DNA of 64,000 bases from assembly GCF_029094505.1 (NCBI RefSeq), contig NZ_CP119108.1, forward strand, positions 992,001-1,056,000. Direction: 5' to 3'. This document shows, one piece after another, positions 1 to 64,000 of this stretch. The position numbers and the translations under genes were made by a program. Within the stretch, counting starts at the first letter, position 1, and each line of letters begins with the position of its first letter. This stretch comes from Microbacterium horticulturae (GTDB taxonomy: Bacteria > Actinomycetota > Actinomycetes > Actinomycetales > Microbacteriaceae). Below the pieces are notes generated by a model, which was not told the origin of the DNA, did not search any database, and worked only from the letters and a program-made list of their open reading frames with translations.

Positions 1-290
1 ATGTGGCGCAGCACCGCGCGTCCGACTCCGGTGCCGCGGAAGGCATCATCGACACGCATGGACTTGATCTCGCCGTCGCCCGTCTCGAGCTGCTTGAGCG
101 CACCGATACCGGCGATGCGGTCGCCGGCCCACGCCGACCAGAACACGATGGACGGATCGCATAGCTCGTGGATGCCGAGGGCGTGGACGCTCTCGACCGG
201 GGTCTGCGCGTGCATGTCGGTGAGATGGGCGGTGACGAGTGCCAGAGTGGGGGATGCTGTCGGGTCATCGGTGCGGATGGTCACTGCCAT
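1..290 (-). CDS. GNAT family N-acetyltransferase (partial, 3' end outside window)
   Basis: N-terminal 96 codons of an acetyl-CoA-dependent N-acetyltransferase; the gene runs off the left edge. It starts at the ATG at 290..288, with AGGAGT four bases upstream. The acetyl-CoA pyrophosphate-binding loop (motif A) is visible as R85-G-T-G-V-G90, preceded by the usual strand (E-I-K-S-M-R-V) and followed by the helix A-V-L-R-H. The substrate cannot be told from the sequence. It is divergent from cysS; the 190 bp between them hold a tandem repeat. Confidence 0.85.
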   Translation of the reverse strand, partial: MAVTIRTDDPTASPTLALVTAHLTDMHAQTPVESVHALGIHELCDPSIVFWSAWAGDRIAGIGALKQLETGDGEIKSMRVDDAFRGTGVGRAVLRH

Positions 291-378
291 GGGAACTCCT
301 TGCGTGCAGCCCGACGATATGCGAACGATGTGACAGACACATTTCGAAGTCATATCGCTGAAGGAGCGGGAGATCGGC

Positions 379-458
379 GCTACGACCTCGCGGGATCGGC
401 TACGACCTCGCGGGATTCGCTACGACCTCGCGGGAACGGGTGCGACCTCGGCGGAGGG
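379..458. repeat. 20-bp tandem repeat, four copies (locus 1)
   Basis: Four head-to-tail 20-bp units with core TACGACCTCGCGGGA start at 379, 399, 419 and 439; the last is degenerate. They sit between the divergent GNAT and cysS genes, directly upstream of the cysS -10 box. The same 20-bp period and core recur at 19344, and a related 17-bp version occurs at 35821. Their role is unknown. Confidence 0.85.
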
Positions 459-469
459 GGCGGCGCCGG

Positions 470-475
470 TAGGCT
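470..475 (+). promoter_or_regulatory. -10 box for a probably leaderless cysS transcript
   Basis: TAGGCT fits the TAnnnT -10 consensus and ends exactly 6 nt before the cysS GTG, so transcription should start at or next to the start codon. No Shine-Dalgarno sequence is present. No convincing -35 box is visible. Confidence 0.55.
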
Positions 476-481
476 GGGTGG

Positions 482-1882
482 GTGACTCTCCGGCTCTATG
501 ACACCAAGGCGCAGACGCTGCGCGACTTCGTGCCCGGCGACCCCGAGAACGTCACGATCTACGTGTGCGGGCCGACGGTTCAGTCGGGTCCGCACGTCGG
601 CCACTTGCGCGGGGCGCTGAGCTTCGACATCCTCACGCGCTGGCTCGAGCGCCGCTTCGGCCGCGTCACCTCGGTGCGCAACGTCACCGACATCGACGAC
701 AAGGTGCTCGTGGGCGCGACCGACACCGAGCCGTGGTGGGCCCTCGCGTACCGCATGGAGCGCGAGTTCGCGGCGGCATATGCCGCGATCGGCATCCGGC
801 CGCCGACGTACGAGCCGCGGGCGACGGGGCACATCCCGGAGATGCTTGAGCTCATCGGCGAGCTCATCGAGCGCGGCCACGCGTACGCCGCGGCCGGCGA
901 CGTGTACTTCGACGTGCGCTCGTGGTCGGAGTACGGCGCGCTCACGCATCAGGCCCTCGACGCGATGGAATCGGCTGACGACGCCGACCCGCGCGGCAAG
1001 CGCGATCCGCACGACTTCGCGCTGTGGAAGGGCGCCAAGCCCGACGAGCCGGCGACGGCCGTGTGGGACTCGCCGTGGGGGCCGGGACGCCCCGGTTGGC
1101 ACATCGAGTGCTCGGCCATGTCGCGGCGCTACCTCGGCGCGCAGTTCGACATCCACGGTGGCGGGCTCGACCTGCGCTTTCCGCACCACGAGAACGAGCT
1201 GGCGCAGTCGACGGCCGCGGGCGACGGCTTCGCCCGGTACTGGGTGCACAACGGCCTGGTCACCGTCGATGGGCAGAAGATGTCGAAGTCGCTCGGCAAC
1301 TTCGTGCTCGCCCACGACTTGCTCGCCGAGCGCGACCCGCTCACCGTGCGCTACGCGCTGGCCGCAGCGCACTACCGGTCGAACCTCGACGTCTCCGACA
1401 AGGCTCTCGATGAGGCCGAGGCCGCTCTCGACCGCATCGAGACCTTCCGGCAGCGCGTCCTTCGCGCGGTGGATGCCGACCCCCTCGTGCTCGTCCCGGG
1501 CGAGATCCCTGAGGCGTTCGCGGCGGCGATGGACGACGATCTCGGGGTGCCGCAGGCACTCGCCGAAGTGCACGAGACGGTACGCGCGGGGAACTCCGCG
1601 CTGGATGCCGGTGATGCGGATGCCGCGGTCCGTGCAGCACGGGCTGTGGCCGCAATGCTCGATGTGCTCGGGCTCTCGGGCGGCGCAGTCGGCTCCGTGT
1701 ATGTCGGGCCCGAGGCATCCGCCCTCGACGCCCTCGTGCAGGCGATGATCGACCAGCGCGCCCAGGCGCGGCAAGACAAGGATTGGGCGACCGCCGATCG
1801 GGTGCGCGATGCACTCGGTGCGGCAGGGATCGCTCTCGAAGACGGTCCCACCGGGACTCATTGGAGTGTGCAGAATGGCTAA
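482..1882 (+). CDS. cysS: cysteinyl-tRNA synthetase
   Basis: Charges tRNA-Cys with cysteine in the cytoplasm. The 466 residues match the usual class I CysRS length. Visible marks are the zinc/cysteine-site C29 in Y-V-C-G-P-T, the HIGH signature as H38-V-G-H41, the zinc-site segment H-I-E-C-S-A-M, H-H-E-N-E-L, and [10 protein letters not shown] near residue 262. The GTG start is supported by the promoter spacing (leaderless) and by the conserved start of the fold. The 3' end overlaps rlmB by 8 nt, suggesting translational coupling of the two genes, a common actinobacterial pair. Confidence 0.97.
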
Positions 1883-2873
1883 GCCGAAGCGCGCCGGCAA
1901 CACCGGCAACAGCAAGAAGAAGGGCCCCACCAAGGGCACCGGCGGGCACGGGCGCAAAGCGCTCGAGGGCAAGGGCCCGACCCCGAAGGCCGAAGACCGC
2001 AGCTGGCACGCCGCCGGCAAGCGCAAGGCGGCCCAGGAGCGCTACACCGCCGCCGGCGGCAAGCCCAAGGCCAAACCCGTCGACATGAACCGCGCCGCGC
2101 GTGCGAAGAAGAACGACGACACCGAGACCGTCACCGGCCGCAACAGCGTGCTCGAGGCGCTGCGGGCGAAGATCCCGGCCATCGCGCTGTATATCGCGCA
2201 GCGCGTCGAGATGGACGATCGCGTCAAAGAGATGCTCGCCATCGCCACGCACCGCGAGATTCCGGTGCTGGAGGTCACACGCCCCGAGCTCGACCGCATG
2301 TCGGGCATCGACGGGGTGCACCAGGGCGTTGCGCTCAAGGTGCCGCCGTACAGCTACGCGCACCCGCAGGACCTCCTCGAGAACATCTTCGAGTCGGGTC
2401 AGACCCCGCTTCTGGTCGCGCTCGACGGCGTGACCGATCCGCGCAACCTCGGCGCGATCATCCGCTCGGCGGCCGCCTTCGGCGGGCAGGGCGTGATCGT
2501 GCCGCAGCGCCGCTCGGCCGGTGTGACGTCGGCGGCATGGAAGACGAGCGCCGGCGCGGCCGCCCGCATTCCGGTCGCCATGGCCCCGAACCTGACGACC
2601 ACGCTCAAGGAATTCAAGAAGCAGGGCGTGTTCGTACTCGGCCTGGACGGTGACGGCGACGTGTCGCTGCCGCACCTCGAGCTGGCCGACCGTCCGGTGG
2701 TCATCGTGTGCGGGTCCGAAGGCAAGGGCCTCTCGCGACTGGTGACCGAGACGTGCGACCAGATCGTCTCGATCCCGATCTCGGCCGCTACCGAGTCGCT
2801 GAACGCCGGCATCGCCACCTCCGTCGCTCTGTACCAGGTCGCCACGACCCGCGCAGCGCTGCAGGGGGAATGA
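1875..2873 (+). CDS. rlmB: 23S rRNA (guanosine-2'-O-)-methyltransferase RlmB / TrmH family
   Basis: SPOUT-class methyltransferase expected to 2'-O-methylate a guanosine of 23S rRNA using SAM. The ATG at 1875 lies inside the cysS stop region (8-nt overlap). Residues 1-75 form a Lys/Gly-rich basic extension typical of actinobacterial RlmB. The substrate-binding domain begins near [12 protein letters not shown]. The knotted SPOUT domain shows [27 protein letters not shown] and [12 protein letters not shown]. Length is 332 aa. Confidence 0.92.
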
Positions 2874-2930
2874 ACTCGACCCTGCGCGAATTGCACTCCC
2901 CGGAACATCCATTCATGTGAAGGGAACGTC

Positions 2931-3572
2931 ATGGCACGCATCGTCGTCATCGGAGGAACCGGGTACGCCGGAGGGCACATCGTCGCGGAGGCGGCGGCGC
3001 GCGGACACGAAACAGTCGCGATCTCGCGCACCAAGCCCGAGACCCCGATCGCGGGCGTCACATACGTGCAGGCCGACGCGGCCGACATCGACGCCATGGG
3101 CGATGTGTTCGAGGGGGCGGATGCCGCGGTGTCGGCGATCTCGCCGCGTGGAGACATGACCGACAAGGTGCTCGATGTGCTGCAGGGCCTCGTGGCGAAG
3201 CTGCGCGGCACGAAGACCCGTCTGGGCATCGTCGGCGGCGCCATGGGCAGCCTGTCTGCCCCCGGCGGCCCCCGCCTGTGGGACCTGGGCGTCGCCGATG
3301 AGCTCAAGCACGAGGCCGGGGTCGGCATCGACTCACTCGAGCTCGTGCAGAACGCCGGCGACGACCTCGACTGGTTCTTCGTTCACCCGCCGAAGCTGTT
3401 CGGTGCGTGGGCGCCGGGCGAGCGCACCGGCCACTACCGCGACGGTGGCGAGGTCATCGTCGAGGACGCCGAGGGCAACTCCACCATCTCGGGCGAAGAC
3501 TTCGCCATCGCCGTGGTCGACGAGATCGAGCAGGGAAACCACCGCCGCGAGCGCTTCACGGTCGGATACTGA
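2931..3572 (+). CDS. NAD(P)-binding Rossmann-fold protein, YwnB-like
   Basis: 213-aa atypical short-chain dehydrogenase-like protein of the NAD(P)H-binding (YwnB/BVR-B-like) type. The dinucleotide-binding loop G-G-T-G-Y-A-G-G is at residues 8-15, and the protein keeps the family segment G-I-V-G-G-A-M-G-S-L near residue 100. It lacks the classical SDR Y-x3-K pair. RBS-like AAGGGA precedes ATG 2931. The physiological substrate is unknown; such proteins often act as flavin/quinone reductases or sensors of NAD(P)H state. Confidence 0.8.
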   Translation: MARIVVIGGTGYAGGHIVAEAAARGHETVAISRTKPETPIAGVTYVQADAADIDAMGDVFEGADAAVSAISPRGDMTDKVLDVLQGLVAKLRGTKTRLGIVGGAMGSLSAPGGPRLWDLGVADELKHEAGVGIDSLELVQNAGDDLDWFFVHPPKLFGAWAPGERTGHYRDGGEVIVEDAEGNSTISGEDFAIAVVDEIEQGNHRRERFTVGY

Positions 3573-3593
3573 CGCTCACGCCAGGTCGCGCCC

Positions 3594-4901
3594 TCACACC
3601 AGGTCGCGCCAGTCTCCGGTGGGCTCGTCGTCATCGTCGGTGGATGCCGCGTCCAGCGCGATCGGCATGGTGAACGTCTCCGTGCCCGGGCCCATGACCG
3701 TGGCCTCGTCGCGGCGGTGCCGGAGCACATCGTCGATGTAACTGGTCACGGTCTCGGCGAGGGGTACGGAGACCCCACGCGCCTGGGACATGTACCACCG
3801 GTGTTCGAGCACCTGATGGAAGACCTCGGCCGGTTCGAGTTTCGCGCGCAGCTCGAATGGGATCGCCCGCACGACCGGCTCGAAGACCCGGGTGAGCCAC
3901 TCGTGCGCGACCATCTCCTCGTCGTCCGCGCTCGCACCGGTGCGAGCGCGGTACTCGTCGAGGTCGTTCAGCAGCCGGCGGGCCTGGTTCTCTTCGACAT
4001 CGAGCCCGGTCAGCCGGATGAGGCGCCGCTGGTGGTGCCCGGCGTCCACGACCTTGGGCTGGATGGACACCTTCGTGCCGTCGGGAGTCGCGCGGATCGA
4101 CATCTCGCCGATGTCGAAGCCGAGCGCGTTCAATCGCTGCACGCGCTCGGTGATGCGCCACGATTCGCCGGCCGTGAAGGTCTCGGCTCCGGTCAGGGCG
4201 TCCCAGAGGGATCGGTACGACGAGATGATGCCGTCGGCGATCGCGACGGCATCCATGCCGCGTTCCAGTCGGCCGCCGGCCGCCAGGTCGAGGATCTCAC
4301 CGGCGATGTTGGTGTGCGCGACCTCGAGGTCGTGTTCGCGCTGCCCGCGGGTCAACCCCGACTCGTGCAGTTCGCCGGTCTCGGCGTCGACGAGGTACGC
4401 GGCGAAGGCACCCGCGTCGCGCCGGAACAGCGTGTTCGACAACGAGACGTCGCCCCAGAAGAACCCGACATTGTGCAGCCGCACGAGCAGGACGGCCAGT
4501 GCGTCGACGAGCCGATTCGCGGTGTCGGGGCGCAGCACCTGGGTGAACAGCGCGCGGTAGGGGAGGGAAAAGCGCAGGTGCGCGGTGACCAGCGCCGACG
4601 GCAGCGTCTTGCCCGCGGCATCCGCCCTCCCGTCGATGACGGCGACCCGTTCGACGCAGGGCACATCCAGCCTGTCGAGGCTGCCGAGCATGTCGTACTC
4701 GCGCCGGGCCATTTCGGGCGTGGTCTCTTTGATCGCCACCACGCGGCCGGAGAGGTTGGCGAAGCGCACGAGGTGCCGCGAGATGCCCTTGGGCAGGTAG
4801 ACGATGTCGTCGCTGGTCCAGTCGCCCAGGGGCGTCGACCACGGCAGCGCCAGCAGCCCCGGGTCGATGGCGCTCGCGGTGATGCTCAAGGCCTCGGTCA
4901 C
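3594..4901 (-). CDS. DUF4032 domain protein with kinase-like N-terminal part
   Basis: 435-aa actinobacterial protein of unknown function. The N-terminal half looks like a lipopolysaccharide-kinase/protein-kinase-like fold: the lysine-containing segment V-V-A-I-K-E-T-T near residue 50 and, around residue 150, R-L-H-N-V-G-F-F-W-G-D-V-S-L-S-N-T (a catalytic-loop-like H..G-D-x-S-x-x-N). The C-terminal half is the DUF4032 region. The GTG start at 4901 is chosen because AGGGAGG precedes it by 6 nt; the ATG just upstream is out of frame. It is convergent with the YwnB-like gene, leaving a 21-nt gap with a duplicated CCAGGTCGCGCC. Confidence 0.8.
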   Translation of the reverse strand: MTEALSITASAIDPGLLALPWSTPLGDWTSDDIVYLPKGISRHLVRFANLSGRVVAIKETTPEMARREYDMLGSLDRLDVPCVERVAVIDGRADAAGKTLPSALVTAHLRFSLPYRALFTQVLRPDTANRLVDALAVLLVRLHNVGFFWGDVSLSNTLFRRDAGAFAAYLVDAETGELHESGLTRGQREHDLEVAHTNIAGEILDLAAGGRLERGMDAVAIADGIISSYRSLWDALTGAETFTAGESWRITERVQRLNALGFDIGEMSIRATPDGTKVSIQPKVVDAGHHQRRLIRLTGLDVEENQARRLLNDLDEYRARTGASADDEEMVAHEWLTRVFEPVVRAIPFELRAKLEPAEVFHQVLEHRWYMSQARGVSVPLAETVTSYIDDVLRHRRDEATVMGPGTETFTMPIALDAASTDDDDEPTGDWRDLV

Positions 4902-4935
4902 GGCATCCCTCCCTCTGGATCTGCGGCGAAACGGC

Positions 4936-4971
4936 GACGGCGCGAACTCGGAGATCCGAGCCCGCGCCGTC
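4936..4971 (-). terminator. hairpin terminator of the ABC ATPase gene
   Basis: A 9-bp GC stem (GACGGCGCG/CGCGCCGTC), a 2x2 internal loop and a further 5-bp stem (CTCGG/CCGAG) with a 4-nt loop lie 15 nt past the stop codon of the ABC ATPase. It lacks a U tract, as many actinobacterial terminators do. It could also act as a 5' structure for the downstream DUF4032 gene. Confidence 0.6.
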
Positions 4972-4986
4972 GCATCGTGATGGAGA

Positions 4987-6090
4987 CTACGCCGAAGCGA
5001 TCGCCTTGTCGGTGAGGCGCTCGCCGCTCTCCATGTCGAACACGTGCACGCGGCCGGTGATCGGGGTGAGCACGACGGTCTCGCCGGCGTTGGGGTGGTT
5101 GCGGCCGTCGACGCGGGCGACCACGTCGGTGCGCTTGCCGTCGATGTCGGAGTGGCCGTACAGGTAGCCGTCGGCACCGAGCTCTTCGACCAGGTCGACG
5201 GTGACGGACAGACCCTGGCCGCCTGCGGCGCCCACCTGGATGTCTTCGGGGCGCACGCCCACGGTGACCTGCTGTCCGTTGACCTTGGCGAGAGTGGACG
5301 ACTCGACGGGCACGACCTGGCTGCCGAAGTGCACGCCGCCCTCGGTGACGTTGACCGGGAACAGGTTCATGGCAGGCGAGCCGATGAAGCCGGCGACGAA
5401 CACGTTGTTCGGCTGCTCGTACAGGTCACGCGGCGAACCGACCTGCTGCAGGACGCCGTCCTTGAGGACCGCGATGCGGTCGCCCATGGTCAGAGCCTCG
5501 GTCTGGTCGTGCGTGACGTAGACAGTGGTGACGCCCAGGCGGCGCTGCAGCGACGCGATCTGGGTACGGGTCTGCACGCGCAGCTTGGCGTCGAGGTTCG
5601 ACAGCGGCTCGTCCATGAGGAACACCTGCGGCTGGCGCACGATGGCGCGGCCCATGGCGACGCGCTGACGCTGACCACCCGACAGGGCCTTCGGCTTGCG
5701 GCTGAGGTACTCCTCGAGGTCCAGCAGCTTCGCGGCCTCGAGCACGCGGGCGGCGCGCTCTTCCTTCTTCACACCGGCGATCTTCAGGGCGAAGCCCATG
5801 TTCTCCGCGACCGTCATGTGCGGGTACAGGGCGTAGTTCTGGAACACCATGGCGATGTCGCGGTCCTTGGGCGGCACGTCGGTGACGTCGCGGTCGCCGA
5901 TGAGGATGCGGCCCTCGTTGACCTCTTCGAGGCCGGCCAGCATGCGCAGGGTGGTGGACTTACCGCAACCGGAGGGGCCGACCAGAACGAGGAATTCGCC
6001 GTCGGCGACCTCGAGATTGATCTTGTCGACCGCGGGGCGAGTGCCTCCGGGGTAGAGACGGGTTGCGTTGTCGAACGTGACGGACGCCAT
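4987..6090 (-). CDS. ABC transporter ATP-binding protein, MsiK/UgpC (multiple-sugar importer) type
   Basis: 367-aa cytoplasmic ATPase that powers carbohydrate ABC importers. Walker A G-P-S-G-C-G-K-S-T is near residue 38, followed by the Q-loop, the signature L-S-G-G-Q-R-Q-R, Walker B V-F-L-M-D-E-P and the H-loop Y-V-T-H-D. The last 120 residues form the regulatory/TOBE domain of MalK-type proteins (S-V-G-V-R-P-E-D-I). No permease or binding-protein genes are adjacent, which fits a solo ATPase shared by several importers, as known for MsiK in Streptomyces. GGAG lies 8 nt before ATG 6090. Confidence 0.9.
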   Translation of the reverse strand: MASVTFDNATRLYPGGTRPAVDKINLEVADGEFLVLVGPSGCGKSTTLRMLAGLEEVNEGRILIGDRDVTDVPPKDRDIAMVFQNYALYPHMTVAENMGFALKIAGVKKEERAARVLEAAKLLDLEEYLSRKPKALSGGQRQRVAMGRAIVRQPQVFLMDEPLSNLDAKLRVQTRTQIASLQRRLGVTTVYVTHDQTEALTMGDRIAVLKDGVLQQVGSPRDLYEQPNNVFVAGFIGSPAMNLFPVNVTEGGVHFGSQVVPVESSTLAKVNGQQVTVGVRPEDIQVGAAGGQGLSVTVDLVEELGADGYLYGHSDIDGKRTDVVARVDGRNHPNAGETVVLTPITGRVHVFDMESGERLTDKAIASA

Positions 6091-6348
6091 GTCTTCTTCT
6101 CCTTCACCGGCAGGTACGTGCCGGACGATCCGTAGTGAATGGATGACGGACCGGAGGCCCGTGCGCTCATCATCGGGCGCTCCCTCAGTATGCCAGACGT
6201 TCGGGAGTGCTCCGCCTGTGGTGATCTCACACCTGCCGAGCACGCGCTCTCTGGGGATTTCACAGGCTGCCTGGTTAGCATCGAATCCGGCCGCGGCACC
6301 CGCGCGGCATCCCGGTCCGACGGGAGCATCAGTCTGTCAAGAGGTCAC

Positions 6349-7341
6349 ATGTCGAACGACGAGTCATCGAACGTTCCCGAGCCCAACGACCGCCGAAGCG
6401 CCGTGCGTGAGAAGGCGCAGCTGGTGCATGCGCGGCAGAGGCGCGCTCGGGCGATCCGCACCACCGCGCTCACGGTGGGTGCTGTCGCGGTCGTGGCGAT
6501 CGTCGCGACCGGTGTCACGATGGCTGTCACCTCGCAGACGTCGCGCCCCGACATGTCGCCGGCGAACGTCGTCGATGACGGGTTCGCCGTCACGAGTGTG
6601 AACGGCGTCGCCGTCGACACGGGAGCGCAGAACGTGGATGCCACGCCCACCCCCACTCCGACGAAGTCCGCGAAGGGCGCGGGCTCGGCCACCGCGACGC
6701 CCGACCCTGCGGCGACCGGCACGGGCGTCGTCGACATTCGCGTGTACGTCGACTACTACGCGCCGGGGGCCAAGCAGTTCCAGGTGGCGAACGTCCAGCA
6801 GCTCACCCGGTGGGTGGATCAGGATGCTGCGACCCTGAGCTATTACCCGGTGGCGATGCTGTCGGCCAAGTCGAACGGCACCAAGTACTCGCAGCGCGCC
6901 GCCAGCGCCTCGGCCTGTGTGGCCACCCACTCGCCCGACTCGTTCTTCGCGTTCAACAACGCGTTGCTGTCGAAGCAGCCCGAGCAGGGCGACGACGGCT
7001 TCACCGACGTCGAGCTCGCTGACCTGGCGATCGCCTCGGGCGCCGACGACCCGAAGACCGTGCGCGCGTGCATCGAAGACGAGAACTACGTCACCTGGGT
7101 GAAGGATGCGACCGAGCGCGCGCTGGTGAACATCCCCGACACGGACGGGGTCGCACTCACCGGTACGCCGATGATCCTCGTGAACGGCCACCCGTATGCC
7201 GGGGCGCTCGACGACCCGAAGGAATTCGCGCAGTTCGTATTGACGAACTCGTCCGACGCGTACTACCACCCGGTTGAGCCGACGCCGACGGCCACGCTCG
7301 ACGTGTCTTCGTCGCCCAGCCCCTCGACGACCGGCAAGTGA
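6349..7341 (+). CDS. membrane-anchored DsbA-like thioredoxin-fold protein lacking CxxC
   Basis: 330-aa protein with a basic cytoplasmic N-terminus, one membrane segment at about residues 36-60, a Thr/Pro-rich linker (about 95-125) and an extracytoplasmic thioredoxin-fold domain of the Thioredoxin_4/DsbA kind. The domain keeps V-D-Y-Y then K-Q-F, and the cis-Pro segment L-T-G-T-P-M-I-L-V-N-G, but the catalytic CxxC is replaced by A138-P-G-A141. Only two cysteines remain (C190, C241). Redox catalysis is therefore unlikely; a chaperone or binding role is inferred. ATG 6349 is taken because a hydrophilic start followed by a TM fits the family; AAGAGG precedes it. Confidence 0.82.
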   Translation: MSNDESSNVPEPNDRRSAVREKAQLVHARQRRARAIRTTALTVGAVAVVAIVATGVTMAVTSQTSRPDMSPANVVDDGFAVTSVNGVAVDTGAQNVDATPTPTPTKSAKGAGSATATPDPAATGTGVVDIRVYVDYYAPGAKQFQVANVQQLTRWVDQDAATLSYYPVAMLSAKSNGTKYSQRAASASACVATHSPDSFFAFNNALLSKQPEQGDDGFTDVELADLAIASGADDPKTVRACIEDENYVTWVKDATERALVNIPDTDGVALTGTPMILVNGHPYAGALDDPKEFAQFVLTNSSDAYYHPVEPTPTATLDVSSSPSPSTTGK

Positions 7342-7353
7342 GGTCGGTCCGGC

Positions 7354-7359
7354 TAGACT
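7354..7359 (+). promoter_or_regulatory. -10 box of tRNA-Thr
   Basis: TAGACT (TAnnnT) ends 9 nt before the mature 5' end of the tRNA. Confidence 0.5.
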
Positions 7360-7368
7360 GGACGCTCC

Positions 7369-7441
7369 GCCGGCTTGGCGCAATTGGTAGCGCACCGTAC
7401 TTGTAATACGGGGGTTGCAGGTTCAAGTCCTGTAGCCGGCA
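7369..7441 (+). tRNA. tRNA-Thr (anticodon UGU)
   Basis: A 73-nt cloverleaf folds by eye: acceptor GCCGGCT/AGCCGGC, D-stem GCGC/GCGC, anticodon stem CCGTA/TACGG with loop CTTGTAA (anticodon TGT), and a T-arm with GGTTCAAGTCC. The discriminator is A; the 3' CCA is not encoded. It reads ACA threonine codons. Confidence 0.95.
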
Positions 7442-7509
7442 CCGTTCCGGACTCGTCTCCGTGCTCCGTCCGTGACTGGGCGGGCGTACCGCGCCACTAG
7501 TCTCGGGGG

Positions 7510-8016
7510 ATGACCGCCGCGATCCGCATCCGCTCTGCACAGGCGCAGGACGCCGCGGCCATGGCGCGCGTGCACGTGGAGACCTGGCGTGAGACGTACC
7601 GCGGGATCATGCGCGACGAGGTCCTCGACCACCCGGGGTTCGTGGCATCCCGCACCCGATTCTGGACGGCTGCGCTCACCGATCCGCACTTCGCGCGCAA
7701 TCGTGCCGCGGTCGCCGAGCTCGACGGCGAGATCATCGGCATTGCGATGTCAGGACCGCCAATGGATGCCGACGCCGACCCCGCGTGGACCGCACAGCTC
7801 TACCTCATCTACGTGTACGCGGCGCATCACGGCACGGGAGCGGGCAGCCGGCTGATCGACGCGGTGCTCCTACCGGATGAACCGGCGTCGCTGTGGGTGG
7901 CCGACCCGAACCCTCGCGCGCAGTCGTTCTACCGCAAGAACGGTTTCGTGGCCGACGGCGCGACGAAGGTCGACGACGGGGTACGCGAGGTTCGGATGGT
8001 GCGGGCAGCACGTTGA
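7510..8016 (+). CDS. GNAT family N-acetyltransferase
   Basis: 168-aa GNAT protein. The fold starts at I-R-I-R-S-A-Q-A-Q-D-A-A-A-M; motif A is Y-A-A-H-H-G-T-G-A-G-S-R-L (residues about 105-117), and the end shows the common A-Q-S-F-Y-R-K-N-G-F segment. The substrate is unknown. TAGTCT at 7498-7503 lies exactly 6 nt before ATG 7510, so the gene is probably leaderless. It follows tRNA-Thr and is convergent with the nitroreductase gene. Confidence 0.88.
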   Translation: MTAAIRIRSAQAQDAAAMARVHVETWRETYRGIMRDEVLDHPGFVASRTRFWTAALTDPHFARNRAAVAELDGEIIGIAMSGPPMDADADPAWTAQLYLIYVYAAHHGTGAGSRLIDAVLLPDEPASLWVADPNPRAQSFYRKNGFVADGATKVDDGVREVRMVRAAR

Positions 8017-8092
8017 GCGGGCTTGGAGACGCGGTATCCCGCGCCCATCGGTCGTGACGGTGAAGCGGTGAGAGCCGCGCGCGGCGCGTCGA

Positions 8093-8635
8093 TCAGCGCG
8101 CCTGCGGCATGCGCGACAGGAAGCGCTCGGGGTCGAGCTTCTTGTGATGGCCCTTGTCTTTGCCGGTGGGCTTGCCGCCCACATACAACCATCCGAGCAG
8201 CTTCTCGTTGTCGCGCAGGCCGTGCACCTTGGCGACGTTCTCATCGCGCGTGTAGTGCCCGGTGCGCCAGAAGACGCCCCAACCCGCCTCATCGAGCAGC
8301 AGGCTCAGCGTGTGTGCGACGCCGGCCGCCGTTGCCGCCTGCTCCCACCGCGGCACCTTCTCGCTCGGACGGTAGCTGACGACGATCGCGACCAGCAGTG
8401 GCGCACGCAACGGCTTGGACGAGATGCCCTTGTCTCCGTTCGCCCTGGCGATGGCCTGCCCCAGCACCTCGCGATCGTCGTCACGCAACTCGATCAGGCG
8501 CCACGGCCGCAGTGACGAGTGGTCGGCCACGCGCCCCGCCGCCGTCACGAGCTCGGCGAGCTCGTCGTGCGAGGGTGCGACGTCCGTCACCTTCGACCAC
8601 GAGCGGCGCGACTGCACCGCTTCGATCGCGCTCAC
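8093..8635 (-). CDS. nitroreductase family protein
   Basis: 180-aa flavin-dependent nitroreductase-like protein. The FMN-site arginine segment S-R-R-S-W-S is at residues 9-14, the family helix D-H-S-S-L-R-P-W-R near 40, and G-W-G-V-F-W-R near 120. The protein is at the short end of the family. The GTG start overlaps the msrB stop by 4 nt (GTGA), so both are made from one transcript. Pairing with methionine sulfoxide reductase suggests a redox-stress role, but the substrate is unknown. Confidence 0.85.
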   Translation of the reverse strand: MSAIEAVQSRRSWSKVTDVAPSHDELAELVTAAGRVADHSSLRPWRLIELRDDDREVLGQAIARANGDKGISSKPLRAPLLVAIVVSYRPSEKVPRWEQAATAAGVAHTLSLLLDEAGWGVFWRTGHYTRDENVAKVHGLRDNEKLLGWLYVGGKPTGKDKGHHKKLDPERFLSRMPQAR

Positions 8636-9039
8636 ACGTCCTCTTCGGGCGTGAACGCCAGAGAGATCGAGTTCATGCAGTAGCGATCGCCGGTCGGCGT
8701 GCCGAAACCGTCGGGGAACACGTGGCCCAGGTGCGACCCGCAGGCCGCACACCGCACCTCCGTGCGCTCCATACCCAGCGTGTGGTCCTCGAGAAGCTGG
8801 ACGGCATCGGGGCGCACCGACTCGTAGAAGCTCGGCCACCCGCAGTGCGAGTCGAACTTCGTGCCGCTCTGGAACAGCTCCGCGCCGCACGCGGCACACG
8901 TGTAGAGCCCGGCACGGTGCTCGTCGAGCAGCTCGCCCGTCCACGGGCGCTCGGTCGCCGCTGTGCGCAGTACCGCATACTGCGTGTCATCGAGCTCTTC
9001 GCGCCACTGCTCGTCGGTCTTGTTCACGGTGTACGTCAC
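8632..9039 (-). CDS. msrB: peptide-methionine (R)-S-oxide reductase MsrB
   Basis: Repairs methionine-R-sulfoxide in proteins using thioredoxin. The 135-aa protein has the two zinc-binding C-A-A-C pairs, the conserved H-C-G-W-P-S-F, and the catalytic cysteine in R-Y-C-M-N-S. The GTG at 9039 is preferred over the ATG 21 nt upstream because a perfect AGGAGG lies 5 nt before it. It is translationally coupled to the nitroreductase gene downstream. Confidence 0.95.
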   Translation of the reverse strand: MTYTVNKTDEQWREELDDTQYAVLRTAATERPWTGELLDEHRAGLYTCAACGAELFQSGTKFDSHCGWPSFYESVRPDAVQLLEDHTLGMERTEVRCAACGSHLGHVFPDGFGTPTGDRYCMNSISLAFTPEEDV

Positions 9040-9108
9040 GGAAACCTCCTGCACCACCATTCAACCCGACTTCGCGGCATCCTGTTCCTGAACATCCACA
9101 ATGGAACG

Positions 9109-10146
9109 GTGCCGACCGACTCCGACATCGCCGCCGTTCGCGAGCGCTACGCGCGATTCGCTCGCGATGAGGCCTCGCATCGCTCCCCGTTGTATGCGCA
9201 ATGGGCGGCGTGCGTGGCCGATGACGAGACCGTGGCCGAGATCATCGCCCGTCTCGCGCCGCTCCAGCGTCAGCCCGCGCTCGTGTTCGCCGTGACGAGG
9301 ATGCTGGGTGTCGGGCTCATCCCGGCGGCTGCTTGGGCCTCGTGGCTGAAGGAGAACGCCGCGGCTGTGGTCGCCGAGACGTCCCTGCGCGGCGTCCAGA
9401 CGAACGAGCCGCTCCGATGCGCGGCTCTGCTGCCGGCGCTCGCGCGTATCGACGGGCCGATCGCGCTGGTCGAGGTCGGTGCCAGCGCCGGGCTGTGCCT
9501 GTACCCGGATCGGTATTCGTACCGATACCGCACCGCGGAGGGCACCGTCGCGATCGACCCCGCGGCAGGTGTGAGCACCGTCGTGCTCGAGGCCGAGTGG
9601 CGCGGGCCATGGCAGCCGCTGCGCCCGCCCGAGGTCGTATGGCGCGCCGGTATCGACCTGCAGCCACGGGATGCCGCAGACCCCGCGGATCGCGCGTGGC
9701 TGACCGGGCTGGTGTGGCCCGGCGAGACCGAACGGGCCCGACGCGTGAACGCGGCGCTCGACATCGTCGCGGCTGACCCGCCGCGACTGGTGGCCGGGGA
9801 CGCGGGCGACACGCTCGCGGATGTCGTGGCGGGCGCGCCACGCGAGGCGACGCTGGTGGTGACCACCCCGGGGGTCCTCGCGCACGTGCCCCGCGCGGGA
9901 CGCGAGCGGATCATCGCGGCCGCCCGTCGTGCCGACCACTGGGTGACGATGGATGCCGCGGGCCTGCACTCCGCGACGGACGGGGCGTGGCATCCCGCGC
10001 CCGATCCGCACGCGTGGCCGAACGGCACGTTCGTGCTCGCACTCGACGGCGAGGTGTCGGCCGCTGTCGACCCGCTCGGGGGAATCGTCGCACCGATCGG
10101 AGGCGGGTGGGAGTGGCATCCCGCCCCCTCCGCCGACCGCGGATAG
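9109..10146 (+). CDS. DUF2332 domain-containing protein
   Basis: 345-aa protein of an uncharacterised actinobacterial family. The N-terminal helical part includes S-H-R-S-P-L-Y, followed by L-V-E-V-G-A-S-A-G-L-C-L, a glycine-rich strand-turn reminiscent of SAM-dependent methyltransferases, though the family's activity is not established. The GTG at 9109 is chosen as the first in-frame start after the divergent msrB; the RBS is weak (GGAAC). Confidence 0.8.
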   Translation: MPTDSDIAAVRERYARFARDEASHRSPLYAQWAACVADDETVAEIIARLAPLQRQPALVFAVTRMLGVGLIPAAAWASWLKENAAAVVAETSLRGVQTNEPLRCAALLPALARIDGPIALVEVGASAGLCLYPDRYSYRYRTAEGTVAIDPAAGVSTVVLEAEWRGPWQPLRPPEVVWRAGIDLQPRDAADPADRAWLTGLVWPGETERARRVNAALDIVAADPPRLVAGDAGDTLADVVAGAPREATLVVTTPGVLAHVPRAGRERIIAAARRADHWVTMDAAGLHSATDGAWHPAPDPHAWPNGTFVLALDGEVSAAVDPLGGIVAPIGGGWEWHPAPSADRG

Positions 10147-10155
10147 CGTGGACCC

Positions 10156-10419
10156 GTGCCACTGGATGATCGCGACCGCGCCCTGCTCGACTTCGAGGGG
10201 GGATGGCACCGACACGGCGGCGAGAAGGAAGAGGCGATCCGCTCGCAGCTCGGCCTGACTCCCGCTCGTTACTACCAGCTGCTGGGGCGACTGATCGACA
10301 CCGAGGATGCGCTCGCGCACGACCCGATGCTCGTCAAGCGGTTGCAGCGCGTGCGCGACGAGCGTTCGCGGGCCCGTCGCGCGCGAGTGGTGGGCGAGGC
10401 GAAGCTGGGCGCACGCTGA
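10156..10419 (+). CDS. DUF3263 domain-containing protein
   Basis: 87-aa basic helical protein of the actinobacterial DUF3263 family: A-L-L-D-F-E near the start, then G-L-T-P-A-R-Y-Y-Q-L-L-G-R-L, which resembles a helix-turn-helix recognition unit. A DNA-binding role is inferred, not known. TAGCGT at 10144-10149 lies 6 nt before the GTG, implying a leaderless message although DUF2332 ends only 9 nt upstream. A LytR_C protein follows directly, an arrangement often seen in actinobacteria. Confidence 0.85.
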   Translation: MPLDDRDRALLDFEGGWHRHGGEKEEAIRSQLGLTPARYYQLLGRLIDTEDALAHDPMLVKRLQRVRDERSRARRARVVGEAKLGAR

Positions 10420-10454
10420 CGGGCCGCCCGAGGGCTGACGGGTACGATCGGGGA

Positions 10455-11024
10455 GTGCCGAAGTCCACGTATCCGCGCGACCGTTTCGACGACGTGTCCG
10501 CTGATGCCGACCGGGTCGGCGTGCACCGCGCCGAGAACCCGCGACTGCGGCCGGGGCTGGTGATCCTGTGGTCTGCCGTGGCCGCCGCGGTGGTCATCAT
10601 CGTGGGGATCGTCGGCACGCTCGCCGTGACGGGACGGTTCGGCGCCCCCGAGGCGGGGCCCACCACAGCAGCCCCCACTCCGGGCGTCACGCCCATCATC
10701 GACACCTCGTTCAACGTGCTGATCCTGAACGCGACGGGCCAGTCCGGCCAGGCGACGCGGGCGAAGGATGCCGTCGTGAAGGCGGGCTGGCACTCCGATG
10801 CGGTCTCGCCCGGTGAGGCGGGATCGACCTACCCCACGACCACCGTCTATTACGCCGACGCCGCGGATCAGGCCGCAGCCGCGGGCCTCGCCCAGATCGT
10901 CGGGGCGACGTCGATAGTGCTCGACGACCAGTACCAGACGGCGACCGATGCCAAGGGCAAGCAGCTCACGGTCGTGCTGGGCACCGACCTGGTCGACTCC
11001 TCATCGCCGTCGCCCTCCTCCTGA
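10455..11024 (+). CDS. LytR C-terminal domain protein, single-pass membrane
   Basis: 189-aa protein with a cytoplasmic N-terminus (1-33), a membrane helix at about 34-58, a short Thr/Pro linker and an extracytoplasmic LytR_C domain (F-N-V-L-I-L-N-A-T-G-Q-S-G-Q-A near residue 92). This domain is found at the end of LCP cell-wall ligases and alone in proteins like this one; a cell-envelope role is likely. TACGAT at 10443-10448 lies 6 nt before GTG 10455 (leaderless). groEL follows with its own regulated promoter. Confidence 0.86.
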   Translation: MPKSTYPRDRFDDVSADADRVGVHRAENPRLRPGLVILWSAVAAAVVIIVGIVGTLAVTGRFGAPEAGPTTAAPTPGVTPIIDTSFNVLILNATGQSGQATRAKDAVVKAGWHSDAVSPGEAGSTYPTTTVYYADAADQAAAAGLAQIVGATSIVLDDQYQTATDAKGKQLTVVLGTDLVDSSSPSPSS

Positions 11025-11037
11025 CCGTTCCGGTCGT

Positions 11038-11064
11038 CTTGCACTCGGTAGGGGCGAGTGCCAG
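11038..11064 (+). promoter_or_regulatory. CIRCE operator 1 (HrcA site)
   Basis: CTTGCACTC, nine bases, GAGTGCCAG: inverted 9-mers with one mismatch and the exact 9-nt spacer of CIRCE, 100 nt upstream of groEL. Confidence 0.75.
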
Positions 11065-11071
11065 AATGGGA

Positions 11072-11098
11072 TTAGCACTCGTGTTGAGCGAGTGCTAA
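11072..11098 (+). promoter_or_regulatory. CIRCE operator 2 (HrcA site), consensus
   Basis: TTAGCACTC-N9-GAGTGCTAA, a perfect CIRCE element 39 nt before the groEL start. It predicts heat-shock derepression through HrcA. Only 7 nt separate it from operator 1. Confidence 0.97.
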
Positions 11099-11101
11099 TA
11101 G

Positions 11102-12760
<1,659 letters not shown>

Positions 12761-12775
12761 TCCAGCAACAACGCA

Positions 12776-12807
12776 CGAAGCGCCCCTCCTCCGGGAGGGG
12801 CGCTTCG
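12776..12807 (+). terminator. groEL terminator
   Basis: A 14-bp perfect stem CGAAGCGCCCCTCC/GGAGGGGCGCTTCG with loop TCCG, 15 nt after the groEL stop. There is no long U run, but the stem is very stable. Confidence 0.9.
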
Positions 12808-12898
12808 CCGTTTACGGCACCTGTCAGTACGGTGCGAAAGTCCACGGGACGCCGCGGCCTCGGCCTGGCGCGCGTCGTAGCTGACGAATCGGGTCCGC

Positions 12899-13186
12899 TC
12901 ACCGGAACAGGCTGGTCGTGTACTGCTCGGCCTCGGCGTACTGGTGACCCGCGGCGGTCAGGGCGTGGTTGATGGCCGACAGTGCGTCTTCGACCTGCAG
13001 CTGCGTCGCACGCCACTGATCGACCACGCCGCCGAACGCGGCTGAGGCGGCCCCGGTCCAGCTGGCCTGCAGCTGGGTCAGCTGGGCGAGCATCGCCTGC
13101 GTTTCGCCCTGCAGCCGGTCGACCGTGCCACGGACGGCGGTGGTGGCGGCGAAGACGGCGTCGCTGTCGACGGAATAGACGGCCAT
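12899..13186 (-). CDS. WXG100 family (ESAT-6-like) protein
   Basis: 95-aa helical hairpin protein with the W-x-G turn at W43-T-G45, and the C-terminal Y-A-E-A-E segment resembling the Y-x3-D/E export signal of type VII secretion substrates. Starts at ATG 13186 behind AAGGGA. No second WXG100 gene or EccC ATPase is nearby, so its secretion system must lie elsewhere; it may work as a homodimer. Confidence 0.88.
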   Translation of the reverse strand: MAVYSVDSDAVFAATTAVRGTVDRLQGETQAMLAQLTQLQASWTGAASAAFGGVVDQWRATQLQVEDALSAINHALTAAGHQYAEAEQYTTSLFR

Positions 13187-13304
13187 GGGATGCTTCCCTT
13201 CATCGAGTGGATGCCTCCACGCTAGGGTCAGCACTTCGCTCGCTGAGGGTGGTTCCGACGATCTGTGGACAACTCATCGGCCGCGCCCGGCGGGGGAGGA
13301 ACCG

Positions 13305-14996
13305 CTAGTCGGATACCGGGACGGCGAGCGGGAAGGAGACGCGGAATGTGGCGCCGCCGCCCCGCGTCTCCTCGACGGCCACCGCCCCGTTCAGCGCGTC
13401 GACGATCGACGCGACGATCGACAGGCCGAGGCCCGACCCGCCCGTTTCGCGTGTGCGCGAGGTGTCAGCACGCCAGAATCGCTGGAAGATCTGGTCGCGG
13501 ATCTGCGGCGGGATCCCGTCGCCGTGGTCGGCCACGGCGATCCAGCCGGTGCCGGCCGCGGCATCCACCCCCACGATGAGGTCGATGGGCGAGGCGTCGG
13601 GCGTGTAGCGGCGGGCATTGGTGAGCAGGTTCGTGACGACCTGGCGGATGCGGTTCTCTTCGCCCATCACGACGGGGACGACCGGGGCCGGTGCGGCGGG
13701 CTCTTCGGGCGTCACGCGGATCGGCACCGTGGGCGGCAGGTCGTCGTCGAGCTCGGGCTCGGTGGGGCGCGGACGGCGCCGCAGCAGCGAGAGCGCCGAG
13801 GTCGGCCGGAGCCGATGCCGCGCCGTCGTGGTGGGCGGTTCGGGCGCCGGGTCGTCGGATGTGGATGCCGCGGCCGTCGCAGCCACGGTCGTGTCGGTGA
13901 CCGTCACCGGGCGCTGCGGCGCGGTCGCCCCCAGGTCGAGAGCCGCGTCACGGGCGATCGGGCGCAGATCGACCGGGGTGATCGGCACCTCCTCGCGGCG
14001 CTCGTCGAGCCGGGTGAGCGCCAGCAGGTCCTCGACGAGCGCGCCCATGCGCGTGGCTTCCTTCTCGATGCGCTCCATGGCCTGGGTGACGTCCTCGTCG
14101 CTGCGGATCGCGCCCATCCGGTACAGCTCGGCGTAGCCGCGGACCGTCACCAGCGGCGTGCGCAGCTCGTGGCTCGCGTCGCCGATGAAGCGACGCATCT
14201 GCCGCACGGCGCCGTCGCTGCGCTTCATGGCGGCGTCGAGCTGGCCGAGCATCGCATTGATCGCGCGTTTCAGACGCCCGACCTCGGTGTTCTCCGGCTC
14301 GATGTTCGACATGCGCTGGCTGAAGTCGCCGGCCGCGATCGACATGGCGGTGGCCTCGACCTGGCCGAGACTGCGGAACGCCAGTGTGACGAGCCATCGG
14401 GTGACCAGCGCGCCGGCGATGATCGTGATCAGCGCGAAGACGCTGTAGATGCCCACGTACGTGCCGATGATGCGGTTCACCGATGAGGTGGGCAGTGCGA
14501 CCAGCTGGGTGAACAGCTCGGGGCGCGTGTCGATGAGGAACGAGGCGGCAGCGGCGCGGAAGGAGGCGCCGGTCGTGCCGTCGATCGTGAACGGGCTCAG
14601 CCCACGGATGCTGACCTGCTGCAGCGTGAGCTCGTCCGGCAGGACCGGTGTGTTCGCCACATGCGGCCCCGCCGAGGCGACGAGCTTTCCGTCGGCGTCG
14701 TACACCGCGATGAAGTATCCGGAGTAGTCGACCGGTGCCGACGCGTTCGGCGTGAACGTCACCCCGTCGTCGGTCGCCGCGATGTCGAAGACGCTCTTGG
14801 CGAGATCGGCGCCGGCCAGCTGCTGCACCTGCGCGTCGAGATTGCCGTCGAGCGCGTTGCGCAGGAACACCAGCGTGCCCAGTCCCGCGACGAAGAGCCC
14901 GATCGCCAGCACCGCCACGGTCACGCCCGTGACCTTGGCGCGCAGGCTGAGGCTGCGCCAGCCCCGTGTGATGGCGTCGGGCTTGCCGGTGGTCAG
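13305..14996 (-). CDS. sensor histidine kinase (two-component system)
   Basis: About 563-aa membrane kinase: TM1 at about 20-45, an extracytoplasmic sensor of about 135 residues, TM2 at about 185-207, HAMP, DHp with H-box S-H-E-L-R-T-P (phospho-acceptor His276), then the ATPase domain with N-box N-L-L-T-N-A-R-R-Y, G1 D-H-G-D-G-I and G2 G-S-G-L-G-L. A Pro/Thr/Arg-rich stretch of about 75 residues interrupts the ATPase domain before the N-box. No ATG, GTG or TTG is in frame near the expected start; CTG at 14996, with a G-rich SD-like run upstream, is the best start and is uncertain. It pairs with the response regulator 25 nt upstream. Confidence 0.88.
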   Translation of the reverse strand: MTTGKPDAITRGWRSLSLRAKVTGVTVAVLAIGLFVAGLGTLVFLRNALDGNLDAQVQQLAGADLAKSVFDIAATDDGVTFTPNASAPVDYSGYFIAVYDADGKLVASAGPHVANTPVLPDELTLQQVSIRGLSPFTIDGTTGASFRAAAASFLIDTRPELFTQLVALPTSSVNRIIGTYVGIYSVFALITIIAGALVTRWLVTLAFRSLGQVEATAMSIAAGDFSQRMSNIEPENTEVGRLKRAINAMLGQLDAAMKRSDGAVRQMRRFIGDASHELRTPLVTVRGYAELYRMGAIRSDEDVTQAMERIEKEATRMGALVEDLLALTRLDERREEVPITPVDLRPIARDAALDLGATAPQRPVTVTDTTVAATAAASTSDDPAPEPPTTTARHRLRPTSALSLLRRRPRPTEPELDDDLPPTVPIRVTPEEPAAPAPVVPVVMGEENRIRQVVTNLLTNARRYTPDASPIDLIVGVDAAAGTGWIAVADHGDGIPPQIRDQIFQRFWRADTSRTRETGGSGLGLSIVASIVDALNGAVAVEETRGGGATFRVSFPLAVPVSD

Positions 14997-15021
14997 TGCG
15001 CACCCCCCGCGTCGGCGCCGG

Positions 15022-15714
15022 TCACGACGATTTGCCGGCCTTGAGCATGTATCCGAAGCCACGCTTGGTCTGGATGAGCGGTTCGCTCGAGTGCGGATCG
15101 ATCTTGCGCCGCAGATAGGAGATGTAGCTCTCGACGATGCCCGCGTCGCCGTTGAAGTCGTACTCCCAGACATGATCGAGGATCTGCGCCTTGCTGAGCA
15201 CCCGGTTCGGGTTGAGCATGAGGTAGCGCAGCAGCTTGAACTCCGTCGGGCTGAGGTCGATCTGCGCGTCGCCGACGAAGACGTCGTGCGTGTCCTGATC
15301 CATCGTCAGCTCGCCGGCGCGGATCACCGACTCCTCGTCGGTCTGCATCGTGCGGCGCAGGATCGCCTGGATGCGCGCAACGATCTCGTCGAGGCTGAAC
15401 GGCTTGGTGACGTAGTCGTCGCCGCCGGCGTTCAGGCCCTCGATCTTGTCTTCAGTCTCGTCCTTGGCGGTGAGGAACAGGATGGGGGCCGTGTACCCGG
15501 CGCCGCGCAACCGTTTGGTGACGCTGAACCCGTTCATATCGGGCAGCATCACATCGAGGATGATGAGGTCGGGTTCCTCTTCGAGGACGGCAGAGATGGT
15601 CTGCGCACCGTTGGCGACGGCACGCACCTGGAAGCCCGCGAATCGCAGGCTCGTGATCAGCAGATCGCGGATGTTGGGTTCGTCATCGACGACAAGGATG
15701 CGCGGTGCGGTCAT
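15022..15714 (-). CDS. OmpR/PhoB-family response regulator
   Basis: 230-aa regulator: receiver domain with acidic pair D10-D11, phospho-acceptor Asp54 in I-L-D-V-M-L-P-D, the conserved Lys in V-T-K-P-F, and a C-terminal winged helix (L-S-P-T-E-F-K-L-L-R-Y-L). The sequence resembles TrcR-type actinobacterial regulators. Starts at ATG 15714. It is the likely partner of the histidine kinase immediately downstream; the HTH regulator gene ends 7 nt upstream, so the three may be cotranscribed. Confidence 0.93.
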   Translation of the reverse strand: MTAPRILVVDDEPNIRDLLITSLRFAGFQVRAVANGAQTISAVLEEEPDLIILDVMLPDMNGFSVTKRLRGAGYTAPILFLTAKDETEDKIEGLNAGGDDYVTKPFSLDEIVARIQAILRRTMQTDEESVIRAGELTMDQDTHDVFVGDAQIDLSPTEFKLLRYLMLNPNRVLSKAQILDHVWEYDFNGDAGIVESYISYLRRKIDPHSSEPLIQTKRGFGYMLKAGKSS

Positions 15715-15721
15715 GTGCCCA

Positions 15722-16423
15722 TTATGGCGACGGAGTCTCTGTCTGTGTGGGAGGTTCGCCCAGAGCGCGTGAGGTCGCTTCCCGGATCTCGACGCAGCAG
15801 GCGCCGTCACGCGGCATGGGATACGCCGTACGGGTGTCGCCGGCTCCCTCGAGCAGACCCTCGACGAGGGCGAGATTCACGGCGCAGACGAGCTCGGAAT
15901 GCCGCCTGGCCAGGGCGTGGAACGGGCAGTTGCGCATGACCACCGTGCCCTGCGCGTCGCTCTCGGGCGCGTAGCCGCAGGCGTCGAGGGCGGCATCGAT
16001 CCCGCCCGCGCCGCTGGCGATCTCGTGCCCGCGGGATCGAGCCGCCGCGGCGGCCGCCACGCTGACCCCGTCGCGGTCGGCACGCTCCGCTCCGGCCGCG
16101 AGGATGTCGGCGGCAAGTTCGTAGTGGCGCTCGGGCACCGAGCCGATCAACTCGCCGCTGACGGTGCGATACAGCTTCGCCGGGCGGCCGGCACCGGGGC
16201 CGCTCCGTCCCGACAGGCGCCGGTACTCGACCGTCAGCAGGCCCGCGTCGACGAGCCGGTCCAGGTGGAAGGCCGCCGTCGATCGGGGCACGCCTGCGGC
16301 GGTGGCCGCGGCATCCCGACCCACCGCATCCTGCGCACGTGCGACGATGTCGTACACGGCGCGCCGCACGGGATCGGCCAGCGCCGCGAGGGCCGCAGCC
16401 CGGTTGGCGGCAAGAGCGCTCAT
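15722..16423 (-). CDS. winged-helix regulator with C-terminal cysteine cluster (SufR-like)
   Basis: 233-aa regulator. Residues 10-80 form an ArsR/MarR-like winged helix (L-A-D-P-V-R-R-A-V-Y-D; R-S-T-A-A-F-H-L-D-R-L). The C-terminal part has C149, C166, C180 (spacing x16, x13) and a C209-C210 pair, with C-P-F-H and L-V-C reminiscent of SufR-type iron-sulfur sensors. A cluster-binding sensor role is inferred. The gene is divergent from a ferredoxin reductase gene, whose promoter lies in the shared 89-bp gap and is an obvious target. Confidence 0.8.
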   Translation of the reverse strand: MSALAANRAAALAALADPVRRAVYDIVARAQDAVGRDAAATAAGVPRSTAAFHLDRLVDAGLLTVEYRRLSGRSGPGAGRPAKLYRTVSGELIGSVPERHYELAADILAAGAERADRDGVSVAAAAAARSRGHEIASGAGGIDAALDACGYAPESDAQGTVVMRNCPFHALARRHSELVCAVNLALVEGLLEGAGDTRTAYPMPRDGACCVEIREATSRALGEPPTQTETPSP

Positions 16424-16452
16424 CCCGTCAGAATACTCTAAAAAGCTGGATC

Positions 16453-16481
16453 TTGACAAAAGAATTTCCCGGTCATACCGT
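16453..16481 (+). promoter_or_regulatory. sigma-A-type promoter of the ferredoxin reductase operon
   Basis: A perfect -35 TTGACA (16453-16458), 17-bp spacer and TACCGT -10 (16476-16481), followed by SD-like GGAGGA and GAGGAG before ATG 16513. Confidence 0.75.
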
Positions 16482-16512
16482 CAGAGCAGACGGAGGACGA
16501 GAGGAGCCCATC

Positions 16513-17736
16513 ATGGCAGGCATGGTCATCATCGGCGGAGGGCTGGCCGCAGGCACCGCCGCCGAGACGCTGCGCAGCGAGGGATACGAGGGCGACATCA
16601 CTGTGATCGCCGACGAGGCCCACACCCCGTACCAGCGTCCGCCGCTGTCGAAGGGCTTCCTCAAGGGAGATGAGGGGCTGGATGCCGTCATCCTCCACTC
16701 CGACGACTGGTACCGCGAACAGAGCATCGACGTCCGCACCGCGACGAGCGCCACCGCGATCCACCCCGACGCGCACACCGTCGACCTCTCCGACGGCACG
16801 TCCCTCGGCTACGACAAGCTGCTGCTGGCGACGGGATCGTCGCCGCGCGTCCTGCCGATCGCCGGGCACGATCTGCCGGGCGTGCACATGCTGCGCCGTC
16901 TCGACGATTCCGAAGCGCTGAAGGCGCAGCTGTCGGGCGGCGGCAAGAAGCTCGTGCTGATCGGCTCGGGCTGGATCGGCATGGAGGTGGCCGCCACGGC
17001 GCGCCAGCTCGGCAACGACGTCGTCATCCTCGAGCGCGACCCCATTCCGCTCGCCGTGGCGCTCGGCGACGACATGGGAACAGTGTTCCGGAAGCTGCAC
17101 GAGGAGAACGGCGTCGACCTGCGCACCTCGGTGAACGTCGAGCGCATCGAGGGCACCGACCGTGCGACCGGGGTGGTCGTCGATGGTGAGACGGTCCCGG
17201 CCGATCTGGTGCTCATCGGCGTCGGCGCGATCCCTCGCACGGAGCTGGCCGAAGACGCCGGCATCGACGTCGACCACGGCATCCTCACCGACGCTTCGCT
17301 GCGCACCAGCGCACCCGATGTGCTCGCCGCCGGCGACGTCGCGAACGCGATGCACCCGGTGCTCGGCCAGCGGTTGCGCAGTGAGCACTGGGCCAACGCG
17401 CTGAACGCGGGTCCCGTCGCGGCGAAGGTCATGCTGGGGCAGCAGGCCGAGCACGACATGATCCCGTACTTCTACACCGACCAGTTCGACCTCGGTATGG
17501 AGCTCAGCGGCTTCCCGCCGCTGATGAAGGATGCCGAGCTCGTGATCCGCGGCGACCTCGAGAAGCGGGAGTTCATCGCCTTCTGGATGCAGGGGGCACG
17601 GGTCGTGGGCGGCATGAACGTCAACGTCTGGGATGTGAACGAGACCGTGCAGAAGCTGGTGCGCTCGGGTGCCGGCGTCGACCCGCGTGCGCTCGCCGAC
17701 ACCACCGTCGACCTCGACGGCCTGGCCACCGCGTGA
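16513..17736 (+). CDS. NAD(P)/FAD-dependent ferredoxin or rubredoxin reductase
   Basis: 407-aa flavoprotein that would pass electrons from NAD(P)H to a small iron-sulfur protein. It carries an FAD-binding G-G-G-L-A-A-G-T at about residue 7, R-P-P-L-S-K near 43, the NAD(P) site G-S-G-W-I-G-M-E near 155, the second FAD segment L-A-A-G-D-V-A near 275, and a C-terminal reductase domain with F-W-M-Q-G-A-R-V-V-G-G. The partner ferredoxin or P450 is not adjacent. Starts at ATG 16513. The stop overlaps the FolP2-like start by 4 nt (GTGA). Confidence 0.9.
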   Translation: MAGMVIIGGGLAAGTAAETLRSEGYEGDITVIADEAHTPYQRPPLSKGFLKGDEGLDAVILHSDDWYREQSIDVRTATSATAIHPDAHTVDLSDGTSLGYDKLLLATGSSPRVLPIAGHDLPGVHMLRRLDDSEALKAQLSGGGKKLVLIGSGWIGMEVAATARQLGNDVVILERDPIPLAVALGDDMGTVFRKLHEENGVDLRTSVNVERIEGTDRATGVVVDGETVPADLVLIGVGAIPRTELAEDAGIDVDHGILTDASLRTSAPDVLAAGDVANAMHPVLGQRLRSEHWANALNAGPVAAKVMLGQQAEHDMIPYFYTDQFDLGMELSGFPPLMKDAELVIRGDLEKREFIAFWMQGARVVGGMNVNVWDVNETVQKLVRSGAGVDPRALADTTVDLDGLATA

Positions 17737-18629
17737 TCGTCGACCCGCGGCTGCAGGGGCCGGTCCGACGGATCGGCGACCGCGAGATCGACTTCTCCCG
17801 GCGACTCGCCGCCATGGCGATCGTGAACCGCACGCCCGACTCGTTCTACGACCTGGGTGCCACCTACGGACTCGACGCCGCCGTCGAGTCGGGAGCGGCC
17901 GCGTTCGCCGCGGGCGCCGACCTCGTCGACGTGGGCGGCGTGAAGTTCGCGCCGGGGCCGGCGCTGCCGGTCGAGGAGGAGATCGACCGGGTCGTTCCGG
18001 TCGTGCGCGCACTGGCATCGGCGGGGCCCGTGAGCGTCGACACCTTTCAGCCCGCGGTGGCTGCCGCGGCGATCGAGGCGGGAGCGGCGGTCATCAACGA
18101 CACCACCGGCGTGCACGATCCCGCGATGGCCGAGGTCGTCGCCGACTCATCTGCGACTCTGGTGATCGCCCACAGCCTCGCAGCCCCGCGCACGCAGCTG
18201 CCGCAGCCGCAGTACGACGATGTCGTCGGCGAAGTGGTGGCCTTCTTGCGCGAGCGCGTCGATTTGGCCATCGCGCACGGTGTGCCGCCCGAGCGGATCG
18301 TCATCGACCCCGGTCACGATCTGAACAAGAACACGCGGCACTCGCTCGAACTGACGCGCCGGCTGGGCGAGTTCACCGCGTTCGGGCTGCCGCTCCTGGT
18401 CGCGCTGTCGAACAAGGACTTCGTCGGCGAGACACTCGACCGCCCACGCGACGGGCGGCTGGCCGGGTCGCTGGCTGCGGCCGTGTTCTGTGCCACGCAG
18501 GGCGCCCGCATCGTGCGTGTGCACAATGTCGCCGAGACCGTCGACGCGCTGCGCATGGTCGAGGCCATCCTCGGGTGGCGCGAGCCGGCGTATCTGCTGC
18601 ACAACACCCGGCCCGAAGGAAACGACTGA
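17733..18629 (+). CDS. folP2: dihydropteroate synthase homologue, FolP2 type
   Basis: 298-aa TIM-barrel protein of the pterin-binding family. It has M-A-I-V-N-R-T-P-D-S-F-Y-D at residue 28, D-V-G-G-V-K-F-A-P-G near 68 and I-D-P-G-H-D-L-N-K-N-T near 190. True DHPS has E-S-T-R-P-G where this protein has V-K-F-A-P-G, losing the Thr/Arg loop that contacts p-aminobenzoate. These features match the mycobacterial FolP2 group, reported not to replace FolP1. DHPS activity is therefore doubtful. The GTG start overlaps the upstream stop. Confidence 0.85.
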   Translation: MIVDPRLQGPVRRIGDREIDFSRRLAAMAIVNRTPDSFYDLGATYGLDAAVESGAAAFAAGADLVDVGGVKFAPGPALPVEEEIDRVVPVVRALASAGPVSVDTFQPAVAAAAIEAGAAVINDTTGVHDPAMAEVVADSSATLVIAHSLAAPRTQLPQPQYDDVVGEVVAFLRERVDLAIAHGVPPERIVIDPGHDLNKNTRHSLELTRRLGEFTAFGLPLLVALSNKDFVGETLDRPRDGRLAGSLAAAVFCATQGARIVRVHNVAETVDALRMVEAILGWREPAYLLHNTRPEGND

Positions 18630-18642
18630 TCCAGGAGGATCG

Positions 18643-19296
18643 ATGATCACCGACGACGAACTGCGCAGTGCCTATGGGGTCGCAGACCGCACCGAGCCGC
18701 ACGTGCGGATGAACTTCGTCGCCAGCGCCGACGGATCGGTTACCCTCGGGGGACGTAGCGGCACCCTGGGCGGCGACACCGACCGACGGCTCATGCAGGT
18801 GCTGCGCTCGATGTGCGATGTGGTGCTGGTGGGTGCCGGCACCGTGCGTGCCGAGGGGTACGCCGGCGTGACGCCGCGGCTGGCCATCGTCAGCGCGCGT
18901 CTGCTGTTGTCGCCCGACGATCCGGCCCTCGCCGAGGCGGCGGTGCGCCCGATCGTGATCACATCTCAGGCCGCGCCGGCCTCACGCCGTGAGGAGTTGG
19001 ATGCCGTTGCCGACGTGATCGTCTGCGGCACGGTATCCGTCGACCTGCGCGCGGTGGTGCGCGAACTCGCTGCTCGGGGCATGCCGCAGATCCTCTGCGA
19101 GGGCGGACCGCACCTGTTCGGCTCGCTGCTGGATGCAGACGTCGTCGACGAACTGTGCCTGACGCTCTCGCCGCGCCTCGTGGGCGGGGACGCCGGCCGC
19201 ATTGCGCAAGGCGCAGAAGAGGCTGATCGGCACTTCGGTCTGCGCAGCGTGCTGCATGACGACGAGGGGTACGTGCTCCTGCGCTACGCGCGGTGA
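18643..19296 (+). CDS. RibD C-terminal domain reductase (pyrimidine reductase family)
   Basis: 217-aa DHFR-like reductase of the type that reduces the ribosylamino-uracil intermediate in riboflavin synthesis, without the deaminase domain. Marks are R-M-N-F-V-A-S-A-D-G-S-V near residue 22, V-G-A-G-T-V-R-A-E-G-Y near 64 and L-C-E-G-G-P-H-L-F-G near 145. A perfect AGGAGG lies 4 nt before ATG 18643. Solo copies outside rib operons are common in actinobacteria and their substrate is often unproven. Likely cotranscribed with the ferredoxin reductase and FolP2-like genes. Confidence 0.88.
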   Translation: MITDDELRSAYGVADRTEPHVRMNFVASADGSVTLGGRSGTLGGDTDRRLMQVLRSMCDVVLVGAGTVRAEGYAGVTPRLAIVSARLLLSPDDPALAEAAVRPIVITSQAAPASRREELDAVADVIVCGTVSVDLRAVVRELAARGMPQILCEGGPHLFGSLLDADVVDELCLTLSPRLVGGDAGRIAQGAEEADRHFGLRSVLHDDEGYVLLRYAR

Positions 19297-19343
19297 GCCC
19301 TCAGAGACATCCCCGCACGATCCGGGCGAGGGATGCCGCGAGC

Positions 19344-19423
19344 AGGTACGACCTCGCGAGATCAGGTACGACCTCGCGAGATCAGGTACGACCTCGGGAG
19401 ATCCGGTACGACCTCGCGGGAAG
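19344..19423. repeat. 20-bp tandem repeat, four copies (locus 2)
   Basis: Four units of AGGTACGACCTCGCGAGATC and variants start at 19344, 19364, 19384 and 19404 in the gap between two convergent genes. Period and core are the same as at 379-458. Confidence 0.88.
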
Positions 19424-19443
19424 AGGGGGCGAGGCGGGCGCGG

Positions 19444-21087
19444 TCAGGCGGCCTCGAGGGCGTCGGCGTCGAGGATCGTGTAGCTGTAGCCCTGCTCGGC
19501 GAGGAACCGCTGGCGGTTCTGCGCGAAGTCCTGGTCCACGGTGTCGCGTGCGATGAGCGTGTAGAAGCTCGCCGTGTGACCCGACTCCTTGGGGCGCAGC
19601 AGGCGACCGAGGCGCTGCGCCTCTTCTTGCCGTGAACCGAACGAGCCCGACACCTGGATGGCGACGGATGCCTCGGGCAGGTCGATCGAGAAGTTCGCGA
19701 CCTTCGACACCACGAGCAGATCGATCGTGCCCTCGCGGAACGCCTGATACAGCTCTTCCCGCTCGTCGACCGGAGTCTGCCCGGTGATCTTGGGTGCCTC
19801 CAGCGCCTCGGCGAGGGTGTCGATCTGGTCGAGGTACTGGCCGATGACGAGGATGCGCTCGCCGCGGTGCTTGGCGACGAGGTCGCGCACCACGCCGATC
19901 TTGGCCGGCGCCGTCGCCGCCAGCCGGTAGCGGTCCTCATCCGCGGATGCCGCGTATTCGAGCCGGTCGCCCTCGGGCAGATCTACGCGCACTTCGTAGC
20001 AGACGGCGGGGGAGATGAAGCCCTGCGATTCGATCTCCTTCCACGGCGCATCGAACCGCTTGGGGCCGATGAGGCTGAACACGTCGCCCTCGCGGCCGTC
20101 CTCGCGCACGAGCGTCGCGGTCAGACCCAGCCGGCGCCGGGCCTGCAGATCGGCGGTGAGCTTGAACACCGGTGCGGGCAGCAGGTGGACCTCGTCGTAG
20201 ACGATGAGCCCCCAGTCCAGTGCATCGAGCAGGGCGAGGTGGGCGTACTGGCCCTTCCGCTTCGCAGTGAGGATCTGGTAGGTCGCAATGGTGACCGGCT
20301 TGACCTCCTTGACCTGGCCGGAGTACTCGCCGATCTCCTCCTCGGTCAGCGTCGTGCGCTTGAGCAGCTCGTCGCGCCACTGCCGGGCGCTGACCGTGTT
20401 CGTCACGAGGATGAGCGTCGTGGTCTTCGTCTCGGCCATGGCGCCGGCCCCGACGAGCGTCTTTCCGGCCCCGCAGGGGAGCACGACGACGCCCGAGCCG
20501 CCCTCGGTGAACTTGTCCACCGCGGTGTGCTGGTACGCGCGCAGGCTCCAGCCGCTCTCGACGAGGTCGATGGCGTGCGGCGTGCCCGGCGTGTAGCCGG
20601 CGAGGTCTTCGGCGGGCCAGCCGATCTTCAGCAGCTCCTGCTTGATCTGACCCCGCGCCCACGCGTCGATGACATACGTCTCGGGGGAGGGATGGCCGAT
20701 CAGCAACGGCTGGATGCGCTTGTTCTTGGTGACCTCGGCCAGGACCGCGGCATCCGTCGACCGCAGCACCAGCGTGCCCTCGTCGTCGCGTTCGATCACC
20801 AGGCGTCCGTAGCGGCCCACCGTCTCGCGTATGTCGATCGACACCGACGGCGGCACCGGGAACTTCGACCAGCGGTCGAGGGTGGCAAGCATGTCGTCGG
20901 CCTCGTGACCGGCCGCGCGTGCGTTCCACAGGCCGAGCCGCGTGATGCGGTACGTGTGGATGTGCTCGGGCGCGCGCTCGAGCTCGGCGAAGATCGCGAG
21001 CTCGTGGCGGGCGGTCTCGGCGTCGGGATGCGCCACCTCGAGCAGCACCGTGCGGTCGCTTTGGACGATGAGGGGGCCGTCAGACAT
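19444..21087 (-). CDS. DNA repair helicase XPB (bacterial)
   Basis: 547-aa superfamily 2 3'-5' helicase related to eukaryotic XPB/ERCC3. An N-terminal damage-recognition-like region (1-170) is followed by motif Q/I L-P-C-G-A-G-K-T near residue 205, motif II D-E-V-H (the XPB form of DEAH), motif III L-T-A-T, and motif VI Q-R-L-G-R-L-L-R-P-K near 510. ATG 21087 gives the usual length of about 550. It lies 89 nt downstream of a helicase-associated protein gene, a fixed actinobacterial pairing that suggests a repair function. Confidence 0.95.
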   Translation of the reverse strand: MSDGPLIVQSDRTVLLEVAHPDAETARHELAIFAELERAPEHIHTYRITRLGLWNARAAGHEADDMLATLDRWSKFPVPPSVSIDIRETVGRYGRLVIERDDEGTLVLRSTDAAVLAEVTKNKRIQPLLIGHPSPETYVIDAWARGQIKQELLKIGWPAEDLAGYTPGTPHAIDLVESGWSLRAYQHTAVDKFTEGGSGVVVLPCGAGKTLVGAGAMAETKTTTLILVTNTVSARQWRDELLKRTTLTEEEIGEYSGQVKEVKPVTIATYQILTAKRKGQYAHLALLDALDWGLIVYDEVHLLPAPVFKLTADLQARRRLGLTATLVREDGREGDVFSLIGPKRFDAPWKEIESQGFISPAVCYEVRVDLPEGDRLEYAASADEDRYRLAATAPAKIGVVRDLVAKHRGERILVIGQYLDQIDTLAEALEAPKITGQTPVDEREELYQAFREGTIDLLVVSKVANFSIDLPEASVAIQVSGSFGSRQEEAQRLGRLLRPKESGHTASFYTLIARDTVDQDFAQNRQRFLAEQGYSYTILDADALEAA

Positions 21088-21176
21088 AAGGGACAAGTCT
21101 ACCGCGCACGCTTGTGGGTCGGCGTGGCGAGGGCAGGCCGCCCGATTCTTGCGCGCGCTCGTGCAGCGACCGAGAC

Positions 21177-22904
21177 TCAGCGCGGTCGCACCGCCACGAT
21201 GCTCGACACCGGCAGTGTGCGCTCGACGTCGGCACCCCGGTCGCGGCCGCGCAGGCGCCCGCCGCCCAGACCGCTGGCTTCGATCGTGAAGGCGCGTTCG
21301 GCGCCGTCGGGCAGGCGCACGGTCACGACGATCTCGCTGCGCGAGCGCACGGCGTGGTCGAGCTCGCGCTGCAGCCACGCGCGGTCGGCGTCACCGCCGG
21401 AGTGCGCGATGAGATCTTCGGCGACGGGCAGCAGCGCCGCCGCGGGGTCGGGGCGGGTGGATGCCGCCACCGGCGCCCTGCGGCGACGCAGCGGCTGCGG
21501 CATCCCGTTCTCATCGACGGCGATCACCGGGTAACGTGCGTCGGCGAGCGTCCAGAACACGGCGTCGCGCGAGACCCGCGAGGTGAGAGCGTCGGGCCCG
21601 TCCGGGACCAGCCCGATCGATCGCAGCGCCTGGTCGACGGCCAGAGTCTGCACGAGCCGCGGTTCGGCGCCGGTGACGCGCGTGCGACCCGCGGCATCCA
21701 TCCCCACTCGGATCAGCCCGTGGCGGGCCTCGGCTTGATCGATGAGGTACTCCAGCGGCTGCGGAATGCCGGTCAGCGACAGCTCGGACAGGAAGACGCG
21801 GATGGATGCCGCGTCTTCGCCGCCCGCGATCGCGGCGGCGAGCGAGTCGGCGCTGAAGCGGTACGTGGACGCCTGGGCGACCGATTCGCGCACGGCCATG
21901 GTGCGCAGCCGCAGGTCGAGCCCGGAGCGGAGCGGACCGGGCGCGATGGCGCTGAGATCGGCCTGCAGGTAGATCTTGTCGATCTCCCCGGGAACCAGGG
22001 GGGCCAGTACCGCGGTCTCGGGAAATCCACCCGCCCGCAGTGGGGTCGTCCAGCCGGGCTCGGCGCCGCCGCGGTCGTAGAGCCCCCAGCGTTCCGCGCG
22101 GCGCAGAAGGTGCTCGGCCCTGTTCGGCCAATCTGTATCGAGCGGCACCTGCGCGGCCCATGTCTCGGGCGCGTGGTATCCGCCGTCGTCGGTGCGCAGC
22201 GCGGCCGGGAGGGTGTCGCGCCACGCCGTCGCCACGTGCGCCCAGCGCGTGACGAGGTCCCCCGGCAGCCACGCATCGCCCGCGTCGGTGACGAGCCACT
22301 CGCGGCCGACCAGCACGAGCAGCCCGGCATCGGCGGCGAGGGCGAGCAGATCGTCGAGCTCGGTCGCGGTCGGAACGATGTGTGCGTCGATGAGCCGTCG
22401 GCGATCGACCGCCGTGATGGCGCCGGCGCCGGTCACGGTCAGCGGCTGGTCGCGGTTCAGCGCGACGATGTCGGTCAGGGTGCGGACGGCGGCGGCCGCC
22501 CGTTCGGCGACCGTTGCTGCGGCACGCGCGTCGGCCACCGCCGGGTCGGCCGCCGCTGGCTGCACCGCCATCGCGTCGGGCAGGAGCTCGCGCAGTCGCG
22601 CGGTCACGATGCCGTAGGGGCGGCCGTCGGGCCGCAGCAGCGCGAAGGCATCCAGGGGTGCACGAGCCTCCTCTGCGACCGAGGCGTCGGCAGCGGCATC
22701 CAGCGTCTGCACGGCCGCGCGGTCGAGACGGGTGAGTGCACGATCGATGGATGCGGCATCCAGCAGTCCTTCTGCCGCGTCGAAGCAGTCCTTCCAGCTC
22801 ACCGACGCCGAAACGCCGCGCGCGTACAGCAGCCGCGCGAGCCGGCCAGGCCCGAGCTCGGCCAGCTGCGTCGCGAGCGCGCGTTCGTCGGAGGTGTCGG
22901 CCAC
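21177..22904 (-). CDS. helicase-associated (XPB/Ssl2-like) protein
   Basis: 575-aa actinobacterial protein annotated in the family as helicase-associated. It has no Walker motifs. A long Ala-rich helical N-terminal half (1-230) is followed by winged-helix-like segments, for example Y-L-I-D-Q-A-E-A-R-H-G near residue 395, and a C-terminal WYL-like/beta region (E-I-V-V-T-V-R-L-P-D-G; L-P-V-S-S-I-V-A-V). The GTG start at 22904 lies 4 nt after the upstream stop. Its place next to XPB suggests a partner or DNA-loading role; this is inference. Confidence 0.8.
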   Translation of the reverse strand: MADTSDERALATQLAELGPGRLARLLYARGVSASVSWKDCFDAAEGLLDAASIDRALTRLDRAAVQTLDAAADASVAEEARAPLDAFALLRPDGRPYGIVTARLRELLPDAMAVQPAAADPAVADARAAATVAERAAAAVRTLTDIVALNRDQPLTVTGAGAITAVDRRRLIDAHIVPTATELDDLLALAADAGLLVLVGREWLVTDAGDAWLPGDLVTRWAHVATAWRDTLPAALRTDDGGYHAPETWAAQVPLDTDWPNRAEHLLRRAERWGLYDRGGAEPGWTTPLRAGGFPETAVLAPLVPGEIDKIYLQADLSAIAPGPLRSGLDLRLRTMAVRESVAQASTYRFSADSLAAAIAGGEDAASIRVFLSELSLTGIPQPLEYLIDQAEARHGLIRVGMDAAGRTRVTGAEPRLVQTLAVDQALRSIGLVPDGPDALTSRVSRDAVFWTLADARYPVIAVDENGMPQPLRRRRAPVAASTRPDPAAALLPVAEDLIAHSGGDADRAWLQRELDHAVRSRSEIVVTVRLPDGAERAFTIEASGLGGGRLRGRDRGADVERTLPVSSIVAVRPR

Positions 22905-22908
22905 GTGC

Positions 22909-23175
22909 TCAGCGCGCCTTGTTCGCCCGCGCCCTTCGCACGAAGCTCATGATGACGACGGCGATGATCAGCAGGAACGCCACGATCGGGCCGACGTAGA
23001 CGGCGATGCCGATCACCGGCCAGGCGCCCTGGTCGAACTGCGCGTGCATCGCCGACCCGATGATGATGGCCAAGAAGCACAGCACGGACAGCACCAGCAG
23101 GCCAAGGGCGGTGAAGGACAGGATCCGGTCGAGCCGGCGGACCGGGACATCGCCGGTCGGTGTGGGCGCGCTCAT
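22909..23175 (-). CDS. small two-TM membrane protein
   Basis: 88-aa protein of unknown function: polar N-terminus (1-15), TM1 about 18-42, a short loop with H-A-Q-F-D-Q-G, TM2 about 51-76 and a basic tail R-R-A-R-A-N-K-A-R. It ends 4 nt before the helicase-associated gene, so the two are probably cotranscribed. No catalytic motif is visible. Confidence 0.7.
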   Translation of the reverse strand: MSAPTPTGDVPVRRLDRILSFTALGLLVLSVLCFLAIIIGSAMHAQFDQGAWPVIGIAVYVGPIVAFLLIIAVVIMSFVRRARANKAR

Positions 23176-23207
23176 CCGTTTCAGCCTACTCGCCGCCCGC
23201 CGTGCCG

Positions 23208-23275
23208 TAGTCTTGGAGGCAGGACCTGCGGGTCTTTTTCATTCCACTGAGTTCGTGCGCCGCCCGTCGGCGCAC
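23208..23275 (+). promoter_or_regulatory. csp promoter and structured 5' leader
   Basis: -10 TAGTCT (23208-23213) is followed by a leader of about 75 nt holding a U-rich run after GACCTGCGGGTC (23225-23239) and a 7-bp hairpin GTGCGCC/GGCGCAC at 23255-23275. Structured leaders are usual in cold-shock mRNAs. Confidence 0.5.
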
Positions 23276-23296
23276 ACGTGTTCGTGCGAGGTACTC

Positions 23297-23677
23297 ATGC
23301 CCACCGGCAAGGTCAGGTTCTACGACGAGGAGAAGGGCTTCGGCTTCATCTCCTCCGACGACGGTCAGGATGTCTTCCTGCACGCCACCGCCCTGCCCGC
23401 GGAGGCCGTCGTGAAGACGGGCAGCCGTGTCGAGTTCGGCATCGCCGACGGGCGTCGCGGACCGCAGGCACTGTCGGTGCGTGTGCTCGAAGCGCCGGTG
23501 AGCCTGGCGAAGCGCTCGCGCAAGCCCGCCGACGACATGGCGGTCATCGTGGAGGACCTCGTCAAGCTGCTCGACGGGATCGGCGGCGACCTGCGCCGCG
23601 GGCGGTACCCCTCGAGCGGACAGTCCCGCAAGATCGCTGCGCTGCTGCGCAAGGTGGCTGATGACTTCGACGCCTGA
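23297..23677 (+). CDS. cold-shock protein with C-terminal extension
   Basis: 126 aa. Residues 1-67 form a CspA-type OB fold with RNP1 K-G-F-G-F-I and RNP2 D-V-F-L-H, binding single-stranded RNA or DNA. The remaining 59 residues are an extra helical part (M-A-V-I-V-E-D-L-V-K-L-L-D-G-I) found in actinobacterial long Csp proteins. Starts at ATG 23297 with GAGG 7 nt upstream. The 3' end overlaps the DUF3027 gene by 17 nt in another frame, implying coupled translation. Confidence 0.93.
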   Translation: MPTGKVRFYDEEKGFGFISSDDGQDVFLHATALPAEAVVKTGSRVEFGIADGRRGPQALSVRVLEAPVSLAKRSRKPADDMAVIVEDLVKLLDGIGGDLRRGRYPSSGQSRKIAALLRKVADDFDA

Positions 23678-24476
23678 GAATCCGGAGACGCCCGTGGCAG
23701 CCGACCAGCCGGTCGTCGAGGGCGCTGCTGCGCCCGCCGCTGTGCCTGCCGAGGAGGCGACGGCGCCCGCCAAGGAGGCTGCGCCTGCGGCGGAGGAGAC
23801 GACGTCTGCGGTGGACGTTCCCGACGAGCGGTTGCTGGCCGCGCACGACATCGCGCGGGCCGCGCTGCATGAGGTGACGAGCCCGGCGACCGTCGGAGAC
23901 CCGGCGGGATACACCGTCGAGGCCGACGGCGTGGTGTCACTGCGCTTCGCGAACCTGATGCTCGGCTACCCGGGCTGGTTCTGGACCGTCAGCGTCGCCG
24001 TGGTCGAAGGCGCCGAGCCCACCGTGCTCGAGGTGGAACTGCTGCCGGGCGATGACGCGTTGCTGGCGCCCGAATGGGTGCCGTGGGCGGTGCGTCTGGC
24101 CGAGTACCAGGCGCAGCAGCTGGCTGCCGCGGAGGCGGCGGACGAGGCATCCGACCACGATGTCGACGACGAGGGCGATGACGACGAGCTCGACCAGGAC
24201 GATCTCGACGACCAAGACCTCGACGACGAGGACGACCTCGACGATGTCGACGACCTCGACGCGGCCGACTTCGACGAGGACGGCTCGCCGATTCTGCACG
24301 CGGGCGACGTGGACGGCGTCGACATCGATGAGCTCGACGAGTCGGCCGACGACGAGCTCGACGATGACGAAGATGATGAGTTCGACGAGTCCGACGATGA
24401 CGCAGACGACGAGCTCGACGACTCCGAGGAGTCCGAGGAACCCACCGACGACGCGCGCGAGTCCGACGAGGACTGA
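23661..24476 (+). CDS. DUF3027 protein with long Asp-rich tail
   Basis: 271 aa. The N-terminal 50 residues are Ala/Pro/Glu-rich; residues about 55-150 are the DUF3027 core (A-R-A-A-L-H-E-V; P-G-W-F-W-T-V-S-V-A); residues about 165-271 are extremely acidic (runs of Asp/Glu), predicted to be disordered. DUF3027 has no established function; coupling to a Csp gene suggests a nucleic-acid-related role, and the tail could mimic DNA or bind cations. ATG 23661 lies inside the csp gene. Confidence 0.82.
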   Translation: MTSTPENPETPVAADQPVVEGAAAPAAVPAEEATAPAKEAAPAAEETTSAVDVPDERLLAAHDIARAALHEVTSPATVGDPAGYTVEADGVVSLRFANLMLGYPGWFWTVSVAVVEGAEPTVLEVELLPGDDALLAPEWVPWAVRLAEYQAQQLAAAEAADEASDHDVDDEGDDDELDQDDLDDQDLDDEDDLDDVDDLDAADFDEDGSPILHAGDVDGVDIDELDESADDELDDDEDDEFDESDDDADDELDDSEESEEPTDDARESDED

Positions 24477-24498
24477 CCTCTCGCCCATTCCGGCGGAA

Positions 24499-24566
24499 TC
24501 ATATGAATCCGTCCCATGCACATCGAACTGGCGGCGGGTTGATGTGCACAGGACAAATTCATATGA
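24499..24566. repeat. imperfect inverted repeat between convergent genes
   Basis: Arms 24499-24528 and 24538-24566 share TCATATGAAT, GTCC and TGCACATC blocks in inverse orientation, with a 9-nt loop (TGGCGGCGG). The differences are transitions plus one indel. The arms are AT-richer than the surroundings. It lies between the ends of the DUF3027 and serC genes and may serve as a bidirectional terminator or be a small repeated element. The rest of 24567-24695 holds GC-rich GCCC/GGGC hairpins and no gene. Confidence 0.7.
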
Positions 24567-24695
24567 ATTCGGCGTGGGCGAAGGGGTGTGAGCGCGCCGA
24601 CGCCACGCTGTCGCGCAGCCCAACGGGCCGGAGAGCCCGACGGGGCGGCGCAGCCCGGCGGGCCGGGGAACCGACGAGGGCGGGAAGCCCCGGCG

Positions 24696-25823
<1,128 letters not shown>

Positions 25824-25886
25824 CTACGGCGGCGGGTGTGCGCTCCCCGGCCGTGTGACGCAGCGCGACGGCACTCGCCTGCCCGG

Positions 25887-25892
25887 TAGGCT
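25887..25892 (+). promoter_or_regulatory. -10 box of ideR
   Basis: TAGGCT lies 31 nt before the ideR ATG, leaving a short leader with a GGAGGGGAG ribosome-binding site. Confidence 0.5.
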
Positions 25893-25923
25893 GGTGTTTC
25901 GACGTCCACGCGGAGGGGAGACG

Positions 25924-26625
25924 ATGGTAGACCTCATCGACACCACGGAGATGTATCTGCGTACGATCCTCGAGCTCGAGGAAGAGAACATCGTGCCGCT
26001 GCGTGCGCGCATCTCCGAGCGCCTGGGGCACTCCGGCCCGACTGTGTCGCAGACCGTGGGGCGTATGGAGCGCGACGGCCTCGTGGTCGTCGCCGATGAC
26101 CGTCATCTCGAGCTGACCGACTCCGGCCGTTCGAAGGCCGTCGACGTGATGCGCAAGCACCGCCTTGCCGAGCGCCTGCTGTCGGACGTGATCGGCCTCG
26201 ACTGGGCGTACGTGCACGAAGAGGCCTGCCGCTGGGAGCACGTGATGAGCGAGCAGGTCGAGCGACGCCTCGTCGACCTTCTCGGTCATCCGACGGAATC
26301 GCCATACGGCAACCCGATCCCCGGACTCGACCAGATCGGCGGCGTGCCATCGATCGAGTTCGAGCAGGGTGTGGTGGGTCTTGTGCGCAAGCTGGATGCC
26401 GACGGCGGTCCGCTGCGCGGCACCGTGCGGCGCCTTGCCGAGCCGGCGCAGGTCGACCCCGAGCTGCTCGACCAGCTGCGTGAGGCCGGTGTGGTGCCTG
26501 GCGCCACGGGGGAGTACCAGTACAGCGAGGGCTACGTCCTCGTACAGATGGACGGCAACGACGACGGGCTCGAACTGCCCGTCGAGGTGGCGTCGCACAT
26601 CTTCCTCGTCGACGACGCCGCGTGA
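25924..26625 (+). CDS. ideR: iron-dependent repressor, IdeR/DtxR family
   Basis: 233-aa metal-dependent repressor of iron uptake and storage genes. Residue numbering matches DtxR exactly at the metal ligands: site 2 (primary) M10, C102, E105, H106; site 1 (ancillary) H79, E83, H98. An N-terminal winged helix (S-G-P-T-V-S-Q-T-V-G-R-M), a dimerisation domain and a C-terminal SH3-like domain (G-Y-V-L-V-Q) are all present. C102 (rather than Asp) favours Fe(II) over Mn(II) sensing. GGAGGGGAG precedes ATG 25924. Confidence 0.95.
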   Translation: MVDLIDTTEMYLRTILELEEENIVPLRARISERLGHSGPTVSQTVGRMERDGLVVVADDRHLELTDSGRSKAVDVMRKHRLAERLLSDVIGLDWAYVHEEACRWEHVMSEQVERRLVDLLGHPTESPYGNPIPGLDQIGGVPSIEFEQGVVGLVRKLDADGGPLRGTVRRLAEPAQVDPELLDQLREAGVVPGATGEYQYSEGYVLVQMDGNDDGLELPVEVASHIFLVDDAA

Positions 26626-26845
26626 TTGTGGGCACCTTGCCAGTCGTCGTGCGTGACTTATTCGTTATCTTCCGATAGCCTCGAACGGTCCGTCGGCAAG
26701 AAGCCGGTCGACGGATGTCCGCAGAGATCAGCCTCACCGGCTCGTCGTCTCGGCGGTCACATTGCACGGAAGTCCCGACAGACGTGCCCACCCAGACGAG
26801 CCTGCCTGCGGTCCCGACCGTGTGCAGAGGCACGGAGGACAGTTC
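26626..26845 (+). other. leader region before the M23 peptidase, no gene seen
   Basis: 220 bp without a supported ORF. It contains a CCGTCG/CGACGG stem around 26690-26715 and probably the promoter and a long 5' UTR. I do not find the conserved blocks of a c-di-AMP riboswitch, which sits before peptidase genes in some actinobacteria. Confidence 0.4.
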
Positions 26846-27721
26846 TTGGCCCAGCAGCACGACTCGTCAGCGGACGAGAATCAGCACGAGAAGACCACGG
26901 CGGTCGCGCGCTCACGACGCAGCCTGCGCGTCGCCGCCCCTGCAGCACCAGACAATCGCGCGACTCGTCGCGCCGCGGCGGTGAAGAATCGCCGATCGCC
27001 CGGTCGTCGCGTCGCGGTCGTCGGCGTGATCGCCGCGCTCGTCGGCTCGGTCGCCATCCCCGCATTCGCGGCCGCTCAGTCCACGCCCGAGACCCGTACG
27101 GTGCAGCAGCTCGCCAACGCCGACGCCCAGTCGCTCGTGGTGGCCTCCGAGCATGAGCACGGGGCCTCCGAGCTCGATCGCAGCAGCTATTCGGCCACGA
27201 CCGAGGCTGAGATCGAGAAGAAGCAGGCGGCCGAAGCCGCCGCCGCCCGTGCCAAAGAAGCAGCCCGCACCGCCTCGTACACCTCGCAGAGCGTCGATCT
27301 GAGCGTCACCGGCCCGGGCAGCGGCGACGTCCGCTGGCCGCTGGCCAAGATCGACCACATCGGCGACGGCTTCATGGCGCGCGGCGGCGAACACCAGGGC
27401 GTCGACCTGCTCACCGCGGGCGGCACCCCGATCTTCGCGGCAGCGTCCGGAACCGTGAAGGTCTCCAGCGAGGGCTACTACGGTTACGGCGTCGCGATCT
27501 CGATCGACTCGGTGATCGGCGGCAAGAAGGTCAACACGCTCTACGGTCACATGCGCTACGGCAGCCGTCAGGTCGTCGCCGGACAGAAGGTCAAGGTCGG
27601 TCAGGTCATCGGCCTCGTGGGCAGCACGGGGCGCTCGACGGCCAATCACCTCCACTTCGAGGTGGCCATCAACGGCACCAAGGTCGACCCCCTGGCCTGG
27701 CTCAAGGCGAACGCCAGCTGA
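26846..27721 (+). CDS. secreted M23-family (LytM) peptidase-like protein
   Basis: 291 aa. The TTG at 26846 is preferred because GGAGGA lies 6 nt upstream; no better start fits. A long basic N-region is followed by a hydrophobic signal segment at about 52-72 ending in A-F-A-A-A, then a helical linker (K-K-Q-A-A-E-A-A-A-A-R-A-K), then an M23 domain from about residue 160: G-G-E-H-Q-G-V-D-L near 185 (HxxxD), L-Y-G-H-M and H-L-H-F-E-V near the end (HxH). All zinc ligands are present, so it is probably an active endopeptidase acting on peptidoglycan crosslinks. Confidence 0.9.
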   Translation: MAQQHDSSADENQHEKTTAVARSRRSLRVAAPAAPDNRATRRAAAVKNRRSPGRRVAVVGVIAALVGSVAIPAFAAAQSTPETRTVQQLANADAQSLVVASEHEHGASELDRSSYSATTEAEIEKKQAAEAAAARAKEAARTASYTSQSVDLSVTGPGSGDVRWPLAKIDHIGDGFMARGGEHQGVDLLTAGGTPIFAAASGTVKVSSEGYYGYGVAISIDSVIGGKKVNTLYGHMRYGSRQVVAGQKVKVGQVIGLVGSTGRSTANHLHFEVAINGTKVDPLAWLKANAS

Positions 27722-27743
27722 GGCATCCCACCCCTCATCGACA

Positions 27744-27773
27744 CGCCGCCGGATCCAAACGGGTCCGGCGGCG
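27744..27773 (+). terminator. M23 peptidase terminator
   Basis: 13-bp stem (CGCCGCCGGATCC/GGGTCCGGCGGCG, one G-U pair) with AAAC loop, 23 nt after the stop codon. Confidence 0.85.
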
Positions 27774-27785
27774 CTGTGTCGGGAC

Positions 27786-27791
27786 TACCCT
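27786..27791 (+). promoter_or_regulatory. possible -10 box of the 37-codon ORF
   Basis: TACCCT fits TAnnnT, 37 nt upstream of ATG 27829. No clear -35 is seen. Confidence 0.35.
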
Positions 27792-27828
27792 GTTCGCAGA
27801 CGCCGAGATCCACGTGAAAGGGACGCCG

Positions 27829-27942
27829 ATGGACGTGAGCACACCCCGCATCCGCACCATGGATGCGCTCGGGCTCTTCGTTCTCCGGCATCATGAGAAC
27901 GGATGCCGCACCCTGTGTGCGGCGCACGGGCGCCGTCTGTAG
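27829..27942 (+). CDS. 37-aa small ORF, possible leader peptide
   Basis: A short reading frame with AAAGGG 6 nt before its ATG. Its last codons and TAG stop fall in a strong terminator hairpin (27930-27955), so ribosomes on this ORF would block that hairpin. The peptide begins M-D-V-S-T-P-R-I-R-T, contains F-V-L-R-H-H-E-N-G-C-R, and ends G-R-R-L. Two further hairpins (27886-27908 and 27905-27923) overlap within it. This layout fits an attenuator for the HNH gene, but an independent small protein with its own terminator is equally possible. The rest of 27943-28032 holds no gene. Confidence 0.5.
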   Translation: MDVSTPRIRTMDALGLFVLRHHENGCRTLCAAHGRRL

Positions 27943-27955
27943 ACGGCGCTTTTTT
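27930..27955 (+). terminator. intrinsic terminator overlapping the small ORF
   Basis: 9-bp perfect stem GCGCCGTCT/AGACGGCGC, 2-nt loop, then TTTTTT: the only classical U-tract terminator I see in the window. The TAG of the small ORF sits in the loop and first stem bases. Confidence 0.92.
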
Positions 27956-28032
27956 CATCCCTGCACAGGGGCGACGCGTCTTTGCAACCGACCGTCCGGA
28001 AAGCCGTTTCGGACCGATCGTGAGGATGACGG

Positions 28033-28530
28033 ATGCGCACACTGGTGCTGAACGCAGGATACGAACCGCTGGCTGTCGTGTCGTTTCGCCGGGCCCTGGT
28101 CCTGGTGATGAACGACAAGGCCACGATCATCGAGCGCGTCGAGGAGAGCCCCGTGCTCGCCGCCGGCGGCGCGTTCGACAGACCCGCGGTGATCATCCTG
28201 ACCCGCTACGTGCACCTGCCCCACCCCGGCCACGTGCCGGTCACCCGGCGCGGCGTGCTGCGCCGTGACGCCTTCCGCTGTGCGTACTGCGGCGGGCACG
28301 CGGCGACGATCGACCACGTGCAGCCGCGCTCGCGCGGTGGGGCCGACAGCTGGGAGAACCTCGTCGCGTGCTGTCAGCGCTGCAACAACGTCAAGGGCGA
28401 CCGCACACCGCAGGAGATGTCGTGGCGGCTGCGCTTCGCGCCCCGGCCGCCGCACGGACCCTCATGGGCGATCCGCGGCGCCGACCGTGCAGACCCGCGC
28501 TGGGAGCCGTATCTGGCGCTCGCCGCGTGA
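28033..28530 (+). CDS. HNH endonuclease family protein
   Basis: 165 aa. The N-terminal part (M-R-T-L-V-L-N-A-G-Y-E-P-L) is the conserved start of a widespread actinobacterial and cyanobacterial HNH family. The nuclease domain has C-A-Y-C-G-G, A-T-I-D-H-V-Q-P-R-S-R-G-G, N-L-V-A-C-C-Q-R-C-N: a zinc CxxC...CxxC frame around the His and Asn of the HNH motif. The role of this family is not established; repair or restriction is possible. GAGGAT lies 5 nt before ATG 28033. Confidence 0.9.
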   Translation: MRTLVLNAGYEPLAVVSFRRALVLVMNDKATIIERVEESPVLAAGGAFDRPAVIILTRYVHLPHPGHVPVTRRGVLRRDAFRCAYCGGHAATIDHVQPRSRGGADSWENLVACCQRCNNVKGDRTPQEMSWRLRFAPRPPHGPSWAIRGADRADPRWEPYLALAA

Positions 28531-28638
28531 GGCTGCCGCCGACCTGCGGCCGGCCCGTCTCGGGAGTAGGGTCGCACGTGGCGGATCGATGACGTGAGTT
28601 GCCACCCCCAGGTCGCTCACGGCCGGAGGGAGGCAGGG

Positions 28639-31600
28639 ATGCATCTGACAGTGGTCGGAAGCACGGCGCGCGTGCACGGTGCCGTGCAGGTTCCGAATTC
28701 CAAATACCACGCGCATCGCGCTCTGATCCTGGCGTCGCTGGCTCCCGGCACGAGCCGGATCAGCGGGCTCAGCGACGCCCGGCACGTGCAGTACACGGTC
28801 GGGGTGCTGCGGGCGCTGGGCGTGGACGTCGAGGTCGACGGCGACACCTTCGTGGTCCACGGCGGGCGATACCGGCCGCGCCGCGAGCGGGTGAGCGTGG
28901 GCAGCTCCGGCTCGACGCTCTACTTCATGACGGGGCTGGCAGCCCTCGCTGACCGTGACGTCGTGCTCACGGGGCAGAAGTACTTTCAGCGCCGTCCGAT
29001 CGGTCCGCTGCTGCGCGCGCTGAGCGAGATGGGGGTGGATGCCGCATCCCCCACCGATTGCCCCCCGCTGCGCATTCGGCACGGCCGCCCGGCGGGCGGC
29101 GTCGTGCACATCGCCGGCACCCTGTCGCAGTGGATCTCGGCGCTGCTGCTGGTCGCGCCGTTCGCGCGTGCGCACACCACCGTGATCGTCGACGGGCCGT
29201 TCAACGAGCGCAGCTACGTGGACCTGACCGTGCGCATGATGACGACGTTCGGACTCGACGTGACGGTGTCTCCCGACGGGCGGCGATTCGACATCGCGCC
29301 CGACCAGTCGCCGCACCCTGTCGACCTGACGCTGCCGCCCGACATCGGCTCGGCGGCGTTCGGTCTGGCGGTGGCGGCGCTGCGTCCGGCCGACGTGCTG
29401 CTGACCGGTCTCGACAGCATCGACCCGGTGGTGGTCGACCACCCCGAGGCGGAATTCCTGCGGATCGCCCGCGAGATGGGGCTGCCGATGGTGGTGGATG
29501 CCGCGGCCGGCGGCGTCCGCGTGCAGCATGACGGCCTGCGGCTGCAGCCGGTGGAGGTGGACTGCCGCCTGGTGCCCGACATGCTGCCGATCCTGTCGGC
29601 GATGGCGGCCGTCGCCGACGGCGAGAGCGTCTTCCACGACGTCGAGCACGTGCGGCTGAAGGAGTCGGACCGGGTCACCTCGATGCTGCAGCTGAACGCC
29701 ATGGGCGGCGACGTCGACTTCGACGGCACCGACCTGCGTGTGCGCGGCGTGTCGCGTCTGCGGGGGGAGCACCTGTCGTCCTTCAACGACCACCGGGTGC
29801 TCATGTCGCTGGCGGTGGCGGCCTCGGCCGCCTCCGGGCGCTCGACGCTCACCTTTCCGAATGCCTATCGCATCTCGTACCCGCAGTTCCTCGACGCGAT
29901 GACCGAGCTGCACGCCGACATGCAGATCGAGAAGGGGCCGGCCCGCCCGACGGCGCGGCGGCGTCCGCCCGCGGGCACGGCGGACCAGGCCGCGCAGGTG
30001 ACCGGTGCCGAATGGATCCGGCGGTGGGCACAAGAGCGTCCGTACGGGCTGGCACTGGTGGATGCCGCGCCCGACCGCACCGGACGGATGACCTGGTCGG
30101 AGCTCGACCAGTCCGTCGACAAGGCCGCCGCGCTCTTCCTCGAGCTCGGCGTTGAGCCGGGCGACCGGGTCGCCGTTCAGCTGCCGAACTGCGCGGGTTT
30201 CGTCGTGATCGCCGCCGCGGCGGCGCGCATCGGGGCGGTGATCTGCCCGATCATGCCGATCTTCCGCGAGCGCGAGGTCGCCTTCGCGCTGAAGCGCTCG
30301 CGGGCGAAGCTCGTCGTGGTCGCCGACAACTTCCGCGGACGGCAGCACGATCACGAGCTGGCCGACATCCTCGCCGGGCCCGCGGCATCCGACCTCTCCG
30401 TCACCGATGTGCTGGTGATGCATCTGACCCCCGGGGTCGCGCATGTGCTGCCGCCGTGCGAGAACCCCGACGTGCGCTGGTACGCGTGGCATCGGGCCTC
30501 GGCCTGGGCGAAGGCCGACCGCGCGGTGCTCGACGCGCGCACGCCGCGGCCGGACGACGACGCACAGCTGCTGTTCACCTCGGGCACCTCCGGCGAGCCG
30601 AAGGGAGTGCTGCACACGCATGCGAGCCTGAGCCGAGCGGCGTGGATGGAGATCGAGCAGCTGCCGCTGAACTCGACCGACAGCGTGTACATCCCGTCGC
30701 CGCTCGCCCACCAGACCGGGTTCCTCTACGGTATGTGGCTGGCGTGGGCGCTCGGAGTCCCGGCCATCGTGCAGCGGGCCTGGAACGGACGCCGCGCACT
30801 CGAAGTGCTCGAGGAGTGGGAGGGCACCTTCGTGCAGGCCGCCACGCCGTTCCTCACCGATCTGGTTCGCGAGGTGGAGGCGGGAGCGCCCCGGCCTCGC
30901 GCGCTGCGGATCTTCGTCGCCACCGGCGCGGCGGTGCCACGAGCGCTCGCCGAGCGTGCGACTCGGGTGCTGGGCGCCGCGGTATGCGGAGCATTCGGCA
31001 CCACCGAGACGGGGCTTGCCGCGCTGTCGACGCCGGGCGACCCGGCCGGCAAGGCCTGGGGCACCGACGGCCGGGCGCTTCGCGATGTGCAGCTGCGGAT
31101 CGTCGACGACGAGGGGCGCCCGGTCTCGCCCGGTGCCGAGGGCAACTTCGAACTGTCGGGGCCGACCGTGTTCCGCGGTTACCTCGACCGGCCCGATCTG
31201 AGCGCCGAGGCGTTCGCCGCCGACGGTTGGTACCGCACGGGCGACCTCGCCCGTATCGACGACGACGGGTATCTGCGCATCACCGGCCGTGTGCGCGACG
31301 TCATCAACCGCGGCGGTGAGAAGGTGCCGGTCTCGGAGATCGAGCAGCTTCTCTACCGGCACGAAGCCGTCGACGATGTTGCGATCGTGGCGATGCCCGA
31401 CGAGCGGCTGGGCGAGCGGGCGTGCGCGTTCGTCGTGCTCGCCGCCGGGCACCGGCTCTCGTTCACCCGGATGCAGCAGTACCTCGATGAGAACAGGGTC
31501 TCCAAGAGCTACTGGCCCGAGCGTCTCGAGGTCGTCGACGAGCTGCCCCGCAATGCCGTCGGCAAGGTACAGAAGTTCCTGCTGCGCGAGCAGGCGGCGA

Positions 31601-31713
31601 CTCTCAAGCCCCAGCGCTTGAAGACCCTGACAGACACCGACAAGGAGGGCCCCCTCGATGACCAGCATCCCGGTCACGACCGACGGACGTGGAAGCCGAA
31701 TAGAACAGCCTGA
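28639..31713 (+). CDS. fusion: EPSP-synthase-like domain + acyl-CoA ligase (cyclohexanecarboxyl-CoA pathway candidate)
   Basis: 1024 aa in one uninterrupted frame; GGAGGGAGG precedes ATG 28639. Residues 1-430 are an EPSP synthase fold: S21-K22, R27, S89-S-G-S-T93, R119-P-I, S163-Q164, D314, K341-E342-S-D-R345, D384-H385-R386. Changes from true EPSPS: Y23 for Ser23, Y95 for Arg100, I412 for Lys411. A basic, Pro/Ala-rich linker (about 430-450) leads to an adenylate-forming ligase with A3 T647-S-G-T-S-G-E-P-K-G656, T-T-E-T-G, Y865-R-T-G-D and catalytic K976. Known shikimate-to-cyclohexanecarboxyl-CoA clusters encode these as separate proteins; fusion suggests channelling. The 3' end overlaps the next gene by 56 nt. 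Confidence 0.88.
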   Translation: MHLTVVGSTARVHGAVQVPNSKYHAHRALILASLAPGTSRISGLSDARHVQYTVGVLRALGVDVEVDGDTFVVHGGRYRPRRERVSVGSSGSTLYFMTGLAALADRDVVLTGQKYFQRRPIGPLLRALSEMGVDAASPTDCPPLRIRHGRPAGGVVHIAGTLSQWISALLLVAPFARAHTTVIVDGPFNERSYVDLTVRMMTTFGLDVTVSPDGRRFDIAPDQSPHPVDLTLPPDIGSAAFGLAVAALRPADVLLTGLDSIDPVVVDHPEAEFLRIAREMGLPMVVDAAAGGVRVQHDGLRLQPVEVDCRLVPDMLPILSAMAAVADGESVFHDVEHVRLKESDRVTSMLQLNAMGGDVDFDGTDLRVRGVSRLRGEHLSSFNDHRVLMSLAVAASAASGRSTLTFPNAYRISYPQFLDAMTELHADMQIEKGPARPTARRRPPAGTADQAAQVTGAEWIRRWAQERPYGLALVDAAPDRTGRMTWSELDQSVDKAAALFLELGVEPGDRVAVQLPNCAGFVVIAAAAARIGAVICPIMPIFREREVAFALKRSRAKLVVVADNFRGRQHDHELADILAGPAASDLSVTDVLVMHLTPGVAHVLPPCENPDVRWYAWHRASAWAKADRAVLDARTPRPDDDAQLLFTSGTSGEPKGVLHTHASLSRAAWMEIEQLPLNSTDSVYIPSPLAHQTGFLYGMWLAWALGVPAIVQRAWNGRRALEVLEEWEGTFVQAATPFLTDLVREVEAGAPRPRALRIFVATGAAVPRALAERATRVLGAAVCGAFGTTETGLAALSTPGDPAGKAWGTDGRALRDVQLRIVDDEGRPVSPGAEGNFELSGPTVFRGYLDRPDLSAEAFAADGWYRTGDLARIDDDGYLRITGRVRDVINRGGEKVPVSEIEQLLYRHEAVDDVAIVAMPDERLGERACAFVVLAAGHRLSFTRMQQYLDENRVSKSYWPERLEVVDELPRNAVGKVQKFLLREQAATLKPQRLKTLTDTDKEGPLDDQHPGHDRRTWKPNRTA

Positions 31714-32854
31714 ATACGACGCCGTCCTCGACGAGGTCACCCGGTGGGTGCAGGACCCCGGCGAGGAGTGGGCGGAGCGGATCGAAGAGACCGGGACTGT
31801 ACCGCGTGAGCTGTTCGACGAGCTGAAGCAGCGCGGCTACCTGAGTATGGCGGCGCCCCGCGACCTCGGTGGGCGCGGGCTGGCGTTCAGCCAGTGGATG
31901 GGCCTCATGGAGGTCTTCTCACGCTCGCACGCCTCGATCCGGATGCTGGTGCACGTTCTCAACGGCACCTGGCGTGCTATCAACCCGCACGTGACCGAGG
32001 CGCAGCGCGAGAAGTTCGTGAAGCCGATGATCGCCGGCGAGCTGCTCGTCGCTTTCACCCTCACCGAGCCGGGCAACGGCACCGGCGCCGACATCACCAG
32101 CACCGTGCGGCGCGAGGGCGACACCTATCTGCTGAACGGCCGCAAGCATCTCATCACGTTCGGTGTGAACTGCGACTACTGGCTGCTGTTCGCGCGGCTC
32201 GAAGGCACCTCCGGCAAGGAGGGCACCGTGGCGCTGCTCGTCGACCGGCACGCGCCGGGCGTCGAGGTCGAAGACACCTCGCAGACCATGGGGGTGCACG
32301 GCACCGACCATGCGAGCCTGACCTTCACCGACACCCCGGTGCCGGTCGCGCAGCGCCTGGGAGAAGAGGGCGACGGGCTCGCCATCGCCCTGGGCGGATT
32401 CCTCACTCCGAGCCGCATCTCGGTGGCGATGAGCTGCGTGGGCCTGGCCGAGCGGGCGCAGGAGCTTGCCGTCGACTACGCCACCGGCCGAGTGACCTTC
32501 GGCAAGCCCATCGCGTCGCGGCAGGCCGTCGCGTTCATGATCGCCGAGAACGAGGCCGACATCCAGGCCGCCAAGCAGCTCACCCTGCACGCGGCGCGAC
32601 GGTGGGAGGAGGGGGCGGATGACGCGCCCGCCCTGTCGTCGATGGCTAAGATGACCGCGGTCGACATGCTCACGCGGGTGACCGACAAGGCGCTGCAGGT
32701 GCACGGGGGCATCGGGTACTGGAAGACGTCGCCGATCGAGCGGGTGTACCGCGACGCCCGGGCCCAGCGCTTCGAGGAGGGCACCAACGAGATCCAGAAG
32801 ACGGTGGTCGCCCGTGACGTGTTCACGCGCGCGGCGCAGAAGGAGAACGCATGA
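31658..32854 (+). CDS. acyl-CoA dehydrogenase (cyclohexanecarboxyl-CoA cluster)
   Basis: 398-aa FAD enzyme. It shows the flavin-binding F-T-L-T-E-P-G-N-G-T-G near residue 130, the C-terminal helices with Q-V-H-G-G-I-G-Y near 348, and the catalytic base E374 in F-E-E-G-T-N-E-I-Q. AAGGAGG lies 9 nt before ATG 31658, which is 56 nt inside the ligase gene. In the inferred pathway such an enzyme adjusts ring unsaturation of a cyclohexenyl-CoA ester; the exact step is not determined. The stop overlaps the SDR start by 4 nt (ATGA). Confidence 0.93.
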   Translation: MTSIPVTTDGRGSRIEQPEYDAVLDEVTRWVQDPGEEWAERIEETGTVPRELFDELKQRGYLSMAAPRDLGGRGLAFSQWMGLMEVFSRSHASIRMLVHVLNGTWRAINPHVTEAQREKFVKPMIAGELLVAFTLTEPGNGTGADITSTVRREGDTYLLNGRKHLITFGVNCDYWLLFARLEGTSGKEGTVALLVDRHAPGVEVEDTSQTMGVHGTDHASLTFTDTPVPVAQRLGEEGDGLAIALGGFLTPSRISVAMSCVGLAERAQELAVDYATGRVTFGKPIASRQAVAFMIAENEADIQAAKQLTLHAARRWEEGADDAPALSSMAKMTAVDMLTRVTDKALQVHGGIGYWKTSPIERVYRDARAQRFEEGTNEIQKTVVARDVFTRAAQKENA

Positions 32855-33693
32855 GCACGCCCGAGACCGAAGATGCGGGGGAGTACGAGGGGCGCATCGC
32901 GCTGATCACCGGGTCGTCGCGCGGCATCGGCCGTACCCTCGCCCTCGACCTGGCGGGCAAGGGAGCGTCGGTGGTGGTCAACTACCGCACGAACGCCGAT
33001 CTCGCCGAGCAGGTCGTGACCGAGGCGCGGCGTCGCGGCGGCGACGGCATCGCCGTGCAGGCCGACATGGAGAGCCCCGAAGACATCGTGCGCCTCTTCG
33101 ACGCGACGGCCGAGAAGTACGGCCGGCTCGACTTCTTCGTCAACAACGCGGCCGCCGCGGCGTTCAAGCGGGTCGCCGACCTGAAGACGCACCATCTCGA
33201 CCGCTCGTACGCGATGAACGTGCGGCCGTTCGTGCTCGGCGCGCAGGAGGCCGTCAAGCTCATGGATCGCGGCGGCCGAATCGTCGCCGTCTCCAGCTAC
33301 GGCAGCATGCGGGCGTTCGCAACCTATGCGGCGCTGGGCTCGTACAAGGCAGCAGTCGAGTCGTTCATCCGGTTCATGGCCGTCGAGTTCGCCGGGTACG
33401 GCATCACGGTGAACGGTGTGAACGGAGGCCTGATCGACTCCGACTCGCTCGACTACTTCTATTCGATGCCGGGAATGGCGCCGATGCAGAAGGTCATCGA
33501 CGCTATCCCGCTGGGCCGGCCCGGAACCGTCGAAGACATGGCGAACGCGATCGACTTCCTCCTCTCCGATCGCGCCGGCTACATCACCGGCCACACGATC
33601 GTCGTGGACGGCGGGATGACGGTGGCCGCGCCCCCGTACTGGCACGACACGACGGAGCCGCTCGGGCTGCCGCCGCGTCCCGTGCGGGACTGA
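32851..33693 (+). CDS. SDR enoyl-CoA reductase, ChcA-like (1-cyclohexenylcarbonyl-CoA reductase candidate)
   Basis: 280-aa short-chain dehydrogenase fold protein: nucleotide loop T-G-S-S-R-G-I-G at residues 20-27, N-N-A-A-A-A-A near 98, C-terminal I-T-G-H-T-I-V-V-D-G-G. The active-site pair is Y159-x6-K166, the spacing of enoyl reductases (FabI/FabL and ChcA), not the Y-x3-K of ketoreductases. The length equals that reported for ChcA. Within this operon it is the natural candidate for reducing the cyclohexenyl-CoA intermediates. Function by homology and context only. Confidence 0.85.
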   Translation: MSTPETEDAGEYEGRIALITGSSRGIGRTLALDLAGKGASVVVNYRTNADLAEQVVTEARRRGGDGIAVQADMESPEDIVRLFDATAEKYGRLDFFVNNAAAAAFKRVADLKTHHLDRSYAMNVRPFVLGAQEAVKLMDRGGRIVAVSSYGSMRAFATYAALGSYKAAVESFIRFMAVEFAGYGITVNGVNGGLIDSDSLDYFYSMPGMAPMQKVIDAIPLGRPGTVEDMANAIDFLLSDRAGYITGHTIVVDGGMTVAAPPYWHDTTEPLGLPPRPVRD

Positions 33694-33700
33694 CCGGGCC

Positions 33701-35734
33701 GTGGCATCCACCCCTCTTCCGTCCACGTCGCGGGCGGAGGCGCCGCGCTATCCGTCGGTGCGCAGGCCGGTGCGCATCGGCACGTTGACGCTGCCGCACC
33801 GCATCGTGATGGGGTCGATGCACCTGAACCGTGAGACCGGCGACCCCGACGCGCTCGCCGCGTTCTATGCGGAGCGCGCGGCCGGCGGGGCCGCCCTCAT
33901 CGTCACGGGCGGCGCCGCGGTCAGCCGGGTGGGCGCCGGTGGTGCGGGCTACGGGATCATCACCGAGCCGGCGCATGCTGCTCCCTGGCGGACGGTGGTG
34001 GATGCCGTGCACAGCGCCGGCGGACGCATCGCGCTGCAGCTGTTCCATGCGGGGCGCTACGCGTCCCCCGCGGCGTTCGGGCTCACGCCGGTGGCGCCGT
34101 CGGCCGTGTACAGCCGGTTCTCGGATGCGACTCCTGCGGCGCTCGACGAAGGGGGGATCGCCGCGACGATCGATGACTTCGCGCGGGCTGCCGTCGTGGC
34201 GCGCGAGCTGGGGTTCGACGGCGTCGAGATCATGGCGTCGGAGGGCTACCTTCTCAACCAGTTCGCGTCGCCGGTGACGAACCTGCGCGATGACGCGTGG
34301 GGAGGGGATGCCGCGCGGCGTCGGGCTTTTCCGGTCGCGGTGACCCGCGCCGTGCGCGACGCGGTCGGCGATGCGCCGGTGATCGTGCGCATGTCGGGCG
34401 CCGACCTGGTCGAGGGGTCGTCGACGCCCGACGAGGTCGACGCGCTGGCGGTCGCTCTCGTGCGGGCCGGTGCCGATGCTATCGACGTGGGCATCGGCTG
34501 GCACGAGGCCCGAGTGCCTACCGTGCAGTCGATGGTGCCGCATGGGGCGTTCACGCCGGTTGCGGGGCGGATCCGGGCGGCGTTGGCTTCGGCGCCGGTG
34601 CCCGTCATCGCCTCGAACCGCATCAACACGCTCGCGCAGGCCGAGCAGGTGCTCACGGCGGGTGAGGCCGACATCGTGTCGATGGCGCGGCCGTTCCTGG
34701 CCGATCCGCACATCGTCGCGGCATCGTTCGCCGGCCGTGAGGCGGCCGTGACGCTGTGCATCGGGTGCAACGAGGCCTGCATCGACCGGTCGCTGGGCAC
34801 CGAGCCCGTTTCGTGCACGGTCAACCCGCGGGCGGGGCGGGAGCTGGAGTTTCCGTTGGTGGCGGCATCCCGCCCCTCTGCACGTCGCGTCGCGGTCGTC
34901 GGTGCGGGCCCCGCGGGCATGGAAGCGGCTCGCGCCGCCACGTTCGCCGGTGCGCAGGTGACGCTGTTCGAAGAGGCTGCCGAGATCGGCGGTCAGTTCC
35001 TGCTGGCGGGTGCCGTTCCCGGCAAGGGGGATTTCGCCGCCCTCGCCCGATCGTTCACGCACGTGCTCGACGAGACGGGCGTCGGGGTGCGCACGGGGTG
35101 TGCGGCGGGGCCGGAGGACGTCGTGGGGTTCGACCATGTGATCGTGGCCACCGGCGTCGTGCCGCGCCGGGTCGAGCTGCCGGGCGTCGAGCGGGCGCTC
35201 GATTATGCGCAGGCCTTCGCCGACCTGTCGCGCGTGGGGGAGCGGGTCGTGGTGATCGGCGCGGGCGGGATCGCCGTGGACCTCGCACACCTGCTCGTGG
35301 AGGGTGAGGATGCTTCGTCGTTCTTGGTCGAGCATGGTCTGCGGGACGGGATGCTGCCGCCGCCGCGCCGCCAGGTCACGATCATGCGTCGGCACGGGCC
35401 GATCGGCGCCGGCATGGGGCTGACGACGCGGTGGGCGGCTGTGCAGGCGATCCGGCGGCGCGGGGTGCGCACGCTCACGGGGGTCGAGTATCGGGCGGTG
35501 GAAGCCGGTGGCGTGCGCATCGCGGTGGACGGCGTCGAAGAGCTGGTTGAAGCCGACACGGTCATCGTTGCGGCGGGGCAGACGCCGCGCTCCGCGCTCG
35601 CCGCGGAGCTCTCGGCCCGCGGCATTCCGCACACGGTCGTCGGCGGCGCGCGGAACACCTCGGGCCTGAACGCGGTGGCCGCCTTCGAGGAAGGCCTGCG
35701 GGCGGGGGATGCCGCGGCCCGCGCCGCGCGCTGA
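33701..35734 (+). CDS. FadH-type 2,4-dienoyl-CoA reductase / old yellow enzyme flavoprotein
   Basis: 677 aa. Residues 25-345 are an FMN-binding OYE barrel (R-I-V-M-G-S-M-H-L-N; M-A-R-P-F-L-A-D-P). Cysteines C353, C356, C360 and C372 (C-x2-C-x3-C-x11-C) bind a 4Fe-4S cluster. The rest is an FAD/NAD(P) module with V-V-G-A-G-P-A-G-M-E near 400 and V-V-I-G-A-G-G-I near 520. This is the full FadH domain order. In the proposed pathway it would reduce a conjugated dienyl carboxyl-CoA. GTG 33701 is 7 nt past the SDR stop; the RBS is weak, suggesting coupled translation. Confidence 0.88.
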   Translation: MASTPLPSTSRAEAPRYPSVRRPVRIGTLTLPHRIVMGSMHLNRETGDPDALAAFYAERAAGGAALIVTGGAAVSRVGAGGAGYGIITEPAHAAPWRTVVDAVHSAGGRIALQLFHAGRYASPAAFGLTPVAPSAVYSRFSDATPAALDEGGIAATIDDFARAAVVARELGFDGVEIMASEGYLLNQFASPVTNLRDDAWGGDAARRRAFPVAVTRAVRDAVGDAPVIVRMSGADLVEGSSTPDEVDALAVALVRAGADAIDVGIGWHEARVPTVQSMVPHGAFTPVAGRIRAALASAPVPVIASNRINTLAQAEQVLTAGEADIVSMARPFLADPHIVAASFAGREAAVTLCIGCNEACIDRSLGTEPVSCTVNPRAGRELEFPLVAASRPSARRVAVVGAGPAGMEAARAATFAGAQVTLFEEAAEIGGQFLLAGAVPGKGDFAALARSFTHVLDETGVGVRTGCAAGPEDVVGFDHVIVATGVVPRRVELPGVERALDYAQAFADLSRVGERVVVIGAGGIAVDLAHLLVEGEDASSFLVEHGLRDGMLPPPRRQVTIMRRHGPIGAGMGLTTRWAAVQAIRRRGVRTLTGVEYRAVEAGGVRIAVDGVEELVEADTVIVAAGQTPRSALAAELSARGIPHTVVGGARNTSGLNAVAAFEEGLRAGDAAARAAR

Positions 35735-35820
35735 GGGGCGCGCGTCGAGCTCTGCGCTGAGGTCGCTGAGGTCACGGTGTCGCGGTGTCGCTGAGCTTGT
35801 GGCATCCCCGCTCCGCACAT

Positions 35821-35905
35821 CTGTCGCGTGGTCATATCTGTCGCGTGGTCGTATCTGTCGCGTGGTCGTATCTGTCGCGTGGTCGTAACTGTCGCGTCCT
35901 CATCT
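35821..35905. repeat. 17-bp tandem repeat, five copies (locus 3)
   Basis: Units of CTGTCGCGTGGTCGTAT start at 35821, 35838, 35855 and 35872, with a degenerate fifth at 35889. The core is the reverse complement of a variant of the 20-bp repeats at 379 and 19344. It lies in the 451-bp gap after the FadH-like gene, which holds no gene; a GCGCGC hairpin around the FadH stop (35725-35742) may aid termination. Confidence 0.85.
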
Positions 35906-35928
35906 CAGTCGCGCGGAATCAGGTGTTT

Positions 35929-35974
35929 TCGCGAGATCAGGTGGATCGGGGGGCGAATCGTCCTGATCTCGCGA
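35929..35974. repeat. 13-bp perfect inverted repeat
   Basis: TCGCGAGATCAGG (35929-35941) and its exact reverse complement (35962-35974), 20 nt apart. The arm shares 13 bases with the tandem repeat unit at 19344, so it belongs to the same family. The following 36000-36138 shows only GTGCGGGCG-type short repeats and no ORF. Confidence 0.8.
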
Positions 35975-36138
35975 GGTCAGGTGTTCTCGTGCGGGCGGTG
36001 CGTGCGGGCGAATGCGGGGTGGTACGTGCGGGGCGGCAGCGTGTAGCGGGATGCCGCGAAGAGCGCCCGACTGTCGAACATAGCCCACGGATAGCGAGAT
36101 TTCGGATGTCGGAGGAGGTGTCTATCGTCGTTCCTACA

Positions 36139-36167
36139 TTGACCAGATAGAACATGCGTTCTAGGAT
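36139..36167 (+). promoter_or_regulatory. promoter of the imuA'-imuB-dnaE2 operon
   Basis: TTGACC (36139-36144), 17-bp spacer, TAGGAT (36162-36167), with transcription expected about 10 nt before ATG 36186. Confidence 0.75.
36148..36163 (+). promoter_or_regulatory. LexA box (SOS operator)
   Basis: TAGAACATGCGTTCTA: 6-bp perfect arms with the GAAC-N4-GTTC core of actinobacterial SOS boxes. It covers the spacer and the first bases of the -10, so LexA would block RNA polymerase. Confidence 0.93.
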
Positions 36168-36185
36168 GAGGAAGTGGGGGCGATC

Positions 36186-36863
36186 ATGTCGGCAGGTGCT
36201 GCGACAGCGCAGGAGATCTCGCTCCTGCGCGCGCAACTCGAGCGGGTGCAGGGCCGCCGGCTCGGCGCCGCGGTGCTGCCCACGCTGCCGAGTCTCGCAT
36301 CCCTGCTGCCCGGCGGTGGTCTGCGGGCAGGTGCCGCGTACACGGTGGCGCCGTCGGCCTCGCTGCTGTTGGCGCTGCTGGCACGGCCCTCGCAAGAGGG
36401 CTCCTGGTGCGGAGTGGTCGGGATGCCCGAGCTCGGCGCCGAGGCGGCCGAGCAGCTCGGGGTCGATCTCTCGCGGGTCGTGCTCATCCCCGATCCGGGT
36501 GCGCGCTGGCTCGCGGTCACGGCGACCGTCGCCGACGTGCTGCCGGTGGTCGCGGTGCGTCCGGGCGGGCGGGTGACTCCGGGTGACGTGGCGCGGCTGT
36601 CGGCGCGGCTGCGCGATCGCGGCGGCGTGCTGCTTGTACAGGGGGTGTGGCCTCAGGCCGAGGCATCCATCGCCGTCGACGCCTCGGAGTGGACGGGTGT
36701 GGGCGACGGACACGGCTTTCTGCAGCGGCGCGTGCTGACCGTCAGCGTGACGAGCAGACGCCAGGCGGTGCCGCGGCGCGCCCGGCTGGTGCTGCCCGAT
36801 GAAACCGGCGGGTTGTCGGCGGCACCGGCGCCGGCGCTCGTCCCGATGCGGGCGGTGGGCTGA
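36186..36863 (+). CDS. imuA': ImuA' (RecA-like mutasome accessory protein)
   Basis: 225-aa protein at the head of the SOS mutagenesis operon. It shows the weak RecA-like fold of actinobacterial ImuA' proteins (L-P-S-L-A-S-L-L-P-G-G-G-L-R near residue 32), without a complete Walker A lysine motif. In mycobacteria ImuA' and ImuB are required for DnaE2-dependent mutagenesis. ATG 36186 is chosen over the GTG 12 nt upstream because of the promoter distance. Overlaps imuB by one base (TGATG). Confidence 0.85.
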   Translation: MSAGAATAQEISLLRAQLERVQGRRLGAAVLPTLPSLASLLPGGGLRAGAAYTVAPSASLLLALLARPSQEGSWCGVVGMPELGAEAAEQLGVDLSRVVLIPDPGARWLAVTATVADVLPVVAVRPGGRVTPGDVARLSARLRDRGGVLLVQGVWPQAEASIAVDASEWTGVGDGHGFLQRRVLTVSVTSRRQAVPRRARLVLPDETGGLSAAPAPALVPMRAVG

Positions 36864-38416
36864 TGAGTCCGGTGCGCAGCCTGGTGCTGTGGTTTCCCGA
36901 CTGGCCGGTGACGGCGCTGCACCGGCAGCGGGGAATGGAGGGAGTGGATGCCGCGCCCCTGGCCATCGTGCACGCGAACACCGTGATCGCCTGCTCGGCG
37001 GGGGCTCGCGCCGAGGGCGTACGCCGGGGGCAGCGGCGGCGTGATGCGCAGGGGCGCTGTCCGCGCCTGGAGATCGTGCCGGATGATGCCGATCGCGATG
37101 CGCGGATGTTCTCGCCGGTGGTCTCGCGCATCGAGCAGCTCGCGCCCGGAGTGCAGATCATCCGCCCGGGGCTGTGCGCGCTGCGGGCACAGGGGCCCGC
37201 CCGCTTCTACGGGGGAGAGAACGAGGCCGCCTGCGAGATCCTCGACGTGCTCGCCGAGAGCGAGGAGCTGCCCGGGGTGCGTGCCGCCGTCGCCGATGGA
37301 CCGTTCACCGCCGAGCAGGCGGCGCGCACCACGACCGCCGACCGCCCCGTGCGCATCGTGCCCCAGAGGGCCGCGGCCTCCTTTCTCGCACCGCTGCCGG
37401 TGGCGACGCTGCAAGACGACGCGCTGGCCCACCTGCTCAGCCGTCTCGGTGTGCACACGCTGGGGTCGTTCGCAGCCCTCGACGCCGGCCTCGTGCGCGA
37501 CCGGTTCGGGCCGGCCGGCCAGCGGCTGCACGAGCTGGCGGGCGGCGCCGACTCGCGGCCGGTGCAGCCGCGCACGCCACCGCCCGAGCTTGACCGCGAG
37601 GTCGCGTTCGAGCCCGCCGTCGAGGCCGCCGAACAGGTCGCGTTCGGCATGCGCATCGCCGCCGACGAGTTCATCGCGGGGCTGGGCGCTGTCGACCTCG
37701 TGTGCACCGAGCTGCGCGTCGAGCTGACCGGCGATCGCGGCGAGCGCAGCGAGCGGGTGTGGCTGCACCCGCGCTCGTTCGATGCGGCCGCCGTCATCGA
37801 CCGGGTGCGCTGGCAGCTGGCCGAAGACGCGCAGAACCGGGTGCTGCGCAGCGGGGTGACGCTCGTGCGGCTTCATCCCGAAGCGGTGGATGCTGCATCC
37901 GCCCACCAACCGGCTGTTTTCGGCTCCGGCCCCGACGAGCGCGTGCACCACGCGCTCTCGCGCGTGCAGGCGATGCTCGGGCACCGCGGTGTGCTGACCC
38001 CGGCGGTGGGCGGCGGCCGGTGGCTGACCGAGCGGCAGGTGCTCGTGCCATGGGGCGATCGCGGCGAGCGTGCCGCGTCGACCGAGCGCGCCCGCCCCTG
38101 GCCAGGGAGCCTGCCGGCCCCCGCGCCGGCGACGGTGTTCCCGCAGCCGCAGCCGGTCGACGTCGTCTCGCAGGCAGGCCTGGTCGTCGAGGTCGACGAC
38201 CGCGGAGAGCTCAGCGCGCCGCCCGCACGGCTGACCGAGGCCGGCCGGCGGCGCGAGATTGTGTCGTGGGCCGGCCCCTGGACGATCGACGAGCGGGGGT
38301 GGGATGCCGCGCGCGCCCGGCATGCGCACCGGTTCCAGGTCGTGGATGCCGAGCAGAACGCCTGGCTGCTCGTGTGCGAGGGCGGCCGCTGGGCGGCGGA
38401 GGCGCGGTATGACTAG
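36863..38416 (+). CDS. imuB: ImuB, non-catalytic Y-family polymerase homologue
   Basis: 517 aa. A DinB-like fold starting L-V-L-W-F-P-D-W-P-V, with thumb helix-hairpin-helix L-S-R-L-G-V-H-T-L-G-S-F near residue 190 and a little-finger domain, followed by a tail that in mycobacteria binds the beta clamp and partners. The S-I-D-E catalytic segment is replaced by L-C-A-L-R-A, so no polymerase activity is expected, as for all ImuB proteins. It acts as the scaffold joining DnaE2 to the clamp. Confidence 0.92.
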   Translation: MSPVRSLVLWFPDWPVTALHRQRGMEGVDAAPLAIVHANTVIACSAGARAEGVRRGQRRRDAQGRCPRLEIVPDDADRDARMFSPVVSRIEQLAPGVQIIRPGLCALRAQGPARFYGGENEAACEILDVLAESEELPGVRAAVADGPFTAEQAARTTTADRPVRIVPQRAAASFLAPLPVATLQDDALAHLLSRLGVHTLGSFAALDAGLVRDRFGPAGQRLHELAGGADSRPVQPRTPPPELDREVAFEPAVEAAEQVAFGMRIAADEFIAGLGAVDLVCTELRVELTGDRGERSERVWLHPRSFDAAAVIDRVRWQLAEDAQNRVLRSGVTLVRLHPEAVDAASAHQPAVFGSGPDERVHHALSRVQAMLGHRGVLTPAVGGGRWLTERQVLVPWGDRGERAASTERARPWPGSLPAPAPATVFPQPQPVDVVSQAGLVVEVDDRGELSAPPARLTEAGRRREIVSWAGPWTIDERGWDAARARHAHRFQVVDAEQNAWLLVCEGGRWAAEARYD

Positions 38417-38446
38417 GCCAGCCCATCGCAGAAACGGGCCGCGCTG

Positions 38447-41400
38447 ATGGGCTTCAACAACCCCTCCGTTCCGTGGTCCGAGATCGAGCGCGTCCTCAGC
38501 GATCGCCGCCGACCCCGCCCGGTGCCGGCCGACGCCGACGGCGGCGACAGCCCCGCCTGGTCGCACAAGCGCGGCCCGTACGTGCCGCCGCCCATCGCCC
38601 GCCCGGCCGACGCGGTGCCCTACGCCGAGCTGCACGCGCACTCGTCGTTCTCCTTTCTCGACGGGGCGTCATCGCCCGAAGAGCTCGTCGAAGAGGCCGA
38701 GCGTCTCGGGCTGCACGCCCTCGCGATCACCGACCACGACGGTTTCTACGGCGTCGTGCGCCTCGCCGAGGCCGCCGCCGAGCGGCAGCTGAAGACCGTG
38801 TACGGCGCCGAGCTGTCGCTGCAGCTGCCGAAGCCGCAGAAGGGCGAAGCCGACCCCGCGGGCGCGCACCTGCTCGTGCTTGCGCGCGGCCAGGAGGGCT
38901 ACCACCGCCTGGCCGCCGCCCTCACGCACGCACAGCTGCAGGGGGCCGAGAAGGGCCGCCCGGTCTACGACCTCGACGAGCTGGCCGCACAGGCCGAGGG
39001 GCACTGGGCGATCCTCACCGGCTGCCGCAAGGGCGCCGTGCGTCGGGCGCTGGCCGATACGGCGCTGACCGGGGGGAGGGATGCCGCGGCCACCGAACTC
39101 GACCGGCTGACGGCCCTGTTCGGCCGGGAGAACGTGTACGTCGAGCTCATCGACCACGGCGAGCCGCTCGACTCCACGGTCAACGATCTGCTCGCAGACC
39201 TGGCCGCCGAGCGCGGACTGCCGACGATCGCCACGAACAACGTGCACTACGCCCAGCCGCAGCGGCGGTTGCTGGCGGCGGCCGTGGCGGCCGTACGGGC
39301 CAACCGCAGCATGGACGAGCTCGACGGCTGGCTGCCCGCCCACGCCAGTGCGCACCTGCGCAGCGGCGCCGAGATGGCACGCCGGTTCGCCCGCTACCCC
39401 GGCGCGGTCGAGCGCACCGTTGCGCTCGCCGACGAGCTGGCCTTTCCGCTGCGCATGGCCAAGCCCGCCCTGCCGAAGCAGCCGCTGCCCGATGGGCAGA
39501 CGCCGATGTCGCATCTGCGGCAGCTTGTGTGGGGCGCGGTGCCGCGCAAGTATCCGGAGCTGCGGCCCGAAGACCGCGAACGCATCGCCCACGAACTCGA
39601 CGTCATCGAGCAGAAGGACTTTCCGGGCTATTTCCTGATCGTATACGGGATCGTGCAAGAGGCCCGGCGCCGCGGCATCCTCTGCCAGGGGCGCGGTTCT
39701 GCCGCCAACAGCGCTGTCTGCTATCTGCTCGACATCACCGCGGTCGACGCCATCGCCTACGACCTGCCGTTCGAGCGGTTCCTCTCGAGCCTGCGCGAAG
39801 AAGAGCCCGACATCGACGTCGACTTCGATTCCGACCGCCGCGAAGAGATCATCCAGTGGGTCTACGAGCAGTACGGCCGCGAGCGGGCCGCGCAGGTGTG
39901 CAACGTCATCCAGTACCGACCCAAGAACGCGATCCGCGATATGGCGCGCGCGCTCGGCTATTCGCCGGGCCAGCAGGATGCCTGGTCGAAACAGGTGGAG
40001 CGCTGGGGCGCGAACCTGTCCACCGACGGCGGCCACGACATCCCGGACCAGGTCATCGACTACGCCGAAGAGCTGTTGAAGGCCCCGCGCCACCTGGGCA
40101 TCCACTCCGGCGGCATGGTGCTCACCGAGCGGCCCGTGGGCGAGGTCGTGCCCATCGAGCACGCGCGCATGGAGGGGCGCACCGTCATCCAATGGGACAA
40201 AGACGACGCCGCGTGGATGGGTCTGGTCAAGTTCGACCTGCTGGGGCTGGGCATGCTGGCGGCTCTCCAGCACACGTTCGATCTCATTCGCGCATCCACG
40301 GGGGAGGAATGGGAGCTGGCCACGATCCCCAAAGAAGAGAAGGCCGTCTACGACATGCTGTGCCGGGCCGACTCGATCGGCGTGTTCCAGGTTGAGTCGC
40401 GCGCGCAGATGGGGCTGCTCCCGCGCCTGCAGCCGCGGGAGTTCTACGACCTCGTCATCGAGATAGCGCTGATCCGGCCCGGACCGATCCAGGGGGGTGC
40501 GGTGCATCCGTACGTGCGCCGCAAGCTCGGGCGCGAGAAGGTGACCTACGCGCACCCCAAGCTCGAGCCGGTGCTGAAACGCACGCTCGGAGTGCCGGTG
40601 TTCCAAGAGCAGCTCATGCAGATGGGCATGGCCATCGGCGGGTTGAGCGGCGAGGACGCTGACCTGCTGCGCCGCGCGATGGGCTCCAAGCGGGGCGTCG
40701 AGCGCATCGAGTCGCTCAAGACGAAGCTGTACGAGGGCATGGCCGCCAATGGATTGGTGGGGGATGCCGCAGACGCCGTCTACGAGAAGATCCAGGCGTT
40801 CGCCAACTTCGGCTTCGCAGAGTCGCACTCACTGTCGTTCGCGCTGCTCGTGTACGCGTCGTCGTGGCTGAAGCTGCACTACCCGGCCGCGTTTTTGGCG
40901 GGGCTGCTGCGCGCCCAGCCGATGGGGTTCTACTCGCCGGCGACCCTCGTGGCCGACGCACGCCGGCACGGGGTCGAGGTGCGTCGCCCCGACCTGCACC
41001 TGTCCGAAGCGCTGCCGGTCGTCGAACCCTCGGTCGTTGAGCCGGCTGAAGGGTCCCCGGTCGTTGAGCGAGCGCCGGTCGTTGAGCGAGCGAAGCGAGT
41101 CGAAACGACGCTGCCCGGAGACGTTTCGACTCGCCGCTTCGCGACTCGCTCAACGACCGGGCCAACGACCGGGCCCGGCGCACCCACCGGCAGGGATTCC
41201 TGCCTCGACCGCCACCAACCGCCGGTCGGTGTCTTCGACATCGATGCGCCCGATGAGTCGGCCGCACACCGGCGCGATGGTGCGTTCGCCGTGCGGCTGG
41301 GGCTTGCCGCGGTGAAGGGGATCGGCGCCGATCTCGCGGCGCGGATCGTCGCCGAGCGTGACGCGCACGGCCGCTACCGCGACCTGCGCGACCTCGTGCG

Positions 41401-41989
41401 CCGGGTGGGTGTGAACACCGCCCAGCTCGAGGCGCTGGCCACGGCAGGTGCCTTCGAGTGCCTGGGACTGACCCGACGCGAGGCGATCTGGCTCGCCGGC
41501 TCGGCCGCGCAGGATAAGGCCGAGTACCTGCCCGATTCGATGGTGTCGGTGCAACCGCCGTTGTTCGGCGACCCGTCGAGCTACGAGCGGCTGGCGGCAG
41601 ACCTGTGGGCGACCGGGGTGTCGACCGATGACCATCCACTCACGCACTTCCGCGCACCGCTGGACGCCCGCGGCGTTCTGACCTCACGCGAACTGCGCAC
41701 CCACGAGGTCGGCCGCCGCGTCGAGGTGGCGGGACTGGTGACCCACCGGCAGCGGCCGGCGACGGCATCCGGCGTCACCTTCCTCAACCTCGAAGACGAG
41801 CACGGCATCGTCAACGTGGTCTGCTCGAACGGCGTGTGGACGCGTTACCGGCGCACTGTGCGTGACGCGCCGGCGCTGATCGTGCGGGGCATCGTCGAAC
41901 GCTCCGAAGAGGGAGTCGTCAACCTGTTGGCCGACGCGTTCGAAGATCTGCGCGTGGGGGTGGCGCATCGCTCCCGAGACTTCCGCTGA
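38447..41989 (+). CDS. dnaE2: error-prone DNA polymerase DnaE2
   Basis: 1180-aa C-family polymerase for SOS mutagenic lesion bypass. PHP domain with L-H-A-H-S-S-F-S-F-L-D-G near residue 61 and I-T-D-H-D-G; catalytic Asp cluster D455-I-D457-V-D459; palm/fingers with G-R-G-S-A-A-N-S; C-terminal HhH and OB-fold (V-E-V-A-G-L-V-T-H-R-Q). It is longer than the usual 1080-1130 residues because residues about 857-910 are encoded by an inserted palindromic repeat, in frame, with composition (V-V-E-R, T-T-G-P) unlike the rest. The reading frame is intact. Starts 30 nt after imuB. Confidence 0.95.
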   Translation: MGFNNPSVPWSEIERVLSDRRRPRPVPADADGGDSPAWSHKRGPYVPPPIARPADAVPYAELHAHSSFSFLDGASSPEELVEEAERLGLHALAITDHDGFYGVVRLAEAAAERQLKTVYGAELSLQLPKPQKGEADPAGAHLLVLARGQEGYHRLAAALTHAQLQGAEKGRPVYDLDELAAQAEGHWAILTGCRKGAVRRALADTALTGGRDAAATELDRLTALFGRENVYVELIDHGEPLDSTVNDLLADLAAERGLPTIATNNVHYAQPQRRLLAAAVAAVRANRSMDELDGWLPAHASAHLRSGAEMARRFARYPGAVERTVALADELAFPLRMAKPALPKQPLPDGQTPMSHLRQLVWGAVPRKYPELRPEDRERIAHELDVIEQKDFPGYFLIVYGIVQEARRRGILCQGRGSAANSAVCYLLDITAVDAIAYDLPFERFLSSLREEEPDIDVDFDSDRREEIIQWVYEQYGRERAAQVCNVIQYRPKNAIRDMARALGYSPGQQDAWSKQVERWGANLSTDGGHDIPDQVIDYAEELLKAPRHLGIHSGGMVLTERPVGEVVPIEHARMEGRTVIQWDKDDAAWMGLVKFDLLGLGMLAALQHTFDLIRASTGEEWELATIPKEEKAVYDMLCRADSIGVFQVESRAQMGLLPRLQPREFYDLVIEIALIRPGPIQGGAVHPYVRRKLGREKVTYAHPKLEPVLKRTLGVPVFQEQLMQMGMAIGGLSGEDADLLRRAMGSKRGVERIESLKTKLYEGMAANGLVGDAADAVYEKIQAFANFGFAESHSLSFALLVYASSWLKLHYPAAFLAGLLRAQPMGFYSPATLVADARRHGVEVRRPDLHLSEALPVVEPSVVEPAEGSPVVERAPVVERAKRVETTLPGDVSTRRFATRSTTGPTTGPGAPTGRDSCLDRHQPPVGVFDIDAPDESAAHRRDGAFAVRLGLAAVKGIGADLAARIVAERDAHGRYRDLRDLVRRVGVNTAQLEALATAGAFECLGLTRREAIWLAGSAAQDKAEYLPDSMVSVQPPLFGDPSSYERLAADLWATGVSTDDHPLTHFRAPLDARGVLTSRELRTHEVGRRVEVAGLVTHRQRPATASGVTFLNLEDEHGIVNVVCSNGVWTRYRRTVRDAPALIVRGIVERSEEGVVNLLADAFEDLRVGVAHRSRDFR
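41015..41176. repeat. palindromic repeat element inserted in the dnaE2 coding sequence
   Basis: The core is an inverted repeat: left arm 41075-41107 begins CCGGTCGTTGAGCGAG; right arm 41122-41160 is its reverse complement with short insertions; 14-nt loop. Partial direct copies of CGGTCGTTGAG occur at 41031 and 41058, and CCAACGACCGGGCC follows on the right. The GTCGTTGAGCGAGCGAAGCGAG/TCGAAAC motif is of the kind dispersed between genes in actinobacterial genomes. Confidence 0.85.
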
Positions 41990-42041
41990 GTCGAGAGCGA
42001 CGCGCAAGCGCCGCGGTCAGACCTGCGCAGCCAGACCTGGG

Positions 42042-42326
42042 TCAGACCTGCGCGGTCAGCCCGAAGCGCACGCCACCGGCGTCGTCGACCTGCGCGTCGA
42101 GCACCTGGTCGTCGAGTGCGGCGGCAGCCCCTTCGTCCAGGAACACGCGCGCTCCCGCTTCGTCGACGACCGTGTCGGCCGCGTCGGGAGCCGTCACGAC
42201 GGACAAGGCAAACCCCGACGAGGGGTTGTCTCCACCGTGGATGCGCAGGCCCGCCGTCTCGGCCTCGGGGCCGTTCGAGACGATCGACTTCACTGCGGTC
42301 TGGGCGTTTTCAGTCATGGTGAGCAT
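42042..42326 (-). CDS. HesB/IscA-like protein without cysteines
   Basis: 94-aa protein of the HesB-like fold: A-G-L-R-I-H-G-G near residue 26, F-A-L-S-V-V near 39 and V-F-L-D-E-G-A near 61, where A-type Fe-S carriers have their first beta strands. The three cluster-binding cysteines of IscA/HesB are absent; there is no cysteine at all. Fe-S carrier function is therefore excluded or strongly changed. GGAAGGAG precedes ATG 42326. The 3' end sequence GCGCAGGTCTGAC is duplicated just downstream (42000-42041). Confidence 0.8.
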   Translation of the reverse strand: MLTMTENAQTAVKSIVSNGPEAETAGLRIHGGDNPSSGFALSVVTAPDAADTVVDEAGARVFLDEGAAAALDDQVLDAQVDDAGGVRFGLTAQV

Positions 42327-42486
42327 TCGTGCTCCTTCCGTCGGGGTGGGATAGGGACGCTGAGTCGGCCACGATTCCCCCATTCGGGGTGCGATGCAAC
42401 CCTGTGTGGCCATTCTGAGAAGATTCACATGCCGCGGGGCCCGCCGGTGCGGTCGCAGACCCCTCGCGGTCGCGGCATCCACCGCA

Positions 42487-42492
42487 TACTCT
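42487..42492 (+). promoter_or_regulatory. -10 box for leaderless poxB
   Basis: TACTCT ends 6 nt before the poxB ATG; there is no Shine-Dalgarno sequence. Confidence 0.55.
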
Positions 42493-42498
42493 GGCGGC

Positions 42499-44232
42499 AT
42501 GTCGACGAATGTGGCCGAGCTTTTCGTGGAGACCTTGAAGACCGCCGGCGTGCAGCGCATCTGGGGACTTCCGGGTGACTCGCTGAACGCATTCACCGAG
42601 GCGCTGCGACGTGACGAAGGCATCCGCTGGATGCACATGCGGCACGAGGAGTCCGCGGCATTCGCCGCCGGCGCCGAAGCCGAGCTCACCGGTGAGCTGG
42701 CCGTGGTCGCCGGTAGCTGTGGTCCCGGCAATCTGCACTTCATCAACGGCCTGTTCGATGCGCACCGCTCGCGCGTGCCGGTGCTGGCGATCGCCTCGCA
42801 CATCCCGCTCGCCGAGATCGGCAGCGGGTACTTCCAGGAGACGCACCCCGAAAACCTGTTCCGCGAGTGCAGCGTCTACTGCGAGCTGGTCAGCGATGCG
42901 TCGCAGATTCCGTGGGTGTTGGAGAACGCCATGCGCGCGGCCGTCAACGAACGGGGCGTCGCGGTGGTCGTGGTGCCCGGCGACGTGTTCTTCCAGGAGG
43001 CGCCCGACCGGCGTCCGTCGGCCCCGATCCGCGCATCGATCGCGCACGTGCGGCCCGACGACGACGAGCTGCGCGCGGCCGCCGACATTCTCAACGCGGC
43101 GAAGAAGGTCACGATCCTGGCCGGTGCAGGGGTGGCGGGAGCGCACGCCGACGTGCTCGCGCTCGCAGAGAAGCTGCAGGCGCCGATCGTGCACGCGCTT
43201 CGGGGCAAGCCGCACATCGAATACGACAACCCGTATGACGTCGGCATGACGGGGCTGCTCGGATTCGCGTCGGGCTATCGTGCGATGGACAAATGCGACG
43301 CCCTGCTGATGCTGGGGAGCGACTTCCCCTACCGGCAGTTCTATCCCGCGAAGGCGAAGGTCATCCAGGTCGACATACGCGGCTCGCAGATCGGTCGGCG
43401 CACGCCGGTGGACGTCGCTCTTGTCGGCGACGTGCGCAGCACGGCGGCGGCGCTCCTGCCGATGATCGCCGAGGGCCGTGCCGACAAGCACCTGAAAGGC
43501 AGCGTCGCGCACTACCAGAAGACGCGTCGTGAGCTCGATGATCTGGCGGGCAACGACGGTAAGAAGCCGATCCACCCGCAGTACGTCGCACGCCTCGTCG
43601 ACGAGCTCGCGGCGAAGAACGCGGTGTTCACCGCCGACGTCGGCACGCCGGTGGTGTGGGCGGCGCGCTACCTGCGGATGACGAAGGAGAGGATGCTGCT
43701 GGGCTCGTTCGTGCACGGCTCGATGGCGAACGCCATGCCCCAGGCGCTGGGTGCCGCAGCGGCCGACCCGGCCCGCCAGGTCGTGGCGCTCGCCGGCGAC
43801 GGGGGTCTTGCCATGCTCATGGGCGATCTCATCTCGATCACGCAGAACGATCTGCCCCTGAAGATCGTCGTGTTCAACAATTCGTCGCTGAACTTCGTCG
43901 AACTGGAGATGAAAGCCGCCGGCATTCTGAACTTCGGAACCGATCTGCACAACCCGAACTTCGCCGACGTCGCCACCTCGGTGGGGATCACCGGCATCCG
44001 GGTGGAAGATCCGGCGGAGTTGGAGGATGCTCTGCAGCGCGCGTTCGCGGTACCCGGCGCCGCGCTGGTCGACGTGGTCGTGGCGCGCGAGGAGCTGTCG
44101 ATTCCGCCGGCGATCACCGCCGCGCAGGCCAAGGGGTTCACGCTCTGGGCGTTGCGGACGGTGATGAGCGGACGCGCCGACGAGCTGCTGGATCTGGCCG
44201 ACGTCAACCTCGTGCGCCGGATCTTCAGCTGA
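42499..44232 (+). CDS. poxB: pyruvate dehydrogenase (quinone) / pyruvate oxidase
   Basis: 577-aa thiamine-diphosphate flavoenzyme converting pyruvate to acetate and CO2 with electrons to menaquinone. The TPP-activating Glu is in M-R-H-E-E-S-A-A-F near residue 50, followed by S-C-G-P-G-N-L-H-F, an FAD domain (A-G-A-G-V-A-G), and the TPP motif G-D-G-G-L-A-M then N-N near 432-456. The last 25 residues could form the membrane-binding tail known in E. coli PoxB. Substrate assignment against other TPP oxidases is by overall similarity. It probably has a leaderless message. Confidence 0.92.
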   Translation: MSTNVAELFVETLKTAGVQRIWGLPGDSLNAFTEALRRDEGIRWMHMRHEESAAFAAGAEAELTGELAVVAGSCGPGNLHFINGLFDAHRSRVPVLAIASHIPLAEIGSGYFQETHPENLFRECSVYCELVSDASQIPWVLENAMRAAVNERGVAVVVVPGDVFFQEAPDRRPSAPIRASIAHVRPDDDELRAAADILNAAKKVTILAGAGVAGAHADVLALAEKLQAPIVHALRGKPHIEYDNPYDVGMTGLLGFASGYRAMDKCDALLMLGSDFPYRQFYPAKAKVIQVDIRGSQIGRRTPVDVALVGDVRSTAAALLPMIAEGRADKHLKGSVAHYQKTRRELDDLAGNDGKKPIHPQYVARLVDELAAKNAVFTADVGTPVVWAARYLRMTKERMLLGSFVHGSMANAMPQALGAAAADPARQVVALAGDGGLAMLMGDLISITQNDLPLKIVVFNNSSLNFVELEMKAAGILNFGTDLHNPNFADVATSVGITGIRVEDPAELEDALQRAFAVPGAALVDVVVAREELSIPPAITAAQAKGFTLWALRTVMSGRADELLDLADVNLVRRIFS

Positions 44233-44245
44233 TCGCGGGCTCGGA

Positions 44246-44386
44246 ATGCCGTTCCGTAGATTGCTGGGAGCTGCAGCGGTCGGGGTCGCGGTGTCGACCG
44301 TCCTGACCTCGTGCTCGCTCGTCGGGGACAGCATCCTGCCCCCGTCACGGCTCAGCGCACGCGGTGCAGCAGCCACCACGCCGTGA
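44246..44386 (+). pseudogene. lipoprotein fragment (signal peptide and lipobox only)
   Basis: A 46-codon frame beginning M-P-F-R-R-L-L-G-A-A-A-V-G-V-A-V, with a lipobox L-T-S-C at residues 20-23, then only 23 more residues before a stop lying inside the PucR gene's 3' end. The signal peptide and lipobox look authentic, but no mature domain follows, so this is most likely the start of a lipoprotein gene whose body was lost. A genuine 24-residue lipopeptide is a less likely alternative. Confidence 0.5.
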
Positions 44387-45587
44387 CGAGATCGTCGGTG
44401 CGTCGCAACCGCAGACCGGTGAGCTCCTCGAAACGGCCGACGCGATAGCGCACAGTGTTGGGGTGCACGGTGAGCCGTACCGCGGCATCGGACGCCCGCT
44501 GGTCGCAGTCGAGGTAGATACGCACCGTCTGCATGATGTCGGCCGCGGTGCGCGGGTCGAGCCGGCCGAGATGACGGTCGTGCAGCCGGTCGCCGACGTC
44601 GGATGCCTGCAGCACCAGGGGACGCGGCCCCACCTGCTCCAGGGCGACAGCACCGGACATGCCGAAGTGCTGCGCGGTCTCGAAGACGATCACCGCCTCG
44701 TCGAAGCTCACGTGCAGGCGCTCGAGGGGAGCGCGGGGACCCACGCCAATCAGGTGGCCGTCGAGCACCGCGGGCACGGCGGGTGCGATGCAGCCGAGAA
44801 AAGCGCCGAGCGCCGCGAACATCAGCCGGTTGGGCGGCAGGTGTACGGCAGAGGCGATCGCGCGACGCACCGCATCGGCCTCGGCATCAGTCCCGGGCTG
44901 AGCCATCGCGAGCGCGACATAAGGAACGCGCTCGTCGAGGCTGAACAACGGCGCTTCGAGGTGCAGCTGCTCGGGCGGGAGCGTGCCGCCGAGCAGCCCG
45001 CGGGTGAAGCCGGCGCGGCGTTCGGCGTCGAACCGGGCGCGCTCTGCCGCCAGATCGCGCTGCACCCGGGCGAACACGCTTGCCGCCTCGTTCGCGAACT
45101 CCCAGGTGGAGTCGTGAATGGCCAGCAGCAGCCCGCTGGGCAGATCGACCTCCGCGGCGATGTCGTCCATGAACGCGAGGAGTTCGCGTGAGCCGATCTG
45201 ATAGGCCCGCGTGAGCGTGCCCATCGAGACACCCTGAGACGCGCGACGCATCGCGAGCCCCTCGAGACGCCCACGCAGCGCGTCGTCCGGCACCCGCAAC
45301 GATGTGAGTTCGGCCACCTCCGTGTCGATGAGCCCGTGTGCCGAGTCGCGGATCTCATCGTCCGTAAGCATCGCGTAGCCCGGCAGCTGTTCTCGGATGA
45401 CCTGCAGGAACAGCTCTGCCCAGCGATCGACGGATTCTCGGAGCCGGTCGACGGCGAGCGTGACCGTGCGCTGCGTCGCGAGAGGCAGCGTGGCAAGATC
45501 CGGCATCCTTCTGCGGTGTGGCCATCGGGTCGGCACATCCACGTCGTCGTGCACCATGTCGGCCGCCGGGTGGTTGTTGATCGCCAT
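44352..45587 (-). CDS. PucR-family transcriptional regulator
   Basis: 411 aa from ATG 45587 (an alternative ATG at 45506 gives 384 aa). N-terminal helical RsbR/PucR-type sensor region (W-A-E-L-F-L-Q-V-I-R-E-Q-L), a GGDEF-like middle part, and the C-terminal PucR helix-turn-helix L-D-C-D-Q-R-A-S-D-A-A-V-R-L-T-V-H-P-N-T-V-R-Y-R, split here by hyphens. It is divergent from an MFS/monooxygenase/dehydrogenase operon, which it probably controls in response to the pathway substrate. GATAGT (45602-45597) could be its -10. Confidence 0.85.
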   Translation of the reverse strand: MAINNHPAADMVHDDVDVPTRWPHRRRMPDLATLPLATQRTVTLAVDRLRESVDRWAELFLQVIREQLPGYAMLTDDEIRDSAHGLIDTEVAELTSLRVPDDALRGRLEGLAMRRASQGVSMGTLTRAYQIGSRELLAFMDDIAAEVDLPSGLLLAIHDSTWEFANEAASVFARVQRDLAAERARFDAERRAGFTRGLLGGTLPPEQLHLEAPLFSLDERVPYVALAMAQPGTDAEADAVRRAIASAVHLPPNRLMFAALGAFLGCIAPAVPAVLDGHLIGVGPRAPLERLHVSFDEAVIVFETAQHFGMSGAVALEQVGPRPLVLQASDVGDRLHDRHLGRLDPRTAADIMQTVRIYLDCDQRASDAAVRLTVHPNTVRYRVGRFEELTGLRLRRTDDLVTAWWLLHRVR

Positions 45588-45609
45588 GATGTCGACACTA
45601 TCGTTCGGC

Positions 45610-45625
45610 TTGTTCAATGGAACAA
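45610..45625. promoter_or_regulatory. palindromic operator candidate for PucR
   Basis: TTGTTC-AATG-GAACAA, perfect 6-bp arms, lies in the 247-bp divergent gap and overlaps a possible -35 (TTGTTC on the minus strand) of the regulator gene. Confidence 0.55.
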
Positions 45626-45656
45626 ATGGCGTCAGCAACGGTTGGCTGCGTTGCCA

Positions 45657-45686
45657 TTGGATGGTGCTTTCGGTCGCACACATAAT
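45657..45686 (+). promoter_or_regulatory. promoter of the MFS operon
   Basis: TTGGAT (45657-45662), 18-bp spacer, CATAAT (45681-45686), in a locally AT-richer stretch, leaving a leader of about 140 nt before ATG 45835. Confidence 0.55.
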
Positions 45687-45834
45687 GGGGCAGGCGTGGG
45701 GCTGATTGTCACCCTCGCCAAAAGCCCGACATCGACGACATCCCCTCGGCACCCAGTACTGCGGCCGGTTCGATGCCCTCGGACGGACCCGATTCCGCAC
45801 CACCGAGCTCTTCAACGACGAAGGGAACACAGCA

Positions 45835-47229
45835 ATGACCCAGACCACTCCGGCCGACGGTTCTGCAGCGGCCTCATCATCGACGGCGCGATCCGCCCCC
45901 GGCGGGAGCACACCCACCCGCCGCGCGACCTCCGCAGCGGGGTACATCATGACGCTGCTGTTCATCGGCAACACCCTCAACTTCTTCGACCGGCAGATCC
46001 CGTCGGTGGTGCTCAGCGAAATAGAGAAGACGTTCCACATCGACGATGCGGCCGCCGGCGTGCTGGCATCGGCATTCGTGGTGGTCGCAGCGCTCGCCGG
46101 TGTTCCGCTCGGCTGGCTCGCCGACCGGTTCCCGCGCAAAGCGGTCGCGGGCTGGGGCCTGCTGGCCTGGAGCGTGTTCACGGCACTCGGCGGGTTCTTC
46201 GGCGTCTTCGTGTCGGTATCGGCGATCGGCGTCGGCGCCGCGTTCTGGGTGTTCTTCACGTCGCGTGTGGGCGTCGGTATCGGCGAGGCGGCGTACTCGC
46301 CCGCCACCGGATCGCTCATCTCCGACCTCTATCCGTCCGAGCGCCGTGCCCGCGCCAACGCGGTGTTCATGCTCGGATTCCCGGTCGGTCTGCTGCTGGC
46401 GTTCTTCCTGACGGGTGCGCTCGCGCAGGCGCTGGGGAGCTGGCAGGCGGTGTTCCTCGTCGCGGCCGTTCCGGGCGTGATCGTGGCGATCCTGTTGCTG
46501 CTGGTCCGTGAGCCGGAGCGGGGTGCGGCCGAACCGGTCCGGGTGGCACCGAGCGCCCCACGCACGAACTCGTTCGCGGGCCTGTTCCGCGTCTCGTCGG
46601 TCTGGGGACTGGTGATCGCGTTCGCCGGGTACAACTTCGCAGCCTATGCGCTCGGCACGTTCATCACGGTCGTGCTGCAGCGCTCGCACCACCTCGGCCT
46701 CGTGCCGGCCGGGGCTCTGAGCGGCGTCGTGCTCGGATTCTCCGGCCTCATCGGCCTGCTGTTCGGCGGCCGCTTGCTGGACCGTGCGGTGAAGCGGTCC
46801 CACGCGGCCCGAGTGTGGCTCACCGCGGTCCTACTGATCGCCGCGGCCGTCTTCTCGCTGATCGGGCTGCTCGCGGGCGAGGGTGCACTGTGGCAGTTCG
46901 TCGTGTTCGCGTTCCTCGGCTACCTGCTGGGCATCGTCTATCTCGCGGCATCCATGCCCATCATCTCCGACGTGATCGAACCTGCCAAGCGCTCGACGAC
47001 GATCGGTATCGTCTATGCGATCGGTCTTCTGATCGGCGGTGCCGGCGGCCCGATCGTGGCGGGCGCGGTCTCCGACTCGATCGGCAGCCTGCAGGCCGCG
47101 CTCGCGATCGTCGTGCCCATAGCGTTCGCCGTCGCGGGACTGGGCATGATGCTGACCGCGCGCACGTTCGTCAAAGACCATGAGCGGATGCTCGCCCGGT
47201 CAGCTCAGGAGGTCACCGATGCGGCCTGA
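45835..47229 (+). CDS. MFS transporter
   Basis: 464-aa twelve-helix major facilitator. After a Ser/Thr-rich N-terminus (1-35), TM1 starts at Y-I-M-T-L-L-F-I-G-N-T-L-N-F-F-D-R. The MFS motif A appears as G-W-L-A-D-R-F-P-R-K near residue 97, and G-I-G-E-A-A-Y-S-P near 150 resembles the spinster/aromatic-acid-transporter branch. The substrate is probably the compound processed by the downstream monooxygenase and dehydrogenase. GAAGGG precedes ATG 45835 by 8 nt. Overlaps the next gene by 11 nt. Confidence 0.88.
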   Translation: MTQTTPADGSAAASSSTARSAPGGSTPTRRATSAAGYIMTLLFIGNTLNFFDRQIPSVVLSEIEKTFHIDDAAAGVLASAFVVVAALAGVPLGWLADRFPRKAVAGWGLLAWSVFTALGGFFGVFVSVSAIGVGAAFWVFFTSRVGVGIGEAAYSPATGSLISDLYPSERRARANAVFMLGFPVGLLLAFFLTGALAQALGSWQAVFLVAAVPGVIVAILLLLVREPERGAAEPVRVAPSAPRTNSFAGLFRVSSVWGLVIAFAGYNFAAYALGTFITVVLQRSHHLGLVPAGALSGVVLGFSGLIGLLFGGRLLDRAVKRSHAARVWLTAVLLIAAAVFSLIGLLAGEGALWQFVVFAFLGYLLGIVYLAASMPIISDVIEPAKRSTTIGIVYAIGLLIGGAGGPIVAGAVSDSIGSLQAALAIVVPIAFAVAGLGMMLTARTFVKDHERMLARSAQEVTDAA

Positions 47230-48772
47230 GGTCACCACGGCATCCGACACCGTCGAGCGGCATGTGCGCGTGCTGATCGTCGGTGCCGGGTTCTCCGGCA
47301 TCGGCCTGGCGTACAAGTTGAAGCGGGCGGGCGTGCTAGACGTCGCGATCCTGGAGCGTGCGCAGGACGTCGGCGGGGTGTGGAACTCGAACACCTACCC
47401 CGGGTGCCAGTGCGACGTGCCCAGCCACTTGTACTCGTTCTCGTTCGCGCCCAACCCGGACTGGACGTCGACGTACTCGCCCCAGCCGGAGATCAGGCAA
47501 TACCTGGAGGATTGCCTGGACCGTTTCGGAGTGCGACGCAATCTGCACACCGGCATCGAGGTCACCCAGGCGCAGTGGGATGACGCGGCCGCTCAATGGC
47601 ACGTCGAGACGAGCGAGGGGCCCTGGATCGCGCAGATCCTCATCAGCGCCGTTGGTCCGCTGACCGAGCCGAAGCTCCCGGATGTCCCGGGGATCGACGT
47701 GTTCCAAGGCAAGATCATGCACTCGGCCCGGTGGGACCGAGACTATGACCTCACCGGTCGACGGGTCGCGTCCATCGGAACCGGGGCATCGGCCATCCAA
47801 TACGTGCCGAAGATCGCCGACCAGGTGGGCGAGCTGTTCGTGTTCCAGCGCAGCGCGCCCTGGATCATGCCGCACGACAAGCGGCCGATCACCGACGAGG
47901 AGCGGGTGAGGTTCCGGGCGAAGCCGGCGGTGCAGCGTCGGGAGCGCACGAAGGTCTATGTGTCGAAGGAGGCTCTGATCCTCGGCTTCGCGAAGTTCCC
48001 GAAGCTGATGCACCAGGTCGAGAAGCTGTCGCGGCGACACATGGAGTCGCAGGTGCCCGATCCTGCACTTCGCCCGCTCCTCACCCCCGACTTCACCCTC
48101 GGCTGCAAGCGGATAGTGCCGTCCAACGAGTGGTACCCGGCCCTGCAGAAGCCGAACGTGACACTCGTGCCGCACGCGCTCGCCGAGATCCGTGAGCACT
48201 CGGTCGTCGGCAGCGACGGGGTCGAACGTGACGTGGACGCGATCATCTTCGGCACCGGATTCCACGTCACCGACATCCCGTTCGCCGACAAGGTACGCGG
48301 GCGGGACGGGGAGCTGCTCGGCGACAGATGGAAGGGCAGCCCACGGGCCTACTTGGGCACATCGGTTCCCGGGTTCCCCAACTTCTTCCTGTTCCTCGGG
48401 CCGAACACCGGCCTCGGCCACAGCTCGATGATCTACATGATCGAGGCGCAGATCGAACACGTGAAGAAGGCTATCGAGGCGATGGATGCCGCATCCGCGA
48501 CGGTCGTCGAGGTGACCCGACACGCGCACGACCGCTTCAACCGTGAAGTGGACAAGAAGCTCGCGAAGACCGTATGGGAGACCGGCGGGTGCGTCACCTT
48601 CTACCAGGACGCCTCCGGCAGGAACGCCACGATCTGGCCTGACTGGACGTTCCGGTACCGCCGCCTCGCGGCGAAGTGGCGACCCGGCGCCTACACGCTC
48701 TCGGGTGTCGCGCGGGCCGCCGACAGCTCGGCGTCGAGCAGCCCGACCCCGATCGCGCAGGCGACGCGGTGA
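47219..48772 (+). CDS. flavin monooxygenase, Baeyer-Villiger type
   Basis: 517-aa NADPH/FAD monooxygenase. FAD loop G-A-G-F-S-G-I-G near residue 20; the Baeyer-Villiger fingerprint F-x-G-x3-H-x3-W appears as F-Q-G-K-I-M-H-S-A-R-W-D near 161; NADPH loop G-T-G-A-S-A near 186. Such enzymes insert oxygen next to a ketone to give an ester or lactone. With an alcohol dehydrogenase gene just downstream (4-nt overlap) the pair can turn a secondary alcohol into an ester or lactone. AGGAGG precedes ATG 47219, which lies inside the MFS gene. Confidence 0.9.
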   Translation: MRPEVTTASDTVERHVRVLIVGAGFSGIGLAYKLKRAGVLDVAILERAQDVGGVWNSNTYPGCQCDVPSHLYSFSFAPNPDWTSTYSPQPEIRQYLEDCLDRFGVRRNLHTGIEVTQAQWDDAAAQWHVETSEGPWIAQILISAVGPLTEPKLPDVPGIDVFQGKIMHSARWDRDYDLTGRRVASIGTGASAIQYVPKIADQVGELFVFQRSAPWIMPHDKRPITDEERVRFRAKPAVQRRERTKVYVSKEALILGFAKFPKLMHQVEKLSRRHMESQVPDPALRPLLTPDFTLGCKRIVPSNEWYPALQKPNVTLVPHALAEIREHSVVGSDGVERDVDAIIFGTGFHVTDIPFADKVRGRDGELLGDRWKGSPRAYLGTSVPGFPNFFLFLGPNTGLGHSSMIYMIEAQIEHVKKAIEAMDAASATVVEVTRHAHDRFNREVDKKLAKTVWETGGCVTFYQDASGRNATIWPDWTFRYRRLAAKWRPGAYTLSGVARAADSSASSSPTPIAQATR

Positions 48773-49947
48773 GGGCCGTCACCCTGCACGGTGGCGAGCT
48801 CGCCGTCGACGAGGTCCCGGCCCCTCAACCCGGCAACGGCCAGCTGCTGCTGGAAGTGCAGCGCTGCGGCATCTGCGGCAGCGACCTGCATGCCCGGCAC
48901 TCGCAAGACGCCCTTGCCGAGGTGCTCGAGCTGTGCGGCTACGACCGGTACATGCGATCGAGCGACGCCGTGGTGATGGGGCACGAGATCTATGGGCTCG
49001 TCGCCGGGTACGGTCCGGGCACCAGACGCTCCCTGCCGTTGGGTACACCGGTGGTGACGGTGCCGCTGCTGCGTCGCGGGCGCGACGTCGACGGCATCGG
49101 CCTGTCGCCGCACGCGCCGGGTGGGTTCGCCGAGCAGGTCGTGGTGCAGGAGACGCTGACCATGCCGGTGCCCGAACACCTCGCGCCCGACCTCGCGGCG
49201 ATGACCGAGCCGATGGCGGTTGCCTGGCATGCTGTGAGCCGCGGCGATGTGAGCAAGAAGGACGTCACCGTCGTGTTCGGCTGCGGGCCGGTGGGGCTCG
49301 CGGTGATCACCGTGCTGAAGGCGCGGGGCGTGCGGACGGTTATCGCGGCCGACCTCTCGGCAGGACGTCGGGCACTCGCGCAGCAGTGCGGCGCCGACGT
49401 CGTCGTCGATCCCTCGAGCGACTCCGTGTGGGACCTCGCTCCCGCGAGTGGCCTCGTGCGTTCGATGGAGACCGAATACAACGCCGGCGTCGAAGCGATC
49501 GATGGCATGCGCCGGCTGCCGGTGCCGTGGTGGCAGACATGGCGTGCGCTGAACGCGGTGGGTGTGACGAGCCCGAAGCGCCCGGTGATCTTCGAGTGCG
49601 TCGGCATCCCGGGCATGATCGACGGGGTGCTCGCACAGGCTCCGTTGCACTCGCGCATCGTGGTGGTCGGCGTGTGCATGGGTCCGGATGCCGTGCGTCC
49701 GTCTCTGGCGATCAACAAAGAGGTGGATCTGCGGTTCGTCGTCGGGTACACGCCGCTGGAGTTCCGCGACACGCTGCACGCGCTCGCCGACGGCACGCTG
49801 GATGCGTCGCCCATCGTCACCGGTCGGGTCGGTCTCGAGGGCGTGGCACGCGCGTTCGACGCGCTCGGTGACCCGGAGGCGCACGCGAAGCTCATGATCG
49901 ATCCCGGCATCCCCGACGATGCTATCTGGCCGGTGGGTCGCCGATGA
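48769..49947 (+). CDS. zinc-binding alcohol dehydrogenase family protein
   Basis: 392-aa medium-chain dehydrogenase. The catalytic zinc region shows R-C-G-I-C-G-S-D-L-H near residue 32 and G-H-E near 67; NAD-binding G-C-G-P-V-G-L-A near 169. The four-cysteine structural zinc lobe is missing. A stretch around residues 225-265 (S-M-E-T-E-Y-N-A-G-V-E-A) is an insertion seen in some sugar/polyol-type MDR proteins. Likely oxidises a secondary alcohol to the ketone used by the Baeyer-Villiger enzyme. The GTG start overlaps the upstream stop (GTGA). Confidence 0.88.
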   Translation: MRAVTLHGGELAVDEVPAPQPGNGQLLLEVQRCGICGSDLHARHSQDALAEVLELCGYDRYMRSSDAVVMGHEIYGLVAGYGPGTRRSLPLGTPVVTVPLLRRGRDVDGIGLSPHAPGGFAEQVVVQETLTMPVPEHLAPDLAAMTEPMAVAWHAVSRGDVSKKDVTVVFGCGPVGLAVITVLKARGVRTVIAADLSAGRRALAQQCGADVVVDPSSDSVWDLAPASGLVRSMETEYNAGVEAIDGMRRLPVPWWQTWRALNAVGVTSPKRPVIFECVGIPGMIDGVLAQAPLHSRIVVVGVCMGPDAVRPSLAINKEVDLRFVVGYTPLEFRDTLHALADGTLDASPIVTGRVGLEGVARAFDALGDPEAHAKLMIDPGIPDDAIWPVGRR

Positions 49948-49961
49948 GAACGGCGACAGTG

Positions 49962-50034
49962 TGCCCCCGAGAGGAATCGAACCTCCGACGCGCGGCTTAG
50001 GAGTCCGCCGCTCTATCCACTGAGCTACGAGGGC
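49962..50034 (-). tRNA. tRNA-Arg (anticodon CCU)
   Basis: 73-nt cloverleaf on the minus strand: acceptor GCCCTCG/CGGGGGC (one G-U), D-stem GCTC/GAGC, anticodon loop CTCCTAA (CCT), T-arm GGTTCGATTCC. Discriminator A; CCA is not encoded. It reads AGG codons, rare in this GC-rich genome. Its 3' end faces the PucR/MFS/monooxygenase region. Confidence 0.95.
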
Positions 50035-50305
50035 GCGCCCTTCAGCCTACTTGGTCGCGAGGTGCGCCCCGGCGCGGCCTGGCGCGCCCTCCCCGGGGCC
50101 TGCTCCGCGCTCCGCGGCTCACAGGCTTCGGAAGATCGCGCGAAGTTCGGGCCGGTGGGCCGGATTGGTCCGAGGTCGGTGAGACTTTCCGAAGTCTGTG
50201 AGGGGTGGCGGGGGAGGGAGAAGCGGTGGGGGCAGGGGAGACGTGGCAGGGGGAGTGGATGCCGCAGCCCGCGGCATCCACTCGCCGATAGGCTGGAGCC
50301 CGCCC
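50035..50305. other. intergenic region before prmC, no gene seen
   Basis: 271 bp of GC-rich sequence with short inverted segments (CTTCGG/CCGAAG around 50128-50200) and a -10-like TAGGCT at 50289-50294, 11 nt before the prmC start. No ORF with coding character was found. Confidence 0.5.
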
Positions 50306-51205
50306 ATGGACACCCCGCCCCGCGACACCGAGCCCCGCGACACCCCGCCCCGCGCCAGCGCGACGCTGCGTGCCGCGACCCGCGTGCTCGCCGACGCGGG
50401 CGTGCCCAACCCGGCTGTCGACGCCGAGCTGCTGCTCGCGCACGTGCTCGGCGCGAGGCGTGGGGGAGCGCAGGCGGCCGCGCTCCGCGACGACGCACTC
50501 GCGGCCGAGCAGCACGATCGTCTCCAGTCCCTCATCGCCCGCCGCGCGCGGCGCGAGCCCCTCCAGCACCTGACCGGGCTCGCGCCGTTCCGTCACCTCG
50601 AGCTCGAGGTGGGTCCGGGCGTTTTCGTACCGCGACCCGAGACCGAGGGCGTCGCCCAGCTCGCGATCGACGCACTCCGAGCCGTGGCGTCCCGACACCC
50701 CCGCGCGGTCGACCTCGGCACCGGCAGCGGCGCCATCGCGCTGGCCATGGCCACGGAGGTTCCGGGCGCAGAGGTCTGGGCGGTCGAGCTCTCTGAACGG
50801 GCCCACGCCTGGGCCGCGCGCAACGTCGCGCGGTACGGCACTCCGGCGACACACCTCGTGCGCGGCGACCTTGCCGAGGCGTTGCCCGAGCTCGACGGAA
50901 CACTCGATGTCGTGGCATCGAACCCTCCCTATGTGCCCGACGACGCGATCCCGCGCGATCCCGAGGTGCGGCTGTTCGACCCGCCGCAGGCGTTGTACGG
51001 GGGAGCGGACGGACTCGACATCGTTCGCGTGCTCAGCGGCACCGCCCGGCGCCTGCTGCGCGCCGGCGGCACGCTCGTCATCGAGCACGGCGAGTGGCAG
51101 GGCGCGCCGATCCGCGATCTTCTGGCGGCGGACGGATGGCGGGATGCCGCGACTCACCCCGACCTCACCGCGCGCGACCGCACCACCACGGCGATCCGCC
51201 CCTGA
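50306..51205 (+). CDS. prmC: peptide chain release factor N5-glutamine methyltransferase
   Basis: 299-aa SAM-dependent enzyme that methylates the GGQ glutamine of release factors. N-terminal helical domain (A-E-L-L-L-A-H-V-L-G; E-P-L-Q-H-L-T-G), V-P-R-P-E-T-E, SAM loop D-L-G-T-G-S-G-A near residue 132 and catalytic N-P-P-Y near 208. prfA, normally just upstream in actinobacteria, is absent here. First gene of the prmC-Sua5-wecA-atpI run. Confidence 0.95.
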   Translation: MDTPPRDTEPRDTPPRASATLRAATRVLADAGVPNPAVDAELLLAHVLGARRGGAQAAALRDDALAAEQHDRLQSLIARRARREPLQHLTGLAPFRHLELEVGPGVFVPRPETEGVAQLAIDALRAVASRHPRAVDLGTGSGAIALAMATEVPGAEVWAVELSERAHAWAARNVARYGTPATHLVRGDLAEALPELDGTLDVVASNPPYVPDDAIPRDPEVRLFDPPQALYGGADGLDIVRVLSGTARRLLRAGGTLVIEHGEWQGAPIRDLLAADGWRDAATHPDLTARDRTTTAIRP

Positions 51206-51247
51206 TCACGGCGGCGCACAGGTGCGCGTCGCTACACTGGACGGGTC

Positions 51248-51979
51248 ATGACCCCCCTCTACGACTGCGCCGATCAGGGCCAGCTTCTCACCGGTATGCG
51301 CGAGGCGCGGCAGGCCGTCGTCCGCGGTGAGCTCATCGTCGTGCCCACCGACACCGTTTACGGCGTGGGCGCCGACGCCTTCAGCCCCGAAGCCGTCGCG
51401 CGTCTGCTTGCCGCGAAGGGCCGCGGTCGGCAACAGCCGCCGCCCGTGCTCGTCGCCGGCCTCGACATGATGCGTGCGCTCGTCTCCGAGGTGCCGGAGC
51501 CGGTCGCGCGGCTCGTCGAGGAGTTCTGGCCCGGCGGCCTGACGATCGTGCTGCCCGCGCAGCCTTCGCTCACGTGGGATCTCGGCGACACCCACGGCAC
51601 CGTCGCCGTGCGCATGCCCGACCACACCCTCGCTCTGCAACTGATCACCGAGACGGGGCCGCTGGCCGTCTCCAGCGCGAACCTCACGGGGAAGCCGGCC
51701 GCGATCGAGGCGGAGGATGCGCGCCTGATGCTCGGCGACAGCGTCGCGGTCTACCTCGACGCCGGGGCGAGCCGCACGGGGGTCTCATCGACGATCGTGG
51801 ATGCCACGGGCCTGATCGGCACGGATGCCCCGGTGGTTCGCGTCCTGCGCGAGGGCGCCATCTCGCGCGAGCGGCTGCGGGCCGTGCTGGGCGATCTGCT
51901 CGAGCCCGACACCGAGCCCGACACTGTGACCGAGGAAGAGCCCGGCCCGGCTCGCGACGCCAGTGGTGACGACGGGTGA
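51248..51979 (+). CDS. sua5: L-threonylcarbamoyladenylate synthase (Sua5/YrdC/YwlC)
   Basis: 243-aa protein making the threonylcarbamoyl-AMP used for the t6A37 tRNA modification. The YrdC domain spans residues 15-205: V-P-T-D-T-V-Y-G-V-G near 35, K-G-R-G-R near 56, F-W-P-G-G-L-T near 95, S-S-A-N-L-T-G-K near 142. The remaining C-terminal 40 residues are acidic and not a full Sua5 domain. TACACT (51233) precedes the ATG by 9 nt. Overlaps wecA by 4 nt. Confidence 0.95.
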   Translation: MTPLYDCADQGQLLTGMREARQAVVRGELIVVPTDTVYGVGADAFSPEAVARLLAAKGRGRQQPPPVLVAGLDMMRALVSEVPEPVARLVEEFWPGGLTIVLPAQPSLTWDLGDTHGTVAVRMPDHTLALQLITETGPLAVSSANLTGKPAAIEAEDARLMLGDSVAVYLDAGASRTGVSSTIVDATGLIGTDAPVVRVLREGAISRERLRAVLGDLLEPDTEPDTVTEEEPGPARDASGDDG

Positions 51980-53163
51980 AGCAGTACATCTTCACGATCC
52001 TGTTCACCGCCACCCTGACGCTGATCTTCTCGTGGGCGGTGTGGCGCATCGGGCTCAAGTACAAGCTGTACCCGGCGATCCGTGAGCGCGACGTGCACCG
52101 CACGCCCACCCCGCGACTGGGTGGCATCGCGATGTTCCTGGGCATGATCGGCGCGTTCACCGTCTCGGCGTTCACCCCGTACTTCCAGATCTTCTGGGCA
52201 AACCCGCGCGCGGTCTTCGCGATCCTTGCCGCGGCCGCTCTCACCGTGCTGGTGGGGGTCGCCGACGACCTGTGGGACCTCGACTGGATGCTGAAGCTCG
52301 CCGCCCAGTTCCTCGCGGCGGGGATGATCGCGTGGTTCGGGCAGCTGCAGATCTACTCGCTGCCGATCGGTGGCATGACCGTGCCCTCGGCCGCGGTCAG
52401 CTTCACCCTGACGGTGTTCTCGATCGTCGTCGTCATGAACGCCGTCAACTTCATCGACGGCCTCGACGGGCTCGTCGCCGGCGTCTGTCTCATCGCGAGC
52501 ACGATCTTCTTCGCCTACTCGTACTTCGTCGTGCGTGACTCGGGGGCCTCCAGCTACTTCAACCTCGCCTCGTTCATCGCGTGCGTGATCGTGGGCATGT
52601 GCCTGGGCTTCCTGCCGCTGAACTGGCACCCGGCGAAGATGTTCATGGGCGACTCGGGTGCGCTCGTGCTCGGGCTCCTGCTGGCCACCGGCGCCATCGC
52701 ATTGACCGGGCAGTTCGACCCCGCCACCCTCGACCCCGACGAGTTCGGGCGCTCGCAGCTGCTGGGCGCGTTCCTCCCGATCCTGCTGCCGGTCGCGGTG
52801 GCCATCCTGCCGCTGCTCGATTTCGGATCGGCCGTGCTGCGCCGGTACTGGCACGGCAAGTCGCCGTTCTCGCCCGATCGCAAGCACCTGCACCACCGGA
52901 TGCTCGACATGGGGCACTCCAGTCAGACCTCGGTGCTGATCTTCTACGCATGGACGGCGATCATCGGCCTGTCGATGCTGCTCATGTACATCGGTGTGGC
53001 GCACGACTGGCCCGGGCAGTACTGGCTCGGCGTCGCCTTCGGCGTGGTCGGCATCGCCGCCTGCGCCGTGGTCACGTTCACCCCGAACCGCCGTCGCCGC
53101 GTGGCCGCGGCATCCACCCCCGACGCCTCGTCGGACCCCGCCCCTCAGGAGCAGAAGAGTTGA
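51976..53163 (+). CDS. wecA: polyprenyl-phosphate GlcNAc-1-phosphate transferase (WecA/MraY superfamily)
   Basis: 395-aa integral membrane enzyme with about 11 TM segments that starts cell-envelope polysaccharide synthesis by moving GlcNAc-1-P onto the lipid carrier. It shows P-R-L-G-G-I-A near residue 39, the Mg-binding D-D-L-W-D near 97, N-F-I-D-G-L-D-G near 157, G-D-S-G-A near 218, and the sugar-nucleotide H-H-R motif in K-H-L-H-H-R near 300. The GTG start overlaps the Sua5 stop (GTGA). This position before the atp operon is typical for actinobacteria. Confidence 0.94.
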   Translation: MKQYIFTILFTATLTLIFSWAVWRIGLKYKLYPAIRERDVHRTPTPRLGGIAMFLGMIGAFTVSAFTPYFQIFWANPRAVFAILAAAALTVLVGVADDLWDLDWMLKLAAQFLAAGMIAWFGQLQIYSLPIGGMTVPSAAVSFTLTVFSIVVVMNAVNFIDGLDGLVAGVCLIASTIFFAYSYFVVRDSGASSYFNLASFIACVIVGMCLGFLPLNWHPAKMFMGDSGALVLGLLLATGAIALTGQFDPATLDPDEFGRSQLLGAFLPILLPVAVAILPLLDFGSAVLRRYWHGKSPFSPDRKHLHHRMLDMGHSSQTSVLIFYAWTAIIGLSMLLMYIGVAHDWPGQYWLGVAFGVVGIAACAVVTFTPNRRRRVAAASTPDASSDPAPQEQKS

Positions 53164-53684
53164 CCAAACGCGAGAGCCCCGTCACGAGCACGCCGGTCCT
53201 GCGTGCGACCCTCGTCTGGTCGGGCGTCGTCACGGCGGTGCTCGCCGTCGCCGGCGCGATCATCGGGTTCGCCGTCGCGGGTCTTCCCGGTCTGTTCAGC
53301 GCGCTGGCTGGTGTGGTGCTGGCGGCGCTGTTCCTCGGAATCACCGGGGCGAGCATTCTCATCGCCAACCGCTGGTTCGGCGACGCTCTCTATGTGCCGG
53401 TGTTCTTCGGCATCGTGCTGGGCGGCTGGGTGCTGAAGTTCGTCGTGTTCATCGTCGTGCTGCTTGTGCTGCGCGGGCAGTCGTGGATCGAGCCGACGGT
53501 GTTCTTCGTCGCGATCGTTGCGGGGGTGCTCGCGTCGCTCGTGATCGACGTCGTCGTGCTCACCAGAATGCGTATTCCCACGGTGTCGGTCGAGTTGCCC
53601 ACGACGGTCGACGACGAACCTCCGGCGACGTCGGACGCAGAGAGTACTCCCGCCGACGATGATGGTGAAGAACGACGCGCCTGA
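53160..53684 (+). CDS. atpI: AtpI-like membrane protein
   Basis: 174-aa protein with four TM segments (about 18-40, 42-66, 76-100, 106-130) and an acidic tail, in the position of atpI, an accessory or assembly factor of ATP synthase. Starts at TTG 53160, overlapping the wecA stop (TTGA). Sequence similarity of AtpI proteins is low; the call rests on topology and position. Confidence 0.75.
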   Translation: MTKRESPVTSTPVLRATLVWSGVVTAVLAVAGAIIGFAVAGLPGLFSALAGVVLAALFLGITGASILIANRWFGDALYVPVFFGIVLGGWVLKFVVFIVVLLVLRGQSWIEPTVFFVAIVAGVLASLVIDVVVLTRMRIPTVSVELPTTVDDEPPATSDAESTPADDDGEERRA

Positions 53685-53691
53685 AATGGAC

Positions 53692-53718
53692 TTGCCAAAC
53701 CTCCGAGTTTGATAGGCT
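53692..53718 (+). promoter_or_regulatory. probable promoter of atpBEFHAGDC
   Basis: TTGCCA (53692-53697) and TAGGCT (53713-53718) with a short 15-bp spacer, in the gap between atpI and atpB. Confidence 0.45.
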
Positions 53719-53736
53719 AGACCCGCACCCGCCCGC

Positions 53737-54919
<1,183 letters not shown>

Positions 54920-54945
54920 TCCCCCTCTTCACGTAAGGAGACAGG

Positions 54946-55503
54946 ATGCTACCGGCTCTTGTCACTCTGGCGGCGGAAGAGGAGACCCCGAATCCGCTGC
55001 TGCCCGAGGTCTACGACCTCGTCTGGGGCGCACTGTGCTTCGTGGCGATCCTGTTCGTCTTCTGGAAGTTCGTGCTCCCGCGCATGCAGGACATGCTCGA
55101 CCAGCGCGCAGCCGCCATCGAGGGCAACATCGAGAAGGCCGATGAGGCTCAGCGTCAGGCCGAGGCCGCGCTCGAGGAGTACACCGCACAGCTCGCCGAG
55201 GCCCGCAAGGAAGCCGGCGAGATCCGCGAGAACGCCCGCGAGGACGCCAAGAAGATCGTCGCCGAGGCCAAGGAGAACGCTGTCGTCGAGGCGAGTCGCG
55301 TGACATCGGCCGCTCACGCGCAGATCGAGGCGGAGCGCCAGACCGCGCTGGTCTCGCTGCGCGGCGAGGTCGGCTCGCTGGCGCTCGACCTGGCCGGTGG
55401 CGTCATCGGTGAGACCCTCTCCGACGATGCCAAGGCGCAGGCCGTGGTCGACCGCTTCCTCGCCGACCTCGAGGCCTCCGAATCGCAGAAGGCAGCGCAG
55501 TAA
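54946..55503 (+). CDS. atpF: F0F1 ATP synthase subunit b
   Basis: 185 aa: one TM helix (about 25-43, L-V-W-G-A-L-C-F-V-A-I-L-F-V-F-W), then a long charged coiled coil (Q-R-Q-A-E-A-A-L-E-E-Y-T) forming the peripheral stalk. AAGGAG lies before ATG 54946. Overlaps atpH by one base. Confidence 0.96.
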   Translation: MLPALVTLAAEEETPNPLLPEVYDLVWGALCFVAILFVFWKFVLPRMQDMLDQRAAAIEGNIEKADEAQRQAEAALEEYTAQLAEARKEAGEIRENAREDAKKIVAEAKENAVVEASRVTSAAHAQIEAERQTALVSLRGEVGSLALDLAGGVIGETLSDDAKAQAVVDRFLADLEASESQKAAQ

Positions 55504-56291
55504 TGGGCAGCGCGACCACTCAGGCACTGACGGCTTCGAACGCGGCGCTGGATGCCGCGTCCGGCGTCGACCTCGGCGTCGCCGGCGAGCTGTTCGCCGC
55601 CGCGCGCGCACTGGCCGACACGTCGGCGCTGAGCGGTGCGCTGGCTGATTGGGGCGCCAGCCCCGAGGCGCGTGCGAAGGTCGTCGCCGACGTCTTCGCG
55701 CCCCTGCAGAGCGCGACCCGGTCGTTGCTGCAGGCCGTGGTCTCGCAGCGCTGGTCGAGCGCGGACGATCTCGTCGACGCCGTCGAAGAGCTCGCCGTCC
55801 GGGCCGCAGCCGGTGCCGATGCGAGCTCCGACGTCGAGGGCGAGCTGTTCCAGTTCGGCCGTGTCGTCGCGAGCGACCCCCGGCTCGAGCTGGCCCTGGG
55901 CAGCAGGCTGGGCGACGCCAGCGAGAAGGGGCGTCTCGTCGAATCGCTGCTGGGTTCCCGGGCCAGTGCGGCCGCGACGCTGATCGCCTCGTCGGTCGTC
56001 CAGCGTCCGCGCGAGCGCCGCGTGCGCGAGCTGCTGGCGCGTGCAGAACGCATCGTCGCGGCATCCCGCGGCCGTAAGGTCGCGAGGGTCACGAGCGCCG
56101 TGCCGCTGTCGTCTGCGCAGACCGATCGGCTTGCGAAGCTGCTGGCGGCCAAATACGACAGCGAGGTCTCCGTGAACACGGTGATCGACCGCGACGTCGT
56201 GGGCGGTGTGCGCGTGCAGATCGCGGATGACGTGATCGACGCGAGCGTGGCCACCCGACTGAACGACCTGCGGCAGCGACTCGCAGGCTGA
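55503..56291 (+). CDS. atpH: F0F1 ATP synthase subunit delta
   Basis: 262 aa, the longer actinobacterial form (E. coli has 177). It links the stator stalk to F1. The C-terminal OSCP/delta signature is seen in S-A-V-P-L-S-S-A-Q-T-D-R-L and D-R-D-V-V-G-G-V-R-V-Q-I near the end. ATG 55503 overlaps the atpF stop by one base. Confidence 0.95.
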   Translation: MGSATTQALTASNAALDAASGVDLGVAGELFAAARALADTSALSGALADWGASPEARAKVVADVFAPLQSATRSLLQAVVSQRWSSADDLVDAVEELAVRAAAGADASSDVEGELFQFGRVVASDPRLELALGSRLGDASEKGRLVESLLGSRASAAATLIASSVVQRPRERRVRELLARAERIVAASRGRKVARVTSAVPLSSAQTDRLAKLLAAKYDSEVSVNTVIDRDVVGGVRVQIADDVIDASVATRLNDLRQRLAG

Positions 56292-56301
56292 GACAGACTT
56301 C

Positions 56302-56339
56302 CCGTCCCTCTGGGACGGCGACTTCGGGGCCGAGGCCCC
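56302..56339 (+). other. two adjacent hairpins in the atpH-atpA gap
   Basis: CCGTCCC/GGGACGG (56302-56318, 3-nt loop) and GGGGCC/GGCCCC (56326-56339, 2-nt loop) fill the 66-nt gap. They may be RNA processing or stability elements setting the higher F1 stoichiometry. Confidence 0.55.
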
Positions 56340-56357
56340 ACGAACAAAAGGAAGACA

Positions 56358-57998
<1,641 letters not shown>

Positions 57999-58016
57999 GT
58001 GGCCAGGACCTAGGAC

Positions 58017-60388
<2,372 letters not shown>

Positions 60389-60390
60389 TC

Positions 60391-60651
60391 ATGCCCCTGC
60401 AGGTCAACCTCGTTTCGGCGGAGGAAGAGGTCTGGTCGGGCGAGGCGTCCCTCGTCATCGCCAAGACCGTCGAAGGCGAGATCGGTTTCATGGCGGGCCA
60501 CGAGCCTGTGCTGGCCATCCTCGCCGAGGGCCGTGTGCGCATCACCGGCACCGACGGTGTCAAGATCGAGGCCGAAGCCAAGGACGGGTTCATCTCCGTC
60601 GAAAGCGACACGGTGACCATCGTCGCAGGTCTCGCCGCACTCGTGGCCTGA
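60391..60651 (+). CDS. atpC: F0F1 ATP synthase subunit epsilon
   Basis: 86-aa beta-sandwich domain only (L-Q-V-N-L-V-S-A-E-E-E-V-W-S-G; G-F-M-A-G-H-E-P). The C-terminal helical hairpin of E. coli epsilon (about 138 aa) is absent, as in other short actinobacterial forms, so the usual ATPase-inhibiting helix is missing. ATG 60391 lies 2 nt after the atpD stop. Confidence 0.95.
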   Translation: MPLQVNLVSAEEEVWSGEASLVIAKTVEGEIGFMAGHEPVLAILAEGRVRITGTDGVKIEAEAKDGFISVESDTVTIVAGLAALVA

Positions 60652-60656
60652 CCCGC

Positions 60657-61406
60657 GTGCTGATTCTGCTGCCGCCCTCCGAGACCAAGCGTCCCGGAGG
60701 GCGGCGCTCTGCATTGCACCTCGACGCCCTGGCGCTGCCGCAGCTGGCCCCACAGCGCACGCAGGTGATCGACGCGCTGGTGGCCCTGGCCGCGGATGAG
60801 GACGAGTCGGCGCGCGTGCTGAAGCTGTCGGCCCGCCAGCGCGGCGACATCGCGCATAATGCGGCGCTGCGCACAGCCGAGACGCTGCCGGCCGTCGATC
60901 GGTACACCGGGGTGCTGTACGACGCGCTGGGAGCGGAGACGATGGATGCCGCGGCCCGCCGCTGGATCGGCGGTCACGTGTTCATCCACTCCGCCCCGTT
61001 CGGCCCGGTCGGCGCGCTCGATGCGATCCCCGCCTACCGGCTCGCCGCGGGCACGACCCTGCCCGGACTGCCGCCGCTGCGACGCATCTGGGCCGACGCG
61101 GTGACGGCGGCTCTGGCTGAGGCCGCGCCGACGTTCGTGCTCGATCTGCGGTCCGAGGCTTACGCGGCGCTCGGCCCTGTGCCGGCCCATGTGCCCCAGG
61201 CGTATCTGCGCGTGGTCGCCGAGGGCCCCGACGGCGCCCGCCGCGCCCTGAACCACTTCAACAAGCATGCGAAGGGTGACCTCGTGCGGCGCCTGGCGAC
61301 CGAGCGACCGCGCATCGGTTCGGTCGCGGGTCTGCGCCGGTGGGCGGATGCCGCCGGCGTGACTCTGCGCCACGGCAAGCCGGGCGAGCTCGACCTCGTG
61401 GTGTGA
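60657..61406 (+). CDS. yaaA: peroxide stress protein YaaA (DUF328)
   Basis: 249 aa. Begins M-L-I-L-L-P-P-S-E-T-K, the family's conserved start, with Y-T-G-V-L-Y near residue 83 and F-N-K-H-A-K-G near the C-terminus. In E. coli YaaA limits peroxide damage by lowering free iron and binds DNA. The GTG start is 5 nt past atpC, so it is probably read through from the atp operon. Confidence 0.92.
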   Translation: MLILLPPSETKRPGGRRSALHLDALALPQLAPQRTQVIDALVALAADEDESARVLKLSARQRGDIAHNAALRTAETLPAVDRYTGVLYDALGAETMDAAARRWIGGHVFIHSAPFGPVGALDAIPAYRLAAGTTLPGLPPLRRIWADAVTAALAEAAPTFVLDLRSEAYAALGPVPAHVPQAYLRVVAEGPDGARRALNHFNKHAKGDLVRRLATERPRIGSVAGLRRWADAAGVTLRHGKPGELDLVV

Positions 61407-61424
61407 CACCTTCCCGCGACAGAC

Positions 61425-61461
61425 GGGCGGCCCCGGGAAGGAATCCTTCCCGGGGCCGCCC
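61425..61461. terminator. bidirectional terminator between yaaA and the S8 protease
   Basis: 17-bp perfect stem (GGGCGGCCCCGGGAAGG and its complement) with a 3-nt loop, between two convergent genes. Confidence 0.9.
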
Positions 61462-61478
61462 GCTGCTGTGTCTTCGCG

Positions 61479-64000
61479 TCAGTGCGTGGAGTGGCCGTGG
61501 CCCCCTGACGCGGAGATCTGGAACGCGTGCGTGATCTCCTGCTCGAAGGTGTTGCCCGCGGCATCCTTCGCCGTCACCTTCAGGTCGACCCAGCCGGCGT
61601 GTGCCGTCGGCAGATCGGCCGTGTACGAGGCGACGTAGGCGCGGCCGGTCGAGAACATCCCGTCCGCCTCACCCGGGCCGGAGGTGTCGCGCGACCGCAG
61701 CTTCAGTTTCACGGTCTGCCACTTTCCGCCGTCGATGCGCACCTGGGTGGTGGCGCCCGTCACCTTCGCCGAACCCGTGGCGCCGGCGATGTGTCCGACC
61801 TCGACGGTCAGCGACGCGCTCTTCGAGCCGTGCCGGCCGTGCGAGTTCTGATCGACCGTGTAGTACCCCTGCAGCAGCGGCAGGATGTGCTGGTCGTAAT
61901 TCGACGCATCGGTGGTCGCCGTCGCCGTCCACTCGGTGTGCGTGGCCGTCGACGCGTCACCGGTCAACGAGCCGTCCTGCGTGGCATCGTTGACGATCTT
62001 CAGGCTGTGCGTGCCGTCGGGCAGGCCGTACGCGTACAGCGCCTGCTGGTCGGTCGATCCGAGATCGGTGCCGTCCACGGTGACGTCGAGCTTCTGGGAT
62101 TCGTGACGCACCAGGGCGTACGTGTTCGCCGAACCGGTGCGGTCGGCTGTGACGCCGTCCGCCCACGAGGGGATGTTCACCGTCACGCCGTCGCCGCTCG
62201 TGTACGGCGCCCAGTAGCCCGGGCCCACGTACGGCCGCACGATCCCGTCGAAGTACGAGGTCGCCGTGCGCTGACCGGGCTTGTAGGTGTGCTTCACGTC
62301 GCGCACCTGCCACTCGGTGTCGACGATCTCGGGCTCCTGCAGCCATTCGACGTCGTGCGTGCTGACCCACTCGGTGCGGGTCATGCCGCGCGGCACGGCG
62401 AGCGGGAACCCGGTGCCGTACTGCACGCCGGGCACGAAGTCGTACCGGTACTCGCCGACCGTCTGCTTCTGGTCGCCCGCGTACGTCGTCTCGACGCGTG
62501 CCAGTCGACCGGGACGGTACGTCTGGTTCGCGGCGATGGCGCCGTCCTGGAACCGTGAGATGTCCCAGATCTCCGGAGAATTCGGGATGCCGGTGCCCGA
62601 GATCTGCACACGGTGGCGCGCCATCTCGGCCAGGAGAGCACGACCCTGCACGCCGCTGATCTGTGCGACGGGCATCTTCGTGTTCGCGGTGAAGTCTGCC
62701 GATCCCGCCCACTCGCTGAACTCGCCGTCGGCGTCGTCGACGACGATCAGCAGCTTCGCACCGGCGGCCAGGGCGTTGGCGGCCCGGTCGCTGGACGAGA
62801 CCGCGGCGGAGCGCGTGACGACGGCGACCTTGCCCTTCACGTCGACCGCGGCGAAGGCGTCGGCCGAACCGTCACCCGCGTCGACGGCGGTCGCGTGCAG
62901 CCTTCCGTCGAGAGCGGTCGAGCCTGCCGCGACGATGAGGTCGAGGTTCCGGTGGCCTGCCTTCAGCGTGAGCGTCGGGTGCTGCAGGCGCCAGCGCACG
63001 GACGCGCTGAAGTCCTGGTCGCCGTCGGCGGTCATCGACTGGGCGTAGAAGCCGTCCATCGTGACGGGCAGCTGGGCGCTGCCGGTGAACCCGTCGACGA
63101 CGAAGTCCATGCGGTTGACGGTCGTCTGCAAGCCCTTCTCACCGATGTCGACCGACACCTTCTTCGCGGTGCGGGCGTCGAGGGCGACTGACGCGCCCTT
63201 GTCGGTGAGGCCGACCGACGGGTCGCCCACGAGCGCCTGGACGGTACTGTCGGCGCTCCGGTCGAGCGTCATGTACGACATGACGCTGTACGAGCCGGCC
63301 GGCAGACGCACGGTGGTCTCACCGGCCACGTCGATCGTCTGGTACGACTGGTTCGCGGCATCCCACAGCCACGCAGTGGTCTCGGTCGGCTCGCCGTCGA
63401 AGTCGGTGGCGGTCAGATGCAGGTTGTAACGCTCGGCCTCCGCGATGATGCCGACGGCCGTACGCGCTACCGCCGTGTCACCCACCGACGCCACCAGTGC
63501 GCCGGAGAGCTGGTGGCCCGCCTCGACGTCCGCCTGGTTCGCGCTGAGGGTCACGTCGCGGCTGGCGCCGGCGGGGATCGTCAGCGAGTCGTCGCTGAGT
63601 GTCACCACGTCGGCCGGGTCGGCGGCCGCCGCGCGCGTGCTCAGCGGGGTCACGCCACCGTCGGAGGACGGCGTGGTGTCCGACATCGACAGCTTCAGCG
63701 CAACGGTGACGTCTTCGCCACCCGTGTTCGTGTAGGTGACGGTGCGCTTCAGGGTGGCGGGTTCGTCGCCCCAGTGCAGCATCCCGAAATCGGCCGAACC
63801 CGAAGCGACGACGCCCGCGTCGATCGCGGTGGTGAGGTCGACGACGCCCACGCCCGCCTGGTACGGGCTCAGTCCGACGTCGCGCGATGAGCTGGTCAGC
63901 AGTGCGCGCAGCTGGTCGGCGGTGTAGTCGGGATGCTCCTGCTTGAGAATCGCGGCGGCGCCGGCGATGTGCGGCGTGGCCATCGACGTGCCGCTCATGC
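61479..64000 (-). CDS. secreted subtilisin-like (S8) serine protease, partial
   Basis: The window shows the last 839 residues; the signal peptide, prodomain, catalytic Asp, His and oxyanion Asn lie beyond the right edge. The visible part starts at the catalytic serine loop S-G-T-S-M-A-T-P-H-I-A-G-A-A-A. After it come a beta-sandwich region with N-T-G-G-E-D-V-T-V, a PA-like segment (K-G-K-V-A-V-V-T-R near residue 385; L-I-V-V-D-D-A), and Ig-like C-terminal domains. It ends in a His-rich tail (G-H-G-H-S-T-H). No sortase motif is seen. Large extracellular protease; the substrate is unknown. Confidence 0.9.
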   Translation of the reverse strand, partial: MSGTSMATPHIAGAAAILKQEHPDYTADQLRALLTSSSRDVGLSPYQAGVGVVDLTTAIDAGVVASGSADFGMLHWGDEPATLKRTVTYTNTGGEDVTVALKLSMSDTTPSSDGGVTPLSTRAAAADPADVVTLSDDSLTIPAGASRDVTLSANQADVEAGHQLSGALVASVGDTAVARTAVGIIAEAERYNLHLTATDFDGEPTETTAWLWDAANQSYQTIDVAGETTVRLPAGSYSVMSYMTLDRSADSTVQALVGDPSVGLTDKGASVALDARTAKKVSVDIGEKGLQTTVNRMDFVVDGFTGSAQLPVTMDGFYAQSMTADGDQDFSASVRWRLQHPTLTLKAGHRNLDLIVAAGSTALDGRLHATAVDAGDGSADAFAAVDVKGKVAVVTRSAAVSSSDRAANALAAGAKLLIVVDDADGEFSEWAGSADFTANTKMPVAQISGVQGRALLAEMARHRVQISGTGIPNSPEIWDISRFQDGAIAANQTYRPGRLARVETTYAGDQKQTVGEYRYDFVPGVQYGTGFPLAVPRGMTRTEWVSTHDVEWLQEPEIVDTEWQVRDVKHTYKPGQRTATSYFDGIVRPYVGPGYWAPYTSGDGVTVNIPSWADGVTADRTGSANTYALVRHESQKLDVTVDGTDLGSTDQQALYAYGLPDGTHSLKIVNDATQDGSLTGDASTATHTEWTATATTDASNYDQHILPLLQGYYTVDQNSHGRHGSKSASLTVEVGHIAGATGSAKVTGATTQVRIDGGKWQTVKLKLRSRDTSGPGEADGMFSTGRAYVASYTADLPTAHAGWVDLKVTAKDAAGNTFEQEITHAFQISASGGHGHSTH

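Follow-up and report, generated by a model that had tools for sequence, protein, structure and literature searches.

A four-gene operon in Microbacterium horticulturae as a candidate source of omega-cyclohexyl fatty acids

Introduction

What might an operon make when its first gene fuses an EPSP-synthase-like (EPSPS-like) domain to an acyl-CoA ligase? The question is raised by a 64,000-nucleotide stretch of the Microbacterium horticulturae genome, hereafter the window, in which such a gene is followed by three putative redox enzymes. An original prediction from the letters of the window pointed to a pathway from shikimate to cyclohexanecarboxyl-CoA. Thermoacidophiles are the best-known bearers of the cyclohexyl ring, and omega-cyclohexyl fatty acids serve as markers of thermoacidophilic bacilli. 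In literature excerpts, their producers are Curtobacterium pusillum, Alicyclobacillus, Sulfobacillus and Propionibacterium cyclohexanicum (PMC3426160, PMC5023266, PMC4378227), the first of which bears out the prediction's statement that Curtobacterium contains them.

Results

Organization of the operon

The four genes (Table 1) lie exactly at the coordinates given by the original prediction, as open frames on the forward strand, and frames and Pfam matches agree with the gene content, order and overlapping or nearly abutting layout that it described. The dehydrogenase frame overlaps the fusion frame by 56 nt, the SDR frame overlaps the dehydrogenase frame by 4 nt, and the flavoenzyme frame starts 7 nt after that of the SDR. 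The best Pfam domain E-values of genes 1 to 4 (1e-75, 1e-40, 1e-58 and 1e-64) are far from chance.

Table 1. Features of the operon, its borders and the candidate starter enzyme (window positions unless a contig is given)
Feature	Position	Strand	Basis and remarks
HNH endonuclease gene, left border of variable slot	28033-28530	+	Pfam, slot comparison
Strong Shine-Dalgarno-like stretch GGAGGGAGGCAGGG ahead of fusion ATG	28625-28638	+	Read directly
EPSP-synthase-like/acyl-CoA ligase fusion, PlmJK type	28639-31713	+	ATG to stop, 1024 aa; open frame and Pfam
Acyl-CoA dehydrogenase, PlmL type	31658-32854	+	398 aa; open frame and Pfam
FabL-like SDR, enoyl-CoA reductase, ChcA type	32851-33693	+	280 aa; open frame and Pfam
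FadH-like FMN/FAD/Fe-S 2,4-dienoyl-CoA-reductase-like enzyme, PlmM type	33701-35734	+	677 aa; open frame and Pfam
imuA-like and imuB-like polymerase genes, right border of slot	36174-38416	+	imuB: IMS domain
FabH2, second KAS III, candidate starter enzyme	G000:C1:1269689-1270606		

The fusion comprises an EPSP-synthase-like domain (residues 9-421; Pfam EPSP_synthase 9-421) and an acyl-CoA ligase (residues 461-976; AMP-binding 461-849, AMP-binding_C 900-976), and its nearest solved structures by sequence are EPSP synthase and salicylate-AMP ligase. The dehydrogenase has acyl-CoA dehydrogenase N, M and C domains, is nearest to a solved acyl-CoA dehydrogenase, and contains an EEGTNE motif, whose Glu we take to occupy the position of the family's catalytic base. 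The SDR (adh_short_C2) is nearest to the enoyl-ACP reductase 3oic and carries the Y-x6-K motif as YAALGSYK. Lastly, the flavoenzyme (Oxidored_FMN and Pyr_redox_2) is nearest to E. coli 2,4-dienoyl-CoA reductase 1ps9 (478 bits), with whose motif its CxxCxxxC...C motif aligns. The predicted folds of the operon proteins are settled by these matches.

The fusion and its relatives

Among 84,980 species genomes scanned, 248 relatives of the fusion were found. The matches listed (at least 120) consist of homologues that share its three domains and almost all measure about 1000 aa, and on this ground we rejected a frame artefact. The fused EPSPS/ligase enzyme singled out by the original prediction is thus real, but it is no peculiarity, the fused form being common (about 100 of 105 loci examined). 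A complete collinear four-gene set occurs in 78 of these 105 loci, which include two genomes twice (L034/L189 and L111/L169, each pair identical). The genes are distributed over Actinomycetota, Eremiobacterota and a few gammaproteobacterial MAGs; no fusion was found on plasmids at E 1e-100, and none on viral contigs. Among the matches listed, the sole Curtobacterium homologue is a partial one from a MAG (P0235, 56%). An unfused EPSPS homologue is present in Herbiconiux, and H. daphne carries an EPSPS homologue; in excerpted descriptions, the genus possibly contains cyclohexyl-C17:0, which speaks for a fatty-acid product, and for H. daphne no cyclohexyl acid is named among the major fatty acids, which speaks against it.

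The EPSPS-like domain differs from AroA

The genome holds separate aroA and murA genes. The original prediction had proposed a search for a second, canonical aroA, and had counted its absence as a refutation; it passes this check, since one was found elsewhere in the genome, encoding a separate protein that exceeds the TIGR01356 cut-off with 359 bits; the fusion was therefore rejected as the housekeeping aroA. The EPSPS-like domain belongs to the same family (303.9 against the TIGR01356 cut-off of 287.25), but differs from canonical AroA in being fused to a ligase in a genome with a second aroA. We compared it at the residues that we take to bind shikimate-3-phosphate and PEP in AroA, with their presumed roles (E. 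coli numbers). K22, R27, G96, R124, S170, Q171, Y200, D313, K340, E341, R344, H385 and R386 are kept, but the site is not fully intact: S23Y, S197E and K411I replacements occur and S169 is lost. The changes at these four positions are fixed in 13 aligned homologues, in which many other site residues are kept. N94S and N336H also occur in the fusion, at positions where the separate AroA of this genome likewise departs from the E. coli residue. Part of the fusion's predicted substrate site is therefore different from that of canonical AroA.

A probable cyclohexanecarboxyl-CoA enzyme set

The SDR shares 64-68% identity with proteins whose database name is 1-cyclohexenylcarbonyl-CoA reductase (for example P0339, P0350 and P0351) and 63% with MycA2 of S. 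flaveolus, which also has a listed 998-aa fused protein. The names MycA2 and AnsA2 occur among the SDR matches. In the excerpted account of phoslactomycin clusters, these carry plmJK-plmL-chcA-plmM (PMC5852498); this shared order, together with the identities to the named reductases, supports the shikimate-to-cyclohexanecarboxyl-CoA enzyme set originally predicted. The top NCBIfam match of the ligase, TIGR03208, points the same way, although it scores under the cut-off. Judged by homology, the four-gene set is complete and belongs to the type that converts shikimate to cyclohexanecarboxyl-CoA. The genome has seven enoyl-CoA hydratase family matches; of the four scanned, none was recognised as ChcB, in a scan made without a ChcB reference sequence.

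Eleven of 80 named loci have the fusion, dehydrogenase and flavoenzyme without an SDR at the site, as would suit a pathway whose end product is cyclohexenyl- or hydroxycyclohexyl-CoA, with the ring only in part reduced or still hydroxylated. We regard such an end point as improbable here: the window holds all four genes, and A. yangruifuii and Cellulomonas P22, which have such loci, each possess a listed SDR 70% identical to that of the window. The A. yangruifuii SDR sits on another contig than the fusion locus, and that of Cellulomonas P22 on a contig equal in length to the one with its fusion.

It is very improbable that the operon is instead catabolic, serving the breakdown of cyclohexanecarboxylate or shikimate-like acids. 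The best NCBIfam match of the ligase is indeed cyclohexanecarboxylate-CoA ligase (TIGR03208), and the dehydrogenase matches the cyclohexane-1-carbonyl-CoA and cyclohexanecarboxyl-CoA dehydrogenase models; however, these matches fall far under cut-off (460 of 792 bits for the ligase; 201 of 650 and 136 of 575 bits for the dehydrogenase), which sets both proteins apart from ali/bad-type cyclohexanecarboxylate degradation. Moreover, a pair of reductases together with a fused EPSPS is poorly suited to a degradative route, and hydratase and thiolase are absent among the four genes.

Genomic slot

The operon is bordered by the HNH gene and imuA-imuB-dnaE2-like genes, not by a biosynthetic cluster; the imuA-like gene, which has no Pfam match, is named by position and context. 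The slot between the HNH gene and imuA varies in content, the operon is sporadic in Microbacterium, and in a tree of fusions that left out seven loci failing the fused-frame test, the window operon groups with Micrococcaceae and not with most other Microbacteriaceae. For these reasons the operon was probably gained horizontally. Sporadic occurrence and a variable slot would also befit a cassette that was gained recently and lies silent, serving no function in this strain, but all four frames are open, fusion motifs are conserved across the 13 aligned homologues, a strong ribosome-binding stretch precedes the fusion, and FabH2 is kept elsewhere; we consider a silent cassette highly unlikely.

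FabH2 co-occurs with the operon

The KAS III starter enzyme that an omega-cyclohexyl producer needs is present, with two FabH proteins above the family cut-off in the genome; a second FabH over cut-off was found in none of 20 same-genus genomes lacking the operon. Among Microbacteriaceae, FabH2 (at least 57% identity) occurs in 19 of 40 operon-positive and 2 of 358 operon-negative genomes, operon presence in these 398 genomes being scored by one exact DNA pattern for SKYHAHRA, so that variants are missed. Fisher's test gives 1.9e-19, which overstates the case because the genomes share ancestry; an exact test stratified by genus, covering the 16 genera with operon or FabH2, gives p 0.015. FabH2 is present in two genomes that lack the operon, and a protein search confirmed the operon's absence from G313 and G113.

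FabH2 is missing from 21 of the 40 operon-positive genomes, three of which (G079, G158 and G180) lack any good match to FabH, possibly because of incomplete assembly. Of 13 family loci without FabH2 that were examined over stretches of 15-18 kb, two (G065 and G148) have a ketosynthase at the operon, and a FabF-like ketosynthase gene occurs in the retrieved stretch of 24 of 80 named loci, mostly adjoining the operon. In the FabH tree, FabH2 from 20 of 21 genomes falls into one clade, separate from housekeeping FabH. Across 22 FabH stretches, no neighbour of this genome's FabH2 has homologues in at least three others, and neighbours are common only within small genome groups.

In a search beyond the family that covered 50 named carriers, four had FabH2 at 57% or more. 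Two of them belong to Sinomonas and one to Lentzea, and the fourth, Gryllotalpicola, is itself a member of Microbacteriaceae. The best match in 13 Arthrobacter, Paenarthrobacter and Specibacter carriers searched was partial and 41-46% identical. Streptomyces and relatives have many KAS III at 49-55%, which decide nothing on the FabH2 link.

The co-occurrence of FabH2 points to fatty-acid priming. Cyclohexanecarboxyl-CoA could also enter a small polyketide, amide or ester; characterised homologues, in the excerpted literature, feed antibiotics, and a second ketosynthase gene elsewhere in the genome adjoins an AMP-ligase-like ORF. Six ketosynthase-family matches occur in the genome, two covering the whole domain (frames of 431 and 419 aa) and four reaching no further than 121 of 252 positions. 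The genome yielded no ketosynthase of PKS size, and a modular PKS starter-unit cluster was rejected on that basis. Given this result, the FabH2 association and the non-biosynthetic borders, a product other than a fatty acid is unlikely.

Discussion

We consider it likely that the operon makes cyclohexanecarboxyl-CoA from shikimate and that a KAS III, most likely FabH2, passes it into omega-cyclohexyl C17/C19 fatty acids. With a separate aroA to serve aromatic amino-acid synthesis, the EPSPS-like domain would be free for another task, removing the first ring oxygen of shikimate in a net 1,4-elimination, and the fused ligase would capture the unsaturated acid as a CoA ester. As their homologues suggest, the dehydrogenase, SDR and FadH-like flavoenzyme would then strip and saturate the ring, perhaps helped by an isomerase encoded at another locus. 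The resulting cyclohexanecarboxyl-CoA would prime type II fatty-acid synthesis through KAS III, most likely FabH2, to yield the C17/C19 acids. Since no PKS-sized ketosynthase was found in the genome and a second fatty-acid starter enzyme is present, the most likely product is omega-cyclohexyl fatty acids, membrane fatty acids capped by a six-membered ring. Against this reading weigh the operon carriers that lack FabH2, the two genomes with FabH2 alone, and the failure to recognise a ChcB among the four proteins scanned.

More tentatively, the operon and, in many Microbacteriaceae, an unlinked dedicated FabH2 may underlie omega-cyclohexyl fatty acids in general, which would then be predicted in Microbacterium, Sinomonas, Solirubrobacterales and Candidatus Eremiobacterota, the EPSPS-like domain having exchanged enolpyruvyl transfer for removal of the first shikimate hydroxyl. 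We know of no report of these acids in any of the four groups, nor of an in vitro demonstration of the first step from shikimate. The proposal puts a defined protein behind that step and offers, for mesophiles, a set of genes through which ring-capped membrane lipids can be checked for, together with a candidate starter enzyme. In view of the gene distribution, the use of omega-cyclohexyl acids as thermoacidophile markers needs care.

Among known systems, an ansatrienin/mycotrienin-type locus (L076), whose genes we take to be ansJKLM-chcA, has the fused EPSPS-ligase, acyl-CoA dehydrogenase, SDR and flavoenzyme in one order, with a fusion about 59% identical to that of the window. The product there is an antibiotic starter unit, and the copies from Streptomyces branch elsewhere in the fusion tree. 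The omega-cyclohexyl producers resemble our strain in the expected product, and Curtobacterium also in family, a likeness of product and taxonomy drawn from literature excerpts. Phoslactomycin and lactomycin clusters of Streptomyces, as far as the excerpted text and table rows describe them, share the four functions in the same order (PMC5852498), a likeness of functions and gene order; their genes lie inside a modular PKS cluster, whereas the window operon stands alone between HNH and imuA genes. The operon is thus a further example of an already known gene set, to which the co-occurrence of FabH2 adds the new element.

Architecture of the operon

Open frames bear out the four genes of the original prediction, in a genome assembled as a single contig of 3.65 Mb. 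The genes overlap by 56 nt and 4 nt, with 7 nt between the last two. By sequence, the solved relatives of the EPSPS part of the fusion are EPSP synthases (E 1e-49); the others are a salicylate-AMP ligase, an acyl-CoA dehydrogenase, an enoyl-ACP reductase and the E. coli 2,4-dienoyl-CoA reductase. Among the matches listed, the nearest named proteins come from M. protaetiae for the fusion (85% identity) and Microbacterium sp. KR10-403 for the short-chain reductase (SDR; 96%).

Features of the operon, its surroundings and the ketosynthase genes (G000:C1, contig of the window's genome; L191 and L135, stretches of that contig)
Feature	Position	Strand	Description
Slot	28531-36173		HNH gene on one side, imuA-imuB on the other
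Operon	28639-35734	+	four genes
Fusion	28639-31713	+	1024 residues; EPSP-synthase-like domain 9-421, then complete acyl-CoA ligase 461-976
Genes 2 to 4, in order		+	acyl-CoA dehydrogenase; short-chain reductase; FadH-like flavoenzyme
Tandem repeat	35819-35897		4.6 copies of a 17-bp unit, 96% match; follows closely after the operon
Palindrome	36150-36161		GAACATGCGTTC; ahead of imuA-imuB-dnaE2-like genes
FabH2	G000:C1:1269689-1270606		second KAS III
FabH2 region	G000:C1 about 1264.5-1270.8 kb; L191:2498-3664, 7678-8835		integrase-like ORF (by translation) about 4 kb from FabH2
Second KAS II-type gene	G000:C1 about 3529 kb (L135)		adjoins AMP-ligase-like ORF

The EPSPS-like domain

A second, canonical aroA, a point raised with the original prediction, is present elsewhere in the genome (359 bits to TIGR01356), as is MurA; the EPSPS domain of the fusion also exceeds the AroA cut-off (304 against 287). 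Given the separate AroA, we rejected the fusion as the housekeeping EPSP synthase. Aligned with E. coli EPSPS and in its numbering, the domain keeps K22, R27, G96, R124, S170, Q171, Y200, D313, K340, E341, R344, H385 and R386, with the changes S23Y, N94S, S197E, N336H and K411I and the loss of S169. The genome's own AroA has Gln at 94 and His at 336 and so departs from the E. coli enzyme there too; the weight therefore rests on S23, S169, S197 and K411. The replacements (Y23, L162, E190, I412) are invariant across 13 aligned homologues. We read the domain as an altered substrate site about an old acid-base core. Judged from these residues, its most likely reaction, proposed tentatively, would be a net 1,4-elimination from shikimate, not enolpyruvyl transfer; a modified enolpyruvyl transfer seems somewhat less likely.

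Distribution of the fusion and the operon

Fusion of EPSPS and ligase is the ordinary form for such enzymes, with at least 120 homologous proteins of 59-99% identity combining EPSPS, AMP-binding and AMP-binding_C domains. A genome_contigs scan of 84,980 species gave 248 relatives; 80 of these, the named loci, were kept and supplemented with 25 from the window's family, two of which repeat named loci. An automatic fused-frame test was passed by 98 of the 105 loci. Among the seven failures, L170 has one frame of 1010 aa, and L055 a single in-frame stop that we take to lie downstream of the protein's true end; EPSPS and ligase genes are separate in L166 and L182 and, by frame, seem separate in L181 and L183; L180 also failed. 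The full collinear gene set occurs at 78 of the 105 loci. Among the named loci, the SDR alone is missing at the site in 11, the flavoenzyme alone in 7 and more than one gene in 8; five of these incomplete loci sit near the end of the available stretch. The distribution is wide and patchy.

In Streptomyces albus NRRL B-1811 and S. xiaopingdaonensis DUT 180, beside a full set on one contig, another contig bears an extra fusion gene whose fetched stretch lacks the other three. Full operons also occur in Candidatus Eremiobacterota MAGs (L064, L066, L068 and others), several named from palsa or pasture. Several have a ketosynthase gene upstream, from which ring-capped lipids or polyketides are predicted there.

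Origin and genomic slot

Against 57 relatives, 34 of the same genus, the fusion (own score 2313) had no match above 278 bits, and no listed match outside its own genome begins before residue 428; these matches fall in the ligase part. In an even sample of 398 Microbacteriaceae genomes, the operon signature, an exact DNA pattern for SKYHAHRA that variants escape, occurs in 40 genomes and 15 of 85 genera, and within the window's genus in one of nine genomes, its own. The operon is not unique in the genus, as fusion proteins of 81-85% identity occur in M. protaetiae, M. terrisoli, M. bovistercoris and M. kribbense.

The HNH-imuB interval was readable in 10 of 20 same-genus genomes; in the rest the two genes are distant or on different contigs, or HNH has no match. 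Five of the ten (G006, G008, G013, G018, G031) have a nearly empty slot of 849-1322 nt, with space for scarcely more than imuA (checked in G006, G018 and G031), and five (G007, G010, G012, G015, G024) a longer one of 2.3-11.5 kb; that of G024, the only long one read, holds unrelated ORFs, for example of 676 and 869 aa. The slot between HNH and imuA is variable within the genus.

In a FastTree phylogeny of 109 fusions, unfused loci excluded, the window clusters with Microbacterium, Paramicrobacterium, Pseudactinotalea, Homoserinimonas and some Micrococcaceae, adjoined by two gammaproteobacterial MAG proteins (binning as given). Apart from these, a 20-row clade unites Gryllotalpicola with most of the other Microbacteriaceae included; in Gryllotalpicola (L111) an ffh-like core gene, read from translation, precedes the operon. 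Horizontal gain in the window's lineage is the simplest reading.

The palindrome ahead of imuA-imuB resembles an SOS (LexA) box; GAACNNNNGTTC has one match in the window against 0.63 expected by chance.

Destination of the product

Two proteins of the window's genome exceed the FabH cut-off, and identity between FabH2 and the other is 42%. Among 20 genomes of the genus that lack the operon, no second FabH exceeds the cut-off. Across the 398 family genomes, FabH2 homologues (at least 57% identity) occur in 21, comprising 19 of 40 operon-positive and 2 of 358 negative genomes (Fisher 1.9e-19; exact test stratified by genus, p 0.015). A clade distinct from housekeeping FabH (SH-aLRT 98) unites those of 20 genomes and excludes that of G113. 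In the Gryllotalpicola group g75 each of the four genomes carries both operon and FabH2, and in group g79 FabH2 is found in 3/3 operon-positive and 0/2 operon-negative genomes. Counting against the link, FabH2 is absent from 21 of the 40 carriers, three of them assemblies without a good FabH match, and from the 13 operon carriers searched in Arthrobacter and relatives, while G113 and G313 have FabH2 without the operon.

In 24 of the 80 named loci, the fetched sequence includes a FabF-like ketosynthase gene, mostly adjoining the operon (two members checked). No PKS-sized ketosynthase was found in the window's genome, where the two full-domain matches have frames of 431 and 419 aa. Together with the FabH2 link, this points to use of the product in chain initiation, with fatty acids the likeliest destination where no PKS is found. 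The integrase-like ORF suggests that FabH2 may have arrived with a mobile island.

Comparison with known systems

Omega-cyclohexyl fatty acids, originally cited for Curtobacterium, are indeed described for Curtobacterium pusillum in the available text of PMC3426160 and PMC5023266. The Herbiconiux genus description permits cyclohexyl-C17:0 (available text of PMC10011130), and the genus has proteins of 451-460 aa with 57-60% identity to the EPSPS domain; for H. daphne, which carries such a homologue, cyclohexyl-C17:0 is not among the major acids listed in the accessible part of the source. Omega-alicyclic acid genes are stated as identified in Sulfobacillus, in a passage that gives no gene names (PMC4378227). 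A search with subscription journals mostly outside its scope found no paper naming the operon for Microbacterium or tying a second FabH to it. FabH2 as a testable partner of the cyclohexanecarboxyl-CoA operon is new here.

The SDR is 64-68% identical to proteins named 1-cyclohexenylcarbonyl-CoA reductase in databases, and one listed match, on a contig equal in length (8255570) to that of the S. seoulensis locus L076, is named AnsA2. The top NCBIfam model for the ligase is cyclohexanecarboxylate-CoA ligase (460 bits, below the cut-off of 792). The lactomycin paper (PMC5852498, in part) ascribes the cyclohexanecarboxyl-CoA starter to six genes and gives the order plmJK (AMP-dependent synthetase and ligase), plmL (short-chain-CoA dehydrogenase), ChcA (cyclohexenylcarbonyl-CoA reductase) and plmM (NADH:FMN oxidoreductase). 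Gene order and SDR matches uphold the pathway originally proposed, while we infer the end product. The window holds a real, complete cyclohexanecarboxyl-CoA operon of an already known type, its order being that of plmJK-plmL-ChcA-plmM, a likeness judged on gene functions and order, and that of fusion, dehydrogenase, SDR and flavoenzyme in S. seoulensis (L076).
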